The notes under the pieces: generated by a model | Told to the model about the DNA's origin: nothing | What the model saw: the letters and a program-made list of their open reading frames with translations, nothing else | The model's database searches: none | Translations under genes and position numbers: made by a program | Assembly (NCBI RefSeq): GCF_026914285.1 | Contig: NZ_CP113864.1 | Coordinates: 657,501 to 721,500, forward strand | Length of the DNA stretch: 64,000 nucleotides | DNA from: Caldicellulosiruptor naganoensis | GTDB lineage: Bacteria > Bacillota > Thermoanaerobacteria > Caldicellulosiruptorales > Caldicellulosiruptoraceae | Reading direction: 5' to 3' | Shown: piece after piece, positions 1 through 64,000 of the stretch | Numbering within the stretch: the first letter of the stretch is position 1 | How the letters are laid out: every line of letters begins with the position of its first letter

Positions 1-47
1 ATGGTTGGGGGCTTGTTGTTGAATCTCTTGTTAGAAGTTTCAAATAA
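1..47 (+). CDS. fliP: FliP, C-terminal end (partial)
   Basis: Only the last 14 complete codons are present, read in frame 3 of the window and ending with TAA at 45-47. The residues GWGLVVESLVRSFK match the usual FliP tail (a DGW motif, a hydrophobic turn, then a terminal SF). FliP forms the core of the flagellar export gate with FliQ and FliR. Its position directly before fliQ supports the call. Frame 1 also stays open to 69, but its peptide does not resemble FliP. Confidence 0.8.
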   Translation, partial: GWGLVVESLVRSFK

Positions 48-70
48 AAAAAAGGTGTGGGAAACTTAAA

Positions 71-340
71 ATGGACACATCGGTTGTTTTAGAGATTGCA
101 AGGCAGGCTATTTTAACAGCATTCTATATCGCAGGGCCAATTTTGATTGTATCTATGATTGTTGGAATAGTTATCTCAATTTTGCAAGCAACAACACAGA
201 TTAATGAACAAACTCTTACGTTTGTGCCAAAACTTATTGCAATTGCACTTTCTCTTTTGATATTTGGACAGTGGATGATCACAAAGGCTGTAGAGTTTAC
301 AAGGTATCTTTTAACAAATATAAATCAATTTGTAAAGTAA
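71..340 (+). CDS. fliQ: Flagellar export gate protein FliQ
   Basis: The 89-aa product has the length and two-helix layout of FliQ, with hydrophobic segments at about residues 15-40 and 48-70. The conserved stretch QATTQINEQTLTFVPK lies between the helices and is the family signature. FliQ packs around FliP and FliR to form the type III export gate in the inner membrane. An AAGGTGTGGG ribosome-binding site lies about 10 bases before the ATG. The gene sits in the canonical order fliP-fliQ-fliR-flhB-flhA and is surely cotranscribed with them. Confidence 0.95.
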   Translation: MDTSVVLEIARQAILTAFYIAGPILIVSMIVGIVISILQATTQINEQTLTFVPKLIAIALSLLIFGQWMITKAVEFTRYLLTNINQFVK

Positions 341-351
341 AGGAATAAAAA

Positions 352-1134
352 ATGGAAGAGGTTTTTGGCTATCTTTTGAATAGTTCATATGTATTTTTTC
401 TCATATTGGCGCGCATGAGTGGAATTTTTATTGCATCGCCCATATTTGGAAGGAGAAACATCCCTGCATATTTCAAAATAGGTTTTGCATTTTTCTTAAG
501 CATTATTGTTATGCTATCCTATAATTTTAGCTATACCATTCCTCAAAATCTCATAGAATTTGTCTTAGAGGTTGCTAAGGAATTTGTTGTTGGACTTGTA
601 ATAGGGTTCATATCATATATGATATTTTCTGCTATTCTTCTTGCAGGGCAAATTATTGACAATGCAATTGGTTTTGGAATGGCAAACGTGATTGATCCCT
701 TAAGTGAGATTCAAGTGCCATTGTTGGGGAACTTTTTATATTTATACATGCTTGTTGTATTCTTTGCAACAGATAATCACCACATTTTGATAAGGGCAGT
801 TGTATATAGTTATAAAATAGTACCATTGGGTTATTCCAGCATTTTACCTCAAATTTCGCAAAAGTTCATAACATTTTTTATAGAGCTCTTTGTAATTGGA
901 ATAGAGATTAGCTTACCTATCTTGATGAGTATGCTTGTAGTTGACATAATACTTGGAATATTGTCAAGAGCAGTGCCACAAATGAATGTGTTTATGGTAG
1001 GGTTGCCAATCAAGATTGCAATCGGATTTTTGGTGCTTGTGATAGTTCTTCCTATTATGAACAAGATGATTTTTGTCTTGCTTGACAAGCTCAGCATCTA
1101 TACATATGAAGCCTTGAGAGGGGGCTTTAAGTGA
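352..1134 (+). CDS. fliR: Flagellar export gate protein FliR
   Basis: The 260-aa, very hydrophobic protein has about six membrane segments, typical of FliR. FliR is a single-copy part of the flagellar type III export gate and contacts FliP, FliQ and FlhB. The start is an ATG 11 bases after fliQ, with an AAAGGAA site just upstream. Its stop overlaps the GTG start of flhB by four bases (GTGA), which implies translational coupling. Membrane topology and gene order carry most of the assignment. Confidence 0.94.
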   Translation: MEEVFGYLLNSSYVFFLILARMSGIFIASPIFGRRNIPAYFKIGFAFFLSIIVMLSYNFSYTIPQNLIEFVLEVAKEFVVGLVIGFISYMIFSAILLAGQIIDNAIGFGMANVIDPLSEIQVPLLGNFLYLYMLVVFFATDNHHILIRAVVYSYKIVPLGYSSILPQISQKFITFFIELFVIGIEISLPILMSMLVVDIILGILSRAVPQMNVFMVGLPIKIAIGFLVLVIVLPIMNKMIFVLLDKLSIYTYEALRGGFK

Positions 1135-2234
1135 GATTAGTTTTTGATATTCAACTGTTTGCGGACACTGCTACCAAGACAGAAAAAGCGACCCCTCGTA
1201 AAAGACAAGAGGCAAGAAAACGCGGAATGGTAGCAAAAAGCAGAGAGGTTACCTCTGCTTTTGTTTTACTTATAAGCGTTCTTATTTTGAAATTTGGTTA
1301 TTCTCTTTTTGTCTATCCGCTAAGAGACTATAGCAAGTACTTTTTTAGCAATTTGAATTATAATATCCAAGATGTAGCTGATGCAAGTAAACTTTTTGCA
1401 AGCATAATAACCATTACATTGAAGCTGGTTCTTCCTTTCTGTCTTGCTGTGATGAGTATAGGGATTTTAGTTGAATGGATGCAGAGTGGTTTTTTAGTTA
1501 CAAGTGAGTCATTAAAAATAAGCTTTCAAAAGATAAATCCTATTGAAGGATTTAAAAGGATATTCTCTGTTAACTCTATAGTTGAACTTATAAAGTCAAT
1601 TCTAAAAATACTAATAATTGGATATACAGGTTATCTATACACAAAGACGTTTGCAAACAAACTACTTGAAATGTATGATATGAGTTTGATTTCGGTAATC
1701 AAGTTCTCCTTTGACTCAGCAATAAACCTCATTTTATGGATGTCAGTAATGTTCTTTGGGTTGGCAGCAATAGATTATGTTTTCCAAAAATTTCAATATG
1801 AAAAGAATCTCATGATGACCAAGGAAGAGCTCAAGGAAGAGTTTAAGCAGACAGAGGGAAATCCACAGATAAAGTCAAGGATAAGAGAAAGGCAGAGAAA
1901 AATTTCTCTTCAGAGGATGTTTCAACAGCTTCCGAAAGCAGATGTTGTGATAACAAACCCTACACACTATGCTGTTGCCCTTTTGTATGAACCAGAAAAG
2001 TTTGATGCGCCAAGGGTGATTGCAAAAGGGAAAGATTACATAGCTCAAAAGATTAAACAGGAAGCAAAAAAGTATGGAATTGAGATTGTGGAGAACGAGG
2101 ACTTAGCCAGAAGCCTTTACAATATGTGCGAGGTTGGTGATTTTATTCCGCCTGAGCTTTATCAGGCAGTGGCAGAAGTTTTGGCATATGTTTACAGTCT
2201 GAAGAACAACTATCAGAAGGTGAATATAAGATGA
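1131..2234 (+). CDS. flhB: Flagellar export switch protein FlhB
   Basis: The 367-aa protein has an N-terminal cytoplasmic tail rich in K and R (ATKTEKATPRKRQEARKRG), four hydrophobic segments, and a C-terminal cytoplasmic domain. The autocleavage motif N276-P-T-H279 is intact. In this family, cleavage between N and P switches export from rod/hook to filament substrates. The start is a GTG overlapping the end of fliR. The 3' end overlaps flhA by four bases (ATGA), so the three genes are translationally coupled. Confidence 0.96.
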   Translation: MRLVFDIQLFADTATKTEKATPRKRQEARKRGMVAKSREVTSAFVLLISVLILKFGYSLFVYPLRDYSKYFFSNLNYNIQDVADASKLFASIITITLKLVLPFCLAVMSIGILVEWMQSGFLVTSESLKISFQKINPIEGFKRIFSVNSIVELIKSILKILIIGYTGYLYTKTFANKLLEMYDMSLISVIKFSFDSAINLILWMSVMFFGLAAIDYVFQKFQYEKNLMMTKEELKEEFKQTEGNPQIKSRIRERQRKISLQRMFQQLPKADVVITNPTHYAVALLYEPEKFDAPRVIAKGKDYIAQKIKQEAKKYGIEIVENEDLARSLYNMCEVGDFIPPELYQAVAEVLAYVYSLKNNYQKVNIR

Positions 2235-4267
2235 ATTTTGGAGGTGCTACAATTTCTATATTTGCAATAGTGATAATCTTGGCTATGATACTTCCTATTC
2301 CGCCAAGCTTGCTTGACATTTTGATAGCTGTAAACCTTGCACTTGCACTTGTTATTTTTCTAAACAGTATAAATATAAAAGAAGCTTTGGACTTTTCTGT
2401 ATTTCCATCGCTTCTTTTGTTTACGACACTGTTCAGGCTCTCTCTAAATATTTCAACAACACGGCAGATATTGACCGGACAAGGAGAGAGTGTAAGAATT
2501 GTATATACATTTGGGAACTTTGTCATTGGTGGTAACATTGTAGTTGGTGTTATAATATTTTTCATAATTATCATCATCCAGTTCATTGTAATAACAAGAG
2601 GTGCAGAAAGAGTTTCAGAGGTTGCAGCAAGGTTTACACTTGATGCTATGCCAGGAAAGCAAATGGCAGTCGATGCTGATTTGAATGCTGGGATTATAAC
2701 CGAAGAAGAGGCGAAAATTCGAAGAAATAAAATACAAAAAGAGGCTGACTTTTACGGTGCAATGGATGGTGCGAGCAAGTTTGTCAAGGGTGATGCAATT
2801 GCTGCTATTTTAATTACATTTATAAATGCACTCGGTGGACTTATAATTGGTGTTGCGATGAGAGGAGAAGATGTCACAGAGGCTATACAGAAGTATCTTT
2901 TGCTTTCTGTTGGTGATGGGATTGCTGCACAAATTCCAGCTCTTTTGATATCAACTGCAACAGGTATTGTGGTAACGAAAGCAGCCGATGAGAGCAAGCT
3001 TTCTGATAACTTAATCCGGCAGCTTTTTGAGTATCATCCAAAAGTGCTCTATACTGTAGGGGGAATTTTAGCGATATTAGCGCTAATTCCTACTATGCCA
3101 AAATTATCTTTGTTTATTTTATCTGGTACCATGATATCAATGGGATTAAGAATGAATTCAAGCTTGAAAAAGCTTGAAACAATGGAGGTTGAAAAAACAG
3201 AGGAAAAGGAAATTGAAGAGCTAAGAAAACCTGAAAATGTAATGAATCTTTTATATGTTGACCCTATTGAGGTTGAATTTGGATACGGTATAATTCCTCT
3301 TGCAGACAAAGACCAAGGTGGAGACCTTCTTGAGCGTGTTGTCATGATAAGAAGACAGCTTGCACTTGAGCTTGGGATAATTGTCCCAACCATTAGACTT
3401 CGAGACAATATTTCTCTAAAACCATATGAATACAAAATAAATATAAAAGGTGTAGAAGTTGCAAGGGCAGAGCTTATGAGCGACAGTCTTCTTGCTATAA
3501 ATCCGGGGTTTGTGACAGAGGAAATACAGGGCATTCCTACAAAAGAGCCTGCCTTTGGCTTAGATGCCATTTGGATACCTTCTTCAATGAAAGAAAAAGC
3601 TGAGATGGCAGGTTATACAGTTGTCGACCTTCCCTCTGTTATAGCAACCCATCTTACCGAGATAATAAGGCGCCATGCGCATGAGCTTTTGACAAGGCAG
3701 GATGTGCAAAAGTTAATTGACAATGTGAAAGAAACAAACCCTGTCCTGGTAGATGAGCTTATTCCAAAGTTGATGACTGTAGGTGAGATACAGAAAGTTT
3801 TAGCAAATCTTTTGAAAGAGCGAATTAGCATAAGAGACATGGTGACAATCTTAGAGACACTTGCTGACTGGGCTCCAACCACAAAGGATGTAGACATCCT
3901 GACTGAGTATGTCAGACAAGCAATGGCAAGGTATATTACAAAGAAATATGTCTCGGGCAATACATTGGAAGCTGTAACACTTTCACCTGAGGTAGAAGAG
4001 ACCATTATGAATTCGATTCAAAAAACTGAACAAGGCAGTTTCATAAATCTTCCTCCAGATTACGTCCAAAAACTCATTAACAATCTTAGCAATATTCTCG
4101 AAAAGCTTTTAAGTACATCTTCACAGCCTATTGTAATCTGTTCACCAATTGTTAGAATTTATTTTAGGAGACTTATTGAAAATATCTTTCCAGATGTTGT
4201 TGTTCTCTCGTATAATGAGATTTTACCAAATGTTCAGATAAAAACTATTGGGATGGTGGAAGTCTGA
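2231..4267 (+). CDS. flhA: Flagellar export protein FlhA
   Basis: The 678-aa length is normal for FlhA. The N-terminal half (about residues 1-310) is a membrane domain with seven to eight hydrophobic segments and the FHIPEP-family stretch around VSEVAARFTLDAMPGKQMAVD. The C-terminal half is the soluble nonameric ring domain that docks export substrates. Its ATG overlaps the flhB stop. It is followed after two bases by flhF, as in many Firmicute fla/che operons. Confidence 0.97.
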   Translation: MNFGGATISIFAIVIILAMILPIPPSLLDILIAVNLALALVIFLNSINIKEALDFSVFPSLLLFTTLFRLSLNISTTRQILTGQGESVRIVYTFGNFVIGGNIVVGVIIFFIIIIIQFIVITRGAERVSEVAARFTLDAMPGKQMAVDADLNAGIITEEEAKIRRNKIQKEADFYGAMDGASKFVKGDAIAAILITFINALGGLIIGVAMRGEDVTEAIQKYLLLSVGDGIAAQIPALLISTATGIVVTKAADESKLSDNLIRQLFEYHPKVLYTVGGILAILALIPTMPKLSLFILSGTMISMGLRMNSSLKKLETMEVEKTEEKEIEELRKPENVMNLLYVDPIEVEFGYGIIPLADKDQGGDLLERVVMIRRQLALELGIIVPTIRLRDNISLKPYEYKINIKGVEVARAELMSDSLLAINPGFVTEEIQGIPTKEPAFGLDAIWIPSSMKEKAEMAGYTVVDLPSVIATHLTEIIRRHAHELLTRQDVQKLIDNVKETNPVLVDELIPKLMTVGEIQKVLANLLKERISIRDMVTILETLADWAPTTKDVDILTEYVRQAMARYITKKYVSGNTLEAVTLSPEVEETIMNSIQKTEQGSFINLPPDYVQKLINNLSNILEKLLSTSSQPIVICSPIVRIYFRRLIENIFPDVVVLSYNEILPNVQIKTIGMVEV

Positions 4268-4269
4268 AA

Positions 4270-5382
4270 ATGAAGATAAAAAGGTATTTGGCGCATGATA
4301 TGCAGGAAGCTCTGATTAGAATAAAAGCAGATTTAGGCAAGGATGCGGTGATTCTTTTTACAAAGAAGGTGAGACAAAAGGGATTATTTGGTTTTTTTAA
4401 AAAACCGCTTATAGAAGTGACTGCAGCCTGCGAGGATGAAAAGTTTATAAAAAAAGAGGAAGAAAACAAAAAAACAGAAAATTTAGCACTTAGTTTTCAG
4501 ATCAGTCAAATAAAAGAGCTTGAAAAGAAGATAGAGTCTTTAGAAAAGACTATAAAGGAGGCTATAAAAGAAACAACTGTACTACCTGAGACAAAAGAAT
4601 CTTCTAAAAAGAATTTTTTGGATGTGATGCGAGAGAATTTGAAAAGAAATGGTGTAGAAGATGAAATCTTAGACGAGCTTTTGTCGAAAGTCAGCAGGGA
4701 CGATTCTATAAATAATATAGTAAACAATATGTACAAAGAAATAAAAAACATGTTAGGAATGCCTTGGAGTTTAAACCTTGCTTCAAAACAACCTCAGGTT
4801 GTGTTTTTTGTAGGACCGACCGGTGTTGGAAAAACAACAACAATTGCCAAAATTGCAGCAAAGCTCATGTTTGAAGAGGGCAAAAAGGTAGGATTTATCA
4901 CAGCTGACACGTATAGAATAGCTGCTGTTGAGCAGCTAAAGACTTACGCTGAGATTATGAACATAAAAACAAAGGTGTGGTACGAGGTAGACGAATATGA
5001 CCAGATCATAAAGAGTTTTGACGACTCTGATATTATACTTGTTGACACAGCAGGAAGAAGTCATAAAAATCAAGAGCATATGGATGAGCTAAAAGCTTTT
5101 GTAAAAAAAGCCAGCCCTGACGAGGTATTTTTGCTTTTGAGTGCTACAACTCAGCCGACCATTTTTAAAGAGATTGTAAACTCATATTCGTTTATAGAAG
5201 ATTATAAAGTCATAATAACAAAGGTTGATGAGGTATCAAATTATGGAAATATACTAAATATCAGACATTACACAAAAAAACCTATTGCCTATGTTACAAC
5301 AGGACAGAATGTTCCAGATGATATACAGCAATTCAACCCAGAGCATTTTGCAAAACTCATAATAGGGAGTAAGGTTTTATGA
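4270..5382 (+). CDS. flhF: SRP-like GTPase FlhF
   Basis: The 370-aa protein has a basic, lysine-rich N-terminal region (about 1-150, partly coiled coil) and a C-terminal SRP-type GTPase domain. The P-loop GPTGVGKT lies at residues 182-189. DTYRIAAVEQLKTYA and DTAGRSHKN are the following G-domain motifs. FlhF sets number and position of flagella and works with FlhG, which is encoded next with a four-base overlap. The guanine-specificity motif reads TKVD, as expected for the family. Confidence 0.96.
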   Translation: MKIKRYLAHDMQEALIRIKADLGKDAVILFTKKVRQKGLFGFFKKPLIEVTAACEDEKFIKKEEENKKTENLALSFQISQIKELEKKIESLEKTIKEAIKETTVLPETKESSKKNFLDVMRENLKRNGVEDEILDELLSKVSRDDSINNIVNNMYKEIKNMLGMPWSLNLASKQPQVVFFVGPTGVGKTTTIAKIAAKLMFEEGKKVGFITADTYRIAAVEQLKTYAEIMNIKTKVWYEVDEYDQIIKSFDDSDIILVDTAGRSHKNQEHMDELKAFVKKASPDEVFLLLSATTQPTIFKEIVNSYSFIEDYKVIITKVDEVSNYGNILNIRHYTKKPIAYVTTGQNVPDDIQQFNPEHFAKLIIGSKVL

Positions 5383-6275
5383 GAGACCAGGCACAAGGCT
5401 TGAGGAATCTTGTCAAGAAAGCAAATACTTTTGAAAAGCAGATCCAAGATTTAAATAATAGCTCAAGAGTGGTTACAATTACAAGTGGGAAGGGTGGAGT
5501 TGGCAAGACTAATCTGACTGTAAATTTAGCTATTGCTTTGAAAAAACTAGGTATTAATGTATTGATAATAGATGCAGATTTAGGGCTTTCAAATGTTGAA
5601 GTACTTCTTGGAACATCGCCAAAATATACTGTTAAAGATGTGTTAGAAGGAAAAAGAGAGATAATGTCAATAGTTGAAGAAGGACCAAATGGAATTAAAT
5701 TTATCTCTGGTGGTTCAGGAATTGTTGATCTTGCTAATTTGGACGAGGAAAGGCTTTTGAGGCTAATTGAGTGTGCAGAAACCATCAATAAGTACTTTGA
5801 TATTGTACTGGTTGATACTGGTGCTGGCATTTCTAAAAATGTAATGGAATTTGTGATGATGTCTGATGAGGTAATTGTAATCACAACGCCTGAGCCAACT
5901 TCAATAACTGATGCATATGCCATAATAAAAGCTATAATTGTGAGAGATTTTGACCACAAAATATATATTTTGGTAAATAGAGTACAAAATTCTAAAGAAG
6001 CTGAAGAGATTTTTTACAGGTTAAGTGGGGTTATAAAAAGATTTTTGCAAAGGGAAGTACAATATATAGGATATATAGAGGAAAATGTCATTGTATCAAA
6101 ATCTGTTATCAAGCAGGTACCATTTATGATATCGTATGAAAAGAGTAGTGTCTCAAAGCAGGTCGAAAGCATTGCAAAAAAGCTTGTCTATGACACAGAT
6201 ACCTTAGAGAAAGATTCTCAAAGGGGTTTTGCAAGATTCATAGAAAACATCATCAAAAAGTTTAAGGAGCAATAA
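5379..6275 (+). CDS. flhG: Flagellar number regulator FlhG (MinD-like ATPase)
   Basis: The 298-aa MinD/ParA-type ATPase has the deviant Walker A motif GKGGVGKT at residues 37-44. A second motif, VLVDTGAGISKNV, contains the Walker B aspartate. The N-terminal segment (RDQAQGLRNLVKK) resembles the FlhG DQAxxLR motif that stimulates the FlhF GTPase. The gene overlaps flhF by four bases. The C-terminal end carries a basic, amphipathic stretch (FARFIENIIKKFKEQ) that could bind membrane. Also called ylxH or fleN in other species. Confidence 0.94.
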   Translation: MRDQAQGLRNLVKKANTFEKQIQDLNNSSRVVTITSGKGGVGKTNLTVNLAIALKKLGINVLIIDADLGLSNVEVLLGTSPKYTVKDVLEGKREIMSIVEEGPNGIKFISGGSGIVDLANLDEERLLRLIECAETINKYFDIVLVDTGAGISKNVMEFVMMSDEVIVITTPEPTSITDAYAIIKAIIVRDFDHKIYILVNRVQNSKEAEEIFYRLSGVIKRFLQREVQYIGYIEENVIVSKSVIKQVPFMISYEKSSVSKQVESIAKKLVYDTDTLEKDSQRGFARFIENIIKKFKEQ

Positions 6276-6294
6276 TAAAAAGAGGGGGCTTTTT

Positions 6295-6984
6295 ATGCAA
6301 AGAATTTTTAAAGAGGGAGATAAGATTCAAATTGTCAAAATAGACAGGCGTACCTGGGAAGAAAAGGATGTGCAGTATGTCTCCAAAATTGCCGATATAA
6401 AAGATGAATATTTTTATATATTCACACCTATAAGAGAAGGCATATACGCGACATTTTACATTGACGAAATTGTAAGGATATACAAGGTAATGCCAGATGG
6501 TGTATGGATGTTTGATGGCGTAATTGAAGATAGATTCAGAGAGCCAGAATACATGATAAAAGTCAGACAAATATCTGACATTTGGAAGATTCAAAGACGA
6601 ATGTTTTTCAGACTGCCTATAAACTTAGATATATTTGTAAAATTGTTAGATTCTCAAGAAGGTGAAGTAAATGGAGGTCTCCAAAACGGCTTTTCAGAGG
6701 GAAAAATAGTAAAGGCACTGACAAAGGATATCAGTGGTGGAGGGGTTTGTTTTTTAACTCAAGAAGAATTTAATATACATGACATTATATTGACAAAAAT
6801 TCCTATTGAGAATGAAGAGCTTGTATTAAAAGCTCAAATCTTAAGGAAAGAGAGAATAGAACATCACATTTATAGATTCATGTATGGCTCCAAATTTATA
6901 GAGGCAAAACAAAATGAGATAGACAAGATTGTAAGATTTATATTCAAAGAGCAACAAAGGATGAGGCGAAAAGGACTTTTATAA
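6295..6984 (+). CDS. PilZ-domain protein, YcgR-type flagellar brake
   Basis: The 229-aa protein has the two-domain YcgR layout: an N-terminal split-barrel (about 1-95) and a C-terminal PilZ domain. The c-di-GMP binding residues are visible as QRRMFFR (the RxxxR motif) near residue 100 and KDISGGGVCF (D/NxSxxG) near 143. Binding of c-di-GMP to this family slows flagellar rotation or alters adhesion. It sits between flhG and cheA, the usual location in Clostridia-type fla/che operons. An AGAGGGGG ribosome site precedes the ATG. Confidence 0.88.
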   Translation: MQRIFKEGDKIQIVKIDRRTWEEKDVQYVSKIADIKDEYFYIFTPIREGIYATFYIDEIVRIYKVMPDGVWMFDGVIEDRFREPEYMIKVRQISDIWKIQRRMFFRLPINLDIFVKLLDSQEGEVNGGLQNGFSEGKIVKALTKDISGGGVCFLTQEEFNIHDIILTKIPIENEELVLKAQILRKERIEHHIYRFMYGSKFIEAKQNEIDKIVRFIFKEQQRMRRKGLL

Positions 6985-7020
6985 AGAATTTTATAGCCAA
7001 AAGAAGGAGTGATGAAGGTT

Positions 7021-9021
7021 ATGGATATGTCTCAGTATTTAGGAATGTTTATCGAAGAGGCAAGAGATCACATTCAGAGTTTAAACGACAATATGTTGAA
7101 ATTAGAGGAAAACCCAGATAATTTGCAACTTATCAATGAGATTTTCAGGTCTGCTCATACTTTAAAAGGTATGGCTGGTACAATGGGATTTGTAAATATG
7201 CAAAAACTTACCCATGCAATGGAAAATGTTTTGGCTGCAGCACGAGACGGAAAACTTAAGATTAACAGTAATATAATGGATGTACTTTTTAAAACTGTTG
7301 ATGCATTAGAAGAATATTTAGATGTAATTGTCGCGACAGGAAGTGAAGGAACAGAACAAAATATTGGGCTTGTGAACAGTTTAAATAGTATTTTAGGCAA
7401 ACCTCAAGAACAAACAGGTGTGGAGGGTAAAAAAGTAAGTATTTCATTAGAATACGATGAGTTTGTTATGAGAGCGATTGAAAGAGCTCATTCTCAGGGA
7501 TTTAATGTTTATAAATTAGATGTTGAATTGGATCCAAACTGTCTTTTAAAGTCTGCAAGGGCTTATCTTGTCTTCAAGGCGGTTGAAGAATTAGGCGAGA
7601 TAATCCATTCAAAACCACCTGTTCAGGATATTGAAGACGAGAAGTTTGACTTTGAATTTAGTATTACAATTGTTAGCAAGGAGCCCCTTGAAAAAATAAG
7701 AGAGAGAATACTGTCTATTTCAGAGATAAGAGAAGTAAAAGGCACGGAGATTAAAGAGACTAAAGATGTGACAGCAACGGAGTCTCAGCAGGAAGTAACA
7801 AAGGGACAGGAGGCTCAAAGTACAGAGACTGTTAAGGTTGTGCGTGAACAAAAGCAAGCAGTAACTAAAAAGACAAGTCAGACAGTGAGGGTTGACATAG
7901 AAAGATTAGATGTTTTGATGAACCTGGTTAGCGAGCTTATAATTATAAAAAGCAGGATTGAGGGGTTAGCCAAAAGGTATAATGGTAGACAATTCGAAGA
8001 ATCCATAGAGTACTTAGAGAGGATTACAACAAGCCTTCACGACGCTGTAATGAAAGTGAGAATGGTGCCTGTTGAAAGGGTATTTTCAAGATTCCCAAGA
8101 ATGATGAGAGATTTGGCAAGAGAACTTGGAAAAGAATTTGAGCTTGTTATGTCTGGTGAGGATACAGAAATTGACAGAACTATTGTTGATGAGCTTGGCG
8201 ACCCTCTAATTCACCTTTTGAGAAATGCAGCAGATCATGGGATAGAAGACCCAGAAGAGAGAGTGAGAAACGGCAAGCCAAGAAGTGGGCTTATAAAACT
8301 TTCTGCTTACCATGATGGTAACAATGTTGTGATCGAGGTTGAAGATGACGGCAAGGGCATTGATATAGAAAAGGTAAAGAAAAAGGCTATTGAAAAAGGA
8401 CTTTTGAAAGAAGACCAGTTGGACTTGTCTGACCAAGAGGTTATAGATTTTCTGTTTTTACCAAGTTTTTCAACAAAGGACAAAGTTACAAACCTCTCAG
8501 GAAGAGGTGTGGGGCTTGATGTTGTCAAGACCAAGATTGAGCAGCTTGGTGGGATGATCGAGGTAAACACAGAAAAAGGCAAGGGTACAAGGTTTGTAAT
8601 AAGACTTCCTTTAACACTGGCTATAATTCAAGCATTGCTGGTAACTGTAGCTGATGAGATTTATGCAATTCCTATTGCTTCAATAAAGGAGATAATAGAT
8701 ATTGCAAAAGAGGATATCAAGACTGTGCAAAAAGGCAGAGAGATAATTATGCTCAGAAATCAGGTCATTCCTATAAAATACCTACATAAGATTGTTGGGC
8801 GGGATATTGACCTTGACAAGAAAAAATACACAGTTGTGATAGTAAAGCGTGGTGAAAAACTGACGGGAATTATAGTAGACAAGCTTTTAGGTCAGCAAGA
8901 TATTGTTATAAAATCACTTGGGAAATATTTAGAAGGAATTAAGCTTGTGTCTGGTGCAACAATATTGGGAGATGGGTCTGTTGCTATGATACTTGACCCC
9001 AACGTGTTGGCGGCAGTATAA
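7021..9021 (+). CDS. cheA: Chemotaxis histidine kinase CheA
   Basis: The 666-aa protein has all CheA modules: P1 HPt with phospho-acceptor H46 in HTLKGMAGTMGF, a P2-like region, dimerisation helices, the ATPase domain (N-box LLRNAADHG, G1 VEDDGKGID, G2 GRGVGLDVVK) and a C-terminal CheW-like P5 domain. I chose the ATG at 7021, 11 bases after AAGGAG. GTG 7009 and ATG 7012 lie on or against that site. It starts a cheA-cheW-cheC-cheD block. No cheY or receptor gene is in the window. Confidence 0.96.
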   Translation: MDMSQYLGMFIEEARDHIQSLNDNMLKLEENPDNLQLINEIFRSAHTLKGMAGTMGFVNMQKLTHAMENVLAAARDGKLKINSNIMDVLFKTVDALEEYLDVIVATGSEGTEQNIGLVNSLNSILGKPQEQTGVEGKKVSISLEYDEFVMRAIERAHSQGFNVYKLDVELDPNCLLKSARAYLVFKAVEELGEIIHSKPPVQDIEDEKFDFEFSITIVSKEPLEKIRERILSISEIREVKGTEIKETKDVTATESQQEVTKGQEAQSTETVKVVREQKQAVTKKTSQTVRVDIERLDVLMNLVSELIIIKSRIEGLAKRYNGRQFEESIEYLERITTSLHDAVMKVRMVPVERVFSRFPRMMRDLARELGKEFELVMSGEDTEIDRTIVDELGDPLIHLLRNAADHGIEDPEERVRNGKPRSGLIKLSAYHDGNNVVIEVEDDGKGIDIEKVKKKAIEKGLLKEDQLDLSDQEVIDFLFLPSFSTKDKVTNLSGRGVGLDVVKTKIEQLGGMIEVNTEKGKGTRFVIRLPLTLAIIQALLVTVADEIYAIPIASIKEIIDIAKEDIKTVQKGREIIMLRNQVIPIKYLHKIVGRDIDLDKKKYTVVIVKRGEKLTGIIVDKLLGQQDIVIKSLGKYLEGIKLVSGATILGDGSVAMILDPNVLAAV

Positions 9022-9046
9022 AAGGAAGATAGAGGTGAGATGAAAT

Positions 9047-9469
9047 ATGGAACAGTATCTTATTTTCAGGTTAGCGGATGAATACTATGGACTTTTGGTA
9101 AGCTTTATAGAGAATATTGAGAAAATGATGCCGATCACGCGAGTGCCAAATACTAAAGAGTATATAAAAGGTGTTATAAACCTGCGCGGTGAGATTGTAC
9201 CTGTAATTGACCTGCGAGAGAAGATAGGAGTTCCCAAAGAAGAGTTTGGCGATGAGACAAGGATTTTAATTGTCAACTGGAAAAACGAGTTTAAAGTAGG
9301 GTTGATAATTGATGAGGTTTTAGATGTTGTATATCTTAGCAAAGAGGACGTTGATTCTGCAACGAAAGATAGGAATGAATTTAGTTTTACAATCGCAAAG
9401 TACAACAATATGTTAATAAACATAATAAACTTGGAAGATGTTTTGTTTAAAAAAGCTGAGGAGGGCTAA
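9047..9469 (+). CDS. cheW: Chemotaxis adaptor CheW (first copy)
   Basis: The 140-aa single-domain CheW contains the conserved GVINLRGEIVPVIDLREKIG segment at about residues 43-62. CheW links chemoreceptors to the CheA P5 domain. It begins 25 bases after cheA and ends five bases before cheC. A second, distinct cheW lies at 47043-47489, so this genome carries at least two CheW types. Confidence 0.95.
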   Translation: MEQYLIFRLADEYYGLLVSFIENIEKMMPITRVPNTKEYIKGVINLRGEIVPVIDLREKIGVPKEEFGDETRILIVNWKNEFKVGLIIDEVLDVVYLSKEDVDSATKDRNEFSFTIAKYNNMLINIINLEDVLFKKAEEG

Positions 9470-9474
9470 TTTTT

Positions 9475-10092
9475 ATGAACTTTTCAAATAGCGAAATAAA
9501 TGAGATGTATTTAGATGTCCTGAGAGAGCTTGGGAACATTGGGACCGGAAATGCAATCTCTGCCCTTGCCATGATGATTGGAAGGCGCATTGACATGAAG
9601 GTGCCTGTTGTAAAAATTGTAGATTTGAAGGAAGTGCCTGAGATTTTAGGTGGTGCAGAGATACCGGTTGTAGGGATACTTTTAAATGTCGAGGGTGACA
9701 TAGATGGATTTATCATGCTTGTGATGTCACAAGCATCGGCGCACATTTTGGTAAATATGCTCCTTGGCACATCGCTAAATGGGTACAGTGAATTTACTGA
9801 CATAGAAAAGTCTGCACTAATGGAGATAGGAAATATTTTGGCAGGGGCATATTTAACAGCACTTTCCACACTTACAGGTTTTAAGATGATTCAGTCTGTA
9901 CCACAGCTTGCACAAGATATGGCAGGAGCGATATTGAGCTTCCCTGCAATTCAGTTTGGGGAAACGAGCGATACTGCTCTTTATATTGAAACAGAGATTT
10001 TTGAACAAAGCAGCAGGATTATTGCTGATTTCTTTTTAATACCGACCATAGAATCATATAAAAAAATGTTGAAAGCACTGGGAGTAGCGTGA
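9475..10092 (+). CDS. cheC: CheY-P phosphatase CheC
   Basis: The 205-aa protein has the two pseudo-symmetric CheC active-site motifs, DVLRELGNIGTGNA near the N terminus and SALMEIGNILAGAY in the middle. Each carries the E and N residues needed for CheY-P dephosphorylation. CheC acts with CheD in adaptation in Bacillus-type chemotaxis. CheD follows after three bases, as expected for partners. Of the two homologues here, this is the two-site CheC form. The protein at 19235 is the CheX form. Confidence 0.94.
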   Translation: MNFSNSEINEMYLDVLRELGNIGTGNAISALAMMIGRRIDMKVPVVKIVDLKEVPEILGGAEIPVVGILLNVEGDIDGFIMLVMSQASAHILVNMLLGTSLNGYSEFTDIEKSALMEIGNILAGAYLTALSTLTGFKMIQSVPQLAQDMAGAILSFPAIQFGETSDTALYIETEIFEQSSRIIADFFLIPTIESYKKMLKALGVA

Positions 10093-10095
10093 AAG

Positions 10096-10578
10096 ATGAT
10101 TGAAACAATTAAGGTAGGAATGGCAGATTTAAACGTGACCAAATATCCAAATGCACTTACTACACTTGGTCTTGGCTCGTGTGTTGGAGTTTGTATTTAT
10201 GATACCAAGAATAAGATTATTGGCATGATACATATAATGCTTCCTTACAGCTGGGGTGTGAAGAACAACAGTAACCCTGCAAAGTTTGCTGACACAGGAA
10301 TCCCACTTTTGGTAGAGAAGATGGAAAGTATTGGCTCTAATAAGAAAGACATGATAGCAAAGCTTGCAGGCGGTGCTCAGATGTTTGAAGTAACAAGAAG
10401 CGAGTTCATGAACATAGGAAAACGCAATGTAGAAGCTGCCAAAAAGATTTTAGCTGATTTAAATATTCCAATTATTGCTGAAGATACAGGTGGGAATTAT
10501 GGTAGAACAATAATATTCTACTCTGAGGATGGAAGGCTTGAAATAAAGACAATCGGGAAGGGAACAAAAACTATCTAA
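10096..10578 (+). CDS. cheD: Chemoreceptor glutamine deamidase CheD
   Basis: The 160-aa protein has the CheD catalytic cysteine C29 in LGLGSCVGV, histidine H46 in MIHIMLP, and the downstream KLAGGAQMF segment that supplies the third active-site residue. CheD deamidates receptor glutamines and is regulated by binding CheC, whose gene lies immediately upstream. The ATG follows the cheC stop closely, which suggests coupled translation. Confidence 0.95.
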   Translation: MIETIKVGMADLNVTKYPNALTTLGLGSCVGVCIYDTKNKIIGMIHIMLPYSWGVKNNSNPAKFADTGIPLLVEKMESIGSNKKDMIAKLAGGAQMFEVTRSEFMNIGKRNVEAAKKILADLNIPIIAEDTGGNYGRTIIFYSEDGRLEIKTIGKGTKTI

Positions 10579-10594
10579 AGGAGAAGACTGAGCT

Positions 10595-10774
10595 TTGAAA
10601 TGGGAACAGATTTTACCTGAAGTTTTGGCATTAATAGGAGGAGGAATTGTATTTTTATCTTGCCTTATTATGAAAAAGTCAGGAGAATATACTTTTTTTT
10701 CTACGTTTGTTGTATCATTGATAGGATATATTTGTGGACATTTTATAAAAGGATTCATTGAAAAAGACAGTTAA
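10595..10774 (+). CDS. Small membrane protein, unknown
   Basis: A 59-aa ORF starts with TTG, seven bases after an AAAGGAGAAGA ribosome site, and ends 26 bases before fliA. The peptide has two hydrophobic segments (about residues 7-25 and 32-50) separated by a short KKSGEY loop, and a charged tail KGFIEKDS. I do not recognise a family. Its tight fit between cheD and fliA, good ribosome site and membrane-protein composition argue that it is a real gene. The TTG start and short length keep certainty moderate. Confidence 0.6.
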   Translation: MKWEQILPEVLALIGGGIVFLSCLIMKKSGEYTFFSTFVVSLIGYICGHFIKGFIEKDS

Positions 10775-10800
10775 TTTGGCATTCGAGGGGATTTTGTAAA

Positions 10801-11538
10801 ATGGATGAGGCAGTTTTGTGGGAAAAGTACTCAAAAACAAAAGACCCGAAAATAAAAGAACAGCTTATCTTAAGATATATGCCTCTTGTAAAACTAATAG
10901 CAGGCAGAATGGCAATGTATTTTGGCGGAAATGTTGAGTATGAGGACTTGGTAAGTTATGGTTCTATTGGTCTTTTAGATGCAATCGAGAAATATGACAG
11001 TCGAAAAGGTGTCAAGTTTGAGACGTATGCATATACACGAATAAAAGGTGCTATCATTGACTGTGTCAGGAGCCAAGACTGGGTACCACGAAGTATTAGG
11101 CAAAAAGCAAAAGAAATAGAAAAAGCTTATATCGACATAGAAAAAGAAGGGAAAATCCCTACAGATGAGGAAGTTGCAAAAAGAGTGGGGCTATCACTAT
11201 TGGAACTTCAGAAATTGCAAGAGAAGATAAGTAGCGGAATGATTCTTTCATTAGAAGGATTTCTTGATCAGAACTATGAGACAAGAATAGGTGGGCTTGA
11301 GGACTTTGTTTCGCGCCCTGAGGTATTTGTTGAGAATGAGGAGCTAAAGGAGGTGCTTAGGCAAGAGATAGACAATCTTTCAGAAAATGAGAGGATGGTG
11401 ATAATACTTTATTATTTTGAAGATCTGAGCATAAAAGAAATAGCTCAGATTTTAGGTGTTTCTGAATCAAGGGTGAGTCAGCTTCACACACGTGCGCTTT
11501 TAAAGTTGAGATCACGGTTAGAAAAGTATATAAAGTAA
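10801..11538 (+). CDS. fliA: RNA polymerase sigma factor FliA (sigma-28)
   Basis: The 245-aa sigma-70 family protein shows region 2 (GNVEYEDLVSYGSIGLLDAIEKYD, then KFETYAYTRIKGAIIDCVRSQDWVPRSIR), region 3 and region 4 with the HTH LSIKEIAQILGVSESRVSQLHTRALLKLR. The DWVPRS motif and short length are typical of the flagellar sigma-28 (FliA/SigD). It should direct late flagellar and chemotaxis genes. Location at the end of the fla/che operon matches Bacillus sigD. Confidence 0.95.
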   Translation: MDEAVLWEKYSKTKDPKIKEQLILRYMPLVKLIAGRMAMYFGGNVEYEDLVSYGSIGLLDAIEKYDSRKGVKFETYAYTRIKGAIIDCVRSQDWVPRSIRQKAKEIEKAYIDIEKEGKIPTDEEVAKRVGLSLLELQKLQEKISSGMILSLEGFLDQNYETRIGGLEDFVSRPEVFVENEELKEVLRQEIDNLSENERMVIILYYFEDLSIKEIAQILGVSESRVSQLHTRALLKLRSRLEKYIK

Positions 11539-11583
11539 ATAATAGGAAATTTATTTTTTTAGCGGGGAAAGGGGAGTATTTTT

Positions 11584-12972
11584 ATGTCTGAAGAAACCAT
11601 TAAAGTAGACATTAAGGTCTTGGTAACAACTGATAGATTGAAGGCAAGTGTGATTTTAATACAAAACCAAAGTGGAGTAAATTTAACTTTTGAAAATGTT
11701 ATGAATGCTTTGAGGGCAAACAAAGTGACTTATGGTATAGATGAAGAGGCGATAAGGAAACTTGTTGAAAATCCTGTATTTGGGTCACCAGTTGTAGTTG
11801 CTCAAGGTAAATCTCCCGGCAAGCCCATTGATGGCAAACTCATATACCATTTTGATATAAAACGTGAGATAAAACCAAAAGAACTTCCTGATGGCAGAGT
11901 TGATTACAAGGATTTGGGGATTGTACAAAACGTCAGGAAAGACGATATTCTTGTAACAATGGTTGACCCTGTCGATGGTGAAAATGGTGTTGATGTTTTT
12001 GGAGGAGTGATAAAAGGACAAAAAGGAAAAAGAGTAAATCTACCGAGGGGGAAAAATACATACATTGATGCTGATGGACATACACTGAGAGCTGCTTGTG
12101 ATGGGCAAGTCTCTGTTATAGAAGGAAAGGTTGTGGTTTTAAATACACTTGAGATTAACTCAGATGTTGATAATTCAACAGGAAATATAGACTTTGTTGG
12201 AAATGTGCATATAAAGGGAAGTGTTTTATCGGGGTTTAAGGTTGTTGCTGAGGGGAATGTCGAGGTTGATGGAATTGTTGAGGCTGCTGAGATTGAAGCA
12301 AAAGGTTCTGTAATCTTGCACAAGGGTATAACAGGAATGGGTAAGGGCAAAATAATTTCTCAAAAAAATGTTATTGCAAAATTTATTGAAAACGCAACTG
12401 TGGTGGCAGCTGAAGATATTCAAGCAGAAGCTATTGTCCACAGTGATATCAAGTGTGGTGGAAAGCTTGTTTTGATTGGTAAAAAGGCATCTATTGTAGG
12501 TGGAAGTTGCAAAGTGGGAAAAGAAGTTGAGGCAAAGGTTATAGGGTCTTATCTTTCAACAACTACTGAGATTGAAGTTGGTGTGGACCCACTTATGATA
12601 GAGAGGTACAGAGAAATTAAAAAGGAGATCAATGAATTAAAAGAAAACATCAAAAAATGCGACCAAGGGATTGAGGTACTTAGAAAAATTGAAGCAGCAG
12701 GCAAACTCATCGACGACAAAAGAGAGATGCTTCAGAAGTTTACACGTTCCAAAATTGTGTCTTCTGAGAGATTAAAATCTCTTCAGCTTGAGCTGGAAGA
12801 GATAGAGAAAAGATTAGAAGAGAGAAACGAAGGGGTTGTGAAGGTACAGGACGTTATTTATCCGGGTGTTAAGATTACAATAGGGAATGTGTGTAAGATC
12901 ATAAAAGAACCTATAAAATACTGCAAGATTTACAGAGAAGATGCCGATATAAAAATAGCTCCTTATAGTTAA
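11584..12972 (+). CDS. FapA family protein (DUF342)
   Basis: The 462-aa protein has an N-terminal DUF342 domain with the typical PVDGENGVDVFGG segment, a middle right-handed beta-helix with polymer-like repeats (VHIKGSVLSGFKVVAEGNVEVDGIVEAAEIEAKGSV, split in repeats of about 17 residues), and a coiled coil near 340-420. Family members occur in motility and polymer-linked loci and their biochemical role is unclear. Position right after fliA is common in Clostridia. Assigned by domain recognition, so a molecular function is not claimed. Confidence 0.88.
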   Translation: MSEETIKVDIKVLVTTDRLKASVILIQNQSGVNLTFENVMNALRANKVTYGIDEEAIRKLVENPVFGSPVVVAQGKSPGKPIDGKLIYHFDIKREIKPKELPDGRVDYKDLGIVQNVRKDDILVTMVDPVDGENGVDVFGGVIKGQKGKRVNLPRGKNTYIDADGHTLRAACDGQVSVIEGKVVVLNTLEINSDVDNSTGNIDFVGNVHIKGSVLSGFKVVAEGNVEVDGIVEAAEIEAKGSVILHKGITGMGKGKIISQKNVIAKFIENATVVAAEDIQAEAIVHSDIKCGGKLVLIGKKASIVGGSCKVGKEVEAKVIGSYLSTTTEIEVGVDPLMIERYREIKKEINELKENIKKCDQGIEVLRKIEAAGKLIDDKREMLQKFTRSKIVSSERLKSLQLELEEIEKRLEERNEGVVKVQDVIYPGVKITIGNVCKIIKEPIKYCKIYREDADIKIAPYS

Positions 12973-13000
12973 AACAAGGTATAAAAGGAGTTGGTTCTTT

Positions 13001-13264
13001 ATGAACATTCGGCCAATCGATGTAAAAATTTTGTATCCTAAATCTACAGAGGTTTCCCAGATTGTATTTGGTGAGCAGCAAAAAGAAAATATGCTAAAGC
13101 ATATAAATGCACAGAAGAATCAGGCAAAGGTAGAGGAAGATTTAAGACAAGTAAAAAGTAAGGACAATGTTTCGGAAATCAGACTTACGCAAAAACAAGA
13201 AAGTGAGAAGCAACAGGCGAAAAAACAGAAAAAAACTAATAAAGGTTTTGATATAAGAGTTTGA
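13001..13264 (+). CDS. Hypothetical small charged protein
   Basis: The 87-aa product has a short ordered N terminus (MNIRPIDVKILYPKSTEVSQ) and a long K/Q/E-rich, probably helical or disordered tail. I do not recognise a family. A ribosome site (AAAAGGAG) precedes the ATG. It lies between the DUF342 gene and the two small genes below with little spacing, which points to the same transcript. The N terminus resembles short flagella-associated proteins found at this position in Clostridia, but this is only an impression. Confidence 0.7.
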   Translation: MNIRPIDVKILYPKSTEVSQIVFGEQQKENMLKHINAQKNQAKVEEDLRQVKSKDNVSEIRLTQKQESEKQQAKKQKKTNKGFDIRV

Positions 13265-13281
13265 CAAGAGGGAGAAAAGAG

Positions 13282-13782
13282 ATGGATGCATACGTTGCTC
13301 TATTTGTATTTTTAGGACTTATAATGATTTTTGCTTCACTTAGGTCAATAAAAAAAGACATAGAAAAAGGAGAAAAAATTTTAATTGACTCTGAGAAAGT
13401 ATCTTTGAAACTTTCACAACTTTTGAGTGAAGCAACTGAGACAATTGAAGAATTAGATAGTTTTGGGGAGTATATAATTGAAAGGATTGAAAACAGGGTA
13501 AAATGGGCAAAAGAGGAAATGGATAAAATAAAAGATAAAGCAACTACAAAAGAAATGGATGAAAATAAAAATTCAGGAGAAATTGAAAGAAAAATCACCA
13601 ACAATGAACAAAGTGCTAATCTTTCTCCCAAAAAATCAAAAGAAGAAATCTATCACAAGGCTGTTGAGCTGTATAGACAAGGTCTTAGTATAGAAGAGGT
13701 TGCATCAAGGCTGGGAATAGGTAAGGGTGAGGCAAAGCTTGCAATAAAGATTGTAGGAGGGAAAAAGTCTGAGATGGTATAA
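13282..13782 (+). CDS. Membrane-anchored coiled-coil protein with C-terminal HTH-like domain
   Basis: The ATG at 13282 is preferred because AGAGGGAGAAAAG lies just before it. An upstream TTG at 13261 in frame overlaps the previous gene. The 166-aa protein has one N-terminal membrane segment (YVALFVFLGLIMIFASL), a coiled coil, a charged linker and a C-terminal helix-turn-helix-like module (HKAVELYRQGLSIEEVASRLGI). This layout matches the DUF2802/DUF6115-type proteins found near fliA in Firmicutes. The role is unknown. Confidence 0.75.
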   Translation: MDAYVALFVFLGLIMIFASLRSIKKDIEKGEKILIDSEKVSLKLSQLLSEATETIEELDSFGEYIIERIENRVKWAKEEMDKIKDKATTKEMDENKNSGEIERKITNNEQSANLSPKKSKEEIYHKAVELYRQGLSIEEVASRLGIGKGEAKLAIKIVGGKKSEMV

Positions 13783-13786
13783 GTTT

Positions 13787-14089
13787 ATGCTTTTGGGTAT
13801 TGGTATTGGGTGGATTTTGGGAGTTTTGACAATGTACTTTCTATTTAGTGCAAACTATGGCGGAAATGCTTCGGATTTGAATGATAAAGTGGATATCTAT
13901 ATAGATAGTGTAGAGAACCTAAGTGAGGTACTTTATCAAAATGGTGTGATACAAGACAAGAAATCGTTTGAAGAATTTTTAAAACTAAAAAAATTAGACA
14001 AGCGATATTTTACAACTGGTAAAAAGGTTTCTTTTAGAAAAGCTATGACTTATGAAGAAATTTTTAATGTTGTTTACAAAAGAGAATGA
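13787..14089 (+). CDS. Small membrane protein resembling the MltG LysM-like subdomain
   Basis: The 100-aa protein has one N-terminal membrane helix (GIGIGWILGVLTMYFLF) followed by a soluble part. The pattern SEVLYQNGVIQDKKSFEEFLKL then FTTGKKVSFRKAMTYEEIFNVV resembles the LysM-like subdomain of the endolytic transglycosylase MltG (YceG). The catalytic domain is absent, so this would be a non-catalytic stub. The similarity is inferred by eye. It closes the fla/che-linked group of small genes. Confidence 0.65.
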   Translation: MLLGIGIGWILGVLTMYFLFSANYGGNASDLNDKVDIYIDSVENLSEVLYQNGVIQDKKSFEEFLKLKKLDKRYFTTGKKVSFRKAMTYEEIFNVVYKRE

Positions 14090-14140
14090 AAAATGTTTTA
14101 CCTATTTTGAAACAAAATTTCAAAGCTGTGGGGTTGAAAA

Positions 14141-14989
14141 ATGATAGAGACGCTTAACACCATAATGCCGGTGATTGTAAAGACTCTGGAGCGTGTGCAT
14201 GATAGTTCCTGGAAGATGGATTATAACATACATGACAGTTATGAACTAATATTTGTTAAAAAAGGCAGTATTGATTTTTGGATAGAAGAAGAAAAAATAG
14301 AACTAAAAGCAGGTGACCTTCTTATAATAAAACCGCACACAAGGCATAAGTTTGAAGTTGTGGGGAGTTTTAAAGCAGAATTTATTGTGATGGGCTTTTA
14401 TTTAAAGCCTCAGAGTAAATCTAAGATAGAGGAATTAAAGGAAATCTACGGTTTTCTGAAACATATGGAAGCACTTTCTTCGCCGTTTTATTATCTTCAC
14501 GTCAGGAAGAGAAGTAGTATCTTTTTTTGTTTAGAATCTATATTGCAAGAGACAAAAGAGAATAGAGAAAGTCTTCTCCTCTATATAAAGTCGCTAGAAC
14601 TTTTTATATATATTACTCGTGAAATGGTTAATTTGGAAATAAAAAGAAGTTTTGATTATTCTAAGATTGCTAAGTTTATCAAAGACTATATAGACCAAAA
14701 CTACATGGAAGACATCAAAATAGGGGATATTGCCAAAAAACTTTTTATGTCAGAAAGTAGCATCTCACGTCTTTTCAAAAATCAATTCGGGATTTTACCC
14801 AAAGAATATCTACTTTCAAAAAGGATAGAAAAGGCAAAGGAATACCTTTCTATGTCCAATTTGAAAATAAGTGAGATAGCTATTATGTGTGGTTTCTCTT
14901 CTTTACAGAGGTTCAATGACATTTTTAAAAAGTACACAGGTTTTTCTCCTACCCACTTTAGAAAACTTACATTGCAAAGTTCTAAATAG
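14141..14989 (+). CDS. AraC family transcriptional regulator
   Basis: The 282-aa protein has an N-terminal cupin-like sensing domain (about 20-95, including LKAGDLLIIKPHTRHKFEVV) and a C-terminal double helix-turn-helix domain of AraC type. The helices IKIGDIAKKLFMSESSISRLFK and MCGFSSLQRFNDIFKKYTGFSP are clear. Such regulators usually respond to sugars. No sugar gene is adjacent, so the target cannot be named. An intrinsic terminator follows at 15025-15057. Confidence 0.9.
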   Translation: MIETLNTIMPVIVKTLERVHDSSWKMDYNIHDSYELIFVKKGSIDFWIEEEKIELKAGDLLIIKPHTRHKFEVVGSFKAEFIVMGFYLKPQSKSKIEELKEIYGFLKHMEALSSPFYYLHVRKRSSIFFCLESILQETKENRESLLLYIKSLELFIYITREMVNLEIKRSFDYSKIAKFIKDYIDQNYMEDIKIGDIAKKLFMSESSISRLFKNQFGILPKEYLLSKRIEKAKEYLSMSNLKISEIAIMCGFSSLQRFNDIFKKYTGFSPTHFRKLTLQSSK

Positions 14990-15024
14990 GAGCGAAATAA
15001 CACCATAGGCAATCTTGCGTAAGA

Positions 15025-15057
15025 AGAAGTTTTTTGAAGAAAAACTTCTCTTTTTTC
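15025..15057 (+). terminator. Intrinsic terminator after the AraC gene
   Basis: A 10-bp stem (15025-15034 with 15040-15049) encloses a 5-base loop TGAAG and is followed by CTTTTTTC. It separates the AraC gene from groES-groEL. Confidence 0.8.
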
Positions 15058-15110
15058 AAGATTTTCATTAAAAATTGAATATCTTGCGCATATTTTGGGT
15101 AAAATCAAAC

Positions 15111-15140
15111 TTGATTAGGAAAGGAATAATATACTATAGT
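15111..15140 (+). promoter_or_regulatory. groESL promoter (sigma-A type)
   Basis: TTGATT at 15111-15116 and TATAGT at 15135-15140 are separated by 18 bases. The pair lies just upstream of the CIRCE operator, the usual arrangement for HrcA-controlled chaperone genes. Confidence 0.65.
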
Positions 15141-15151
15141 AATTAATGTGA

Positions 15152-15178
15152 TTAGCACTCACTATTAATGAGTGCTAA
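15152..15178 (+). promoter_or_regulatory. CIRCE operator (HrcA site)
   Basis: TTAGCACTC at 15152-15160 and GAGTGCTAA at 15170-15178 form a perfect 9-bp inverted repeat with a 9-base spacer, the exact CIRCE consensus. HrcA binds this element and represses chaperone genes until heat stress. It lies between the promoter and groES, so it would act at the transcription start and on the 5' leader. Confidence 0.97.
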
Positions 15179-15207
15179 CAAAAATGAAAAAGGAGGTTAG
15201 AAAAGGG

Positions 15208-17143
<1,936 letters not shown>

Positions 17144-17160
17144 TTAAAGTGATTTTTGAA

Positions 17161-17198
17161 ATAAAGGCTGCTACTCATAGCAGCCTTTATTTTTTTTT
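17161..17198 (+). terminator. Intrinsic terminator after groEL
   Basis: A 13-bp perfect stem (17161-17173 with 17178-17190) around loop CTCA is followed by eight T residues. The TATAAT of the next gene (17201-17206, preceded by TG as an extended -10) begins almost immediately after it. Confidence 0.93.
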
Positions 17199-17257
17199 GA
17201 TATAATATTTGTAACAATCATGCAAAAAGTCTTTTTTAAAAAAGGTGAAAAGCAAAA

Positions 17258-18097
17258 ATGTACAGACTACTTGCAATTGACCTTGATATGACACTTTTAG
17301 ACCGCGAAAAGAAAATCTCCCAAAGAAATAAAACGGCAATTACACTTGCAAAACGAAAAGGAATACACGTTGTACTCTGCTCAGGAAGGATTCTAAAAGG
17401 TGTTTTGCACTTTGCAAAAGTTTTAGGGCTTTCAGATGAAATTCTCATAGCTTGCAATGGTGCAATAATAAGAGACTTGAAATCAAATAGGGATATCTAT
17501 TATATAGGGCTTGACAATGACAGTAGTTTAGAGATTGCCAAAATATGCAAGGCTAATAACATCTATTATCATTATTACTACAAAGATACCATGATAGCAC
17601 AAAGGCTTGACTATTCATCAAGGTTTTATTATGAAAAAAACAAAGAACTTCCTGATGATGAAAAAATAGAGATTGTTATTGACGATTCCTTAGAGACAAT
17701 AAAAGATTGTGGAAATCTTATAACCAAATTTGTGATTATTGATAAAGATATAGAAAAGGTAGATCATGTGAGAAGGCAAATAGAAGAAAAGGTTGGAAAT
17801 ATTGAAACCACAAAATCGGATGTCAATATTTTAGAAGTAATGAAGAAAGGGGTTAACAAGAGAAAAGCGCTTGAGTTTGTCTGCTCTTATCTTAATATAG
17901 ACAAAAAAGAGGTGATGGCAATAGGAGACAATGAAAATGACCTTCAGATGATTGAGTTTGCAGGTTTGGGGGTTGCGATGGAAAATGCTATTGACAGTCT
18001 TAAAGAAATTGCCGACTACATAACAGATTCGTATGAAAATGACGGGGTTGCAAAGGCTATCGAAAAGTTTGTTTTGGAGGAATTTGTAAATGCATAG
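17258..18097 (+). CDS. Cof-type HAD phosphatase
   Basis: The 279-aa protein is a Cof/HAD-IIB hydrolase. Motif I is LAIDLDMTLLD with the two catalytic aspartates. Motif II is LCSGR. Motif IV is MAIGDNENDLQMIEFAGLGVAM. Such enzymes dephosphorylate sugar phosphates or flavin-type substrates, and the substrate here cannot be told. A similar gene lies at 31080. The 3' end overlaps the next gene by eight bases. Confidence 0.9.
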   Translation: MYRLLAIDLDMTLLDREKKISQRNKTAITLAKRKGIHVVLCSGRILKGVLHFAKVLGLSDEILIACNGAIIRDLKSNRDIYYIGLDNDSSLEIAKICKANNIYYHYYYKDTMIAQRLDYSSRFYYEKNKELPDDEKIEIVIDDSLETIKDCGNLITKFVIIDKDIEKVDHVRRQIEEKVGNIETTKSDVNILEVMKKGVNKRKALEFVCSYLNIDKKEVMAIGDNENDLQMIEFAGLGVAMENAIDSLKEIADYITDSYENDGVAKAIEKFVLEEFVNA

Positions 18098-19217
18098 GGT
18101 TGCAATTGTGAGATGTAATACATATAATGTGGATGATATAAAAAAGGCACTTGAAAAAGGTATAGACCTATTAGGGTTTGAATTTACAAGATTAAATAAA
18201 GTGTTATTGAAGCCAAATCTACTTATGAAAAAAAGGCCTGAGGAGGCTGTCACAACTCATCCAGCTGTAGTTGAGGCAGTTGTAAAGATCATCCAAGAAA
18301 AAACGAATGAAATTATAATTGCAGACAGTCCAGGTGGACCTTACACAAAACGAAGATTGGAGGCAGTGTATCAAGCAGCAGGACTTAAAGAACTTGAAAA
18401 GTATAAAAAGGTCACTTTAAACTATGATACGTCATCTAAGGAAATCCAGTTAGACAGAAGTATTCTGAAAAAGATATCGTTTATATCACCCTATTTTGAA
18501 GTCGATAGCCTAATTAATCTTCCAAAGCTTAAAACTCACAGAATGGCAGTGTATACAGGTGCTGTAAAAAATCTATTTGGTCTTGTTCCAGGTGGGCAAA
18601 AGGCAGAATTACATTTTAGATTGCAAGAAGTTGACAAGTTTATGGAGATGTTGCTTGACATTTATTCTACTGCAAAGCCCATTTTAAATATCATGGATGC
18701 AATTGTTGGGATGGAAGGAGAAGGACCGTCGGCAGGAAAACCACGCAGCTTAGGACTTCTTTTGATTTCTCAAGATGCAATTGCATTGGATTTTGTTGCA
18801 TGCAAAATTATTGGGCTTGAAATAAAAGATGTCCCTCTTTTGAATGTAGCTAAAAGTAAAGGCCTTTTAAATCCCGATGAGATTGAGATTGTAGGCGAAA
18901 CACTGGAAGAGGTAGCAGTGAACAATTTTAAAGTACCACTTAGACCTGAGATTTCATTTGTAAGAGGAAGATTTCCCAATTTTATAGCCAAAATAATAAG
19001 TGACATTCTTACTCCAAGGCCGGTTTTTGATAGAAATATTTGTATAGGTTGTGCAGAGTGTTTTAATGCCTGCCCTGCTCAGGCAATTGAGCTGAGAAGC
19101 AGAAAAGCATATATTGATTTGAAAAAGTGTATTAGGTGTTATTGCTGTCATGAGCTTTGTCCTGCAAAAGCTATTACAATAAAGCGTTCATTTTTATTTG
19201 AAAAAATACTAAAGTGA
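18090..19217 (+). CDS. DUF362 protein with two 4Fe-4S clusters
   Basis: The 375-aa protein has an N-terminal DUF362 domain (about 1-295) and a C-terminal bacterial ferredoxin domain. Two cluster motifs are seen, CIGCAECFNACP and CIRCYCCHELCP, both with full CxxCxxCxxxCP spacing. DUF362 function is not established. The ferredoxin part suggests electron transfer. The ATG overlaps the preceding HAD gene. A second DUF362 protein without the ferredoxin part lies at 41276. Confidence 0.88.
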   Translation: MHRVAIVRCNTYNVDDIKKALEKGIDLLGFEFTRLNKVLLKPNLLMKKRPEEAVTTHPAVVEAVVKIIQEKTNEIIIADSPGGPYTKRRLEAVYQAAGLKELEKYKKVTLNYDTSSKEIQLDRSILKKISFISPYFEVDSLINLPKLKTHRMAVYTGAVKNLFGLVPGGQKAELHFRLQEVDKFMEMLLDIYSTAKPILNIMDAIVGMEGEGPSAGKPRSLGLLLISQDAIALDFVACKIIGLEIKDVPLLNVAKSKGLLNPDEIEIVGETLEEVAVNNFKVPLRPEISFVRGRFPNFIAKIISDILTPRPVFDRNICIGCAECFNACPAQAIELRSRKAYIDLKKCIRCYCCHELCPAKAITIKRSFLFEKILK

Positions 19218-19234
19218 GAGAAAGGAGGTAAGTC

Positions 19235-19756
19235 TTGCTTGCTGTCTCAAAATCTTTTGTGACAGGGGCAAGACAATATACGATGAATATAAATGTAGAG
19301 TATATCAATCCATTTATTCAGGCAAGTCAACAAGTTCTAAAACAGGTTGCAAACATTGATTTTAAATTGGGGAAAGTATACCTCAAAGATCCTACTTACA
19401 AAGTAGAACAAGTGGTTGTCATAATTGGAATGACAGGAAATATAAAAGGACAGGTTAATTTCTGTATGTCGCTTGATGCTGCTAAGAATATTGCATCTAA
19501 GATGATGGGTGGGTATCCTGTTACTGAGTTTGATGACCTTGCAAAAAGTGCAATTGGCGAGTTGGCGAATATGATAATGGGCAACACTTCAATGCTTTTT
19601 TCACAAAAAGGGCTCAAAGTTGAGATAACACCGCCTTCAATACTTATGGGTGAGAACATGATTTTGAGTACATCAAAGATGATAAATATATGTGTACCGC
19701 TTCTTCTTGACAATGGTGATAAAATTGATATGGACGTTGCATTTGTTGAATACTAA
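19235..19756 (+). CDS. CheX-like chemotaxis phosphatase
   Basis: The protein has the CheX/CheC fold signature, with the active-site-like helix SAIGELANMIMGNTSML carrying the E and N residues and an N-terminal NVEYINPFIQASQQVLKQ typical of CheX. It probably dephosphorylates CheY-P. The TTG start at 19235 is supported by AGGAGG six bases upstream, giving 173 aa. The ATG at 19283 would match the usual CheX N terminus but lacks a good site. It is far from the cheACD block. Confidence 0.82.
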   Translation: MLAVSKSFVTGARQYTMNINVEYINPFIQASQQVLKQVANIDFKLGKVYLKDPTYKVEQVVVIIGMTGNIKGQVNFCMSLDAAKNIASKMMGGYPVTEFDDLAKSAIGELANMIMGNTSMLFSQKGLKVEITPPSILMGENMILSTSKMINICVPLLLDNGDKIDMDVAFVEY

Positions 19757-19773
19757 CCTGTGAAAGGAGGCTG

Positions 19774-20253
19774 TTGAGTTTTAAGAATATGCCGATCAAT
19801 ATTGTGCTTCATGAGCCAGAGATTCCATATAATACAGGAAATATTGCAAGGACATGTGCTTGTACAGGTGCTAAGCTTCATTTAATAGAGCCGCTTGGAT
19901 TCTCTTTAGAAGACAAATATTTAAAAAGAGCAGGTCTTGACTATTGGCAGTATTTGGATGTAAAGATATACAAAGATTTGAATGACTTTTTTGAGAAAAA
20001 TCGCGATGCAAATGTCTTTTACTTTTCGACAAAAGGGAAACAGTACTATACTCAGGCGCCATACACAGACAATTGCTATTTGATGTTTGGTAAAGAGACA
20101 GCAGGTCTTCCTCAGTGGCTGATTGAACAGAACATACACAAGACTTATAGAATACCGATGATAAGTGATGTGAGGTCGTTAAACCTTTCTAATGCGGTGG
20201 CAATTGTCCTTTATGAAGCCCTAAGACAGCTGGGGTTTCCTAACTTGGTGTGA
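19774..20253 (+). CDS. trmL: tRNA 2'-O-methyltransferase, SPOUT family (TrmL type)
   Basis: The 159-aa SPOUT protein has LHEPEIPYNTGNIARTCACTG at the N terminus, FGKETAGLP in the knot and a closing RSLNLSNAVAIVLYEALRQ, all typical of TrmL. TrmL methylates the wobble ribose (C34 or U34) of tRNA-Leu using AdoMet. The start may be TTG 19774, three bases after AGGAGG, or ATG 19789, which gives the usual MPINIVLHEP terminus. I report the longer form. Confidence 0.88.
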   Translation: MSFKNMPINIVLHEPEIPYNTGNIARTCACTGAKLHLIEPLGFSLEDKYLKRAGLDYWQYLDVKIYKDLNDFFEKNRDANVFYFSTKGKQYYTQAPYTDNCYLMFGKETAGLPQWLIEQNIHKTYRIPMISDVRSLNLSNAVAIVLYEALRQLGFPNLV

Positions 20254-20294
20254 CAAAGTGAAATGGGAATAAAAAGTAGATAAGGGGGATTTTG

Positions 20295-21137
20295 ATGGGT
20301 GTTACAATTGTGACAGACTCGACAGCTGATTTAAGTCCCCAGATGTATGAGAAATTTGGAATCAAAATGGTGCCACTTACTGTCTACTTTGGAGAAGAAG
20401 CTTATAAAGATTGGTTGGAAATAGACCCCGTTAGCTTTTACCAAAAACTCAAGAATGCTACTGATCTTCCCAGAACATCACAGCCAAGCCCTGATCAATT
20501 TTTAGAGGTTTTTAAAGGTGAGCTTGAAAAAGGAAATGAAGTTGTGTCAATACATCTTTCAGCAAAGCTTTCTGGCACGTACAACTCTGCCTGCATTGCA
20601 AGAGATATGTTAGATAGTAGCAAAATCTTTGTCATAGATGGAAAGACTGCATCCATTGGTACAGGAATTTTAGCAATAATTGCAAAAAGGTTAGCAGATG
20701 AAGGCAAAAGTGCAGAGGAGATTGCAGAGATTATTGAACAAAAGATAAAGACTATTCGACATCTTTTTGCTGTTGAAACCTTGGAGTATCTTAAAAAGGG
20801 TGGAAGAATTTCCCCTGCAAAAGCAACAATTGGTAATATTTTAAATATAAAACCGATCTTACAAATTGTAGATGGTATTGTTGAACCGTTTGACAAGGTA
20901 CGGGGAATGAAAAGAGCGCTTCCAAGAATAATTGAAGAGGTAAAAAATAAAGGACTTGATTTGACAAAACAAGTTTGTGGTCTTTCATATGCGGGAAGCT
21001 TAGATGAGGCAAAAGAATATGAAGGTCTAATAAAAAGTGAACTTTCTCCGGGAGAGCTTATTGTGACGCAGATAGGAAGTGTTATTGGCACATATGTTGG
21101 ACCGGGCACGGTTGCTTTTATATTCTTTGAGGAATAA
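20295..21137 (+). CDS. DegV family fatty-acid-binding protein
   Basis: The 280-aa protein matches DegV/FakB: TIVTDSTADLSPQMYEKFGIKMVPLTVYFG at the N terminus, TSQPSPDQF, then IHLSAKLSGTYNSA and ETLEYLKKGGRIS. These proteins bind a fatty acid and present it to the FakA kinase. No FakA gene is in view. The ATG at 20295 follows GGGGG at a good distance. A hairpin follows the gene. Confidence 0.92.
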   Translation: MGVTIVTDSTADLSPQMYEKFGIKMVPLTVYFGEEAYKDWLEIDPVSFYQKLKNATDLPRTSQPSPDQFLEVFKGELEKGNEVVSIHLSAKLSGTYNSACIARDMLDSSKIFVIDGKTASIGTGILAIIAKRLADEGKSAEEIAEIIEQKIKTIRHLFAVETLEYLKKGGRISPAKATIGNILNIKPILQIVDGIVEPFDKVRGMKRALPRIIEEVKNKGLDLTKQVCGLSYAGSLDEAKEYEGLIKSELSPGELIVTQIGSVIGTYVGPGTVAFIFFEE

Positions 21138-21170
21138 TATAAAAAGTAAAAGTACTCAATGAATTTGTTA

Positions 21171-21190
21171 GCTACAGGGTAGCCTGTAGC
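21171..21190 (+). terminator. Hairpin after degV
   Basis: An 8-bp perfect stem GCTACAGG/CCTGTAGC with a 4-base loop is followed by TTATTATTTAT. The T tract is interrupted, so termination may be partial. The hairpin separates degV from the radical-SAM operon. Confidence 0.6.
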
Positions 21191-21231
21191 TTATTATTTA
21201 TCTACTTTTAAAGAAAGGGTGTGGGAAGAAA

Positions 21232-23079
21232 GTGGTTGTTAAAGACAAGTTATTTAAGCTTCTATACAGCGTTGAAAAGCCTGGAAGATATATTGGAAAT
21301 GAAATAAACATGGTGGAAAAAGACCCAAACAAGGTTGATATAAGGTTTGCGTTTTGCTTTCCGGATATTTACGAGATTGGTATGTCACACTTGGGACTAA
21401 AGATTTTATACCATCTTTTGAACAAAAGAGAAGATGTCTATTGTGAGCGTGCTTTTATGCCATGGATTGATATGCAAGAAAAGATGCAAAAGGAAGGTAT
21501 AAAACTGTTTACACTCGAGACTTTTACTACCTTAGATGAATTCGACATAATAGGTTTTTCGCTTTCATATGAAATGAGCTACACAAATGTTTTAAAGATG
21601 ATAAAGTTATCTGGAATTCCTCTTGAGAGTAAAAACAGGCCCAAAGGTATGCCAATTGTCATTGCAGGAGGGCCTTGTACGTATAATCCTGAACCGCTAT
21701 GGGAGTTTATAGATGTGTTTGTAATTGGTGAGGGCGAAGAGGTTATTTTAGAATTTGTTGACCTTTTTAAAGAGTATAAATTTTCTGAAATGTCAAAAGA
21801 GGAATTTTTGCTAAGGTGTGCAAACATCGAAGGATGTTATGTCCCGTCGTTTTATGAAGTAAAGTACAATCAAGATGGTACTATCAAGGCTATTTTTCCA
21901 ACAACAAGTCAAGTGCCTGGAAAGGTAAAAAAGAGAATTATAAAAGACATGGACAGTGTATACTTTCCAACAAAGATGATTACACCTTTGATTGAAGTTG
22001 TTCATGACAGGGCAGTTGTTGAGGTTTTCAGAGGATGTGGACGTGGATGTAGGTTTTGCCAAGCTGGTGTAATTTACAGGCCAGTAAGGTTCAGAAGTAT
22101 GGGAAAGGTGATAGAGTATTCAAAAGAGCTTATTGAAAGTACAGGGTGTAACGAGCTTTCGCTTATTTCCCTGAGCACAAGTGACTATCCCAACATAGAA
22201 ACTTTAGCAAAGAATATCTTACAATTTACAGAGGACAAAAAGGTAAATATTTCTCTTCCTTCTCTCAGGCTTGACTCAACATCCTTAGAGCTTTTAAAAC
22301 AAATAGAAAAAGTTAGAAAACCTACATTGACATTTGCACCAGAAGCAGGCACGCAGAAACTTAGAGATGTTATAAACAAGAACATTCAAGAAGAAGACAT
22401 ATACTCTACAGTCAAACTTGCTTTTGAAAGAGGATTCCAAAATGTAAAACTTTATTTCATGTTAGGTCTTCCAACAGAGACAAACGAGGATATTATAGGG
22501 ATATATGAGATTGCAAGAAATATAAGACAGATTTATTCGGACCTGGGATTGAAAAAGAGGGTCAGAATTACAGTTTCAACATCATTTTTTGTACCAAAAC
22601 CACATACACCGTTTCAGTGGGAGCCACAGGACAGCATTGATGAGATGAAAAGAAAGATGAAAATGTTAAAAGAAAAGTTGTCAAAAATAAAAGATGTTGA
22701 GTACAACTGGCATGATTTTTATTTGAGCAAACTTGAGGCAGTACTCTCACGAGGTGATAGGAGACTGTCAGCCGTTTTGAAAAATGCTCTTGAACTTGGC
22801 TGCCAATTTGATGAGTGGGGAGAGTTTTTCGACTTTTCAAAATGGCAGTTAGCTTTTGAAAAAGCAAACGTTGACTACAAGTTCTATTCAGACAGAAGAA
22901 GGGATTTTGATGAGATTTTGCCGTGGGAGATGATAGATACTGGTGTGTCAAAAGAGTTTTTGATAAAAGAGTGCAAGCTTGCATATGAAGCAAAACCAAC
23001 ACCTTCGTGTTTTGAAAGTTGTATTGGGTGTGGGGTAGCTACTTTTAAAGGAGGAATCTGTGTTGGCAAAAAGGTATAG
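21232..23079 (+). CDS. B12-binding-domain radical SAM protein (TIGR03960 type)
   Basis: The 615-aa protein has an N-terminal cobalamin-binding-like domain (about 30-190) and a radical SAM core whose cluster motif is CGRGCRFCQAG (CxxxCxxC). The downstream APEAGTQKLRDVINK motif is typical of the family. The C-terminal part has a further cysteine group, CFESCIGCG. The enzymatic reaction of this family is not established. The GTG start follows AAAGGGTG. The 3' end overlaps the DUF2344 gene, a partner commonly found beside it. Confidence 0.88.
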   Translation: MVVKDKLFKLLYSVEKPGRYIGNEINMVEKDPNKVDIRFAFCFPDIYEIGMSHLGLKILYHLLNKREDVYCERAFMPWIDMQEKMQKEGIKLFTLETFTTLDEFDIIGFSLSYEMSYTNVLKMIKLSGIPLESKNRPKGMPIVIAGGPCTYNPEPLWEFIDVFVIGEGEEVILEFVDLFKEYKFSEMSKEEFLLRCANIEGCYVPSFYEVKYNQDGTIKAIFPTTSQVPGKVKKRIIKDMDSVYFPTKMITPLIEVVHDRAVVEVFRGCGRGCRFCQAGVIYRPVRFRSMGKVIEYSKELIESTGCNELSLISLSTSDYPNIETLAKNILQFTEDKKVNISLPSLRLDSTSLELLKQIEKVRKPTLTFAPEAGTQKLRDVINKNIQEEDIYSTVKLAFERGFQNVKLYFMLGLPTETNEDIIGIYEIARNIRQIYSDLGLKKRVRITVSTSFFVPKPHTPFQWEPQDSIDEMKRKMKMLKEKLSKIKDVEYNWHDFYLSKLEAVLSRGDRRLSAVLKNALELGCQFDEWGEFFDFSKWQLAFEKANVDYKFYSDRRRDFDEILPWEMIDTGVSKEFLIKECKLAYEAKPTPSCFESCIGCGVATFKGGICVGKKV

Positions 23080-23695
23080 ATTTTACTTTTCACGGGATCT
23101 GCCTTCTTGCTTTATTTCACATCTTGATATGGTGAGGCTTTTTGAGAGAAGTTTTAGAAGGCTAAATATCAAACTCAAATTTACAGAAGGCTTTAATCCC
23201 CATCCCAAAATCACATTTATTTTGCCAATGGCAGTTGGGCTTTGCTCACCTGAAGAGATGTTTGAAGTTGATGTTGAAGAAGATTTGGATGAGAAGGTAG
23301 TGGAGAGACTTAACTTAATTTTGCCAAAAGGACTTAAAGTATTGAAAATTGAAGAAGCAATTGATAAAATACAAGTAAGCGATATGTATTATAAATGTTT
23401 TATAGAAGCTGAGGAAGATTTTTGTAAACATTTTGAAGAGTTTATGGAAAAAAGCCCAAAGATAAAGCGTGAAAAAGATGGAAAAGTAACATTTCGAAGT
23501 GTTTGGGACTATCTTATAGGTTATGAGTGCCAAAAAAAAGAGGATAATATAGAGCTTATATTTCATATCAAGGTTGTAAATGGAAGTTATATCAAACCAG
23601 AGGATATACTTAAAGCATTTTCAGAAGAATATAATATTGAATATAAGATTATAAGAGTAGAAAGGGAAAAAGTAAATTATCAAAGGGTGATATAA
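23060..23695 (+). CDS. DUF2344 radical-SAM-linked protein (TIGR03936 type)
   Basis: The 211-aa protein starts YRFYFSRDLPSCFISHLDMVRLFERSFRRLNI and continues FTEGFNPHPKITF, the clear DUF2344 signature. It is encoded with a 20-base overlap onto the radical SAM gene, and in some bacteria the two are fused. A GTG start at 23060 has AAAGGAGG upstream inside the preceding gene. Its function is unknown, and the tight linkage to radical SAM and RNase G suggests an RNA or translation role. Confidence 0.88.
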   Translation: MLAKRYRFYFSRDLPSCFISHLDMVRLFERSFRRLNIKLKFTEGFNPHPKITFILPMAVGLCSPEEMFEVDVEEDLDEKVVERLNLILPKGLKVLKIEEAIDKIQVSDMYYKCFIEAEEDFCKHFEEFMEKSPKIKREKDGKVTFRSVWDYLIGYECQKKEDNIELIFHIKVVNGSYIKPEDILKAFSEEYNIEYKIIRVEREKVNYQRVI

Positions 23696-25410
23696 TGCAA
23701 TGTGAAATTATAGTTGATGTCAGTTTTGGTGAGACACGAGTTGCAGTTTTAGAAGATAAAGAACTTGTTGAGATTTATGTTGAAAGGCAAGATCAACAGA
23801 GTATAGTTGGAAATATATACAAGGGCGTTGTTGAGAATATTTTGCCCGGCATGGACGCCGCCTTTGTAAATATTGGTCAGGACAAGAATGCTTTTCTATA
23901 CTTAGGTGATGTAAACAGACTTGAGTTTGGCGATACAGAGGAGTACTACGAGATAAAGACAAATCCGCTCGCTTTGCGATGTGGTCAAGAAATAGTTGTG
24001 CAAGTAATAAAAGAGGCATATGACCAAAAAGGACCAAGAGTAACAACCAATATAACACTACCAGGTAGGTATTTGGTTCTTTTACCGAACACAGAGTATA
24101 TTGGAATCTCAAAGAGGATAGAGCTTGAGGAAGAGAGAGCGAGGTTAAAAGAGATTGCTTGCAGACTGAAGCCAGAGGGTATGGGAATTATTGTCAGAAC
24201 AGCAGCAGAGGGAAAGAGCGAAGAGGTATTAAAAAATGAACTTGAATTTTTGAAAAACCTTTGGCAGAAGATAAGACAAAAGAGCAAAGAAAGTGCACCT
24301 GTTCTTTTATATAAGGACTATGACCTTGTCTTTAAAGCGGTAAGGGATATGTTCACAAATCAGGTTGATAGGTTTGTGATAAATGACAGAAAAAAGTATA
24401 ACAAGATAATAGAATTTTTGTCAACATATGCTCCAAGTCTTAAAAGTAAGGTTGAATATTTTAATCTTGCCACCAACATATTTGAGTATTTTCAGATAGA
24501 ACAAAAACTGCAAAAAGCATTGTCAAAACGTGTATGGTTAAAAAGTGGTGGGTATATAGTAATAGACGAAACAGAAGCATTGACTGTGATAGATGTCAAC
24601 ACAGGAAAGTTTGTTGGTAAAAATGACGTTTCAGAAACAATCCTCAAAACAAATCTTGAGGCAGCAGTTGAAATTGCAAGGCAGCTGAGGCTTCGTGATA
24701 TTGGGGGAATTATAGTTATTGACTTTATAGATATGAAAAATCCAGAACATCAAAAGCTTGTGCTGGAGACTTTGAAAGATGCTTTAAAGCGTGACAAGAC
24801 AAAAACTGTTGTTGTTGGAATAACACCACTTGGGCTTGTTGAGATGACAAGAAAGAAAGTAAGACAGAGGCTCAGCTGTGTTTTGCAAACTTGCTGTCCG
24901 TACTGTCAAGGAACCGGTAAAATCCTGTCGCCTGAGACGGTTGCGTCACAGGTATTAAAAGAGATTGAATGGTACTTTAAAAACAGAGTTGAGGAAAAGT
25001 TTTTTGTTGAGATAAACACAAAGGTGTGCGAGGTTTTGAGAAAGGGTGAAGTTGATAGAATAAAAGAACTTCAAGAAAAGTACAAGAAGAGGATATACCT
25101 AAAGGCTTCTTCTAACATCCATATCAATAAGTTCACAATATGTCCTGTAAAAGATGCTGACCATTACATGGCGTTGTGTGGTGCACTTTCTGAGGGTGAC
25201 GAGGTTTTAGCATTCGTTGAGGAAGAAGACAAGTTCAATTGCCAGAATGCTATTGGATATGTCAACCAGAACAGAATAGAGTTTGATAATGCTTCTGACC
25301 TTGTTGGTAAATACGTCTATGCAAAAGTCGAAAAAGTTTATGGTACCCAGTCAAAAGGCAAGATTTTAGAGGTATGCGAAGAGAATAAAGAGGATGTGAA
25401 GGAATTCTAA
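23695..25410 (+). CDS. rng: Ribonuclease E/G family protein
   Basis: The 571-aa protein has an N-terminal S1-like domain (VGNIYKGVVENILPGMDAAFVNIGQDKNAFLYLGD) and the RNase E/G catalytic core. VIDVNTGKFVG and DIGGIIVIDFIDM carry the metal-binding aspartates. The CCPYCQGTGKI segment matches the zinc-link region. Members cut single-stranded 5'-monophosphate RNA in rRNA and mRNA maturation. Length suggests the RNase G form. The ATG overlaps the end of the DUF2344 gene by one base. Confidence 0.93.
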   Translation: MQCEIIVDVSFGETRVAVLEDKELVEIYVERQDQQSIVGNIYKGVVENILPGMDAAFVNIGQDKNAFLYLGDVNRLEFGDTEEYYEIKTNPLALRCGQEIVVQVIKEAYDQKGPRVTTNITLPGRYLVLLPNTEYIGISKRIELEEERARLKEIACRLKPEGMGIIVRTAAEGKSEEVLKNELEFLKNLWQKIRQKSKESAPVLLYKDYDLVFKAVRDMFTNQVDRFVINDRKKYNKIIEFLSTYAPSLKSKVEYFNLATNIFEYFQIEQKLQKALSKRVWLKSGGYIVIDETEALTVIDVNTGKFVGKNDVSETILKTNLEAAVEIARQLRLRDIGGIIVIDFIDMKNPEHQKLVLETLKDALKRDKTKTVVVGITPLGLVEMTRKKVRQRLSCVLQTCCPYCQGTGKILSPETVASQVLKEIEWYFKNRVEEKFFVEINTKVCEVLRKGEVDRIKELQEKYKKRIYLKASSNIHINKFTICPVKDADHYMALCGALSEGDEVLAFVEEEDKFNCQNAIGYVNQNRIEFDNASDLVGKYVYAKVEKVYGTQSKGKILEVCEENKEDVKEF

Positions 25411-25478
25411 TTTGGTTGAAAAAAGTATAAATTTTTTGATAAAATAGAAGAGCAAAATTTTATGGTGGAGGGAAGCAA

Positions 25479-26036
25479 ATGGTTGAAGCGGGCGATTTTC
25501 GAAGAGGATTGACAATAGAGTACGATGGTCAAATCTTTCAAGTAATTGAGTTTTTGCATGTAAAACCTGGTAAAGGTGCTGCCTTTGTGAGAACAAAATT
25601 AAAAAATATAAAAACTGGCGCAATAATTGAAAAGACATTCAGACCTGATGAGAGAATGCCACTTGCACATATTGAAAGAAGAGAGATGCAGTATCTTTAC
25701 AACGATGGAGAGCTTTATTATTTTATGGACACTCAAACCTATGAGCAGATAGCACTAAACCAAGAGATGGTTGGCGATGCATTAAAGTTTGTAAAAGAAA
25801 ATATGACAGTTACAATACTTTCTCACAACGGTGTTGTGTTTGGTGTAGAACCTCCAAGATTTGTTGAGCTTGAGGTCATTGACACAGAACCGGGCTTCAA
25901 AGGTGATACTCAAACAAGTGCTACAAAACCTGCAAAGGTAGAGACAGGCGCTGTTATTCAAGTACCACTGTTCATCAATGTTGGTGATAAAATAAAGATT
26001 GACACCTCGACAGAAGAGTATTTGTCAAGAGTTTAA
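25479..26036 (+). CDS. efp: Translation elongation factor P
   Basis: The 185-aa, three-domain EF-P has the tip loop [15 protein letters not shown] with K32 at the modification position. EF-P rescues ribosomes stalled at polyproline. No modification gene (yeaJ, epmA type) is visible nearby. A GGTGGAGGG site precedes the ATG. The gene is free-standing between RNase G and the acidic protein. Confidence 0.96.
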
Positions 26037-26139
26037 TTTAATGGATTTTACAAGTTTTATATAAGTGTGTATAAACAATTTTTGATGGGTAAATATTAAG
26101 TATAGAAAGAGGTTATCTTATTTTTAGGAGGCTAATTTT

Positions 26140-26637
26140 ATGGAAAACTTATATGAAAAGGTAGCATATTTAAGAGGTTTAGCAGACGGGCTTGGGGTGA
26201 GCGAAGAGTCAAAAGAAGGAAAATTAATAAGAAGCATCATTGATGTGCTGGACGAGTTTGCAGATGCTATAAATGAATTAGATGTGAAATACGCTGACCT
26301 TGAAGATGTGGTTGAGAATATCGATGAGGATTTAGAAAAGTTAGAAGATGAAGTTTATGATTATGATGATGAAGACTATGATGATTACTATGACGAAGAA
26401 GATGAGGACGAAGATTTAGTTGAAGTTACGTGCCCAAATTGCAAAGTGACATTCTACTTAGAAGAAGATGAGTACTTAAACGAGGACGAAATTGAATGTC
26501 CAAACTGCAACGAAGTTATCTACCTTGACGAGCTGGTTGAAGATTATGATGAGGAAGAATATGACGAAGATTATGAAGATGAAGATGAAGATGAAGAAAA
26601 AGATAAAGAAGGAAGACAAGAGAATGATAGAATTTAG
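26140..26637 (+). CDS. Acidic zinc-ribbon protein (CD1247 N-terminal domain type)
   Basis: The 165-aa protein starts with a helical domain (YEKVAYLRGLADGLGVSEESKEGKLI) that is common in Clostridia as the CD1247 N-terminal domain. Then follow a highly acidic D/E/Y-rich stretch, a four-cysteine ribbon (CPNC at about 104-107 and CPNC at about 127-130) and a second acidic tail. The acidity and low complexity are striking. The function is unknown. An AGGAGG site precedes the ATG and a terminator follows. Confidence 0.85.
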   Translation: MENLYEKVAYLRGLADGLGVSEESKEGKLIRSIIDVLDEFADAINELDVKYADLEDVVENIDEDLEKLEDEVYDYDDEDYDDYYDEEDEDEDLVEVTCPNCKVTFYLEEDEYLNEDEIECPNCNEVIYLDELVEDYDEEEYDEDYEDEDEDEEKDKEGRQENDRI

Positions 26638-26643
26638 AGTTTA

Positions 26644-26680
26644 AAAAAGCCGGTGACTTAATGTGCCGGCTTTTTGTTTA
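26644..26680 (+). terminator. Intrinsic terminator after the acidic protein gene
   Basis: AAAAAGCCGG (26644-26653) pairs with CCGGCTTTTT (26666-26675) around a 12-base loop, and the T-rich 3' arm continues as TTTTTGTTTA. Confidence 0.88.
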
Positions 26681-26778
26681 TTGATGTCCTTTGATAGGTA
26701 TGAGGTAATTGTTGTAGATTAACAAAAAGTTTTCATTTGATTGTGTATAAAATGTATAATAATAAGATTGTCAAATTA

Positions 26779-26807
26779 TTGACATTGCCAAGTAGTTTAG
26801 ATATAAT
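26779..26807 (+). promoter_or_regulatory. Consensus sigma-A promoter of the serine operon
   Basis: TTGACA at 26779-26784 and TATAAT at 26802-26807 have a 17-base spacer, a perfect sigma-A consensus. It lies about 41 bases before the aminotransferase start. I see no riboswitch or attenuator in the short leader. Confidence 0.88.
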
Positions 26808-26847
26808 CAAACTTAAATAATTATTTAGTTTTGCTGAAAGGGGTAGA

Positions 26848-28017
26848 ATGATAACCATGAGAAAACCAAAGCTTTTAATGACGCCTGGTCCAACTCCACT
26901 TCCACCAGAGGTAATTGCTGCCATGTCACAGCAGATTATTCATCATCGAACAAAAGAATTTGGTGAAATTTTTTCAAGAGTTAACGAAAACCTAAAAAAG
27001 GTTTTTCAAACAAAGAACAACGTACTCACCTTTGCAGCATCGGGTACTGGTGCAATGGAAGCAAGTGCTGTCAATTTCTTTTCTGAAGGCGATACCGTTT
27101 TAGTTGTATCAGTGGGGGTTTTTGGTGATAGGTTTATAAATATATGCAAAACATTTGGTTTGAATGTTATTGAGAAGAAATATAACTATGGGGATGTTGC
27201 AAATATAGATGAAGTAATTGAAATAATTGAAAGCAACAGAGATATAAAAGGTGTGTTTATAACTCACAACGAAACATCAACAGGTGTTACAAACCCCATA
27301 GAAAAGCTTGCAAGGTATCTAAAAAATACAGACAAGATTTTAATTGTTGATGCTGTAAGTTCGCTTGGTGCAATTGATTTAAAGACTGATGAGTGGGGAG
27401 TTGACGTTGTTGTTACAGGTTCTCAAAAAGCTTTGATGTCCCCGCCTGGACTTGCTTTTGTTTCTGTATCAGATAAGGCATGGGAATTTTATAAGACTTC
27501 AAAATTGAGAAAATTCTACTGGGACTTTAAGAAGTACCAGGACAACCTTTTAAAAGAAACCCAAGACACACCATTCACTCCTGCAGTGACATTAATTAGA
27601 GCTGTTGATGTGGGACTGAAGCTTATTCTTGACTATGGACTTGAAAACAACTTCAAAAGACATGCAAGACTTGCACATCTTACCCAACTTGCTGCTGAAA
27701 AGCTGAATTTAGAACTTCTACCCAAAAAGGAATACTCTTCTGCTGTTATCACTGCAATCAAGTCTCCAGAAGGTGTTGATATAGAGAAGGTAAGAAAGAT
27801 AATGAATCAAAAATATGACATAATGGTAACAGGAGGACAAGCATCACTTAAAGGGAAGATTATAAGAATTGGACACATGGGATACGTTGACGAGTTTGAT
27901 CTTTTAAAGACAATTGAGTGTTTTGAGCTTGCACTTTTGGAGTGCGGTTATAAAAATTTTGAAGTTGGAGAAGCAACTAAAGCAGTGCTTCAAGAAATTG
28001 CCAAGGAGGTAAGATAA
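26848..28017 (+). CDS. Class V aminotransferase (serine/alanine-glyoxylate type)
   Basis: The 389-aa PLP enzyme starts KLLMTPGPTPLPPEVIAAM and has the PLP-lysine region TGSQKALMSPPGLAF. It belongs to the serine-glyoxylate/alanine-glyoxylate group rather than the SerC group. Being directly upstream of serA, it may supply the phosphoserine aminotransferase step or deaminate serine. This is inferred from context. The start ATG at 26848 has AAAGGGG upstream. Confidence 0.9.
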   Translation: MITMRKPKLLMTPGPTPLPPEVIAAMSQQIIHHRTKEFGEIFSRVNENLKKVFQTKNNVLTFAASGTGAMEASAVNFFSEGDTVLVVSVGVFGDRFINICKTFGLNVIEKKYNYGDVANIDEVIEIIESNRDIKGVFITHNETSTGVTNPIEKLARYLKNTDKILIVDAVSSLGAIDLKTDEWGVDVVVTGSQKALMSPPGLAFVSVSDKAWEFYKTSKLRKFYWDFKKYQDNLLKETQDTPFTPAVTLIRAVDVGLKLILDYGLENNFKRHARLAHLTQLAAEKLNLELLPKKEYSSAVITAIKSPEGVDIEKVRKIMNQKYDIMVTGGQASLKGKIIRIGHMGYVDEFDLLKTIECFELALLECGYKNFEVGEATKAVLQEIAKEVR

Positions 28018-28021
28018 GTAA

Positions 28022-29617
28022 ATGAAAGTATTGGTTACAGAAAGGATTGCAAAAGAAGGTATAGAGATTTTAAAAAATGAAGGAATTGAAGTTGACGAAA
28101 AAATAGGGCTTTCGCACGAAGAGATTTGCAACATTATAGGCGGCTACGATGCTTTAATTGTCAGAAGTGCTACAAAAGTAAATGAAGAGATGATTAAGTG
28201 TGGGAAGAACTTAAAAGTGATTGCAAGGGCAGGCGTTGGAATTGATAATGTGGATGTAGAAGCTGCAACAAAACAAGGTATAATTGTGGTCAATGCTCCA
28301 GATGGCAATATTATGGCGGCTGCAGAGCTCACAATCGGACTTATATTCAGCATATTCAGGTACATTCCACAGGCATATATGTCTTGCAAACAGGGGGATT
28401 TTAGAAGAAGTAAGTTCAAGGGCGTTGAACTATACGAAAAGACAGCTGGAATTATCGGATTTGGCAAGATTGGAGCGTTGGTGGCTGAAAGACTAAAAGC
28501 GTGCGGAATGAGAGTTATTGCGTATGACCCATATGTCTCTGATGAGAAGTTCAAAAAATATGGCGTAGAAAAGGTAGATTTTGAAACTCTCTTGAAAGAA
28601 TCTGATCTTATAACAATTCACACACCCAAGACACCGGAGACTTATAATTTAATTTCCGAGAAAGAATTCAAAAAAATGAAAAAAGGTGTTAGGATAGTAA
28701 ACTGTGCACGCGGTGGAGTTATCAATGAAAAAGACCTTTACAATGCGATAAAAGAAGGTATTGTTGCAGCAGCAGCGCTTGATGTTTTGGAGAAAGAGCC
28801 AAACTTTGAGCTTGAGAAACAGGAATATTACAACCCACTTTTGGAGCTTGACAATGTTGTAATTACACCTCATTTAGGAGCGTCAACTCAAGAAGCGCAG
28901 GTGAATGTTGCTGTATCTGTTGCAAAAGAGGTTGCAGCAGTGCTAAAAGGCGGCATTGCAAAAAATGCTGTCAATCTTCCTGCATTTGAGAAAGAAAAAC
29001 TTGATGAGATTTTGCCATACTTAGAACTTGCTGAAGCAATGGGCAAGATTTTCATCCAAGCAGAAAGAGTCTTTGCGAAGAAAATAGAGATTATCTATAG
29101 CGGACAGATAGATGAAAAGATGACAACATGGCTCACACGTGCACTTTTGAAAGGCTATCTTGAGTTTTCTGTTCAGGACACTGTAAATTATGTGAATTCT
29201 CAAGTTTTAGCACAAGAACAAGGCATTGAGGTAATTGAGAGCAAAACACACGAAGGCGGAAAGTTCAAGAATATGATAACTGCAAGGTTTACAACAGATG
29301 AAAAGGTTTTAGAACTTGCTGGTACAGTTTACAACAATGAAGGGAGAATTATAGATTTCTTTGGATACAAAGTTGACTTCAAGCCAGAAAAGTACATGCT
29401 CCTTATTCAAAATATTGACAAGCCTGGTATGATAGGTAAAATTGGTACAATTGTTGGGGAGTACGGAATTAACATTGCTACAATGCAGGTTTCGCGCAAC
29501 AAAAAAGGTGAAAAAGCTGTTATGGTATGTGAGATTGATGGGGCTTTGCCAGATGAAGCGGTTGAAAAGCTCAAAAATACAGATGGTATCTTGAGAGTCA
29601 CAATGGCAAAACTATAA
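28022..29617 (+). CDS. serA: D-3-phosphoglycerate dehydrogenase
   Basis: The 531-aa protein is the long SerA form: D-2-hydroxyacid dehydrogenase core with NAD motif GIIGFGKIGALVAERLKACGM, the catalytic HLGASTQEAQ segment, an intervening ASB domain and a C-terminal ACT domain (PGMIGKIGTIVGEYGINIATMQVSR). It makes 3-phosphohydroxypyruvate, the first step to serine, and ACT suggests serine feedback. It follows the aminotransferase by four bases. Confidence 0.96.
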   Translation: MKVLVTERIAKEGIEILKNEGIEVDEKIGLSHEEICNIIGGYDALIVRSATKVNEEMIKCGKNLKVIARAGVGIDNVDVEAATKQGIIVVNAPDGNIMAAAELTIGLIFSIFRYIPQAYMSCKQGDFRRSKFKGVELYEKTAGIIGFGKIGALVAERLKACGMRVIAYDPYVSDEKFKKYGVEKVDFETLLKESDLITIHTPKTPETYNLISEKEFKKMKKGVRIVNCARGGVINEKDLYNAIKEGIVAAAALDVLEKEPNFELEKQEYYNPLLELDNVVITPHLGASTQEAQVNVAVSVAKEVAAVLKGGIAKNAVNLPAFEKEKLDEILPYLELAEAMGKIFIQAERVFAKKIEIIYSGQIDEKMTTWLTRALLKGYLEFSVQDTVNYVNSQVLAQEQGIEVIESKTHEGGKFKNMITARFTTDEKVLELAGTVYNNEGRIIDFFGYKVDFKPEKYMLLIQNIDKPGMIGKIGTIVGEYGINIATMQVSRNKKGEKAVMVCEIDGALPDEAVEKLKNTDGILRVTMAKL

Positions 29618-29667
29618 AAAGTTGCTATCGAAAAGAAAAAACTGAGAAAGAAAGGGTTTTGCAAAAG

Positions 29668-30942
29668 ATGGCAAATATCAGAGCTTTTAGGGGTTTGAGA
29701 TATTCACCTGAAGTCAAGTTAGATGACTGTATTTGTCCGCCTTATGATATAATCTCAGAAAGCGAGCGTGAGGAACTTTATAAAAAGAGTGAATACAACA
29801 TTATAAGGGTTGAATTTGGGAAAGAATTTGAAGGTGACAATGAACAAAACAACAAGTTCACACGTGCAAAAAAGTATTTAGATGAGTGGATTCAAAAGGG
29901 AATTTTGAAATTTGATGAAAAAGAGAGTGTATATGTAATTGAGCAGGAATTTGAAGTAGAAGGCAGGCGATACAAAAGGACAGGTTTAATAGTTTTACTT
30001 GAACTTGTTGACTTTGAAGAAGGGATTGTAATTCCTCATGAGTTTACACTCTCCAAACCAAAGCAAGAAAGACTTAATCTTCTTAAACACACACGCGCAA
30101 ATATAAGCAGCATTTTTGGACTTTATGAAGACAAGGAGTTCAATGTAAAACAAGTACTTGACAGTATCAAGGCAAAAAAGGAAGATATAAATTACAATGG
30201 AATTGGTACATTTGAAAGAATGTGGATTGTATCAGATGATGATATAATAGATAAGCTCAAGAAGCTATTTTCTGACAAGAAAATCTTCATAGCAGATGGT
30301 CATCACAGGTATGAGACTGCTTTGGAGTATAAAAAAGAGATGATGCAAAAAGAAGATTATAGCAAGGATGCGGATTATAACTATATTATGATAACATTGA
30401 CAGCGTTAGAGGATGAAGGTATAGTAATCCTTCCAACCCACAGAATTGTTCTTTCAACAGATGTTGAAGAGAATATTTTTATTGAAAGGTTAAAGGAAAA
30501 CTTTGATATAGAGGAAGGTAAGTATGAGCCTTTAAAGAAAAAGCTTGCAGCATATAGAAAGTATGCGTTCTTAGTGTATACTTACAATAGAAACTACTAC
30601 TTAATAAAGCTAAAAGATCCTGAAAGAGCCTTGAAAAATGTTGAGGGAAGCAAAGCGTATAAAAACCTTGACGTTGTTGTTTTGCAAAAACTTGTATTAA
30701 ATGATGTATTAAATATCACTGATGAGGATATATTACACCAAAGAAATCTGAAGTACACAAAGTCAGATAAAGAGTTAATTGATATAGTTGACAGTGGAGG
30801 AAAATACGGATTTATATTAAATCCTACACTTGTTGAAGAGTTAAAAGAAGTGTCGTTAAGTGGCGAAAAGATGCCTCAAAAATCTACCTACTTTTATCCA
30901 AAGCTTATGACTGGAAATGTAATATTTGTACATCAAAAGTAA
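29668..30942 (+). CDS. DUF1015 family protein
   Basis: The protein starting MANIRAFRGLRYSPE (424 aa from the ATG at 29668) is a clear DUF1015 member, with CPPYDIISESERE, YVIEQEF, HEFTLSKPKQERLNLLK and the conserved FIADGHHRYETALEYKKEM. DUF1015 is frequently next to serA and has been suggested to be a serine kinase-like protein. I treat this as unproven. A TTG at 29659 is an alternative start. It closes the serine operon and a terminator follows. Confidence 0.88.
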   Translation: MANIRAFRGLRYSPEVKLDDCICPPYDIISESEREELYKKSEYNIIRVEFGKEFEGDNEQNNKFTRAKKYLDEWIQKGILKFDEKESVYVIEQEFEVEGRRYKRTGLIVLLELVDFEEGIVIPHEFTLSKPKQERLNLLKHTRANISSIFGLYEDKEFNVKQVLDSIKAKKEDINYNGIGTFERMWIVSDDDIIDKLKKLFSDKKIFIADGHHRYETALEYKKEMMQKEDYSKDADYNYIMITLTALEDEGIVILPTHRIVLSTDVEENIFIERLKENFDIEEGKYEPLKKKLAAYRKYAFLVYTYNRNYYLIKLKDPERALKNVEGSKAYKNLDVVVLQKLVLNDVLNITDEDILHQRNLKYTKSDKELIDIVDSGGKYGFILNPTLVEELKEVSLSGEKMPQKSTYFYPKLMTGNVIFVHQK

Positions 30943-30987
30943 GTAAGTGATAATTACAATATTTCAAAGGGAATACATATGTTTTAA

Positions 30988-31036
30988 GGTTTGGATATTA
31001 ATACCTGGTAAGGTGTGAATATCCAAACCGTTTTTT
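30988..31036 (+). terminator. Intrinsic terminator of the serine operon
   Basis: A 12-bp perfect stem (30988-30999 with 31018-31029) contains an inner ACCT/AGGT stem in the loop and is followed by GTTTTTTATT. Confidence 0.9.
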
Positions 31037-31079
31037 ATTAACTCTTATGATTAAAAAAGAAAGGGGAAATATTTGCAAG

Positions 31080-31880
31080 ATGATTAAACTTGTTGCCACA
31101 GACCTTGACGATAGTCTTCTTTCAAAAGACTTGAAAATTCCAGAGAAAAACCTTAAAGCTATTGAGTTTTTAAAGCAAAATAATGTAATTTTGATATTGG
31201 CATCAGGCAGGCCTTATCCTTCTGTGAAAAAGATTGCGTATGACCTTGACAATTTTTATCCTATAATTACTTACCAAGGTGCTTTGGTATATGACCCCAA
31301 AACTGACCAAAAACTATATGGATGTGAAATACAACCTGATGATGCAAAAGATCTTATAAGGCTCGCAAAGGAAGAAAATATCCATGTCCATATCTACATT
31401 GACAATATTTGGTATATTGAGGGGTTCAATGAAAAGGTGGAGTATTACAGGAACCTAACAGGACTTGAACCTGTGAGGGTAGACAATTTTTTAGAGTTTG
31501 TAGACAGGCCTGTTACAAAAGTTTTATTCTTTGATGAACACGAGAGGTTGAAGAAATTGAGAGACAACCTTCCATCAGAGTTTTTAAAGAAATTTAACAT
31601 TATGTTTTCAAAGCCTTTTTTCTTGGAGTTTACTGATATAAATGTCTCTAAAGGAAATGCTTTGAAGTTTTTAGCCGAGTATTATAACATAAAAAAAGAG
31701 GAGATTATGGCTATTGGTGACGGTGACAATGACATTTCAATGATTGAATATGCAGGTATTGGGGTTGCGGTTGAGAATGCTACGGAAAAGCTAAAACAGG
31801 TTGCAGACTTTGTAACTTTGAGCTGTGATGAAGGTGGCTTTGCACATGCTATTGAAAAAGTATTCAATGTTAAGTTTTAA
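31080..31880 (+). CDS. Cof-type HAD phosphatase (second copy)
   Basis: The 266-aa product from the ATG at 31080 (MIKLVATDLDDSLLSKDLKIPE) is a Cof/HAD-IIB hydrolase. Motif II is LASGRPYPS and motif IV is MAIGDGDNDISMIEYAGIGVAV. An upstream in-frame ATG (31047) adds an atypical MIKKERGNICK leader that overlaps the preceding terminator tail, so I use the later start. A run of GGGG lies 13 bases upstream. Substrate cannot be inferred. Confidence 0.9.
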   Translation: MIKLVATDLDDSLLSKDLKIPEKNLKAIEFLKQNNVILILASGRPYPSVKKIAYDLDNFYPIITYQGALVYDPKTDQKLYGCEIQPDDAKDLIRLAKEENIHVHIYIDNIWYIEGFNEKVEYYRNLTGLEPVRVDNFLEFVDRPVTKVLFFDEHERLKKLRDNLPSEFLKKFNIMFSKPFFLEFTDINVSKGNALKFLAEYYNIKKEEIMAIGDGDNDISMIEYAGIGVAVENATEKLKQVADFVTLSCDEGGFAHAIEKVFNVKF

Positions 31881-31989
31881 AAATTTCACACATACAATAG
31901 CATAAAGAAAAGAAAATCTTATAAGTTAATAAGAAAGCGAGGGCTAATTTTAAAATTTAAAGAAAAATGATATTTTTTAAAAAAATATA

Positions 31990-32017
31990 TTGACTTTTAA
32001 GATAAATCTGCTAAAAT
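31990..32017 (+). promoter_or_regulatory. speD promoter
   Basis: TTGACT (31990-31995) and an extended -10, TGCTAAAAT (32009-32017), are spaced by 16 bases. The leader to speD is about 45 bases and holds no obvious riboswitch. Confidence 0.75.
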
Positions 32018-32065
32018 AGATTCTGTCATTTGAAGAAAGTAAATTCCAAGAAGGAGGTAGAGAAG

Positions 32066-32440
32066 ATGCACGCGTTGGGCAGGCACATTATTGCAGAGCT
32101 GTACGGTTGTGACAAGGAAGTGCTCAACAACCGCGAGCTCATTGAAAAGATAATGGTAGAGTCAGCGCTCAAAGCAGGAGCAGAGGTAAGAGAAGTAGCG
32201 TTCCACAAGTTTTCGCCCCAAGGCGTGAGTGGCGTTGTGGTAATTTCAGAGTCACATTTGACAATTCATACATGGCCAGAGCTTGGATATGCAGCTGTGG
32301 ATGTTTTCACATGTGGAGAAAGAGTAGATCCATGGCAGGCTTGCAATTATATCACAGAGATGTTAAAGGCGAGCCACATGACAACTACAGAGATAAAAAG
32401 AGGTTTGTTCGAGCAACCTGTCAAGGTAGCAAACCTGTAA
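32066..32440 (+). CDS. speD: S-adenosylmethionine decarboxylase proenzyme
   Basis: The 124-aa proenzyme starting [16 protein letters not shown] has the self-cleavage site ISE-S63-HLTIHTWPE, where S63 becomes the pyruvoyl group. It is the small bacterial SpeD form. The product feeds aminopropyl groups to spermidine. The ATG at 32066 has AAGGAGGTAG just upstream, and an earlier in-frame ATG (32030) is rejected. No speE follows here. Confidence 0.95.
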
Positions 32441-32780
32441 TAATACCTCCTTTTTGTTGAGGATAGATTTACAGGGTTTAAAGTTTTGAAGGGATGTGGA
32501 AAGGTCTTTTGGGAAAGAGCAAAGAGGAATTTTTAGTAATCTTTTTGTATAAAAGATTACTTGGTGGGAAAAATATTCAGTAGAAGACCCCCTTTACTTA
32601 AAAATATTTTTGGTGCACAAGGAAAAATAGCCTTGTGCACCTCTTTTTTATTTTTTCCACAAAACTTACAGCTCTGATTTTCTATCTGAGTGTTTCCTTT
32701 AGTCTCAAAAATATTCTATAATTATGGTGTAACTATTACTCAGAGTAACTAAAAACTTCTCTGAAAAGGGGGTTTGCTTT
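32441..32780 (+). other. 340-bp intergenic region with two strong hairpins
   Basis: No coding region was found. GTAATCTTTT (32536-32545) pairs perfectly with AAAAGATTAC (32551-32560) around TGTAT. A second hairpin at 32612-32641 is a terminator. A -10-like TATAAT (32717-32722) precedes the PfkB gene, with no clear -35. The region upstream of the first hairpin could be a short non-coding RNA or the 3' UTR of speD. Confidence 0.5.
32612..32650 (+). terminator. Intrinsic terminator between speD and the PfkB kinase gene
   Basis: An 11-bp perfect stem GGTGCACAAGG/CCTTGTGCACC (32612-32622 with 32631-32641) with an 8-base loop is followed by TCTTTTTTA. Confidence 0.92.
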
Positions 32781-33704
32781 TTGAGCATTGTCTGTTTTGG
32801 AGAGGTACTGATAGATTTTTTGAATGTTAAAGACAACCTTTTTGAGGCAAACCCTGGCGGTGCCCCAGCAAATGTTGCAGCAGCTATTTCTAAATTTGGA
32901 GGAAAATCTTTTTTAATATCCCAAGTTGGAAATGATATGTTCGGAAGGATGATTCTGCAGACTCTTTCGAATTGCAATGTTGATATCTCATGTGTGAATG
33001 TCACAGATGAATATTTTACAACACTTGCATTTGTAAAGCTTGACCAAAAAGGTGAAAGGTCATTTTCATTTGCAAGAAAGCACGGTGCAGATGTTTACCT
33101 CAAAAAAGAAAATATTGACTTGGATAGAGTAAAGAGTGCAAAGATATTTCACTTTGGTTCACTTTCAATGACACATCCAGAAAACAAAGAGCTAACCTTT
33201 TACCTTTTAGAAGTTGCGAGAAAAAGCGGGGCAGTAATCTCATATGACCCAAACTACAGAGAACCTCTTTGGAAAAGCAGGCAAGAAGCTATTTCTGCAA
33301 TCTTTTTGCCAATTGAAAAAGGTTATGTAGATATTCTCAAGATGTCAGAAGAAGAGGTTTTGTTGTTTGCAAAGAGCATTGATGAGTTTTACCAGATGGT
33401 AAAGGACAAAATAAAACTTTTTCTTGTGACTCTTGGAGAAAAGGGAAGTATATTTTTCTACAAAGGAGAGTCTGCAGTGGTTGAGACAATTGAAGTTGAT
33501 GTTGTTGATACAACAGGATGTGGAGACTGCTTTGTTGGTATGACTCTTTTTGAGATTTCTAAGTACTTGCCGTTTGAGAACATAGACAAATCTCTTTTAT
33601 ACAACATAGTAAAAAAGGCAAACATAGCAGGGGCACTTTGCGCAACTAAAAAAGGAGCGATACCAGCAATTCCTGAATATAGTGAGGTTTTAGCAAGACT
33701 ATAA
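32781..33704 (+). CDS. PfkB family carbohydrate kinase (fructokinase-like)
   Basis: The 307-aa ribokinase-family protein starts SIVCFGEVLIDFLN, then NPGGAPANVAAAISKFGG, and has the anion-hole/catalytic-base motif VDTTGCGDCFVGM near residue 245. The usual motif reads DTTGAGD, so the second residue of GAGD is C here. The catalytic D is kept. The layout is fructokinase-like. The start is a TTG with AAAAGGGGG upstream. No sugar transporter is adjacent, so the substrate is a guess. Confidence 0.87.
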   Translation: MSIVCFGEVLIDFLNVKDNLFEANPGGAPANVAAAISKFGGKSFLISQVGNDMFGRMILQTLSNCNVDISCVNVTDEYFTTLAFVKLDQKGERSFSFARKHGADVYLKKENIDLDRVKSAKIFHFGSLSMTHPENKELTFYLLEVARKSGAVISYDPNYREPLWKSRQEAISAIFLPIEKGYVDILKMSEEEVLLFAKSIDEFYQMVKDKIKLFLVTLGEKGSIFFYKGESAVVETIEVDVVDTTGCGDCFVGMTLFEISKYLPFENIDKSLLYNIVKKANIAGALCATKKGAIPAIPEYSEVLARL

Positions 33705-33761
33705 GTTAGCTTCTGGTTTTTTAATTTTGTTTGAAAATAAAGGTACTGGAGGAAGTCAAAA

Positions 33762-34031
33762 ATGAGAGCTATAATAACTGTTGTTGGGAAAGACAAAGTC
33801 GGGATAATTGCTGCAATTTCTTCCCTTTTGGCGGAAAACAATGTAAACATCCTTGATATCAGCCAAACAATTATGCAAGGGTTTTTCACAATGATAATGC
33901 TTGTTGATTTGCAAGGTGCAAAAGTGAAATTTTCTGAGCTGAAAGAGCTTCTAAAAAAGAGAGCTCAGGAGATTGGTGTTGATATTAACATGCAGCATGA
34001 AGATTTGTTCAATAGCATAAATAGGATATAA
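33762..34031 (+). CDS. ACT domain protein (UPF0237)
   Basis: The 89-aa protein is a single ACT domain with two halves (ITVVGKDKVGIIAAISSLLAENNVNILDISQTI and MIMLVDLQGAKVKFSELKELLKK). It matches the UPF0237 family. It is directly followed by the DUF711/PFL gene, and the pair is conserved across Firmicutes. ACT domains bind small molecules such as amino acids, and the ligand here is unknown. Confidence 0.92.
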   Translation: MRAIITVVGKDKVGIIAAISSLLAENNVNILDISQTIMQGFFTMIMLVDLQGAKVKFSELKELLKKRAQEIGVDINMQHEDLFNSINRI

Positions 34032-34048
34032 CAAGGAGATGAAAAAAG

Positions 34049-35407
34049 GTGTTTACATCGCAGGAGATAATTGAGACAATAAATATGGTAAAGCAAAACA
34101 ACCTTGACATAAGAACAATCACAGTTGGTATTAGCCTTTTTGACTGTGTATCAGAAAATCCTCAAGTTTTCATTGATAGGATGAAAAAGAAGATTGTAGA
34201 GTATGCTGGTAGCTTAAAAGAAGTTGCAAATGAGATTGAGGACATGTTTGGACTTCCAATTGTAAACAGAAGAGTTGCGCTCACACCAATTTCACTTTTG
34301 ACATACGGGTTTGAGTGTAATGACCTAATAAAAGTAGCGATTGCAATAGATGATATTGCAAAGGAGATAGGCGTTGACCTGATTGGTGGATATTCTGCTT
34401 TAGTTCATAAGTCATATGACGAAAAGACGAAAAGGTTTATTTCTTCAATTCCTGAGGCATTAGCAGAAACTGAGAGGCTTTGTTCCTCGGTTGATGTAGG
34501 AACAACTAAATCTGGTATCAACCTTGATGTTATAGGTCATTTAGGTTATGTAATAAAAGAAATTGCTTACAAGACAAAAGACAAAGATAGCTTTGGATGT
34601 GCAAGGTTTGTTGTGTTTGCGAACGCAACAGATGACAACCCTTTTATGGCAGGAGCTTTTCATGGAGTAGGTGAGGGCGATAGTGCAATAAATGTTGGAA
34701 TTTCAGGTCCCGGCGTTATAAAAAGAGCGGTAGAAGAAAAACAAGATGCTTCAATAGAGGAGATTTATGAAACAATCAAAAGAATGGCTTTTAAGATTAC
34801 GAGGGCAGGCCAGCTTGTTTTAAAATATGCGTCAGAAAGGCTAAATATCCCAATGGGCATTGTTGATTTGTCTTTAGCCCCAACTCCAAAGGTTGGAGAT
34901 AGCATTGCAGAGATACTTGAAGAAATAGGTGTCGAAAAAGTTGGCGGATATGGTACCACATTTGCCTTGGCAATTTTGAACGATGCGGTCAAAAAAGGAG
35001 GTGCCATGGCAGCAAGTTTCACAGGAGGGCTCTCAGGTGCTTTCATCCCTGTTTCTGAGGACTCTGGAATGGTAAAGGGAGTTGAAGAAGGGGCACTCTC
35101 TTTAGAAAAACTTGAGGCGATGACGAGTGTGTGTTCTGTCGGGCTTGACATGATTGTTGTGCCGGGCGACACAGAGCCGGAGGTCATCTCAGGTCTTATT
35201 GCTGATGAGATAGCAATTGGTGTATATAACAACAAGACAACAGCTGTAAGAATTATTCCTGCGTATGGCAAGAAAGAAGGCGATGAGGTCAATTTTGGCG
35301 GGCTATTGGGAAGAGCTAAGGTTATGAAGATAAATAAGTTTTCACCACATAAGCTCATTCACAGAGGTGGAAGGGTACCACCACCGATCATTTCTCTGAG
35401 AAATTAA
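34049..35407 (+). CDS. PFL family protein (DUF711/UPF0210)
   Basis: The 452-aa protein matches the DUF711 family (UPF0210), with [22 protein letters not shown] and [32 protein letters not shown] at the ends. Family members were grouped with pyruvate-formate-lyase-like folds, but the activity is unknown and no glycyl-radical motif is visible. The GTG start has AAGGAG upstream. The partner ACT gene precedes it by 17 bases. Confidence 0.9.
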
Positions 35408-35436
35408 AATTTAAGTAATCAGGAGGTTGCAAAATA

Positions 35437-36273
35437 ATGCTTTTTTCAAAGATGCACGGGCTTGGAAATGACTTTATTGTGATAGATGCAAGAGGCAAAG
35501 AGGATATAGATTACAACTCTCTTGCAAAGAGGATGTGCCACAGACACATTGGAGTTGGTGCAGACGGGATATTGCTTGTTTTAGATTCTGATATTGCTGA
35601 CATCAGAATGAGGATTATCAACTCTGATGGATCTGAGGCTGAGATGTGTGGAAATGGTATCAGATGTTTTTCAAAATATGTATTTGAAAGAGGAATTGTC
35701 AAAAAAGACAAGTTCAAGGTTGAAACATTAGCAGGGATAATAGAGCCAGAGCTCATTTTAAATGAGTATGGACTTGTTGAAAAAGTAAAGGTCAACATGG
35801 GGAAGCCAAGCTTTAAAAGAAAGGATATTCCGATGATTGGTGAGCCTGATGATACAGCAATAAATACCTCTATTTTTGTTGATGGTAAAGAGTATCAAAT
35901 TACATCACTTTTGATGGGTGTTCCGCACACAATCTTATTTGTTGACGATGTTGAAAAGGTCGACATTTACAATTTAGGTCCAAAGATTGAAAAGCATGAG
36001 GCATTTCCAAGAAAGACAAATGTCAACTTTGTTCAGGTGATTGACAAGAATAATATAAAGGTGAGAACTTGGGAAAGAGGAGCAGGTGCAACATTTGCAT
36101 GTGGCACAGGTTCTTGTGCATCTGTGATAGCCTCAAATTTAAATGGCTTTACAGAAAGAAAAGCAAATGTTCACCTTTATTTTGGAACTCTTGAGATAGA
36201 ATGGCAAGATAGCGATGTTGTTTTTATGACAGGCCCTGCTGAGGAGGTATTTGTTGGGGAATATTTCGAATAA
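35437..36273 (+). CDS. dapF: Diaminopimelate epimerase
   Basis: The 278-aa enzyme has both catalytic cysteine regions, EMCGNGIRCFSKY and ATFACGTGSCASVIAS, and the N-terminal MHGLGNDFIVID. It converts LL- to meso-diaminopimelate for lysine and peptidoglycan. The ATG has AGGAGG upstream. Confidence 0.96.
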   Translation: MLFSKMHGLGNDFIVIDARGKEDIDYNSLAKRMCHRHIGVGADGILLVLDSDIADIRMRIINSDGSEAEMCGNGIRCFSKYVFERGIVKKDKFKVETLAGIIEPELILNEYGLVEKVKVNMGKPSFKRKDIPMIGEPDDTAINTSIFVDGKEYQITSLLMGVPHTILFVDDVEKVDIYNLGPKIEKHEAFPRKTNVNFVQVIDKNNIKVRTWERGAGATFACGTGSCASVIASNLNGFTERKANVHLYFGTLEIEWQDSDVVFMTGPAEEVFVGEYFE

Positions 36274-36286
36274 GGTTCAAATTTGA

Positions 36287-36314
36287 TTGAAATTTTGCTG
36301 CCTTGTGATATAAT
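36287..36314 (+). promoter_or_regulatory. Promoter after dapF
   Basis: TTGAAA (36287-36292) and an extended -10, TGATATAAT (36306-36314), are spaced by 16 bases. It would serve the small ORF and secG. Confidence 0.75.
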
Positions 36315-36357
36315 TTTAGTATGGTTTTTATGGGCTTTTTGCAAGGAGGCAAAGACG

Positions 36358-36522
36358 ATGAAAATTTTTTACGTCAAGATTGAGTACAAAGATGGTAAGA
36401 AAGTTGAAGATGTGTTTTTAACAAACGCCAAGGCAAAAGAGATGTGCGACCTTTTGCTTGGTGAAGACAAAGAAGGGAATATCAAGCTTGTTGAAACAAA
36501 GTGCAGAGAGGTTGATTTTTAA
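36358..36522 (+). CDS. Hypothetical 54-aa protein
   Basis: The protein starting MKIFYVKIEYKDGKKVEDVF has 54 residues, with a beta-rich N half and a helix (KAKEMCDLLL). AAGGAGG lies just before the ATG at 36358. An earlier in-frame TTG would place the start inside the promoter. I do not recognise a family. It sits just before secG on the same transcript. Confidence 0.75.
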   Translation: MKIFYVKIEYKDGKKVEDVFLTNAKAKEMCDLLLGEDKEGNIKLVETKCREVDF

Positions 36523-36546
36523 AACTGGGGAGGTTTTATAAGTAAA

Positions 36547-36783
36547 ATGGCAAAGATTATACTGACAGTGTTAGAAATTCTTTTGGCGATAGCCTTAATA
36601 GTAGTTGTGCTTTTGCAATCAGGCAAGAGCGCAGGGCTTTCTGGGTCAATTGCAGGTGGTGCTGAGACGTTTTTTGGAAAGTACAAGGGAAGAACTCTTG
36701 ATGCTATGCTTGGAAGATACACATGGATAATTGCAGCAGCTTTCTTTGTTGTGTCAGTGATATTGTTTTTTGTAATAGAGTAA
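36547..36783 (+). CDS. secG: Preprotein translocase subunit SecG
   Basis: The 78-aa protein has two membrane helices and the conserved VVVLLQSGKSAGLSGSIAGGAETFFGK loop. SecG assists SecYE and SecA in export. As in Bacillus it is near rnr, though an HD protein intervenes. Confidence 0.95.
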   Translation: MAKIILTVLEILLAIALIVVVLLQSGKSAGLSGSIAGGAETFFGKYKGRTLDAMLGRYTWIIAAAFFVVSVILFFVIE

Positions 36784-36879
36784 ACCTGAGGTTGCTTGTC
36801 GACCTTGGGTTTTTATTTTAACCATCTTGCGCGGTATATTTCAGCAAAACCACAACACAAAAGGAGGAAGTTTTAAGTT

Positions 36880-37437
36880 ATGCAAATCACAAGAGAAATA
36901 GCCCTTGAAGAGGTCAAGAAGAGAATCAAAACTCCAAACCTACTTAAACACTGTTTGGCATGTGAGGCGATTATGAGAGAGCTTGCATGCTATTTTGAAG
37001 AGGATATGGATAAATGGGGAATATGCGGACTTGTCCATGACATAGATTATGAGGAAACAAAAAGTGACCCAAACTCACATAGTATGGTTGGTGCAAAAAT
37101 CTTAGAAGATTTGGGATTTGATAAAGACATTGTGTATGCAGTAAAAGTTCACAATGACGCACATGGTCTTCCACGCTTAAGTCTTCTTGACAAAGCGCTT
37201 TACTGTGTTGACCCCACATCAGGGTTTATAGTTGCAGGTGCGCTGATTCTGCCGTCTAAAAAGCTTTCTGATGTAACTGTACCATTTTTGATGAACAGAT
37301 TTAACGAAAAAAGCTTTGCAAAAGGAGCAAACAGAGAGCAGATAAAGGCATGTTCTGAGCTTGGGCTTGAGCTTGAGGAGTTTTTAAGAATATCTTTAGA
37401 GGCTATGCAGAAAATAAGTGTAGAGCTTGGACTTTAA
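36880..37437 (+). CDS. HD domain phosphohydrolase-like protein
   Basis: The 185-aa protein has the HD metal-binding pattern, with HCLACEAIMREL, the HD doublet in GLVHDIDYEE, and later HNDAHG and DKALYCVDP. The TIGR00277-type HDIG layout is compatible. Substrate is unknown. AAAGGAGGAAG precedes the ATG at 36880. It overlaps rnr by about 11 bases if rnr begins at its TTG. Confidence 0.87.
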   Translation: MQITREIALEEVKKRIKTPNLLKHCLACEAIMRELACYFEEDMDKWGICGLVHDIDYEETKSDPNSHSMVGAKILEDLGFDKDIVYAVKVHNDAHGLPRLSLLDKALYCVDPTSGFIVAGALILPSKKLSDVTVPFLMNRFNEKSFAKGANREQIKACSELGLELEEFLRISLEAMQKISVELGL

Positions 37438-39607
37438 AGAAAAAACTTTTAAAAAAGAGGATGTGAGATGCCCCGTGAGAAAGGCAAAGTTTGAAGAAAA
37501 GAAACAAGAAGTGTGGAGCTTAATCCAAGAAGAAAGCTATCATCCCATGACTTTTTCTGAGATTTTAGGTATCTTGGGCTGGAGTGGAAAAGATGAGCTT
37601 TTGCTCAAACGAATACTTGATGAACTTGAGCAGGAAGGCAAAATTGTTAGGACAAAGCGTGGAAGATACGGTCTTGCCGAGGAGATGAACCTTTTTGTTG
37701 GCACATTAGAAGTAAATCCCCGTGGATTTGGATTTTTGATTCCTGACAATCCCAATGTTCCTGATATTTTTATCTCAGCAGAAAATATGAACGGAGCTAT
37801 GCATGGGGATAGAGTGCTTGTCAAGGCACTTTCTTTGCCTGTTGAAGGGAAAAAGGTTGAAGGGTATGTTGAGAGGATTTTAAAAAGAGGAATTACAAGA
37901 GTTGTTGGAAGATATGAAGACAGCAGAAACTTTGGATTTGTAATTCCAGATGACCAGCGAATAACCTATGACATATATATTCCAAAGAGCGGGAAAAACA
38001 AAGCAAAGACAGGGCAAAAGGTTGTTGTTGAGATTACAAGGTATCCTGAAAAGAGAAGGAACCCTGAAGGAAGAATTGTTGAGATTTTGGGATATGAAAA
38101 TGCAAAAGGAGTAGATATATTATCAATCATTAAAAAGTACGAATTAGATGAAGAATTTCCAAAAGAGGTCTTAAAAGAGGTTGAGAATATCCCTGATGTG
38201 GTTTTAGAAGAGGAAATTGAAGGAAGAGTTGATTTAAGAGACTGGACAATCTTTACAATTGACGGTGAGGATGCAAAGGACTTTGACGATGCAGTATCTA
38301 TCAAAAAGCTTCCAAACGGCAACTATCTACTGGGCGTTCACATTGCAGATGTCAGCCATTATGTAAAGCCAAATACACACCTTGACAAAGAGGCTTTCAG
38401 GCGAGGAACAAGCGTCTATCTTGTTGACAGAGTAATCCCAATGCTTCCTTTCAAGCTGTCAAACGGAATTTGTTCTCTCAACCCAAATGTTGATAGACTC
38501 ACCTTTTCTGTGCTAATGGAAATAGACAAAAACGGCAATGTGATAAAGCATGATATATTTGAAAGCGTTATAAGAAGCAAGGAGAGGATGACATACACAA
38601 ATGTAACAAAGATACTTAAAGAAGAGGACAAAGACCTTCTCAAAAGATATGAACACATAAGAGAAGATTTGGAGCTGATGAAAGAACTTGCACTAATTTT
38701 GCGCGAAAAGCGTATGAAACGTGGGGCTTTGGACTTTGACTTTGACGAGACAAAGGTGATCATTGATAAAAACGGCAAACCAATTGATGTCAGAAGGTAT
38801 GAGCTCACAATCTCAAACAAGATAATAGAGGAGTTCATGCTTGTCTGCAATGAGACAGTTGCAAATCACTTCTTTTGGCTAAATGTTCCGTTTTTGTACA
38901 GAGTTCATGAAGAACCTGATCCAGAAAAGATATACCAGTTTGCGGAGTTTATATACAATATGGGCTATGTTCTGAAAGGAATTTCCAACAAGATTTACCC
39001 CAAGGCACTGCAAGCAATTTTAGAACAAAGCAGGGGCACACCAGAAGAGAGGGTAATTCACACGCTTTGTCTTCGCTCACTTAAAAAAGCAAGGTATTGT
39101 GAAGAAAATCTTGGACACTTTGGTCTTTCGACAGATTACTATTGTCATTTCACATCACCCATTAGAAGATATCCTGACCTTGTAATTCACAGAATTATGA
39201 AAGATGTTCTAAAAGGTAAGATGACAGAAAAGAAAGCAGAAAGACTTCGCCGCAAGATGCCTGAAATAGCAAAATGGACATCGCAGCGAGAACAGATAGC
39301 TGAAGAGGCTGAAAGAGAAACAGTTGAACTCAAGAAAGTAGAGTTTATGACAGACAAAATCGGTCAGGTTTTTGAAGGTATTATTTCAAACGTCACGCCT
39401 TTTGGCTTTTTTGTGGAGCTTGAGAACACTATTGAAGGGCTTGTAAGAGTGAGTTCCTTAGAAGATGATTATTATGTATTTAACGAAAAGACATATCAAC
39501 TAATTGGAGAGAAGTCAAAAAAGGTGTATAAGATAGGAGACAAGGTGAAGGTAAAACTTATTGATGCAAATGTAGCTTTAAGGCAGATAGAGTTTACAAT
39601 CGTGTGA
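37427..39607 (+). CDS. rnr: Ribonuclease R
   Basis: The 726-aa RNase II/R-family exonuclease has an N-terminal winged-helix-like region (TFSEILGILGWSGKDELL), cold-shock domains, the RNB catalytic domain with aspartates in IDGEDAKDFDDAVSI, and a C-terminal S1 domain (GQVFEGIISNVTPFGFFVELENTIEGLVRVS). RNase R degrades structured RNA. The start is unclear. The TTG at 37427 overlaps the HD gene, and GTG at 37463 or 37475 are alternatives. No smpB follows, unlike Bacillus. Confidence 0.94.
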   Translation: MDFKEKTFKKEDVRCPVRKAKFEEKKQEVWSLIQEESYHPMTFSEILGILGWSGKDELLLKRILDELEQEGKIVRTKRGRYGLAEEMNLFVGTLEVNPRGFGFLIPDNPNVPDIFISAENMNGAMHGDRVLVKALSLPVEGKKVEGYVERILKRGITRVVGRYEDSRNFGFVIPDDQRITYDIYIPKSGKNKAKTGQKVVVEITRYPEKRRNPEGRIVEILGYENAKGVDILSIIKKYELDEEFPKEVLKEVENIPDVVLEEEIEGRVDLRDWTIFTIDGEDAKDFDDAVSIKKLPNGNYLLGVHIADVSHYVKPNTHLDKEAFRRGTSVYLVDRVIPMLPFKLSNGICSLNPNVDRLTFSVLMEIDKNGNVIKHDIFESVIRSKERMTYTNVTKILKEEDKDLLKRYEHIREDLELMKELALILREKRMKRGALDFDFDETKVIIDKNGKPIDVRRYELTISNKIIEEFMLVCNETVANHFFWLNVPFLYRVHEEPDPEKIYQFAEFIYNMGYVLKGISNKIYPKALQAILEQSRGTPEERVIHTLCLRSLKKARYCEENLGHFGLSTDYYCHFTSPIRRYPDLVIHRIMKDVLKGKMTEKKAERLRRKMPEIAKWTSQREQIAEEAERETVELKKVEFMTDKIGQVFEGIISNVTPFGFFVELENTIEGLVRVSSLEDDYYVFNEKTYQLIGEKSKKVYKIGDKVKVKLIDANVALRQIEFTIV

Positions 39608-39651
39608 TTAGAAAAATTTTTAAAAATCCTTTAAGACAAGGGTGAAGGCTT

Positions 39652-41259
39652 ATGCATATAGCACTTTATAGAAAGTACAGACCTAAAGTATTTGAGGATG
39701 TTGTTGCACAGGAGCACATCACAAAGACATTAAAAAATCAAATAAAACAAGACAAGGTAGCTCATGCGTATATCTTTACTGGACCGCGTGGCACCGGTAA
39801 AACAACTACTGCCAAGATAATGGCAAGAGCAGTAAACTGTCTTAATCCCAAAGACGGAAATCCTTGCAACGAATGTGAAGTGTGCCAGAGCATCTTAAAA
39901 GAAAAGACTCTTGATGTTTTAGAGATAGACGCAGCATCCAATACAAGCGTGAATGATGTAAGGCAAATAAGAGATGAGGTCAGATACCCACCTTCAATGT
40001 GCAAAAAAAGAGTGTATATAATAGATGAGGTTCACATGCTCTCCACAGGTGCTTTCAATGCGCTTTTAAAAACCCTTGAAGAGCCTCCTGCCCATGCTCT
40101 TTTTATTCTGGCAACAACAGATATACAAAAGGTTCCTGCTACAATTTTATCTCGGTGCCAGAGATTTGATTTCAAAAGAATCTCTGTAAAGGATATATAT
40201 GAGAGGCTCAAAAAAGTTGTTGAGCTTGAAAAAATCTCGATTGACGACCAAGCACTGTATCTTATTTCTCAAAAGGCAGAGGGGGCATTAAGAGACGCCC
40301 TTACAATTTTAGAGAGATGTGTGAACACCTCTGATGAGCATATATCATACAAATTTGTTGCAAACTTGTTGGGCGTTACTTCAACAGAAATTGTGAAAGA
40401 GTATTTGAGTGCAATTGTTGAGAATGATTCTAACAAGGGCTTAAAAGTGATAAATAGACTTTGGGATGAGGGAATGGATGTCAATACATTTTTAGAAGAG
40501 AGCATAAAGATGTTGAGAAATGCTTTGATTTTGCGTTTAGGTGCCCAGAACATTTTACTTGACATGATGGATGAAGACAAGAGCTTTGTAACAAATATTT
40601 CTAACCTCCTTGATTCAAATAGAATCGTGTCTGTTATAAAGATGTTAATTGACACTGCAAATCAGATAAGATGGACAAGGTTTCCAAAAGTCTTGCTTGA
40701 AATAAACACAATAAAACTTTGTGATGTGCAGATGGACACATCATTTGAAGGAATAAATGAAAGAGTAAAAAAACTTGAAGCAAGACTTTCACAGATTTTA
40801 GAAAATCCGAATGCTTTGGCATCTTTAAAACCTGACAAAAGCTCTTTATCATCCAAAGTTTCAAGTGAAAATGTAACACTTTCGAGCTCTAAAGAAGAGA
40901 AGATAGTATCTCAACAGCCAGATGTTTCTGAGATTTTGGAGAGATGGGCAGAGATAAAAGAAGCGATAAAAGAGGAAAAACCGGGGCTTTCGCAGGTTCT
41001 GCAAAATGCAAGCATTAAGTTTGAAGGAGGCCTCAAAATCTGCTTTAAAGAGGAAGATAGTGTCTTTGCAGAGCTTTTAAAAAGAAACCTTGATTATTTC
41101 AAGTCTGTACTGAAAAAAGTAGTAGGGTACGATGGTGAGGTTGATGTAGAAGTAAATAGCAATGTTTCTCAAACCAAACAAGAAGTTCAATCTGATGAGG
41201 AAATTATAAGCAAACTCAAAAGCATTTTTCCTGATACAGAGATTACCATAAAAGAGTGA
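39652..41259 (+). CDS. dnaX: DNA polymerase III subunit tau (gamma/tau)
   Basis: The 535-aa clamp-loader protein has Walker A GPRGTGKT (44-51), a four-cysteine zinc module (CLNPKDGNPCNECEVC), Walker B DEVH and the SRC motif LSRCQRF. Domains I-III run to about residue 370. A low-complexity linker and a C-terminal polymerase-binding region follow. An in-frame A-AAA-AAA heptamer at 40767-40773 could give a short gamma form (see findings). No recR or YbaB gene follows, unlike Bacillus. Confidence 0.95.
   Translation: MHIALYRKYRPKVFEDVVAQEHITKTLKNQIKQDKVAHAYIFTGPRGTGKTTTAKIMARAVNCLNPKDGNPCNECEVCQSILKEKTLDVLEIDAASNTSVNDVRQIRDEVRYPPSMCKKRVYIIDEVHMLSTGAFNALLKTLEEPPAHALFILATTDIQKVPATILSRCQRFDFKRISVKDIYERLKKVVELEKISIDDQALYLISQKAEGALRDALTILERCVNTSDEHISYKFVANLLGVTSTEIVKEYLSAIVENDSNKGLKVINRLWDEGMDVNTFLEESIKMLRNALILRLGAQNILLDMMDEDKSFVTNISNLLDSNRIVSVIKMLIDTANQIRWTRFPKVLLEINTIKLCDVQMDTSFEGINERVKKLEARLSQILENPNALASLKPDKSSLSSKVSSENVTLSSSKEEKIVSQQPDVSEILERWAEIKEAIKEEKPGLSQVLQNASIKFEGGLKICFKEEDSVFAELLKRNLDYFKSVLKKVVGYDGEVDVEVNSNVSQTKQEVQSDEEIISKLKSIFPDTEITIKE
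40767..40773 (+). other. dnaX: Candidate programmed -1 frameshift site in dnaX
   Basis: The heptamer A-AAA-AAA is in the correct phase (GTA AAA AAA CTT, codons 372-375). After a -1 slip the next codons are ACT and TGA, so the short product would end at about residue 375, near the domain III boundary. A GAAGGA stretch (40747-40752) lies 14 bases upstream and could act as a ribosome-stimulating site. A downstream hairpin is weak (CTTG-AAG-CAAG at 40774-40784). Confidence 0.6.
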
Positions 41260-41275
41260 GGGAGAGAGAAATAGA

Positions 41276-42358
41276 TTGAATAACAACATTTACATCATTT
41301 ACGGCAAGGATGCAAAGTCAATGACAAAAGAACTACTAAAATATGCCGATGTGAAAAAGTACATTCCTAAAAATGCTAAAATTGCAATAAAACCAAACTT
41401 GGTAGTTGCAAAGCCATATACTTCTGGTGCTACAACAAATCCACAGATAGTTGAAGGGATAATTGAATACTTAAAGGAAAATGGCTATGGCGATATTACG
41501 ATTTTAGAAGGTGCATGGCTTGGGGCATCTACAAAGAGGGCATTTGAAGTGTGTGGATATACTGAGATTTCAAAAAAATACAATGTTAAGCTAATAGATA
41601 CAAAAGATGATAAAGCCAGAAAAGTAAATGTGGATGGGTATGAGCTATGTATTTGCGAAAGTGTATTTGAATATGACTACTTAATAAATGTTCCTCTTTT
41701 AAAAGGTCATTGCCAGACAAAGCTTACATGTGCCCTTAAAAACTTAAAAGGATTAATCCCTGATAGTGAAAAGAGAAGATTTCACACTCTTGGGCTTCAC
41801 AAACCAATTGCCTATTTGAACAAAGCAATACAAACTCATCTTATAGTGGTGGATAGCCTCATGCCAGACCCTGACTTTGAAGAGGGTGGGAATCCTGTTG
41901 AAAAGGATTTTATTGCACTTGGTTTTGACCCAGTTTTGATTGATGCCTTTGCTGCAGAAAATTTGGGATATAGTCCTTATGATATAGAATACATAAGGCT
42001 TGCTGAAAAATTAGGGATTGGGAAGGCAACAGGTTATAATCTTGTAGAAATAAATCCTGAAAAAAAGCCGGGCTTGGCTACAAAAAAATCATCTATTGTC
42101 AGCAAGTATGCAAAGTATATCGAAGATATGGATGCATGTTCTGTTTGCTATGCAAACTTGATAAGTGCTCTTATGAGATTAGATGAAGAAGGGTATCTGA
42201 GAAAGATTGACAAAAAACTTTGCATAGGTCAAGGTTTTAAGGGGAAAAAGGCTGATGGAATTGGAATAGGAAGCTGCACTAAAAATTTTGATATTTCAAT
42301 CTATGGCTGTCCACCAAAGTCAAATGAGATTGTTCAGTTTATAAAAAGCAAGGTTTAG
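41276..42358 (+). CDS. DUF362 protein (without ferredoxin motifs)
   Basis: The 360-aa protein is a DUF362 member (PKNAKIAIKPNLVVAKPYTSGATTNPQIV, then LINVPLLKGHCQTKLTCALKNLKGL). It lacks the two 4Fe-4S motifs seen in the DUF362 protein at 18090, though a few cysteines remain in the C-terminal half (DACSVCYANL). The TTG start has GAGGGAGAG upstream. A strong terminator follows. The function is unknown. Confidence 0.85.
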   Translation: MNNNIYIIYGKDAKSMTKELLKYADVKKYIPKNAKIAIKPNLVVAKPYTSGATTNPQIVEGIIEYLKENGYGDITILEGAWLGASTKRAFEVCGYTEISKKYNVKLIDTKDDKARKVNVDGYELCICESVFEYDYLINVPLLKGHCQTKLTCALKNLKGLIPDSEKRRFHTLGLHKPIAYLNKAIQTHLIVVDSLMPDPDFEEGGNPVEKDFIALGFDPVLIDAFAAENLGYSPYDIEYIRLAEKLGIGKATGYNLVEINPEKKPGLATKKSSIVSKYAKYIEDMDACSVCYANLISALMRLDEEGYLRKIDKKLCIGQGFKGKKADGIGIGSCTKNFDISIYGCPPKSNEIVQFIKSKV

Positions 42359-42371
42359 TGAAATAAAGAGG

Positions 42372-42405
42372 AAGCGCATGCCAAAGACAGCGGCATGCGC
42401 TTTTG
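42372..42405 (+). terminator. Intrinsic terminator after the DUF362 gene
   Basis: AAGCGCATGCC (42372-42382) pairs with GGCATGCGCTT (42392-42402) around a 9-base loop, and a short T run follows. Confidence 0.88.
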
Positions 42406-42452
42406 TGTTCTTAAAATACTTTTTCAACAGCCTGCGTTCTTTGAAAAATGAG

Positions 42453-42543
42453 CTATCCACAGAGTTATTGACATTATCCACAGTAATAAATTTTAACAGA
42501 AAGGATATGTTCTATTGTGGATTGTGTATATTTTTGTGGATAA
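42453..42543 (+). promoter_or_regulatory. Cluster of DnaA-box-like 9-mers
   Basis: Two exact TTATCCACA boxes occur: forward at 42474-42482 and reverse at 42535-42543. Near matches are CTATCCACA (42453-42461), TGTGGATTG (42516-42524) and TGTGTATAT (42523-42531). All five lie within about 90 bases of AT-rich DNA upstream of hpf, where no gene is encoded. Confidence 0.6.
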
Positions 42544-42623
42544 AATTTTTGTGTAAAAAGTTCTGATTAGGTGGTATATATATAATATCAAACAAAACCT
42601 TCTACATAGAAAGGATGATGAGT

Positions 42624-43172
42624 ATGATGAACTTTATAATCAGTGGCAAAAATATAGAGGTAACGGATGCACTAAAAGAGAGGATTGAAAAGAAACTTTC
42701 AAAACTTGAAAGGTATGTTAAAATGAACTGTGATGTATATGTGACATTAAGCGCTGAGAAGATTAGACGCATTGTTGAAGTAACAATACCATTTTACGGG
42801 ATGATTTTAAGAGCTGAAGAAGAGAGCAATGACATGTACAGTGCAATAGATTTGGTTGTTGACACTTTGGAAAGGCAGATAAGAAAGTTCAAGACAAAGA
42901 TTGCAAAAAGGGCAAAGGATGCAGAGTCTTTAAGATATATGACATTTGAAGAAGAAGCTCAGCAAGAGACAAATCAAGAGGAAAATGGTGAGTTTAAGAT
43001 TGCAAAGACAAAGAGGTTTCCAATAAAACCTATGAGCGTTGATGAGGCAATTCTGCAGATGAACCTTTTGGGACACAGCTTTTTTGTCTTCCTAAATCAG
43101 GACACTGATAAAGTCAATGTGGTATACAAGCGAAATGACGGCGCATATGGTCTGATTGAACCAGAATATTAA
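42624..43172 (+). CDS. hpf: Ribosome hibernation promoting factor, long form
   Basis: The 182-aa protein starting MMNFIISGKNIEVTDALKERIEKKL has the HPF N-terminal domain and a C-terminal dimerisation domain (KRFPIKPMSVDEAILQMNLLGHSFFVFLNQDTDKVNVVYKR). The long form makes 100S ribosome dimers in resting cells. ATGs at 42615, 42618, 42624 and 42627 are possible. GAAAGG fits 42624 best. The DnaA-box cluster lies upstream. Confidence 0.94.
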   Translation: MMNFIISGKNIEVTDALKERIEKKLSKLERYVKMNCDVYVTLSAEKIRRIVEVTIPFYGMILRAEEESNDMYSAIDLVVDTLERQIRKFKTKIAKRAKDAESLRYMTFEEEAQQETNQEENGEFKIAKTKRFPIKPMSVDEAILQMNLLGHSFFVFLNQDTDKVNVVYKRNDGAYGLIEPEY

Positions 43173-43216
43173 AAATTGAGTGACAAAAGAAAAAATTCTA
43201 TGAGACATCACTGCCC

Positions 43217-43257
43217 CCGCTCAAGACAAGTCGCGATTTGTCTTGAGCGGATTTTTG
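43217..43257 (+). terminator. Intrinsic terminator after hpf
   Basis: A 13-bp perfect stem (43217-43229 with 43238-43250) around an 8-base loop is followed by ATTTTTGTTT. Confidence 0.93.
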
Positions 43258-43333
43258 TTTGAAGATTAGTTCAATTAGTGATAAAATTATAACTTGAACA
43301 TCTAAAAATTCAAAAAATCGAGGGAGAAAAAGG

Positions 43334-45880
43334 ATGTTAAAAATTATCGAAAAACTAATTGGCAGCTACAGCGAAAGAGAGATAAAAAAGATCCTTCCGA
43401 TTGTTGACAAAATTGAGTCGCTCGCACCAGAGTATGAAAGATTAACAGATGCAGAGCTGAGGCAAAAAACAGATATATTCAAACAAAGACTAAAAAATGG
43501 CGAAACCTTAGATGATATATTACCAGAGGCTTTTGCAGCTGTAAGAGAAGCAGCATGGCGAACCTTGAAGATGCGACATTTCAGGGTCCAGCTTATTGGC
43601 GGCATAGTTCTGCATCAGGGAAGAATTGCCGAGATGAAGACAGGTGAAGGAAAGACTTTGGTTGCAACCCTTCCAGCATACCTCAATGCTTTGGAGGGGA
43701 AGGGTGTTCATATAGTAACTGTTAATGACTACTTGGCAAAAAGAGACGCAGAATGGATGGGGCCTGTTTACAGGTTCCTTGGCCTTTCTGTTGGTGTGAT
43801 AGTGCATGGCTTGACAAGCGAAGAGAGAAGAAAGGCTTATAACTGTGATGTTACCTATGGTACAAACAATGAGTTTGGTTTTGATTATCTGCGAGACAAC
43901 ATGGCCATTTACAAAGAAGAACTTGTTCAAAGAGAGCTCAACTATGCAATCATAGATGAAGTTGACTCAATCTTGATAGACGAAGCAAGGACGCCTCTTA
44001 TCATATCAGGGCCAGCTGAAAAGTCAACAGACCTTTACAAAAGGGCAGATAATTTTGTAAGAAAGCTAAAACCTCTTTATTACAACAGTGACGATGACAA
44101 ACAGATGCCAGACACAACTGGCTATGACTATATAGTAAATGAAAAAAGACACACAGTTGCTCTGACAGAAGAGGGAATTAGAAAGGCAGAAAAGTATTTT
44201 GGTGTTACAAATCTTGCCGACCCGGAAAATGCTACTTTGCACCATCATATAATCCAGGCACTAAAAGCTCATGCACTCATGAAACGTGACAGAGACTATG
44301 TTGTGAAAGACGGCCAGGTTATAATTGTAGACGAGTTCACAGGAAGGCTTATGTACGGTCGAAGATTTTCTGATGGGTTGCATCAGGCAATTGAGGCAAA
44401 AGAAGGTGTGAGGATAGAAAGAGAGAGCAAGACCCTGGCAACCATTACATTCCAGAATTATTTTAGACTATACAAAAAACTTGCTGGCATGACTGGTACT
44501 GCAAAGACGGAAGAGCAAGAGTTTAGAGAAATCTATAAACTTGATGTAATTGAGATACCAACTCACAAGCCAATGATAAGAATTGACCATCCGGACAAGG
44601 TTTACAAGACAGAAAAGGCAAAGTTCGAGGCAATTGTTGAGGAGATTGTTGAGACTCACAAGAAAGGTCAACCTGTTTTAGTAGGTACAGTGTCAATAGA
44701 AAAATCTGAGATGTTAAGCGAAATGCTAAAAAAGCGTGGAATTAAGCATGAGGTGTTAAATGCAAAGCACCATGAAAAAGAGGCGATGATAATTGCCAAA
44801 GCTGGTCAAAAGGGTGCTGTGACAATTGCAACAAACATGGCTGGGCGTGGTACTGACATTGTTTTGGGCGAAGGTGTTGCTGAGCTTGGTGGCTTAAAAG
44901 TGATTGGTACAGAGCGGCACGAAAGTAGGCGAATAGACAATCAGCTGCGCGGAAGAGCCGGCCGTCAGGGTGACCCTGGCGAATCACGGTTTTACGTCTC
45001 ATTAGAAGATGACTTGATGAGACTTTTTGGTTCTGAGAGAATCAAGAGACTTGTTGAATCATTAGGACTTCCTGACGATCAACCAATTGAACACAAGCTA
45101 TTATCAGATGCAATTGAAAAGGCACAAAAGAGAGTAGAGGCCCGAAACTTTGAGATAAGAAAGCATCTTTTGCAATTTGACGATGTTTTGAACAAGCAAA
45201 GGGAAATAATATATTCACAAAGAAGAAAAGTCTTAGAGGGTGAGAACTTAAGAGATTCTATCTTGAATATGATAGATGAACTTGTTGACTACAAGATAAA
45301 GGTCTACACAGGCGAAAGTCCACATCCTGATGATTGGGACATAAAAGGGCTTTTGCAGGACCTAAAATTTATATTCTTAGATGGTGAGCTTTCTGAACAA
45401 GATGCAAGGAATATGACAAAAGATGAGCTAAGAGAAAAGCTGATTTCCACTGCAAAAGAGAAATATTTGAAAAAAGAGCAAGAAGTTGGCGAACTTATGC
45501 GCGAGCTTGAAAGAGTTGTACTTTTGAAAGTTGTTGATATGCATTGGATGGATCACATTGACGCAGTCGACCAGTTAAGAGAAGGTATATCGCTTCGCGC
45601 AATTGGTCAAAAGGACCCAATAGTTGAGTTCAGATTTGAGGCTTTTGAGATGTTTGACCAGATGATAAAGAGAATCCAAGAGGATACCATAAAAATTATT
45701 CTCCATGCGAATGTTGAAAATATGCCACAAAGAGAAAGAGTTGTAAAGGAGATGTATGAAAACTCTCCATCAGATGCACCTGTGAGAAAACCTGTTGTCA
45801 AAACTCAAAAAGTTGGTAGAAACGATCCATGCCCTTGTGGCAGTGGCAAAAAGTACAAAAAGTGTTGCGGGGCTGTGTGA
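43334..45880 (+). CDS. secA: Preprotein translocase ATPase SecA
   Basis: The 848-aa SecA has the Walker A region [21 protein letters not shown], the helicase-like [19 protein letters not shown] motif, [10 protein letters not shown] in NBD2, and the C-terminal zinc-binding tail [13 protein letters not shown] that binds SecB or ribosomes. An GAGGGAGAAAAAGG site precedes the ATG. It drives Sec export of unfolded proteins. prfB follows after 46 bases. Confidence 0.98.
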
Positions 45881-45926
45881 AAAACAAGTATATAAATAAA
45901 AATTGTGGAAAGGAGTGGTTTTTAGT

Positions 45927-47046
45927 ATGCTTATGCTTGAAGAGATTTTGCAAAGGTTAGAAAAGGCAGAAGAAGATTTAAAGGAAATGAGGGTTTCTCT
46001 TTGACATAGATAGGTTAGAAGCAGAGCTAGCAAATCTTGAAAACAAGACATCAGATCCAAATTTTTGGACAGATTTGGAGAATTCCCAAAAGGTTTTACA
46101 GCAAATTAAAAGAATAAAAGACAAGATTGAAAGGTATCAAAAACTTTATTCTCAATGGGAAGATTTGAAAGTTTTGACGGAACTAAGCATTGAAGAGGGC
46201 AACATTGAAATGTCTCAGGAGCTTGAAAAAGAATTGGTCGATTTAGAAAAAAAGATAGAGGAATTCAAACTTGAGATACTTTTAAACGGTCCGTATGATA
46301 AGAATAACGCAATTTTATCGATTCACGCAGGTGCTGGTGGCACAGAAGCACAAGATTGGGCAGAGATGTTACTTCGTATGTACACACGCTGGGCAGCTAA
46401 AAAAGGCTACAAGGTCGAGACATTGGACATCTTACCGGGTGAAGAAGCAGGGATTAAAAATGTTACAATCAGGGTTGTTGGTGAGAATGCTTATGGGTAT
46501 TTAAAAGCAGAAAAAGGTGTTCACAGACTTGTAAGAATCTCACCATTTGATGCGGCAGGAAGACGTCACACATCCTTTGCAGCTGTTGAGGTTTTGCCTG
46601 AAGTAGAAGACGATGCAGATATTGAAATAAAAGAAGAAGATTTGGAGATTGACACATTCAGAGCATCTGGGCCAGGTGGTCAGCATGTAAACAAAACAGA
46701 GTCAGCTGTGAGGATTAAGCATATACCAACTGGAATAGTTGTGACATGTCAAAATGAACGCTCTCAACACAAGAATAGAGAGATTGCTCTCAAAATTTTG
46801 AAAGCAAAGCTTTTAGAGCTCAAAGAAAAAGAGCGAAGAGAAAAACTACAAAAACTCAAGGGTGAGCAGACAGAGATTGGATGGGGCAACCAAATTCGAT
46901 CATATGTATTTTGCCCATACACCTTGGTAAAAGACCACAGGACAGATGCAGAGGTTGGCAATGTTGAAGCAGTAATGGACGGTGAGATAGATGTTTTTAT
47001 AAACGCTTACCTCAAAAAATTCAGGAATGAGGAGGAAGTAGCGTGA
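45927..47046 (+). CDS. prfB: Peptide chain release factor 2, programmed +1 frameshift
   Basis: RF2 is encoded as two overlapping frames. The first runs 45927-46001 (25 codons). The site CTT TGA C at 45999-46005 makes the ribosome skip one T when RF2 is scarce, and frame +1 continues from GAC at 46003 to 47046. The combined product is about 372 aa with the catalytic GPGGQHVNKTESAVR motif. An internal AGGG lies a few bases before the slip codon, as in other prfB genes. This is autoregulation and not a mutation. Confidence 0.95.
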
Positions 47047-47489
47047 AGCAATATGTTATTTTCAATGTTGGAGATTGCAGCTTTGGGGTTGACATACTTG
47101 AGATTGTTGAAATTATAAAGCCCACAAAGATTGTAAAACTTCCAAGTGCACCACAATATGTAGAAGGTATTATTGATGTGAGAGGTACATCTGTTCCTGT
47201 TTACAATCTTGCAAAGCGACTTGAGATTGACTCAAAAGCAGAGACGCAAAAAATTATTATTGTACAGCTTTCTAAATTCCAGCTTGGATTTTTGGTTGAC
47301 GATGTCTCAGAAATACTAAAGATTGAAGAGGACAAGATTGAAAAAGCAAACGAGAGCATAAAAGGTATCAAGCGCAAATTTATTGATTCTATTGCAAGAG
47401 TTGGCGATGACATGATTATAATACTTGACCTGAAGAATGTGCTTACAATGGATGAGGAAGAAGAAATTGAGAAGCATATTAAGAATTAA
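47043..47489 (+). CDS. CheW-type chemotaxis adaptor (second copy)
   Basis: The 148-aa CheW has the conserved YVEGIIDVRGTSVPVYNLAKRL segment. The GTG start overlaps the prfB stop. It lies immediately upstream of three decayed signalling genes, which suggests that these once formed one chemotaxis-like module. A strong terminator follows, so it is now expressed separately. Confidence 0.92.
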   Translation: MKQYVIFNVGDCSFGVDILEIVEIIKPTKIVKLPSAPQYVEGIIDVRGTSVPVYNLAKRLEIDSKAETQKIIIVQLSKFQLGFLVDDVSEILKIEEDKIEKANESIKGIKRKFIDSIARVGDDMIIILDLKNVLTMDEEEEIEKHIKN

Positions 47490-47511
47490 TAACTAAGTTA
47501 AAATGGGTATA

Positions 47512-47549
47512 TAGAGTAAGGAACAACATCCTTACTCTAATTTTTTTTT
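47512..47549 (+). terminator. Intrinsic terminator after the second cheW
   Basis: An 11-bp perfect stem TAGAGTAAGGA/TCCTTACTCTA (47512-47522 with 47529-47539) with loop ACAACA is followed by ATTTTTTTTT. Confidence 0.93.
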
Positions 47550-47573
47550 GGAAGTTAATAGGTGGTGGGCTGT

Positions 47574-48906
47574 ATGAGAATATTGATTGTTGATGATTCT
47601 CCCCTCATTTACAAACAGATCAACGATATTATAAAATCAATGGAAATGAACTGGGAAATTTAGACAGTTGATACTTGAGAAAAAGCAATTGAGCTAATTG
47701 GTAAAGATGATATTGACATAGTATTTTTGGACATAGTTCTACCAGGTGTAAGTGGATTTGATGTTTTGAAATTTATAAGAAGAACTAAAGAATATGGTGA
47801 TATTTATGTCATTGTTATGACATCGCTTGACGACGATGAAGTTATAAAAGAAAGCTTTAGCCTGGGTGCAAATGATTTTATAAGAAAGCCAATAAATCAA
47901 ATTGAACTAACTTCTCGACTGAGAGCTGCTGTAAGGTTGAGAAACTACCAATATCTCTACAAATCAGCTTTAAACGATTTACAAGAGAAAAATAAGGAAT
48001 TGATAGAACTGACGAAGAAGTTAAAAGAAACTCAAGATGTTTTAATCCAAAACGAAAAGATGTCTGCAATTGGTCAATTAGCAGCAGGTATTGCACATGA
48101 AATTAATAATCCTTTAGGATTCGTAATAACTAATATGGGAACATTAGGAAAATACATTGAAAAATTTAAAAAGTTAATAGAGGAGTACGATAAGGTTTAG
48201 TAAAAATATCTGTAAAAATATCTGTAATGGTAATCAAATAGATATGGAAGGTGTTATTGAAAATTGCAGGAGAATCAGTGAATTTAAAAAGCAATTTAAA
48301 TTTGATTTTATTATAGAAGATGTAGACCAGCTTTTGAGTGAGACAATGGATGGACTGAGGAGAGTTGCACATATTGTTCAGACATTAAAGAAATTTGTAC
48401 GAAGTGGGTTGGATGGTCAAGCAAGCTATGAAGACTTAAATGATATTATAGAGGAAACTCTATTGATTGCAAGAAACGAACTAAAATATGATATTGAAGT
48501 TATAAAAGAATATGGAGAAATAAGGCAAATTTATTGTAATCGTGGTGAAATAGGTCAAGTCATACTGAACATTTTAATCAATGCTGCTCAAGCAATAAAG
48601 TCACAGCCAAATAGGACACAAAAGGGTCATATTTGGATAAAAACATGGGAGGATTCTGATTTTGTATATTGTTCTATAAAAGACGATGGTCCTGGCATAA
48701 AAAAGATATACTTGAAAAAGATTTTCGAACCTTTCTTTACCACAAAGGATGTTGGGAAAGGAACGGGGCTTGGGCTAAGCATTTCATATGACATTATTGT
48801 TAACAAACATGGTGGGGATATTTGGGCTGAAAGTGAAGAAGGACATGGTGCTACTTTTGTATTTGAACTTCCTATAAAGTCGAAATTATTGGAAAATCAA
48901 ATTTGA
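47574..48906 (+). pseudogene. Response regulator-histidine kinase hybrid, disrupted
   Basis: Read through, it encodes a receiver domain (MRILIVDDSPLI, FLDIVLPG, RKP), a linker coiled coil and a histidine kinase (H-box GIAHEINNPLGF, N-box LNILINAAQAI, G-boxes DDGPGI and GTGLGLSIS). Frame 1 has in-frame TAG (47661-47663) and TGA (47676-47678) in the receiver, and stops at 48198-48200. Kinase coding continues one frame later from about 48196, which fits a single inserted G. A 12-bp tandem duplication (48201-48224) follows. It is a decayed gene. Confidence 0.85.
48201..48224 (+). repeat. 12-bp tandem duplication in the broken kinase gene
   Basis: TAAAAATATCTG occurs twice in tandem at 48201-48212 and 48213-48224. 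In the downstream coding frame it repeats KNIC. Confidence 0.9.
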
Positions 48907-48924
48907 AAAGTAGTGGGATAGACG

Positions 48925-49305
48925 ATGTCGAAATCAATCCTATTTGTTGATGATTAAATAAATATATTAAAGGCTCTTAATAGAGCGTTTTTGGATGAGG
49001 ACTATGAAGTATTTTTTGCCCAGAATGCTGAAGAAGCATTAAAAATTATGGAAGAAAGCCATATTGATTTAATAATAAGCGATATGAGAATGCCGAATAT
49101 TTCTGGGTTTGAATTGCTAAAAATTATTAAACAAAGATATCCTAGTACTATTCGTGTAATCTTGAGTGGATATGCTGACGAAAATCTTGTTTTCAGAGCT
49201 CTCCAAACAAATATTGCAAAGCTTTGCATTCTAAAACCATGGGATAATGAAAGACTTAAACAAATAATTAGAAATATATTCGAGTTGGAAGATTTGATGA
49301 AAGCC
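48925..49305 (+). pseudogene. RR-HDOD gene, 5' part with in-frame TAA, before the IS
   Basis: The receiver starts MSKSILFVDD and then has TAA at 48955-48957, where the parent most likely had an E codon. The frame continues with INILKALNRAFLDEDYEV, FISDMRMP-type acceptor region (LIISDMRMPNISG) and KPWDNERLKQII. It reaches LMKA at 49305, where IS sequence begins and adds about nine foreign codons (to 49335). The remaining part lies beyond the IS. Confidence 0.85.
49042..49305 (+). repeat. Left copy of 264-bp target duplication
   Basis: This segment of the receiver gene is repeated without any difference at 51287-51550. It ends with GATGAAAGCC directly before the left inverted end of the IS. 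Such long duplications are a known trait of IS1634/IS1549-type elements. Confidence 0.95.
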
Positions 49306-49444
49306 TTGACTTTGTCAGTTAAGAGGTGTTTTTGAGCTAACAAAAAATAACAAAGTCTTAATTTATGCGGGTTTCAAGAAGAGAAAAATAAAAAATTTTA
49401 AAAAATGTAGGGACAAATTTTAGCTTAATATATACTGAATTTGC

Positions 49445-49473
49445 TTGACTTTTTAAATATTTTGTGGTACAAT
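49445..49473 (+). promoter_or_regulatory. Promoter of the IS transposase
   Basis: TTGACT (49445-49450) and TACAAT (49468-49473) have a 17-base spacer, inside the IS left end. The transposase ATG lies 30 bases after it. Confidence 0.7.
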
Positions 49474-49502
49474 ATAACAAACTATCTTCAAGGAGTTGCC
49501 AT

Positions 49503-51206
49503 ATGTTTGTCAAAATTACTAATGCTGGCGGTTATCAGTATGTTAGGTTAGTCGAAAATTACCGTGAAAATGGTAAAGTAAAGCAAAGAGTACTATTTAA
49601 CTTTGGTAGACTTGATATTCTCAAAGATGACCCCGCTTTTAAAAACATTGTAAAAAAACTATCTGATATTGTCGCTGAAACAACTACTGAGAATGCAAAA
49701 GCTGTTACTATTGAATCTGAAGAAGATATTTCGGATGCAGTTGTAAAAAACTGGGGATACATTGTATACAGAAAGTTATGGCAGGAGCTTGAAATTGATA
49801 AGTTTTTAAAAGGGAAAGCAGCAAAAGAGAGAAAGATAAAATTTGATGTAGACAAAGTAAGTTTTTTAATGACCATACAGAGATTGATAGAGCCAATGAG
49901 CAAACTAAGAACTTATCATCAGAGAAGCAAATATTTTGGATTTGAAGAGGATATAGATTTGAATCAATTGTACAGGTGTTTAGATTTTCTTGACAGTGTA
50001 AAAGAAGATTTAGAGACATACCTGTATCAGAGAAATAAAGACTTATTTAAGATGGTAGTTGATGTAGTGTTTTATGATGTGACGACAATATACTTTGAGA
50101 GTTGTAGAGCGGATGAACTTAAAAATTTTGGGTTTAGCAAAGACAACAAGGTAAATGAAGTGCAAGTTGTATTAGGGCTTTTGGTGGACAAAGAAGGCAG
50201 ACCGATAGGGTATGAACTTTTTCCTGGTAATACGATAGATAGCAAGACGATGGTAAAGATACTGAGGAAGCTGAAGGAAAAATTTAGTATAGATAAGATA
50301 ATAATAGTAGCAGACAAAGGGCTTAACAGCAGAATAAATTTAAAGATGATAAAAGAAGCTGGGTACGACTATATAGTAGCAAGCAGATTAAAGAATGCAA
50401 GTAAAGAAATTTTAGATGAAGTTTTTAATGAAGAAGGATATAAAAGACTTGATGGCAAAAGATGTTTGAATGCTGAAGAAATTTATGGTGATGAATTCAA
50501 ATATAAGGTATTGGAAAGAACAAATATTGTCAAGGATGAAGAGGGTAAAGAGTTCAAAATAGAAGAGAATTTGATAATAACGTATTCAAGCAAGAGAGCC
50601 AAGAAAGACAAAGAAGACAGAGAGAGATTGGTAAGAAAAGCCAAAGAGCTTTTAGAGAACAAAGGAAGCATAACAGCCTTAGAAAAGAAAGGTGCAAGGA
50701 AATATTTGAAGAAGAAATCAAAATCAGAAGAATATGTATTGGATGAGGAAGCGATAAAACGAGATGAGAAATTTGACGGTTATTATGCAATTCAAACGAG
50801 CAAAAAGGATATGGATGTAGAAGAGGTTTTAGGAGCATATCACGATTTATGGAAGATAGAACAGTCATTCAGAGTAATGAAAAGCTGTTTAGAAGTGCGA
50901 CCGATATATCACTTTACAGAAAGCAGAATAAAAGGACATTTTGTGATATGTTTTTTGGCATTTTTACTGCAAAGGACATTGGAATATATTTTGAGGAGAA
51001 AAGGTAAAGGAATAAGTAGTGAAAGGATAATGGAAGCAATATATTCAATGAACTTTTTTGAAATAGAGATAAAAGGGAAGAAATATTTGATAAAGCAAAA
51101 AATTGAGGGAGGAGCTGGAGATATACTGAATGTAATGAAGATAAAGGGTCCAAAAAACTTCATGACATATGAGGAAGGCTTAGAATTTATTGGTATTAGC
51201 AAATGA
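49503..51206 (+). CDS. IS1634-family transposase
   Basis: The 567-aa protein starts MFVKITNAGGYQYVRLVENYRE, typical of IS1634-family (IS4-related) transposases. The DDE residues appear as D192 (FYDVTT), D271 (VADKGLN) and E453 (WKIEQSFRVMKS, in the Y-R-E-K-like region). The start is the ATG with AAGGAG upstream. An earlier in-frame GTG-like start is not needed. The frame is complete, so the element may be active. Confidence 0.93.
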   Translation: MFVKITNAGGYQYVRLVENYRENGKVKQRVLFNFGRLDILKDDPAFKNIVKKLSDIVAETTTENAKAVTIESEEDISDAVVKNWGYIVYRKLWQELEIDKFLKGKAAKERKIKFDVDKVSFLMTIQRLIEPMSKLRTYHQRSKYFGFEEDIDLNQLYRCLDFLDSVKEDLETYLYQRNKDLFKMVVDVVFYDVTTIYFESCRADELKNFGFSKDNKVNEVQVVLGLLVDKEGRPIGYELFPGNTIDSKTMVKILRKLKEKFSIDKIIIVADKGLNSRINLKMIKEAGYDYIVASRLKNASKEILDEVFNEEGYKRLDGKRCLNAEEIYGDEFKYKVLERTNIVKDEEGKEFKIEENLIITYSSKRAKKDKEDRERLVRKAKELLENKGSITALEKKGARKYLKKKSKSEEYVLDEEAIKRDEKFDGYYAIQTSKKDMDVEEVLGAYHDLWKIEQSFRVMKSCLEVRPIYHFTESRIKGHFVICFLAFLLQRTLEYILRRKGKGISSERIMEAIYSMNFFEIEIKGKKYLIKQKIEGGAGDILNVMKIKGPKNFMTYEEGLEFIGISK

Positions 51207-51286
51207 TGTAGTGACAAAATTGAGGTCCATATTTTGTCAATCCCAGTCCTCCCAAGCTTTTTGAGCTTCAAACTGACAAAGTCAAG

Positions 51287-51550
51287 AAAATTATGGAAGA
51301 AAGCCATATTGATTTAATAATAAGCGATATGAGAATGCCGAATATTTCTGGGTTTGAATTGCTAAAAATTATTAAACAAAGATATCCTAGTACTATTCGT
51401 GTAATCTTGAGTGGATATGCTGACGAAAATCTTGTTTTCAGAGCTCTCCAAACAAATATTGCAAAGCTTTGCATTCTAAAACCATGGGATAATGAAAGAC
51501 TTAAACAAATAATTAGAAATATATTCGAGTTGGAAGATTTGATGAAAGCC
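51287..51550 (+). repeat. Right copy of 264-bp target duplication
   Basis: Identical to 49042-49305 at every base I compared. It starts one base after the right IS end and runs into the intact 3' part of the RR-HDOD gene. Confidence 0.95.
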
Positions 51551-52291
51551 AAAAAATGTTTAGAAATAGTAAACAACATTGACTATATCTCTACATTAAA
51601 GGACTTATATCTCAAAATTACAAGGGTGATAGAAGACGAATTAGGTATAGATGAGATAATAAAAGCTATTGAAGAAGACCCTGCAACTTCATCTAAAATA
51701 TTACAAGTTGCCAATTCAGCTTTTTACAATTTAAAAACTGCTTCTGTAAAACAAGCGGTAGTGTATTTGGGATTAGTAAATGTAAGGAATATAGTCTTGA
51801 ATGCAACTGTTTTCGAGTGTTTACCCAGTGGAAGCAGCAAATCTTTGTTATGGCAACACGTTAATATTGCAAATAATCTATTTTATTACCTGTATGACAA
51901 TGTTATAAAAAAAAGAGTCCATGACTCTTTTGCCTCTGCAGGTTTGCTTCATGGGATTGGACAATTGATTTTGCTTAAAGCATATCCTCAGAAATTTTTA
52001 GAATATCTTGATATCATAAAAAAAGAAAAAGGAACAATTGATTACGAAAAAACCGAGCTTGAATTGTTTGGAATCACTCATACAGAATTAGGAGCAGTAC
52101 TATTAAATTGGTGGGATATACCTTATCCTGTAGTAGAAGCTGCTCTATTTCACCACAAACCATATGATGAAAGGATTATTCATAAAGAATTGGTTTGTAC
52201 TGTTAATATTGCATGTTATTGTGCATGGGATATTTTAGAAATTCGGAGTTTTCAAGAATATCCTTTTTACTCTATTTTGCCAAGAAATTAA
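51293..52291 (+). pseudogene. RR-HDOD gene, 3' part after the IS
   Basis: The 332-codon frame starts at a natural internal ATG (MEESHIDLIISDMRMP), repeats the receiver part found left of the IS, and continues through LMKAKKCLEIVNNIDYIS into an HDOD domain (EDPATSSKILQVANSAFYN, LLHGIGQLI, THTELGAVLLNWWDIPYPVVEAALFHH). HDOD proteins act in signalling output. Joined to the 5' part it would be one RR-HDOD protein. A truncated product from 51293 would lack the first receiver strand and D residues. Confidence 0.85.
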
Positions 52292-52342
52292 ATTATGGTT
52301 TTTAGAGAATACTTACAAAAAAGAATAATTTGAGATGGGAGT

Positions 52343-53373
52343 TTGAGAAAAAAGAAGAAGTACACAGTATTATTTGTTGATGATGAGGATAATATTTTGA
52401 GCGCTTTAAAAAGAGCATTAGTTGATGAAGAATATAGGTGCCTTTTTGCAAAAAGCGGTGAAGAAGCATTGAAAATATTAGAAAAAGAAAATGTCCATGT
52501 TATTGTTGCTGACATGAAAACGCCAGAAATGGATGGTCTTACTCTGCTCAAAATTGTAAAGCAAAAATATCCTAAAATAGTTAGAATTGTATTATCAGGA
52601 TTTACACAGCTTCCTCAAGTTTTGGCTGCCATCAACCAAGCAGGAATCTTTAGATTTATCACAAAACCGTGGAATGTAGAAGAAGAACTCAAAGTGGTAA
52701 TAAATCAAGCAATAGAATATTATGTAATCCAAGAAGAGAAAAAAGAGCAAACAAAAACTCTTGAGAAAAGAAATGAGATGTATGTCAATGTTTTGAAAAA
52801 CACAGAGAAAAAGTTTAGAGAGCTAAAGCAAAACTTTGACATTTTAAGAGATATTATTTCTTATCAAAATTCATATTTTATTCAGCTTTTAAAAACTGAT
52901 AGAAAGAAAGACACTATTCTCTTCTTGTTGGAAAATATGAAAGAACAACAGCAAATTTCATTTCACTGTTACCCATCTATCCAATAAAGTTTGGCATGGA
53001 GAGGTTAATGAGAGATTTGAAAAAACTATTGAAGAAAAATTTGAAGGCAATAGCAAAATCAAAATAGAAGTAAAGAATACAGCAAAATACACTTTTGAAG
53101 GATATTACAGTGTATTATTATTTACATTAATTGAGATTATGATGATTTTGAATCAATGTTGACTTAGATTCGGTTACCACTATGAGTATTGATTGTGTTG
53201 ACAATAAATTGGTTACTATAATTTCGATTCCAGCAAAAATAGAAGAAAAACCACTTCTATATATACTTTCGCTTACTCCTTTTACATCTGTGTTGAAAAG
53301 AACTTTAAGAATTAATACACAGAAGGAAAATAATGTAAATATTCAAATTGAATGTTCACCTGATTATTATTGA
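52343..53373 (+). pseudogene. Third response regulator gene, frameshifted
   Basis: A TTG start gives an intact receiver (YTVLFVDDEDNILSALKRALVDEEY, VADMKTPEMDG, FITKPWNVEEEL) closely related to the RR-HDOD receiver, followed by a coiled coil. The frame stops at 52985-52987. Coding-like sequence continues one frame on (from about 52959 to 53162) and again one frame on (53151-53373). I do not recognise the C-terminal domain. Two +1-type shifts mark it as decayed. Confidence 0.75.
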
Positions 53374-53478
53374 AAAAAACATTAACTAATACATAAAGTA
53401 TACAAATTTTCGTGATGAAAATAATTTTAGCGACGTTTATAATTTTATAAAAACAAAAAATAGAGGTGGCTACTTGCT

Positions 53479-54768
53479 ATGTCAAAGCCAATGACAATGT
53501 CCCAAAAGATTTTGGCATACCATGCAGGCAAAGAATATGTTGAGCCAGGCGATTTGATATTTGCAAATGTTGACTTAGTTTTAGGAAATGATGTCACAAC
53601 ACCTGTTGCAATAAAAGAATTTGAAAAGATAGGTGTTGATAAGGTTTTTGACAAGGACAAAATCGCAATAGTTCCAGACCACTTCACTCCCAATAAAGAT
53701 ATAAAATCTGCTCAGCAGTGTAAGATGGTTCGCGAGTTTGCTAAAAAGTATGAGATTACAAACTACTTTGAAGTTGGCGAGATGGGCATTGAACATGCAC
53801 TCTTGCCCGAAAAAGGCCTGGTTGTGCCTGGCGATTTGGTAATTGGTGCAGACTCTCACACCTGCACATATGGGGCATTGGGTGCTTTTTCAACAGGAAT
53901 TGGTTCTACTGACATGGCATGTGCAATGGCAACAGGAAAGTGCTGGTTCAAAGTCCCAGAAGCTATCAAGTTTGTTCTCTACGGCAAGAAAACTGGCTGG
54001 ACATCAGGCAAAGATATTATCCTTCACATTATTGGTATGATTGGCGTTGATGGTGCACTTTATAAATCCATGGAGTATACAGGTGAGGGATTAAAATCTT
54101 TGTCTATGGATGACAGGTTCACAATTGCTAACATGGCAATTGAAGCAGGTGCAAAAAATGGTATATTTGAGGTTGATGAGAAGACAATTGAGTATGTAAA
54201 ACAGCACTCAACAAAGCCTTACAAAATCTTCAAGGCAGATGAAGATGCAGAGTATTCAGAAGTTTACGAGATTGACATCTCAAAGATAAGGCCAACAGTT
54301 GCATTTCCACATCTTCCTGAGAACACAAAGACAATTGATGAGATAACAGAAAAGATTTATATAGACCAGGTTGTAATTGGTTCTTGCACAAATGGAAGAA
54401 TTGAAGATTTGAGAATTGCAGCAAAGATTTTGAAAGGAAGAAAGGTTAAAAAAGGCCTTCGCTGTATCATCTTCCCTGCGACACAGAACATCTATAAGCA
54501 GGCATTAAAAGAAGGACTCATAGAAATCTTCATTGATGCAGGTTGTGTTGTTTCAACACCTACTTGCGGTCCATGTCTTGGCGGGCACATGGGAATTTTG
54601 GCAGAAGGCGAGAGAGCTTTGGCTACAACAAACAGGAACTTTGTTGGCAGAATGGGCCACCCAAATAGTGAGGTTTATCTATCATCGCCTGCCATTGCAG
54701 CAGCATCAGCGGTTTTGGGCTATATCGGCTCACCTGAAGAGCTTGGGATGAAGGGAGATGAAGAGTGA
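53479..54768 (+). CDS. leuC: 3-isopropylmalate dehydratase large subunit
   Basis: The 429-aa aconitase-family protein has the three Fe-S cysteines in [14 protein letters not shown] and [17 protein letters not shown], and the short bacterial/archaeal (HACN-like) length. With LeuD it isomerises 2- to 3-isopropylmalate. It is the first leu gene here. No leuA lies upstream, which is occupied by decayed signalling genes. GAGGTGG precedes the ATG. Confidence 0.94.
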
Positions 54769-55268
54769 TGGTTTTCAAAGGGAAAGCTCACAAGTACTAT
54801 GATAATATTGACACAGATGTCATTATTCCTGCAAGATATTTAAATACATCTGACCCTGCTGAGCTTGCAAAACATTGCTTAGAAGATTTGGACAAAGACT
54901 TTGTGAACAAGGTTCAAAAAGGTGACATTTTGGTTGCAGGTAGGAACTTTGGCTGTGGTTCGTCAAGAGAACATGCGCCAATTGCAATAAAAGCATGTGG
55001 AGTTTCATGTGTTGTGGCAAAGTCGTTTGCAAGGATATTTTACAGAAATGCCATAAATATTGGTCTTCCAATTGTTGAATGCGAAGAGGCAGTTGATGGA
55101 ATAGAAGCTGGTGATGAGGTTGAAGTTGACCTTGCCACAGGTATTATAAAGAACCTCACAAAAAATAAGGAATTTAAAGCAAAACCATTTCCTGAGTTTA
55201 TGCAAAATATAATGAGAGCAGGCGGGCTGATAGAATTTGTAAAAGGAGAGTTGAAAAAAGATGCATAG
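54768..55268 (+). CDS. leuD: 3-isopropylmalate dehydratase small subunit
   Basis: The 166-aa small subunit starts [26 protein letters not shown] and has the swivel-domain motif [21 protein letters not shown]. It overlaps the leuC stop. GTG 54765 is an alternative start one codon earlier. Together with leuB eight bases of overlap downstream, it forms a compact operon. Confidence 0.95.
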
Positions 55269-56328
55269 GATAGCTGTAATTCCTGGTGATGGAATAGGTC
55301 CTGAAGTTATCGAGCAGGCACTGCTGGTTCTTGACAAAGTGTCTTCAAAGTTTGGAGTTAAATTTGAGTATATCTTTATTGACGCTGGCGGATGTGCCAT
55401 CGACAAGTATGGGGTGCCAATTAGAGAGGAAGATTTGGAACTTGTTAAAAAATGTGAGGCAACACTATTGGGTGCTGTTGGCGGACCAAAGTGGGATGGA
55501 CTTCCTGGAAATTTGAGACCTGAACAGGCTCTTTTGAAGCTCAGAGGGGGACTAAAAGTTTATGCTAACCTGCGTCCTGCTGTGCTGTATGATGAGCTAA
55601 AAGACTCATCACCACTCAAAAAGGAGATTGTAGACAAGGGCATTGATATTCTGGTTGTCAGGGAGCTAATTGGAGGAATGTACTTTGGACCAAAAGGAAG
55701 AGAAGTAAAAAATGGCGATGAAGTGGCTTATGACACAGAGGTGTATTCAAAAAGTGAAGTTAGAAGAATTGCAAAGGTTGCGTTCGAAGCTGCCAGAAAG
55801 AGAAAGAAAAAAGTAACCTCTGTTGACAAAGCAAATATATTAGAGTCTTCAAGGCTCTGGAGAGAAACTGTTGAGGAGGTTGCAAAAAATTATCCGGATG
55901 TGGAACTTGCTCACATGTATGTTGACAATGCTTCCATGCAGCTTGTGAAAGATCCGTCACAGTTTGATGTAATACTTACTTCTAATATGTTTGGGGATAT
56001 TTTATCAGATGAAGCATCAATGATTGTAGGTTCAATTGGGATGCTTGCCTCAGCTTCCTTAGGCGAAGGCAGTGTTGGACTTTACGAGCCAATTCATGGC
56101 ACAGCACCAGACATTGCAGGGCAAGATTTGGCAAACCCAATCGCAACAATTTTATCTGCTGCAATGATGCTGCGCTACAGCTTTGAGATGGAAGATGCTG
56201 CAAAGGCTATAGAAAATGCAGTAAAGATTGCTCTCAAAGAAGGATATAGGACAAAAGATATCTACACAGAAAATTGCAAACTGGTTGGAACAAAGCAGAT
56301 GGGAAAAATCATTTGTGAAAATATTTAA
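55261..56328 (+). CDS. leuB: 3-isopropylmalate dehydrogenase
   Basis: The 355-aa enzyme starts [23 protein letters not shown] and has [18 protein letters not shown], the metal-site [18 protein letters not shown] and [16 protein letters not shown]. It oxidises 3-isopropylmalate with NAD to give the leucine precursor. It ends the leu operon and is followed by a terminator overlapping its stop codon. Confidence 0.96.
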
Positions 56329-56359
56329 AAGCTGCAGAGAAATTTCTGCAGCTTTTTTG
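56327..56359 (+). terminator. Intrinsic terminator after leuB
   Basis: AAAAGCTGCAGA (56327-56338) pairs with TCTGCAGCTTTT (56345-56356), with the T run of the 3' arm continuing. The first base pair overlaps the leuB stop codon. Confidence 0.9.
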
Positions 56360-56439
56360 TATTTATATTTTCAAAAAGGTAAGGTAAAATATAAACATCA
56401 CGCACTCTAAATAAACGGTTACTGGGGAGGAGTGTTTTA

Positions 56440-57570
56440 ATGAATTACAGGCCCTTTGGAAGGACCGATTTCAAAGTATCAGCTCTTGGTTTTGGCGCAA
56501 TGCGACTTCCCATACTTGACGGTGACAACTCTAAGATTGATAAGGCCAAGGCTATTGAAATGCTTCGTTTTGCAATGGACAATGGAATCAATTACATTGA
56601 CACAGCGTATGTATACCACGGGGGGAACAGTGAAGTTGTGGTTGGTAAAGCTTTGAAAGGAGGATATAGAGAAAAGGTCAAGATTGCAACAAAGCTTCCT
56701 GTCTGGCAGGTAAATAATTTTGATGATGCTGATAGGATTTTAGATGAGCAGCTAAAAAGACTTGATACAGGCTATATTGACTTTTATCTTTTGCACGCTC
56801 TCAACAAAGACCACTGGAAAAAGCTAAAAGAGATGAACATTTTCAGATGGGTGGAAAAAGTTATTAATGAAGGCAAAATAAAGTATATAGGATTTTCATT
56901 CCATGATGATTTAGCTACATTCAAAGAAATAGTGGATAGCTACAACTGGACATTCTGCCAGATTCAGTATAATATTCTAAACAGGAACTATCAAGCAGGA
57001 GAAGAAGGATTAAAGTATGCTGCGGCAAAAGGTTTAGCAGTTGTCATCATGGAGCCGCTTTTGGGTGGGAAGCTTGCAAAAGAGCCGCCTCAAGAGATAA
57101 AAGAGCTCTGGGAGAAAGCACCTGTCAAAAGAACACCTGTTGAGTGGGCTTTGGCATGGCTTTGGAATCAGAAGGAAGTATCAGTTGTTTTAAGTGGTAT
57201 GAGCACATTGGAGCAGGTAAAGCAAAATATCGAGTATGCAAGCAAATATGATATAGGGTGTCTTACAGCCGAAGAACTTGAGCTTGTTGAAAAGGTTGCG
57301 CAAAGGTACAATGAACTGAGAAAAGTCAACTGTACAGAGTGCAAATACTGTATGCCATGTCCACAGGGTGTTGATATTCCTTGGAATTTTAGCATTTACA
57401 ATCAGGCAAGCATGTATAACATGTATCAGGAGATGAAAAATGATTATACAAAGAAAGAAAAAGAGAGAGCAGAAAATTGTGTTGAGTGTGGCGTTTGCGA
57501 GACAAAATGTCCACAAAACCTTCCAATAAGAGAAATTTTAAAAGAAGTTCGCGCATATTTTTCAAAGTAA
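56440..57570 (+). CDS. Aldo/keto reductase with C-terminal 4Fe-4S motif
   Basis: The 376-aa protein has an aldo/keto reductase domain (FGRTDFKVSALGFGAMRLP, catalytic region YIDTAYVYHGGNSE, YIGFSFHD) and a C-terminal ferredoxin-like tail with CTECKYCMPCPQGVDIP and CVECGVCETKCPQNLPI. This pairing is a known AKR subclass found in anaerobes, with unclear substrate. GGGGAGG precedes the ATG. It stands alone between leuB and rpsF. Confidence 0.92.
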   Translation: MNYRPFGRTDFKVSALGFGAMRLPILDGDNSKIDKAKAIEMLRFAMDNGINYIDTAYVYHGGNSEVVVGKALKGGYREKVKIATKLPVWQVNNFDDADRILDEQLKRLDTGYIDFYLLHALNKDHWKKLKEMNIFRWVEKVINEGKIKYIGFSFHDDLATFKEIVDSYNWTFCQIQYNILNRNYQAGEEGLKYAAAKGLAVVIMEPLLGGKLAKEPPQEIKELWEKAPVKRTPVEWALAWLWNQKEVSVVLSGMSTLEQVKQNIEYASKYDIGCLTAEELELVEKVAQRYNELRKVNCTECKYCMPCPQGVDIPWNFSIYNQASMYNMYQEMKNDYTKKEKERAENCVECGVCETKCPQNLPIREILKEVRAYFSK

Positions 57571-57622
57571 AAATAGGTTATTTACTTTAAAGCGCATTTT
57601 GTGATAAAATACTGCATGTTGT

Positions 57623-57671
57623 GGGAAGAAAAAATTACTCTTCCCTTGCTCCCAAAAAGTGATTTGGGGGC
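57623..57671 (+). promoter_or_regulatory. Structured leader of rpsF
   Basis: GGGAAGA (57623-57629) pairs with TCTTCCC (57639-57645), and CCCAAA (57651-57656) pairs with TTTGGG (57663-57668). Both lie in the leader upstream of the rpsF ribosome site. S6-S18 operons often have a leader bound by S6:S18, but I cannot see the exact conserved motif. Confidence 0.4.
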
Positions 57672-57699
57672 CTTTAAGTCTATAAGGGAGGTGAAAGCT

Positions 57700-57990
57700 G
57701 TGGTTGAAAGAAAGTATGAAACAGTGTTTATAATAAGCCCCACACTTGATGATGAGGCAAGAACAAACCTCATCGAAAAGTTCAAGAACCTTATCTCAAG
57801 CAATGGGCAGCTTCTTACAGTAGAAGAGTGGGGAAAAAGAAGGCTTGCATACAAGATTAACAAGCATGCAGAAGGATATTATGTGCTTATGCAGTTTATA
57901 AGCAAGCCTGACTTCCCTCGCGAGCTTGAGAGGGTTTACAGAATCACAGATGGGGTTATCAGGTTTTTGATTGTAAAGCTCGAAAAGTAA
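57700..57990 (+). CDS. rpsF: Ribosomal protein bS6
   Basis: The 96-aa product starting VVERKYETVFIISPTLDDEARTNLIEKF is a typical S6. The start is GTG at 57700 with AGGGAGGTG eight bases upstream. A longer in-frame reading from 57601 would cover the leader and is rejected. The gene is followed by ssb and rpsR, the standard bacterial order. Confidence 0.94.
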   Translation: MVERKYETVFIISPTLDDEARTNLIEKFKNLISSNGQLLTVEEWGKRRLAYKINKHAEGYYVLMQFISKPDFPRELERVYRITDGVIRFLIVKLEK

Positions 57991-58005
57991 GAGGGGGCGG
58001 CTTTT

Positions 58006-58488
58006 TTGAATAAAGTTATTTTAATGGGTCGCTTAACTCGCGACCCTGAGTTTAGATTAACTGCTAACAATACCCCCGTTGCAAACTTTACACTTGCTGT
58101 TAATAGAAGATTTAAGCGCGAAAACGACCAGGATGCTGATTTTATTCCCATTGTTGCGTGGAGCAGGCTTGCTGAGTTTTCGAAGAATTACCTAAAAAAA
58201 GGCAGGCAGGTAGTTGTAATAGGAAGACTGCAGCTTAGAACATGGGATGATGAGTCAAATCGACGACATTATATTACAGAGGTAATTGCAGAGGAGATAT
58301 ACTTTGCAGAACCAAAGCCAAAAGATGTTCCAGCAGAGGCTGAAGCAGATGTAAAAGAGGAAGATATCCTGCCAGACTTAGACGAAGAGGTACTTGACAG
58401 TGAGCTTGAAAACTTCTTTGAGGAAGATATAGATACCTCTTCGAAACTGGAACTTGACGAAAATCCAGAAGATGACTTGCCGTTTTAA
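58006..58488 (+). CDS. ssb: Single-stranded DNA-binding protein
   Basis: The 160-aa SSB starts [16 protein letters not shown], continues through the OB fold ([26 protein letters not shown]), and ends with an acidic tail and the conserved DDLPF tip that binds partner proteins. The TTG start has AGAGGGGG upstream. It is located between rpsF and rpsR as expected. Confidence 0.96.
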
Positions 58489-58523
58489 ATAAAAGTAAAA
58501 AACTGAAAAAGGAGGGAAGATGG

Positions 58524-58799
58524 TTGACAAATCAAAATCAGACCCAAACCCAAACTACTCAGACTGTAGAAAAGGTAAGCTCAAGACAGAAGAAAAAGAA
58601 AAGGGTTTGTTCTTTTTGTGTTGAAAGAATATACGACATAGACTACAAGGATGTAAATAGATTGAAAAAGTTCCTTACTGAAAGAGGCAAGATCATGCCA
58701 AGAAGAACAACAGGAAACTGTGCAAGACATCAAAGACAGCTAACAAGGGCAATTAAAAGAGCAAGAATCTTGGCACTTTTGCCGTTTATAGTTGAATAA
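58524..58799 (+). CDS. rpsR: Ribosomal protein bS18
   Basis: The 91-aa S18 has the conserved [62 protein letters not shown]. The TTG start is eight bases after AAAGGAGGG. The N terminus is a Q/T-rich tail ([13 protein letters not shown]) that is longer than most. A C-C-C pattern is retained. Confidence 0.94.
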
Positions 58800-58806
58800 A
58801 TACTAC

Positions 58807-58844
58807 AAGCCTCTATGCCTGAGACAGAGCATAGAGGCTTTTTG
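58807..58844 (+). terminator. Intrinsic terminator after rpsR
   Basis: A 12-bp perfect stem AAGCCTCTATGC/GCATAGAGGCTT (58807-58818 with 58829-58840) around a 10-base loop is followed by TTTTGC. Confidence 0.93.
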
Positions 58845-59062
58845 CTCTGTGTGCAGTTTTCTAAATTATAAACTACCTTTTTGTAACATAAATTTTGTAT
58901 TTAAAACATCAATAAGCTACTCAAAAAGTTTTTCGCATAGTTATTCAAAAAGCAAAATTTATTTTTAGCATTCTGCTTGACACTATTATACATGTTGTAA
59001 AATTGTTGATTTAAAAAACTTTATAGTGATAAAATAATAGCAAAATAGTTACCCAAAAGAAG

Positions 59063-60079
59063 GTGATAAAAATTCCAGCCACCATCAAAGACATTGCTCG
59101 CTACACAGGCTTGTCAATTGCAACAATTTCAAAATACTTAAATGGAGGAAATGTGCTTGAAAAAAATAGAATATTGATTGAAGAAGCCATAAAAGCCTTG
59201 GATTTTGAAGTGAATGAGATTGCAAGAGGCTTGAGGACAAACAAGACTATGACCGTGGGTGTGCTTATACCTGTATTTGAACAGTTTTTTAGCACTATTA
59301 TTTCAAGTTTGGAAACAATCTTGCTTGAAACAGGCTATAGCGTTGTTGTGTGCGACTATAAAGATGATGAGAAATTGGAAAAGGAGAGATTTGATTTTCT
59401 TTATAAAAAAAGAGTAGATGCTCTTGTAGTTGTTCCCACTTCTTTGAGGGGCTGTGATATAAGAAAAATTGTAAAAAGAGATATTCCAATAATAGCAATT
59501 GATAGACCAATTCCAGATTATGAGTGTGACACAATTGTTGTAAACAATTTTGAAATTTCATACAAAGCGGTAGAAAAACTTATCACTATGGGACATAGAA
59601 AAATTGGCATAATATGCGGTCCACAAAATATTTATACAGCAAAGGAAAGGCTGAGAGGTTACATTGAGGCACACAAGGATTATAACGTGGAAATAGATGA
59701 GGAGTATATAAAATTTAGTGATTATCACAGTATGGAATCAGGATTTAAAAAGATGATGGAGCTTTTAGAGAAAGATAATCCTCCTACTGCAGTATTCATC
59801 ACAAATTACGATATGACTGTAGGGAGTATAATCGCTCTGAATGAAAAGGATGTCAAAATTCCCGATGAACTTTCTGTTATTGGATTTGACAGCATTGAAA
59901 TAGCAAGAATGGTAAAACCACCACTATCTTTAGTGCTACAACCAACAGAGGAAATTGGCAAGGCTGCGGCTGAACTTATTTTAAAGAGACTAAAAGGTGA
60001 TAAAAGCGATTTTCCTCTCTTTAAAAAGTTGGATGCACAACTTTTGATAAAAAAATCTATACGAGAGGTCAAGTGTTGA
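59063..60079 (+). CDS. LacI family transcriptional regulator
   Basis: The protein has a LacI HTH (TIKDIARYTGLSIATISKYLNGG) and a sugar-binding domain (TMTVGVLIPVFEQFFSTIISSLETILLETGYSVVVCDYKDD, IDRPIPDYECDTIVVNNFE, VIGFDSIEIARMVKPPLSLVLQP). The GTG at 59063 lies inside a strong SD, GAAGGTGAT, so the real start may be ATT at 59072. It is next to the fucose genes and is likely their regulator, acting at the operator-like sites at 60209 and 60434. Confidence 0.9.
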   Translation: MIKIPATIKDIARYTGLSIATISKYLNGGNVLEKNRILIEEAIKALDFEVNEIARGLRTNKTMTVGVLIPVFEQFFSTIISSLETILLETGYSVVVCDYKDDEKLEKERFDFLYKKRVDALVVVPTSLRGCDIRKIVKRDIPIIAIDRPIPDYECDTIVVNNFEISYKAVEKLITMGHRKIGIICGPQNIYTAKERLRGYIEAHKDYNVEIDEEYIKFSDYHSMESGFKKMMELLEKDNPPTAVFITNYDMTVGSIIALNEKDVKIPDELSVIGFDSIEIARMVKPPLSLVLQPTEEIGKAAAELILKRLKGDKSDFPLFKKLDAQLLIKKSIREVKC

Positions 60080-60142
60080 TTTTATTGGTTTTAAGATGAT
60101 TTAGAGTGTTTTTGACTTATTTTTTATTCAATTTATTTGTTA

Positions 60143-60171
60143 TTGACAAGGAATGTATCAAAGAATATAAT
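60143..60171 (+). promoter_or_regulatory. Upstream fucose promoter P1
   Basis: TTGACA (60143-60148), 17 bases, TATAAT (60166-60171): a perfect consensus. An operator-like site starts 38 bases after the -10. Confidence 0.85.
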
Positions 60172-60208
60172 AAAATCAAAAATAAAATTTTCATTTTGTC
60201 ATGGTTTG

Positions 60209-60221
60209 TGAAACGTTTAGC
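60209..60221 (+). promoter_or_regulatory. Operator-like site 1
   Basis: TGAAACGTTTAGC contains the palindrome AAACGTTT. It is the exact inverted copy of site 2. LacI-type regulators bind such CG-centred palindromes. Confidence 0.65.
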
Positions 60222-60344
60222 ATATGGTGAGAGAGTTTTAGTGATAATTAACTTTCTATTTTTATAGTAAATAGAAAATTGCGATATACAATTAGGACTA
60301 ACGGACAATTATATAAAAGCTTGGTGCAAAAAATTAGTTAAATA

Positions 60345-60373
60345 TTGACAAGTTGTAAAATAGCATATATACA
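60345..60373 (+). promoter_or_regulatory. Downstream fucose promoter P2
   Basis: TTGACA (60345-60350), 17 bases, TATACA (60368-60373). The -10 lies in a direct repeat of TAGCATATATAC (60361-60372 and 60375-60386). Confidence 0.75.
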
Positions 60374-60433
60374 ATAGCATATATACTTTAAAGACAGAAT
60401 GAATAGCGTTATAATTATTTTTCTAAAACAAAA

Positions 60434-60446
60434 GCTAAACGTTTCA
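60434..60446 (+). promoter_or_regulatory. Operator-like site 2
   Basis: GCTAAACGTTTCA is the inverse complement of site 1 at 60209-60221. The site centres are 226 bp apart. It lies 61 bases after the P2 -10. Confidence 0.65.
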
Positions 60447-60516
60447 TATACTTTCCTTCCATTTTGCCAATATAGTTTTGGATCTCAAAAACTGAAAGAA
60501 AGGAGAAATAGCAAAA

Positions 60517-62330
60517 ATGTCAAATGAAAGATTGAATGTTTCATAGGTGAAAAAAGATTTGTTGAAGATTACCCCAAGGTGGGTATAAGACCAACTATAG
60601 ATGGAAGATATGGTGGAGTAAGAGAGTCTTTAGAAGAGCAGACGTGGAGATTAGCAAAATCGGTAGCAGAATTTATTGAAAAGAATGTTTATTTGCCAAA
60701 TGGCGAGAAAGTAAAGTGTGTGCTCCCTCCTCGGTGTATTGGTGGTGTTGTTGAGGCAAGAATGGCAGATGAACTTTTCAAAAAAGAGGGAGTAGGCCTT
60801 TCTATAACAATCACACCTTGCTGGTGTTATGGTTCAGAAACAATGGATATGACACTGGATATTCCAAAAGCTGTATGGGGATTTAACGGTACAGAAAGAC
60901 CGGGTGCTGTATATCTTGCTGCAGTGTCGGCCGCTCACAATCAAAAAGGGTTACCTGTCTTTAAGATATATGGGAAGGATGTTCAAGACAAAGATGATTT
61001 TTCAGTTCCTCAAGATGTCCAAGAAAAGATTTTAAAGTTTGTAAAAAGTGCTTTAGCAGTTTCTATAATGAAAAATAAGTCCTATCTTTCAATTGGAAAC
61101 GTATCGATGGGAATTGCGGGTTCTATTGTTGACCCTGACTTTTTTTGAGGATTATCTTGGGATGAGAGTTGAGTATGTTGACATGTCAGAGATAATAAGG
61201 CGAATAGAAGAAAAGATATACGACCAAGAAGAATTTGAAAAGCAATACAGTGGGTGAGGAATAATTGTAAGGAACGAGAAGATCCTAATCCACCAGAGAA
61301 AAGAGTTGACAGAAAAAAGAAGGATGAGGTATGGGAATTTGTAGTCAAGATGGCTATAATAACGAGAGATTTAATGGTTGGTAACAAAAAACTTGAAGCA
61401 TTAGGTTATCCCGAAGGAGCACTTGGACATAATGCAATTTTAGCAGGATTTCAAGGACAGCGGCAGTGGACAGATCATTTTCCAAACGGTGATTTTATGG
61501 AAACAATTCTCAACTCCTCATTTGACTGGAATGGACTGAGACAGCCCTACATACTTGCAACTGAGAATGATAGCTTAAACGGTGTATGTATGTTATTTGG
61601 GCATCTTCTTACGAATACAGCTCAAATTTTTGCAGACGTTCGAACATATTGGAGCGAAGGTGCTATTTATAGAGTCACTGGATGGAAACCAGAAGGACTT
61701 TTGGAAAATGGGGTTATTCATCTTATAAATTCAGGTTCAGCAGCACTGGACGGAACAGGTCAGCAAGAGATTGACGGCAAGCCTGCTATAAAACCTTTCT
61801 GGGAAATCACTGAAGAAGAAGTTAGAAAGTGTTTAGAAGCAACAAGATTCTATTATGCAAATTTGGGCTATTTTAGAGGTGGCGGATTTTCAACAAAATT
61901 TGTGACAAGAGGTGGTATGCCTGTTACAATTTCAAGATTAAATATTGTTAAAGGGTTGGGACCTGTTCTTCAGATTGCAGAAGGCTGGACAGTAGAACTT
62001 CCTCCAAATGTTCATGAAATACTTGACAGAAGGACAGACTTGACATGGCCAACCACATGGTTTGTTCCAAAACTAACTGGCAAGGGAGCGTTTAAGAGCG
62101 TATACTCTGTGATGGAAAACTGGGGAGCAAATCATTGTGCAATAACCTATGGACATGTGGATGATTTGTTTATCACATTGGCATCTATTTTAAGGATTCC
62201 AGTTTGCATGCACAATGTAGAAGAAGAAAGAATATTCAGACCGAGTGCTTGGAGTGCTTTTGGAACAGAAGACTTAGAAGGTGCAGATTTTAGAGCATGC
62301 AAAAATTTTGGGCCACTTTATAAGAAATAA
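60517..62330 (+). pseudogene. fucI: L-fucose isomerase, three frameshifts
   Basis: Combined, the frames encode a full Fuc[73 protein letters not shown] and the C-terminal NEED-type region. It would convert L-fucose to L-fuculose. The start frame (ATG 60517) is left by a one-base loss near 60529 (AAAA reduced to AAA). An extra T in the run 61140-61146 causes a stop at 61146. Another base is lost near 61246. AAAGGAGAAA precedes the ATG. Confidence 0.85.
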
Positions 62331-62356
62331 TTTGTGTACAAGGAGGTCTTTTACAC

Positions 62357-63817
62357 ATGGAGGAGTATTTAAAAACCATCCAACAAGGTCCATTCTCACC
62401 AACATGGGAATCTTTACGACAATTCAAATGTCCTCAATGGTTTTTAGATGCCAAGTTTGGTATTTGGGCGCACTGGGGGCCTCAATCGGTTCCTATGTAT
62501 GGGGACTGGTATGCACGCAATATTTATAGAGAAGGAGAGCCACAGTATTACTATCATTGGCGAAAGTATGGGCATCCATCAAAAGTAGGTTACAAAGACA
62601 TTGTTCAGATGTGGAAGGCCGAAAAGTTTAATCCAGAGGAATTAATTGATCTGTATATAAAAGCAGGGGCAAAATATTTTGTTGCTCAGGCTGTTCACCA
62701 CGATAACTTTGATAACTGGAATTCCCGATACCATAGGTGGAATGCAGTAAATATGGGTCCCCAAAAAGATATTGTTGGAATGTGGGCAAAGGCTGCAAGG
62801 GAAAGAGGGCTTCCGTTTGGTGTATCAGAACATTTAGCAGCAAGCTTTTCATGGTTTGCACCAAGCAAAGGATGTGATTCAAAAGGACCATATAAGGGTG
62901 TTCCATATGATGGAAATGACCCTGCCCATGAGGATTTTTATCACCCAAATAAGGACGAGTATGAGCTAGAAAAACAGCATGGAAAGATTGTCAATTGGTA
63001 CTCACAAAGTGCACAGTGGCATATGAAATGGTTTTTAAGAATAAAAGATTTAATCGACCAGTATGAACCAGACTTTTTGTATTCAGATGGTGGTGTTCCA
63101 TTTGGTGAGATTGGTCTGAGTATAGTTGCGCATCTTTACAATACAAGTGCCAAGAATCACGGTGGTATAAATCAAGCAGTGTACACTCAAAAAGACACAA
63201 ATCCGGATGTGTATAAAATTGGTGTTTTGGACATTGAACGTGGAGCAGCCGAAGATATTCTACCTCATCCATGGCAGACAGATACATGTGTAGGTGGCTG
63301 GTTTTATGATGTAAGAGCTGTATATAAAACTGCTGAGCAGGTAATTGAAATGCTTGTTGATATTGTCAGCAAAGGTGGAAACCTTCTTTTAAACATTCCA
63401 CAAAAACCAGATGGCACACTGGATGATGAGTGTCTTTATATTCTTGATGAGATTGCAAAATGGATGAAAGTAAACGCAGAAGCCATATATGCAACACGTC
63501 CATGGATAAGATATGGAGAAGGTCCGACAAAAGCTCAAGGTGGAGCTTTCCAGGAGAAAAAGCTCGAGTGGACAAAAGAAGATTTTAGATTTACACAAAA
63601 AGAAGGGAAAATTTTTGCTTTTCAAATGAAGTATCCAGAAGATAACAGAGCAATCATCAAAAGTTTGGGACTGTCAAGCGGTATCTCTGTCAAAGAGGTA
63701 AAACTTTTGGGTTTTGAAGATAAGCTTGAATTTGAACAGCTCGATAACGCACTGATAATCAAATTGCCAGAGAAGTACTCCAGCACAGGATATCCACATT
63801 GTTTTTGTATAAAGTAA
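62357..63817 (+). CDS. Alpha-L-fucosidase, GH29
   Basis: The 486-aa glycoside hydrolase family 29 protein has CPQWFLDAKFGIWAHWGPQSVPMYGDWYARN, the AVHHDNFDNWNS segment, and the nucleophile region YEPDFLYSDGGVPFG. It hydrolyses terminal alpha-L-fucose. No signal peptide is seen, so it should act on imported oligosaccharides in the cytoplasm. An AAGGAGG site precedes the ATG, 26 bases after fucI. Confidence 0.93.
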   Translation: MEEYLKTIQQGPFSPTWESLRQFKCPQWFLDAKFGIWAHWGPQSVPMYGDWYARNIYREGEPQYYYHWRKYGHPSKVGYKDIVQMWKAEKFNPEELIDLYIKAGAKYFVAQAVHHDNFDNWNSRYHRWNAVNMGPQKDIVGMWAKAARERGLPFGVSEHLAASFSWFAPSKGCDSKGPYKGVPYDGNDPAHEDFYHPNKDEYELEKQHGKIVNWYSQSAQWHMKWFLRIKDLIDQYEPDFLYSDGGVPFGEIGLSIVAHLYNTSAKNHGGINQAVYTQKDTNPDVYKIGVLDIERGAAEDILPHPWQTDTCVGGWFYDVRAVYKTAEQVIEMLVDIVSKGGNLLLNIPQKPDGTLDDECLYILDEIAKWMKVNAEAIYATRPWIRYGEGPTKAQGGAFQEKKLEWTKEDFRFTQKEGKIFAFQMKYPEDNRAIIKSLGLSSGISVKEVKLLGFEDKLEFEQLDNALIIKLPEKYSSTGYPHCFCIK

Positions 63818-63831
63818 AAACTTTCCTTTTT

Positions 63832-63870
63832 CAGGGCTATTCCAAAAAAAACGGGATAGCCCTGATGGTT
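63832..63870 (+). terminator. Hairpin between convergent genes
   Basis: CAGGGCTATTCC (63832-63843) pairs with GGGATAGCCCTG (63853-63864), with one G-T pair and an A-rich loop, followed by ATGGTTTTAT. It may end the fucose transcript. The T tract is weak. Confidence 0.6.
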
Positions 63871-63881
63871 TTATCTGCTTT

Positions 63882-64000
63882 TTAAAGTTTTTTTGCCCTT
63901 AAAATCAAATTCACAATACTTTTTGTAGTTTCTTTCAAAAGCCGTGGTGCTTCTTTGAGACATCTGTCAAGCGATGATGCCATATCAACGATAGAGAAAA
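63882..64000 (-). CDS. Unknown protein, C-terminal end (partial)
   Basis: A reading frame on the minus strand runs from the window edge (38 complete codons) to TAA at 63882-63884. The peptide contains FSIVDMASSLDRCLKEAPRLL followed by an amphipathic helix (KETTKSIVNLILRAKKL). It is convergent to the fucosidase gene. The family cannot be named from this piece. Confidence 0.45.
   Translation of the reverse strand, partial: FSIVDMASSLDRCLKEAPRLLKETTKSIVNLILRAKKL

What the first reader, a model, noticed from the sequence alone, without database searches (positions are those of the whole stretch)
42453..42543. DnaA-box cluster upstream of hpf, with no dnaA nearby
Two perfect TTATCCACA boxes in opposite orientation and three near matches fall within 91 bases in an AT-rich intergenic stretch. 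In many bacteria such clusters outside oriC titrate or reactivate DnaA, or regulate genes. Here the downstream gene is the ribosome-dimerising hpf, so a link of DnaA status to ribosome hibernation is possible. It could also be part of an origin if dnaA lies elsewhere.
Basis: partly seen in the sequence, partly recalled or inferred. Interest (0 to 1): 0.55.

Follow-up and report, generated by a model that had tools for sequence, protein, structure and literature searches.

The report
Conserved DnaA-box array beside hpf
A short stretch of DNA far from the chromosome's replication origin carries an ordered row of docking sites for DnaA, the protein that starts DNA replication; related bacteria keep the same row near the same genes or at a second place, which suggests a built-in brake or sensor for replication rather than a switch for the neighbouring ribosome-hibernation gene.

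Summary
The cluster is real, not chance, and larger than reported. In the 2.49-Mb genome it is the only place outside oriC with two perfect TTATCCACA boxes within 200 bp; 12 of 12 genus genomes have it at hpf. In other families the same head-to-tail array (weak box, 31/32 bp, weak box, 12 bp, TTATCCACA, 9 bp, TTATCCACA) lies upstream of hpf, often with a cold-shock or ABC-transporter gene in between, or just past tsaD (25 of 41 phylum places). [quoted passage not shown] The window's copy has lost one box that relatives keep. I read it as a DnaA-box cluster (DBC) that binds DnaA cooperatively and restrains or times initiation. hpf regulation is possible but less likely: the gene next to the array varies, and some relatives have the tsaD copy instead. 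It is not an origin: dnaA lies 700 kb away and GC skew keeps its sign. Binding and function are untested.

The parts
42421..42429 (+). Outer weak DnaA-like box TTTTCAACA (7 of 9), first member of the forward array
   Evidence: Invariant in 12 of 12 genus genomes. It is 32 bp before the next box, the spacing at which 22 of 32 hpf-linked and 12 of 27 tsaD-linked sites have a box of 7/9 or better (other offsets: mean 0.48, max 7, and mean 0.26, max 2)
42453..42461 (+). DnaA box CTATCCACA (1 mismatch), second member of the array
   Evidence: 8 of 9 columns invariant in the genus
42465..42473 (+). Decayed box TTATTGACA; TTATCCACA in the 11 other genus genomes
42474..42482 (+). Perfect DnaA box, last member of the 32-12-9 array
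42516..42531 (-). Two overlapping weak reverse boxes (CAATCCACA, ATATACACA; two mismatches each); some relatives carry TTATCCACA or CTATCCACA at the second
   Evidence: Read; relatives
42535..42543 (-). Perfect DnaA box of the reverse arm (TTTTCCACA in several relatives)
42544..42558 (.). Conserved AAATTTTTGTGTAAA, holding a weak reverse box (TTTTACACA, two mismatches)
   Evidence: 13 of 15 columns invariant in the genus; box read
42570..42589 (+). Conserved GGTGGTATATATATAATATC, probable hpf promoter -10 region, outside the boxes; a similar element stands before hpf in G012 without boxes
   Evidence: 20 of 22 columns 42571-42592 invariant; G012 sequence. The promoter role is inferred; the consensus scan did not list it and found promoters about as often as in shuffles (3 against 1.6)
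42372..42402 (-). Hairpin between the DUF362 gene and the array, the left boundary
   Evidence: scored as a terminator on the - strand
42615..43172 (+). hpf, long-form hibernation promoting factor (probable true start 42624 or 42627, after AAAGGATG)
   Evidence: Pfam PF02482 and PF16321; start choice inferred
41276..42358 (+). Upstream DUF362 gene, transcribed toward the array

Best explanation
This is a DnaA-box cluster (DBC): a non-coding array on which DnaA, probably the ATP form, assembles cooperatively. It is a copy of an array that many members of this phylum keep at one or both of two places, upstream of the hpf-secA region and just past the 3' end of tsaD. Most likely mechanism: head-to-tail boxes with fixed spacing (about 32, 12 and 9 bp) seed a short DnaA oligomer, and in this genus a reverse arm of boxes 49-61 bp away may hold a second, facing one. 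That complex withdraws DnaA from oriC and, being duplicated when the fork passes about half-way along the replichore, damps early or repeated initiation. Shown: the boxes, their order and spacing, conservation, the two recurrent positions and the absence of a fixed neighbouring gene. Inferred: DnaA binding at this site, ATP preference, oligomer formation and the effect on initiation.
For: Only non-oriC place with two perfect boxes within 200 bp in 4 of 4 genus genomes whose exact boxes were fully listed. Present at hpf in 12 of 12 genus genomes. Sampled phylum: 33 of 120 genomes have a cluster within 4.5 kb upstream of hpf; 300 permuted words average 0.07 and none reaches 33. The one word with 11 is TATCCACAT, a shifted copy of the motif; the other 299 give at most 1. 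Exact triple module: 41 places in 34 of 129 genomes, backwards control 0. Of these 41: 9 on the hpf contig upstream of hpf on its strand; 1 in front of an ABC binding-protein-like gene at a contig end; 25 lie 9-162 bp past tsaD and all 25 face it; 1 about 2 kb past what looks like the end of tsaD; 1 elsewhere; 4 not fetched (same genera as fetched ones). None is near dnaA: other contig or at least 0.5 Mb away (compare). In B. [quoted passage not shown] Removing six clusters outside oriC there causes early initiation, partly relieved by one cluster put back at various places (PMC5295017, passage; PMC13220808, passage). Complementary retention: g6 lacks the hpf array but has tsaD boxes; the window's genus lacks tsaD boxes (0 of 12) but has the hpf array.
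Against: No binding or phenotype data for this organism. Titration itself is debated: about 10-fold overproduction of DnaA gave no over-initiation in wild-type B. subtilis (PMC13220808, passage), and one review says clusters with significant roles have not been identified there (PMC5295017, passage). The top-20 B. subtilis DnaA regions as far as shown do not name hpf/yvyD, and the word is absent from the paper's main text. The window's own copy has lost one of the two adjacent strong boxes. 87 of 120 sampled phylum genomes show no cluster upstream of hpf by this criterion (14 of the 120 regions are cut short by contig ends). Sister-genus genome G012 has neither the hpf nor the tsaD array, though it has three triples elsewhere. 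All 33 hpf-linked clusters begin with a box on hpf's strand, which would also fit regulation of the downstream unit.
Confidence: 0.55

Rival explanations
1. DnaA-controlled promoter: DnaA bound to the array activates or represses hpf (or the ABC/csp/hpf unit), tying ribosome hibernation to replication status, as DnaA controls sda in B. subtilis.
For: The array is directly upstream of hpf in the whole genus, in G015 and G021, and in 12 of 33 sampled phylum genomes no ABC or csp gene was detected in between. All 33 clusters begin with a box on hpf's strand. In this genus the array is with hpf although the upstream gene is different (DUF362 instead of comF-like or zinc-ribbon genes). DnaA does regulate genes beside some of its B. 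subtilis clusters (PMC4447404, passage).
Against: The next gene varies: hpf, csp or an ABC operon. Many relatives have a separate sigma-H-like site just before hpf (read; consensus recalled). G012 keeps the TATA element without boxes. The same module lies just past tsaD, and the corresponding B. subtilis region is between two 3' ends.
Confidence: 0.27
2. DnaA-reactivating (DARS-like) or DnaA-ATP-hydrolysing (datA-like) site, changing the nucleotide state of DnaA rather than only binding it.
For: Clustered boxes in fixed arrangement about half-way along the replichore; the facing arms of this genus could be a paired assembly platform.
Against: E. coli datA needs IHF (PMC5295017, passage); B. 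subtilis DnaA appears to be regulated largely through cooperative binding (PMC4447404, passage). No IHF or Fis search was made here. The reverse arm is not part of the wider conserved module.
Confidence: 0.1
3. Secondary or relic replication origin.
For: AT-rich DNA with several boxes.
Against: dnaA and six perfect boxes at the ends of C1; GC skew positive over all 64 kb; none of the 41 module places is near dnaA.
Confidence: 0.02
4. Binding array of a protein other than DnaA that shares the word TTATCCACA.
For: Binding was not shown here; I saw no 32-12-9 array in this genome's oriC sequence (read).
Against: Exact DnaA consensus at two of the four positions in relatives and near-consensus at the others; DnaA is the protein shown to bind at the corresponding tsaD/gcp position in B. 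subtilis.
Confidence: 0.06

Closest known systems
[quoted passage not shown]
   Same: Clustered boxes outside oriC, intergenic; the sister copy of this array sits at the same place, just past tsaD; cooperative DnaA binding is expected
   Different: The B. subtilis top sites seen do not include hpf; binding not tested here; the B. subtilis sequence was not compared
E. coli datA
   Same: Non-oriC box cluster that restrains initiation
   Different: IHF-dependent, about 1 kb; no sequence or neighbourhood relation tested
E. coli DARS1/DARS2
   Same: Non-oriC clusters at conserved relative distance from oriC (PMC5010248, start of abstract in listing)
   Different: They reactivate DnaA-ADP; nothing here points to it
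B. subtilis sda promoter (DnaA-activated)
   Same: Several DnaA boxes in front of a gene
   Different: The gene behind this array is not constant
DnaA-oligomerising region of Thermotoga maritima oriC
   Same: Boxes on which ATP-DnaA forms head-to-tail oligomers, also across inverted boxes (PMC10316083, passages)
   Different: That is an origin with an unwinding element; this is not

Membership tests
DnaA-box cluster outside oriC (DBC) | Several DnaA boxes close together, away from dnaA/oriC | tested here: met
DnaA-box cluster outside oriC (DBC) | Clustering beyond chance and kept by selection | tested here: met
   12 of 12 in the genus; 33 of 120 in the phylum sample against a control mean of 0.07
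DnaA-box cluster outside oriC (DBC) | Bound by DnaA | not testable with these tools
   Only indirect: tsaD-3' counterpart bound in B. subtilis (PMC4447404, passages)
DnaA-box cluster outside oriC (DBC) | Loss alters timing of initiation | not testable with these tools
   Reported for a set of six in B. subtilis (passages in PMC5295017 and PMC13220808; original paper PMC3245932 not held)
B. subtilis gcp/ydiF cluster family | Sits just past the 3' end of tsaD/gcp | tested here: not met
   The window copy is at hpf and the genus has no cluster at tsaD (0 of 12); the shared array does occur there in other genera
Replication origin (oriC) | dnaA/dnaN neighbourhood and GC-skew reversal | tested here: not met
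datA | IHF-dependent DnaA-ATP hydrolysis | not tested
   No IHF search or biochemistry
DARS | Stimulates ADP release from DnaA | not testable with these tools
   Needs biochemistry
DnaA-regulated promoter of hpf | Array constantly attached to hpf's own promoter | tested here: not met
   True inside the genus, not across the class or phylum

The most novel reading that the evidence does not exclude
A portable replication-control element with fixed geometry (box-32-box-12-box-9-box) has been kept across this phylum at two interchangeable places, upstream of the hpf-secA region and past tsaD, with lineages retaining either or both; it acts as an ATP-DnaA-sensing counter of replicated chromosome arms rather than as a gene switch.
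Probability: 0.4. Interest if true: 0.75.

Novelty: new member of a known kind. Interest (0 to 1): 0.6.

Why it matters
Non-oriC DnaA clusters are described for a few model species. A shared array with fixed spacing at two conserved places, one matching a DnaA-bound B. subtilis site, would make initiator titration in Gram-positive bacteria testable by comparative genetics: which lineages keep which copy, and whether copies substitute for each other. It also warns against reading the hpf neighbour as the target.

Tried and rejected
Origin hypothesis: rejected by dnaA position and GC skew. Plasmid origin: no match of 42359-42700 in the plasmid collection. Known RNA element: no Rfam hit at gathering score in 41900-43400. 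Window-wide box count as evidence: rejected, it equals chance. Promoter consensus scan: uninformative. Genome-contig scan with hpf: 4 loci of 46-54% identity, not used further. First alignment mixed strands because loci of minus-strand hits are not turned, and for that reason shows no boxes for five genomes; redone. In one search the offsets of L055 and L059 are wrong because those loci are cut by contig ends; I used the coordinates instead.

Tandem-box matches inside coding genes (in a gene whose protein begins MEIRGHHFLC or similar, and in a gene beginning MCGIAGW, asparagine-synthase-like by recall) in class genomes were set aside as coding. The triples of G012 (one on C2, two on C13), the module of G090 (L132) and the g6 site before a 740-aa gene (L114) are neither at hpf nor next to tsaD and remain unexplained.

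Dropped or limited: of 125 phylum genomes with hpf, 120 regions were fetched (G000, G026, G034, G036 belong to the class set; G154 left out, third of its genus); 14 of the 120 have less than 4.5 kb upstream. The sample includes several genera more than once, so counts are not independent. Control words closer than three mismatches to the box or its complement were left out. One search uses 32 hpf sites (24 phylum, 4 genus, 4 class; the last two groups picked by hand) and 27 tsaD sites (one locus twice, and L151 although tsaD is 2 kb away), all chosen by a core pattern; its offset statistics concern only positions outside the core. For the 24 phylum sites alone the outer box is found in 16; the next-best unrelated offset has 7 of 32. 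Of 37 class genomes, 30 tsaD loci were examined; five g6 and two f2 were not. At tsaD, 8 of the 10 g5 genomes fall below the cluster criterion, although the one printed (G016) has two adjacent boxes.

Full report
OBSERVATION. The number of near-boxes in the window is what shuffles give (20 against 21.6), so density over the window is no argument. The genome-wide picture is. The window is G000:C1:657501-721500 of a single 2,494,610-base contig. It holds 29 perfect boxes, fewer than the reversed control word (43): six at the ends of the contig around dnaA, two here, 21 single. Uniform placement of the 23 non-oriC boxes gives a pair within 61 bp in 1.2% of trials. In each of the four genus genomes whose perfect boxes were fully listed (G000-G003), the hpf site is the only non-oriC place with two boxes within 200 bp.

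CONSERVATION IN THE GENUS. hpf was found in 12 of 12 genomes. All 12 carry the array in the same place. The other 11 have two adjacent boxes, TTATCCACATTATCCACA (the second is TTATTCACA in G006), where the window has TTATTGACA followed by TTATCCACA: the window's copy is the decayed one. Mean column identity is 96-99% in the four boxes tested, 79-80% in the sequence left of the array and in the spacer after the outer box, 84% in the central spacer, and 98-99% in the TATA element and leader before hpf.

ARCHITECTURE. Aligning sites of the class and phylum on the adjacent pair shows a weak box 12 bp before it and, often, another 31 or 32 bp before that: 22 of 32 hpf-linked and 12 of 27 tsaD-linked sites have a box of at least 7/9 there, against means of 0.48 (max 7) and 0.26 (max 2) for other offsets. 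In the window these are 42421 (TTTTCAACA, invariant in the genus), 42453, 42465 (decayed) and 42474. The genus adds a reverse arm (42516-42558) that is not part of the wider module.

TWO CONSERVED PLACES, CLASS. In 37 genomes of 4 families the tandem box with at most one mismatch is present in 36; the exception is the window's own genome. It lies about 120-150 bp before hpf in G001-G011, G015 and G021, 324 bp before it in G022, and 2.4-2.8 kb before it on the same strand in G013, G014, G016-G019, G023-G025, G035 and G036. In the five of these regions that I annotated (G013, G014, G016, G035, G036) three genes of an ABC transporter lie in between; Pfam was run on the G016 binding protein and ATPase only. 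The tandem is not near hpf in the nine g6 genomes or in G012; G020 could not be placed because its contigs are short. Some genomes have further tandem matches, most of those annotated lying inside coding genes.

TWO CONSERVED PLACES, PHYLUM. In 129 genomes drawn evenly the exact triple module has 41 places in 34 genomes, backwards control none. Nine are on the hpf contig upstream of hpf on its strand (compare), and a tenth (G113) lies in front of an ABC binding-protein-like gene at a contig end. Twenty-five lie 9-162 bp past the stop of tsaD, all 25 facing it. One is about 2 kb past what looks like the end of tsaD (G042), one elsewhere (G090); four were not fetched. None is near dnaA. With a looser criterion, 33 of 120 hpf upstream regions have a cluster, 24 of them within 1 kb; 300 permuted words average 0.07, and the only one above 1 is TATCCACAT, the motif shifted by one base, with 11. 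tsaD was recognised by sequence motif, with one Pfam check (PF00814).

WHAT IT MEANS. The downstream gene is not constant: a crude motif scan finds a cold-shock gene and/or an ABC ATPase between cluster and hpf in 21 of 33 phylum genomes, neither in 12. G012 keeps hpf's TATA element without boxes. Lineages appear to keep one place, the other, or both: the window's genus has no cluster at tsaD (0 of 12), whereas g6 has no tandem near hpf but has clustered boxes at tsaD (4 of 4 fetched); G015, G021 and G023 have both; f4 has none at tsaD (0 of 2). G012 has neither, but three triples elsewhere. This pattern fits a function that tolerates different places better than control of one gene.

LINK TO KNOWN BIOLOGY. 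In B. [quoted passage not shown] Deleting six clusters outside oriC gives early initiation, partly relieved by one cluster returned at various places (PMC5295017 passage; PMC13220808 passage; the original, PMC3245932, is not held). Against a simple titration model, about 10-fold DnaA overproduction did not cause over-initiation in wild-type B. subtilis, and one review passage says clusters with significant roles in initiation control have not been identified there. Head-to-tail DnaA oligomers, even across inverted boxes, are documented for T. maritima oriC (PMC10316083, passages). Text searches for DnaA boxes with hibernation promoting factor (0 papers), with tsaD, with hpf/secA/titration (10 papers, 8 listed, none on this by title), with gcp and Firmicutes (10 listed) and for Caldicellulosiruptor with DnaA (9 listed) showed no earlier report of this site in titles or abstract starts. 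This covers only the open-licence library, and B. subtilis papers use the name gcp.

VERDICT. A real, conserved DnaA-box cluster. Member of a known kind by anatomy; the hpf position and the shared 32-12-9 array at two places are, as far as these searches go, new. Binding and function are inferred.

Noticed in passing
L107 (2774-2834), L108 (2118-2147 and 4397-4426): Sister-genus genome G012 has three copies of the triple-box module away from hpf and tsaD, two of them 2.3 kb apart around a 668-aa gene.
   Followed up: partly
L132:1501-1530: Triple module of G090 lies beside a response-regulator-like gene, the only fetched phylum place that is neither at hpf nor near tsaD.
   Followed up: no
G000 genome-wide: TTATCCACA is rarer than its reversed control word (29 against 43; with one mismatch 851 against 1036), hinting at avoidance of stray DnaA boxes; in the other genus genomes the exact-word difference is not consistent.
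   Followed up: no
window:42570-42589: GGTGGTATATATATAATATC before hpf is almost invariant in the genus and similar in G012, while other families have a sigma-H-like site before hpf (consensus recalled).
   Followed up: partly
window:49464-51206: 580-aa ORF that looks like an insertion-sequence transposase (recalled resemblance), in a lower-GC stretch beside response-regulator/histidine-kinase-like ORFs that appear split (47727-49335).
   Followed up: no
G000:C1:551532, 1363695, 758834, 1870079: Two pairs of ORFs matching the DnaA family weakly, with identical scores within each pair, probably duplicated transposon helper genes.
   Followed up: no
L109-L113, L116-L120: Tandem DnaA boxes inside two kinds of coding gene recur across class genomes; taken as coding coincidence but not tested.
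   Followed up: no
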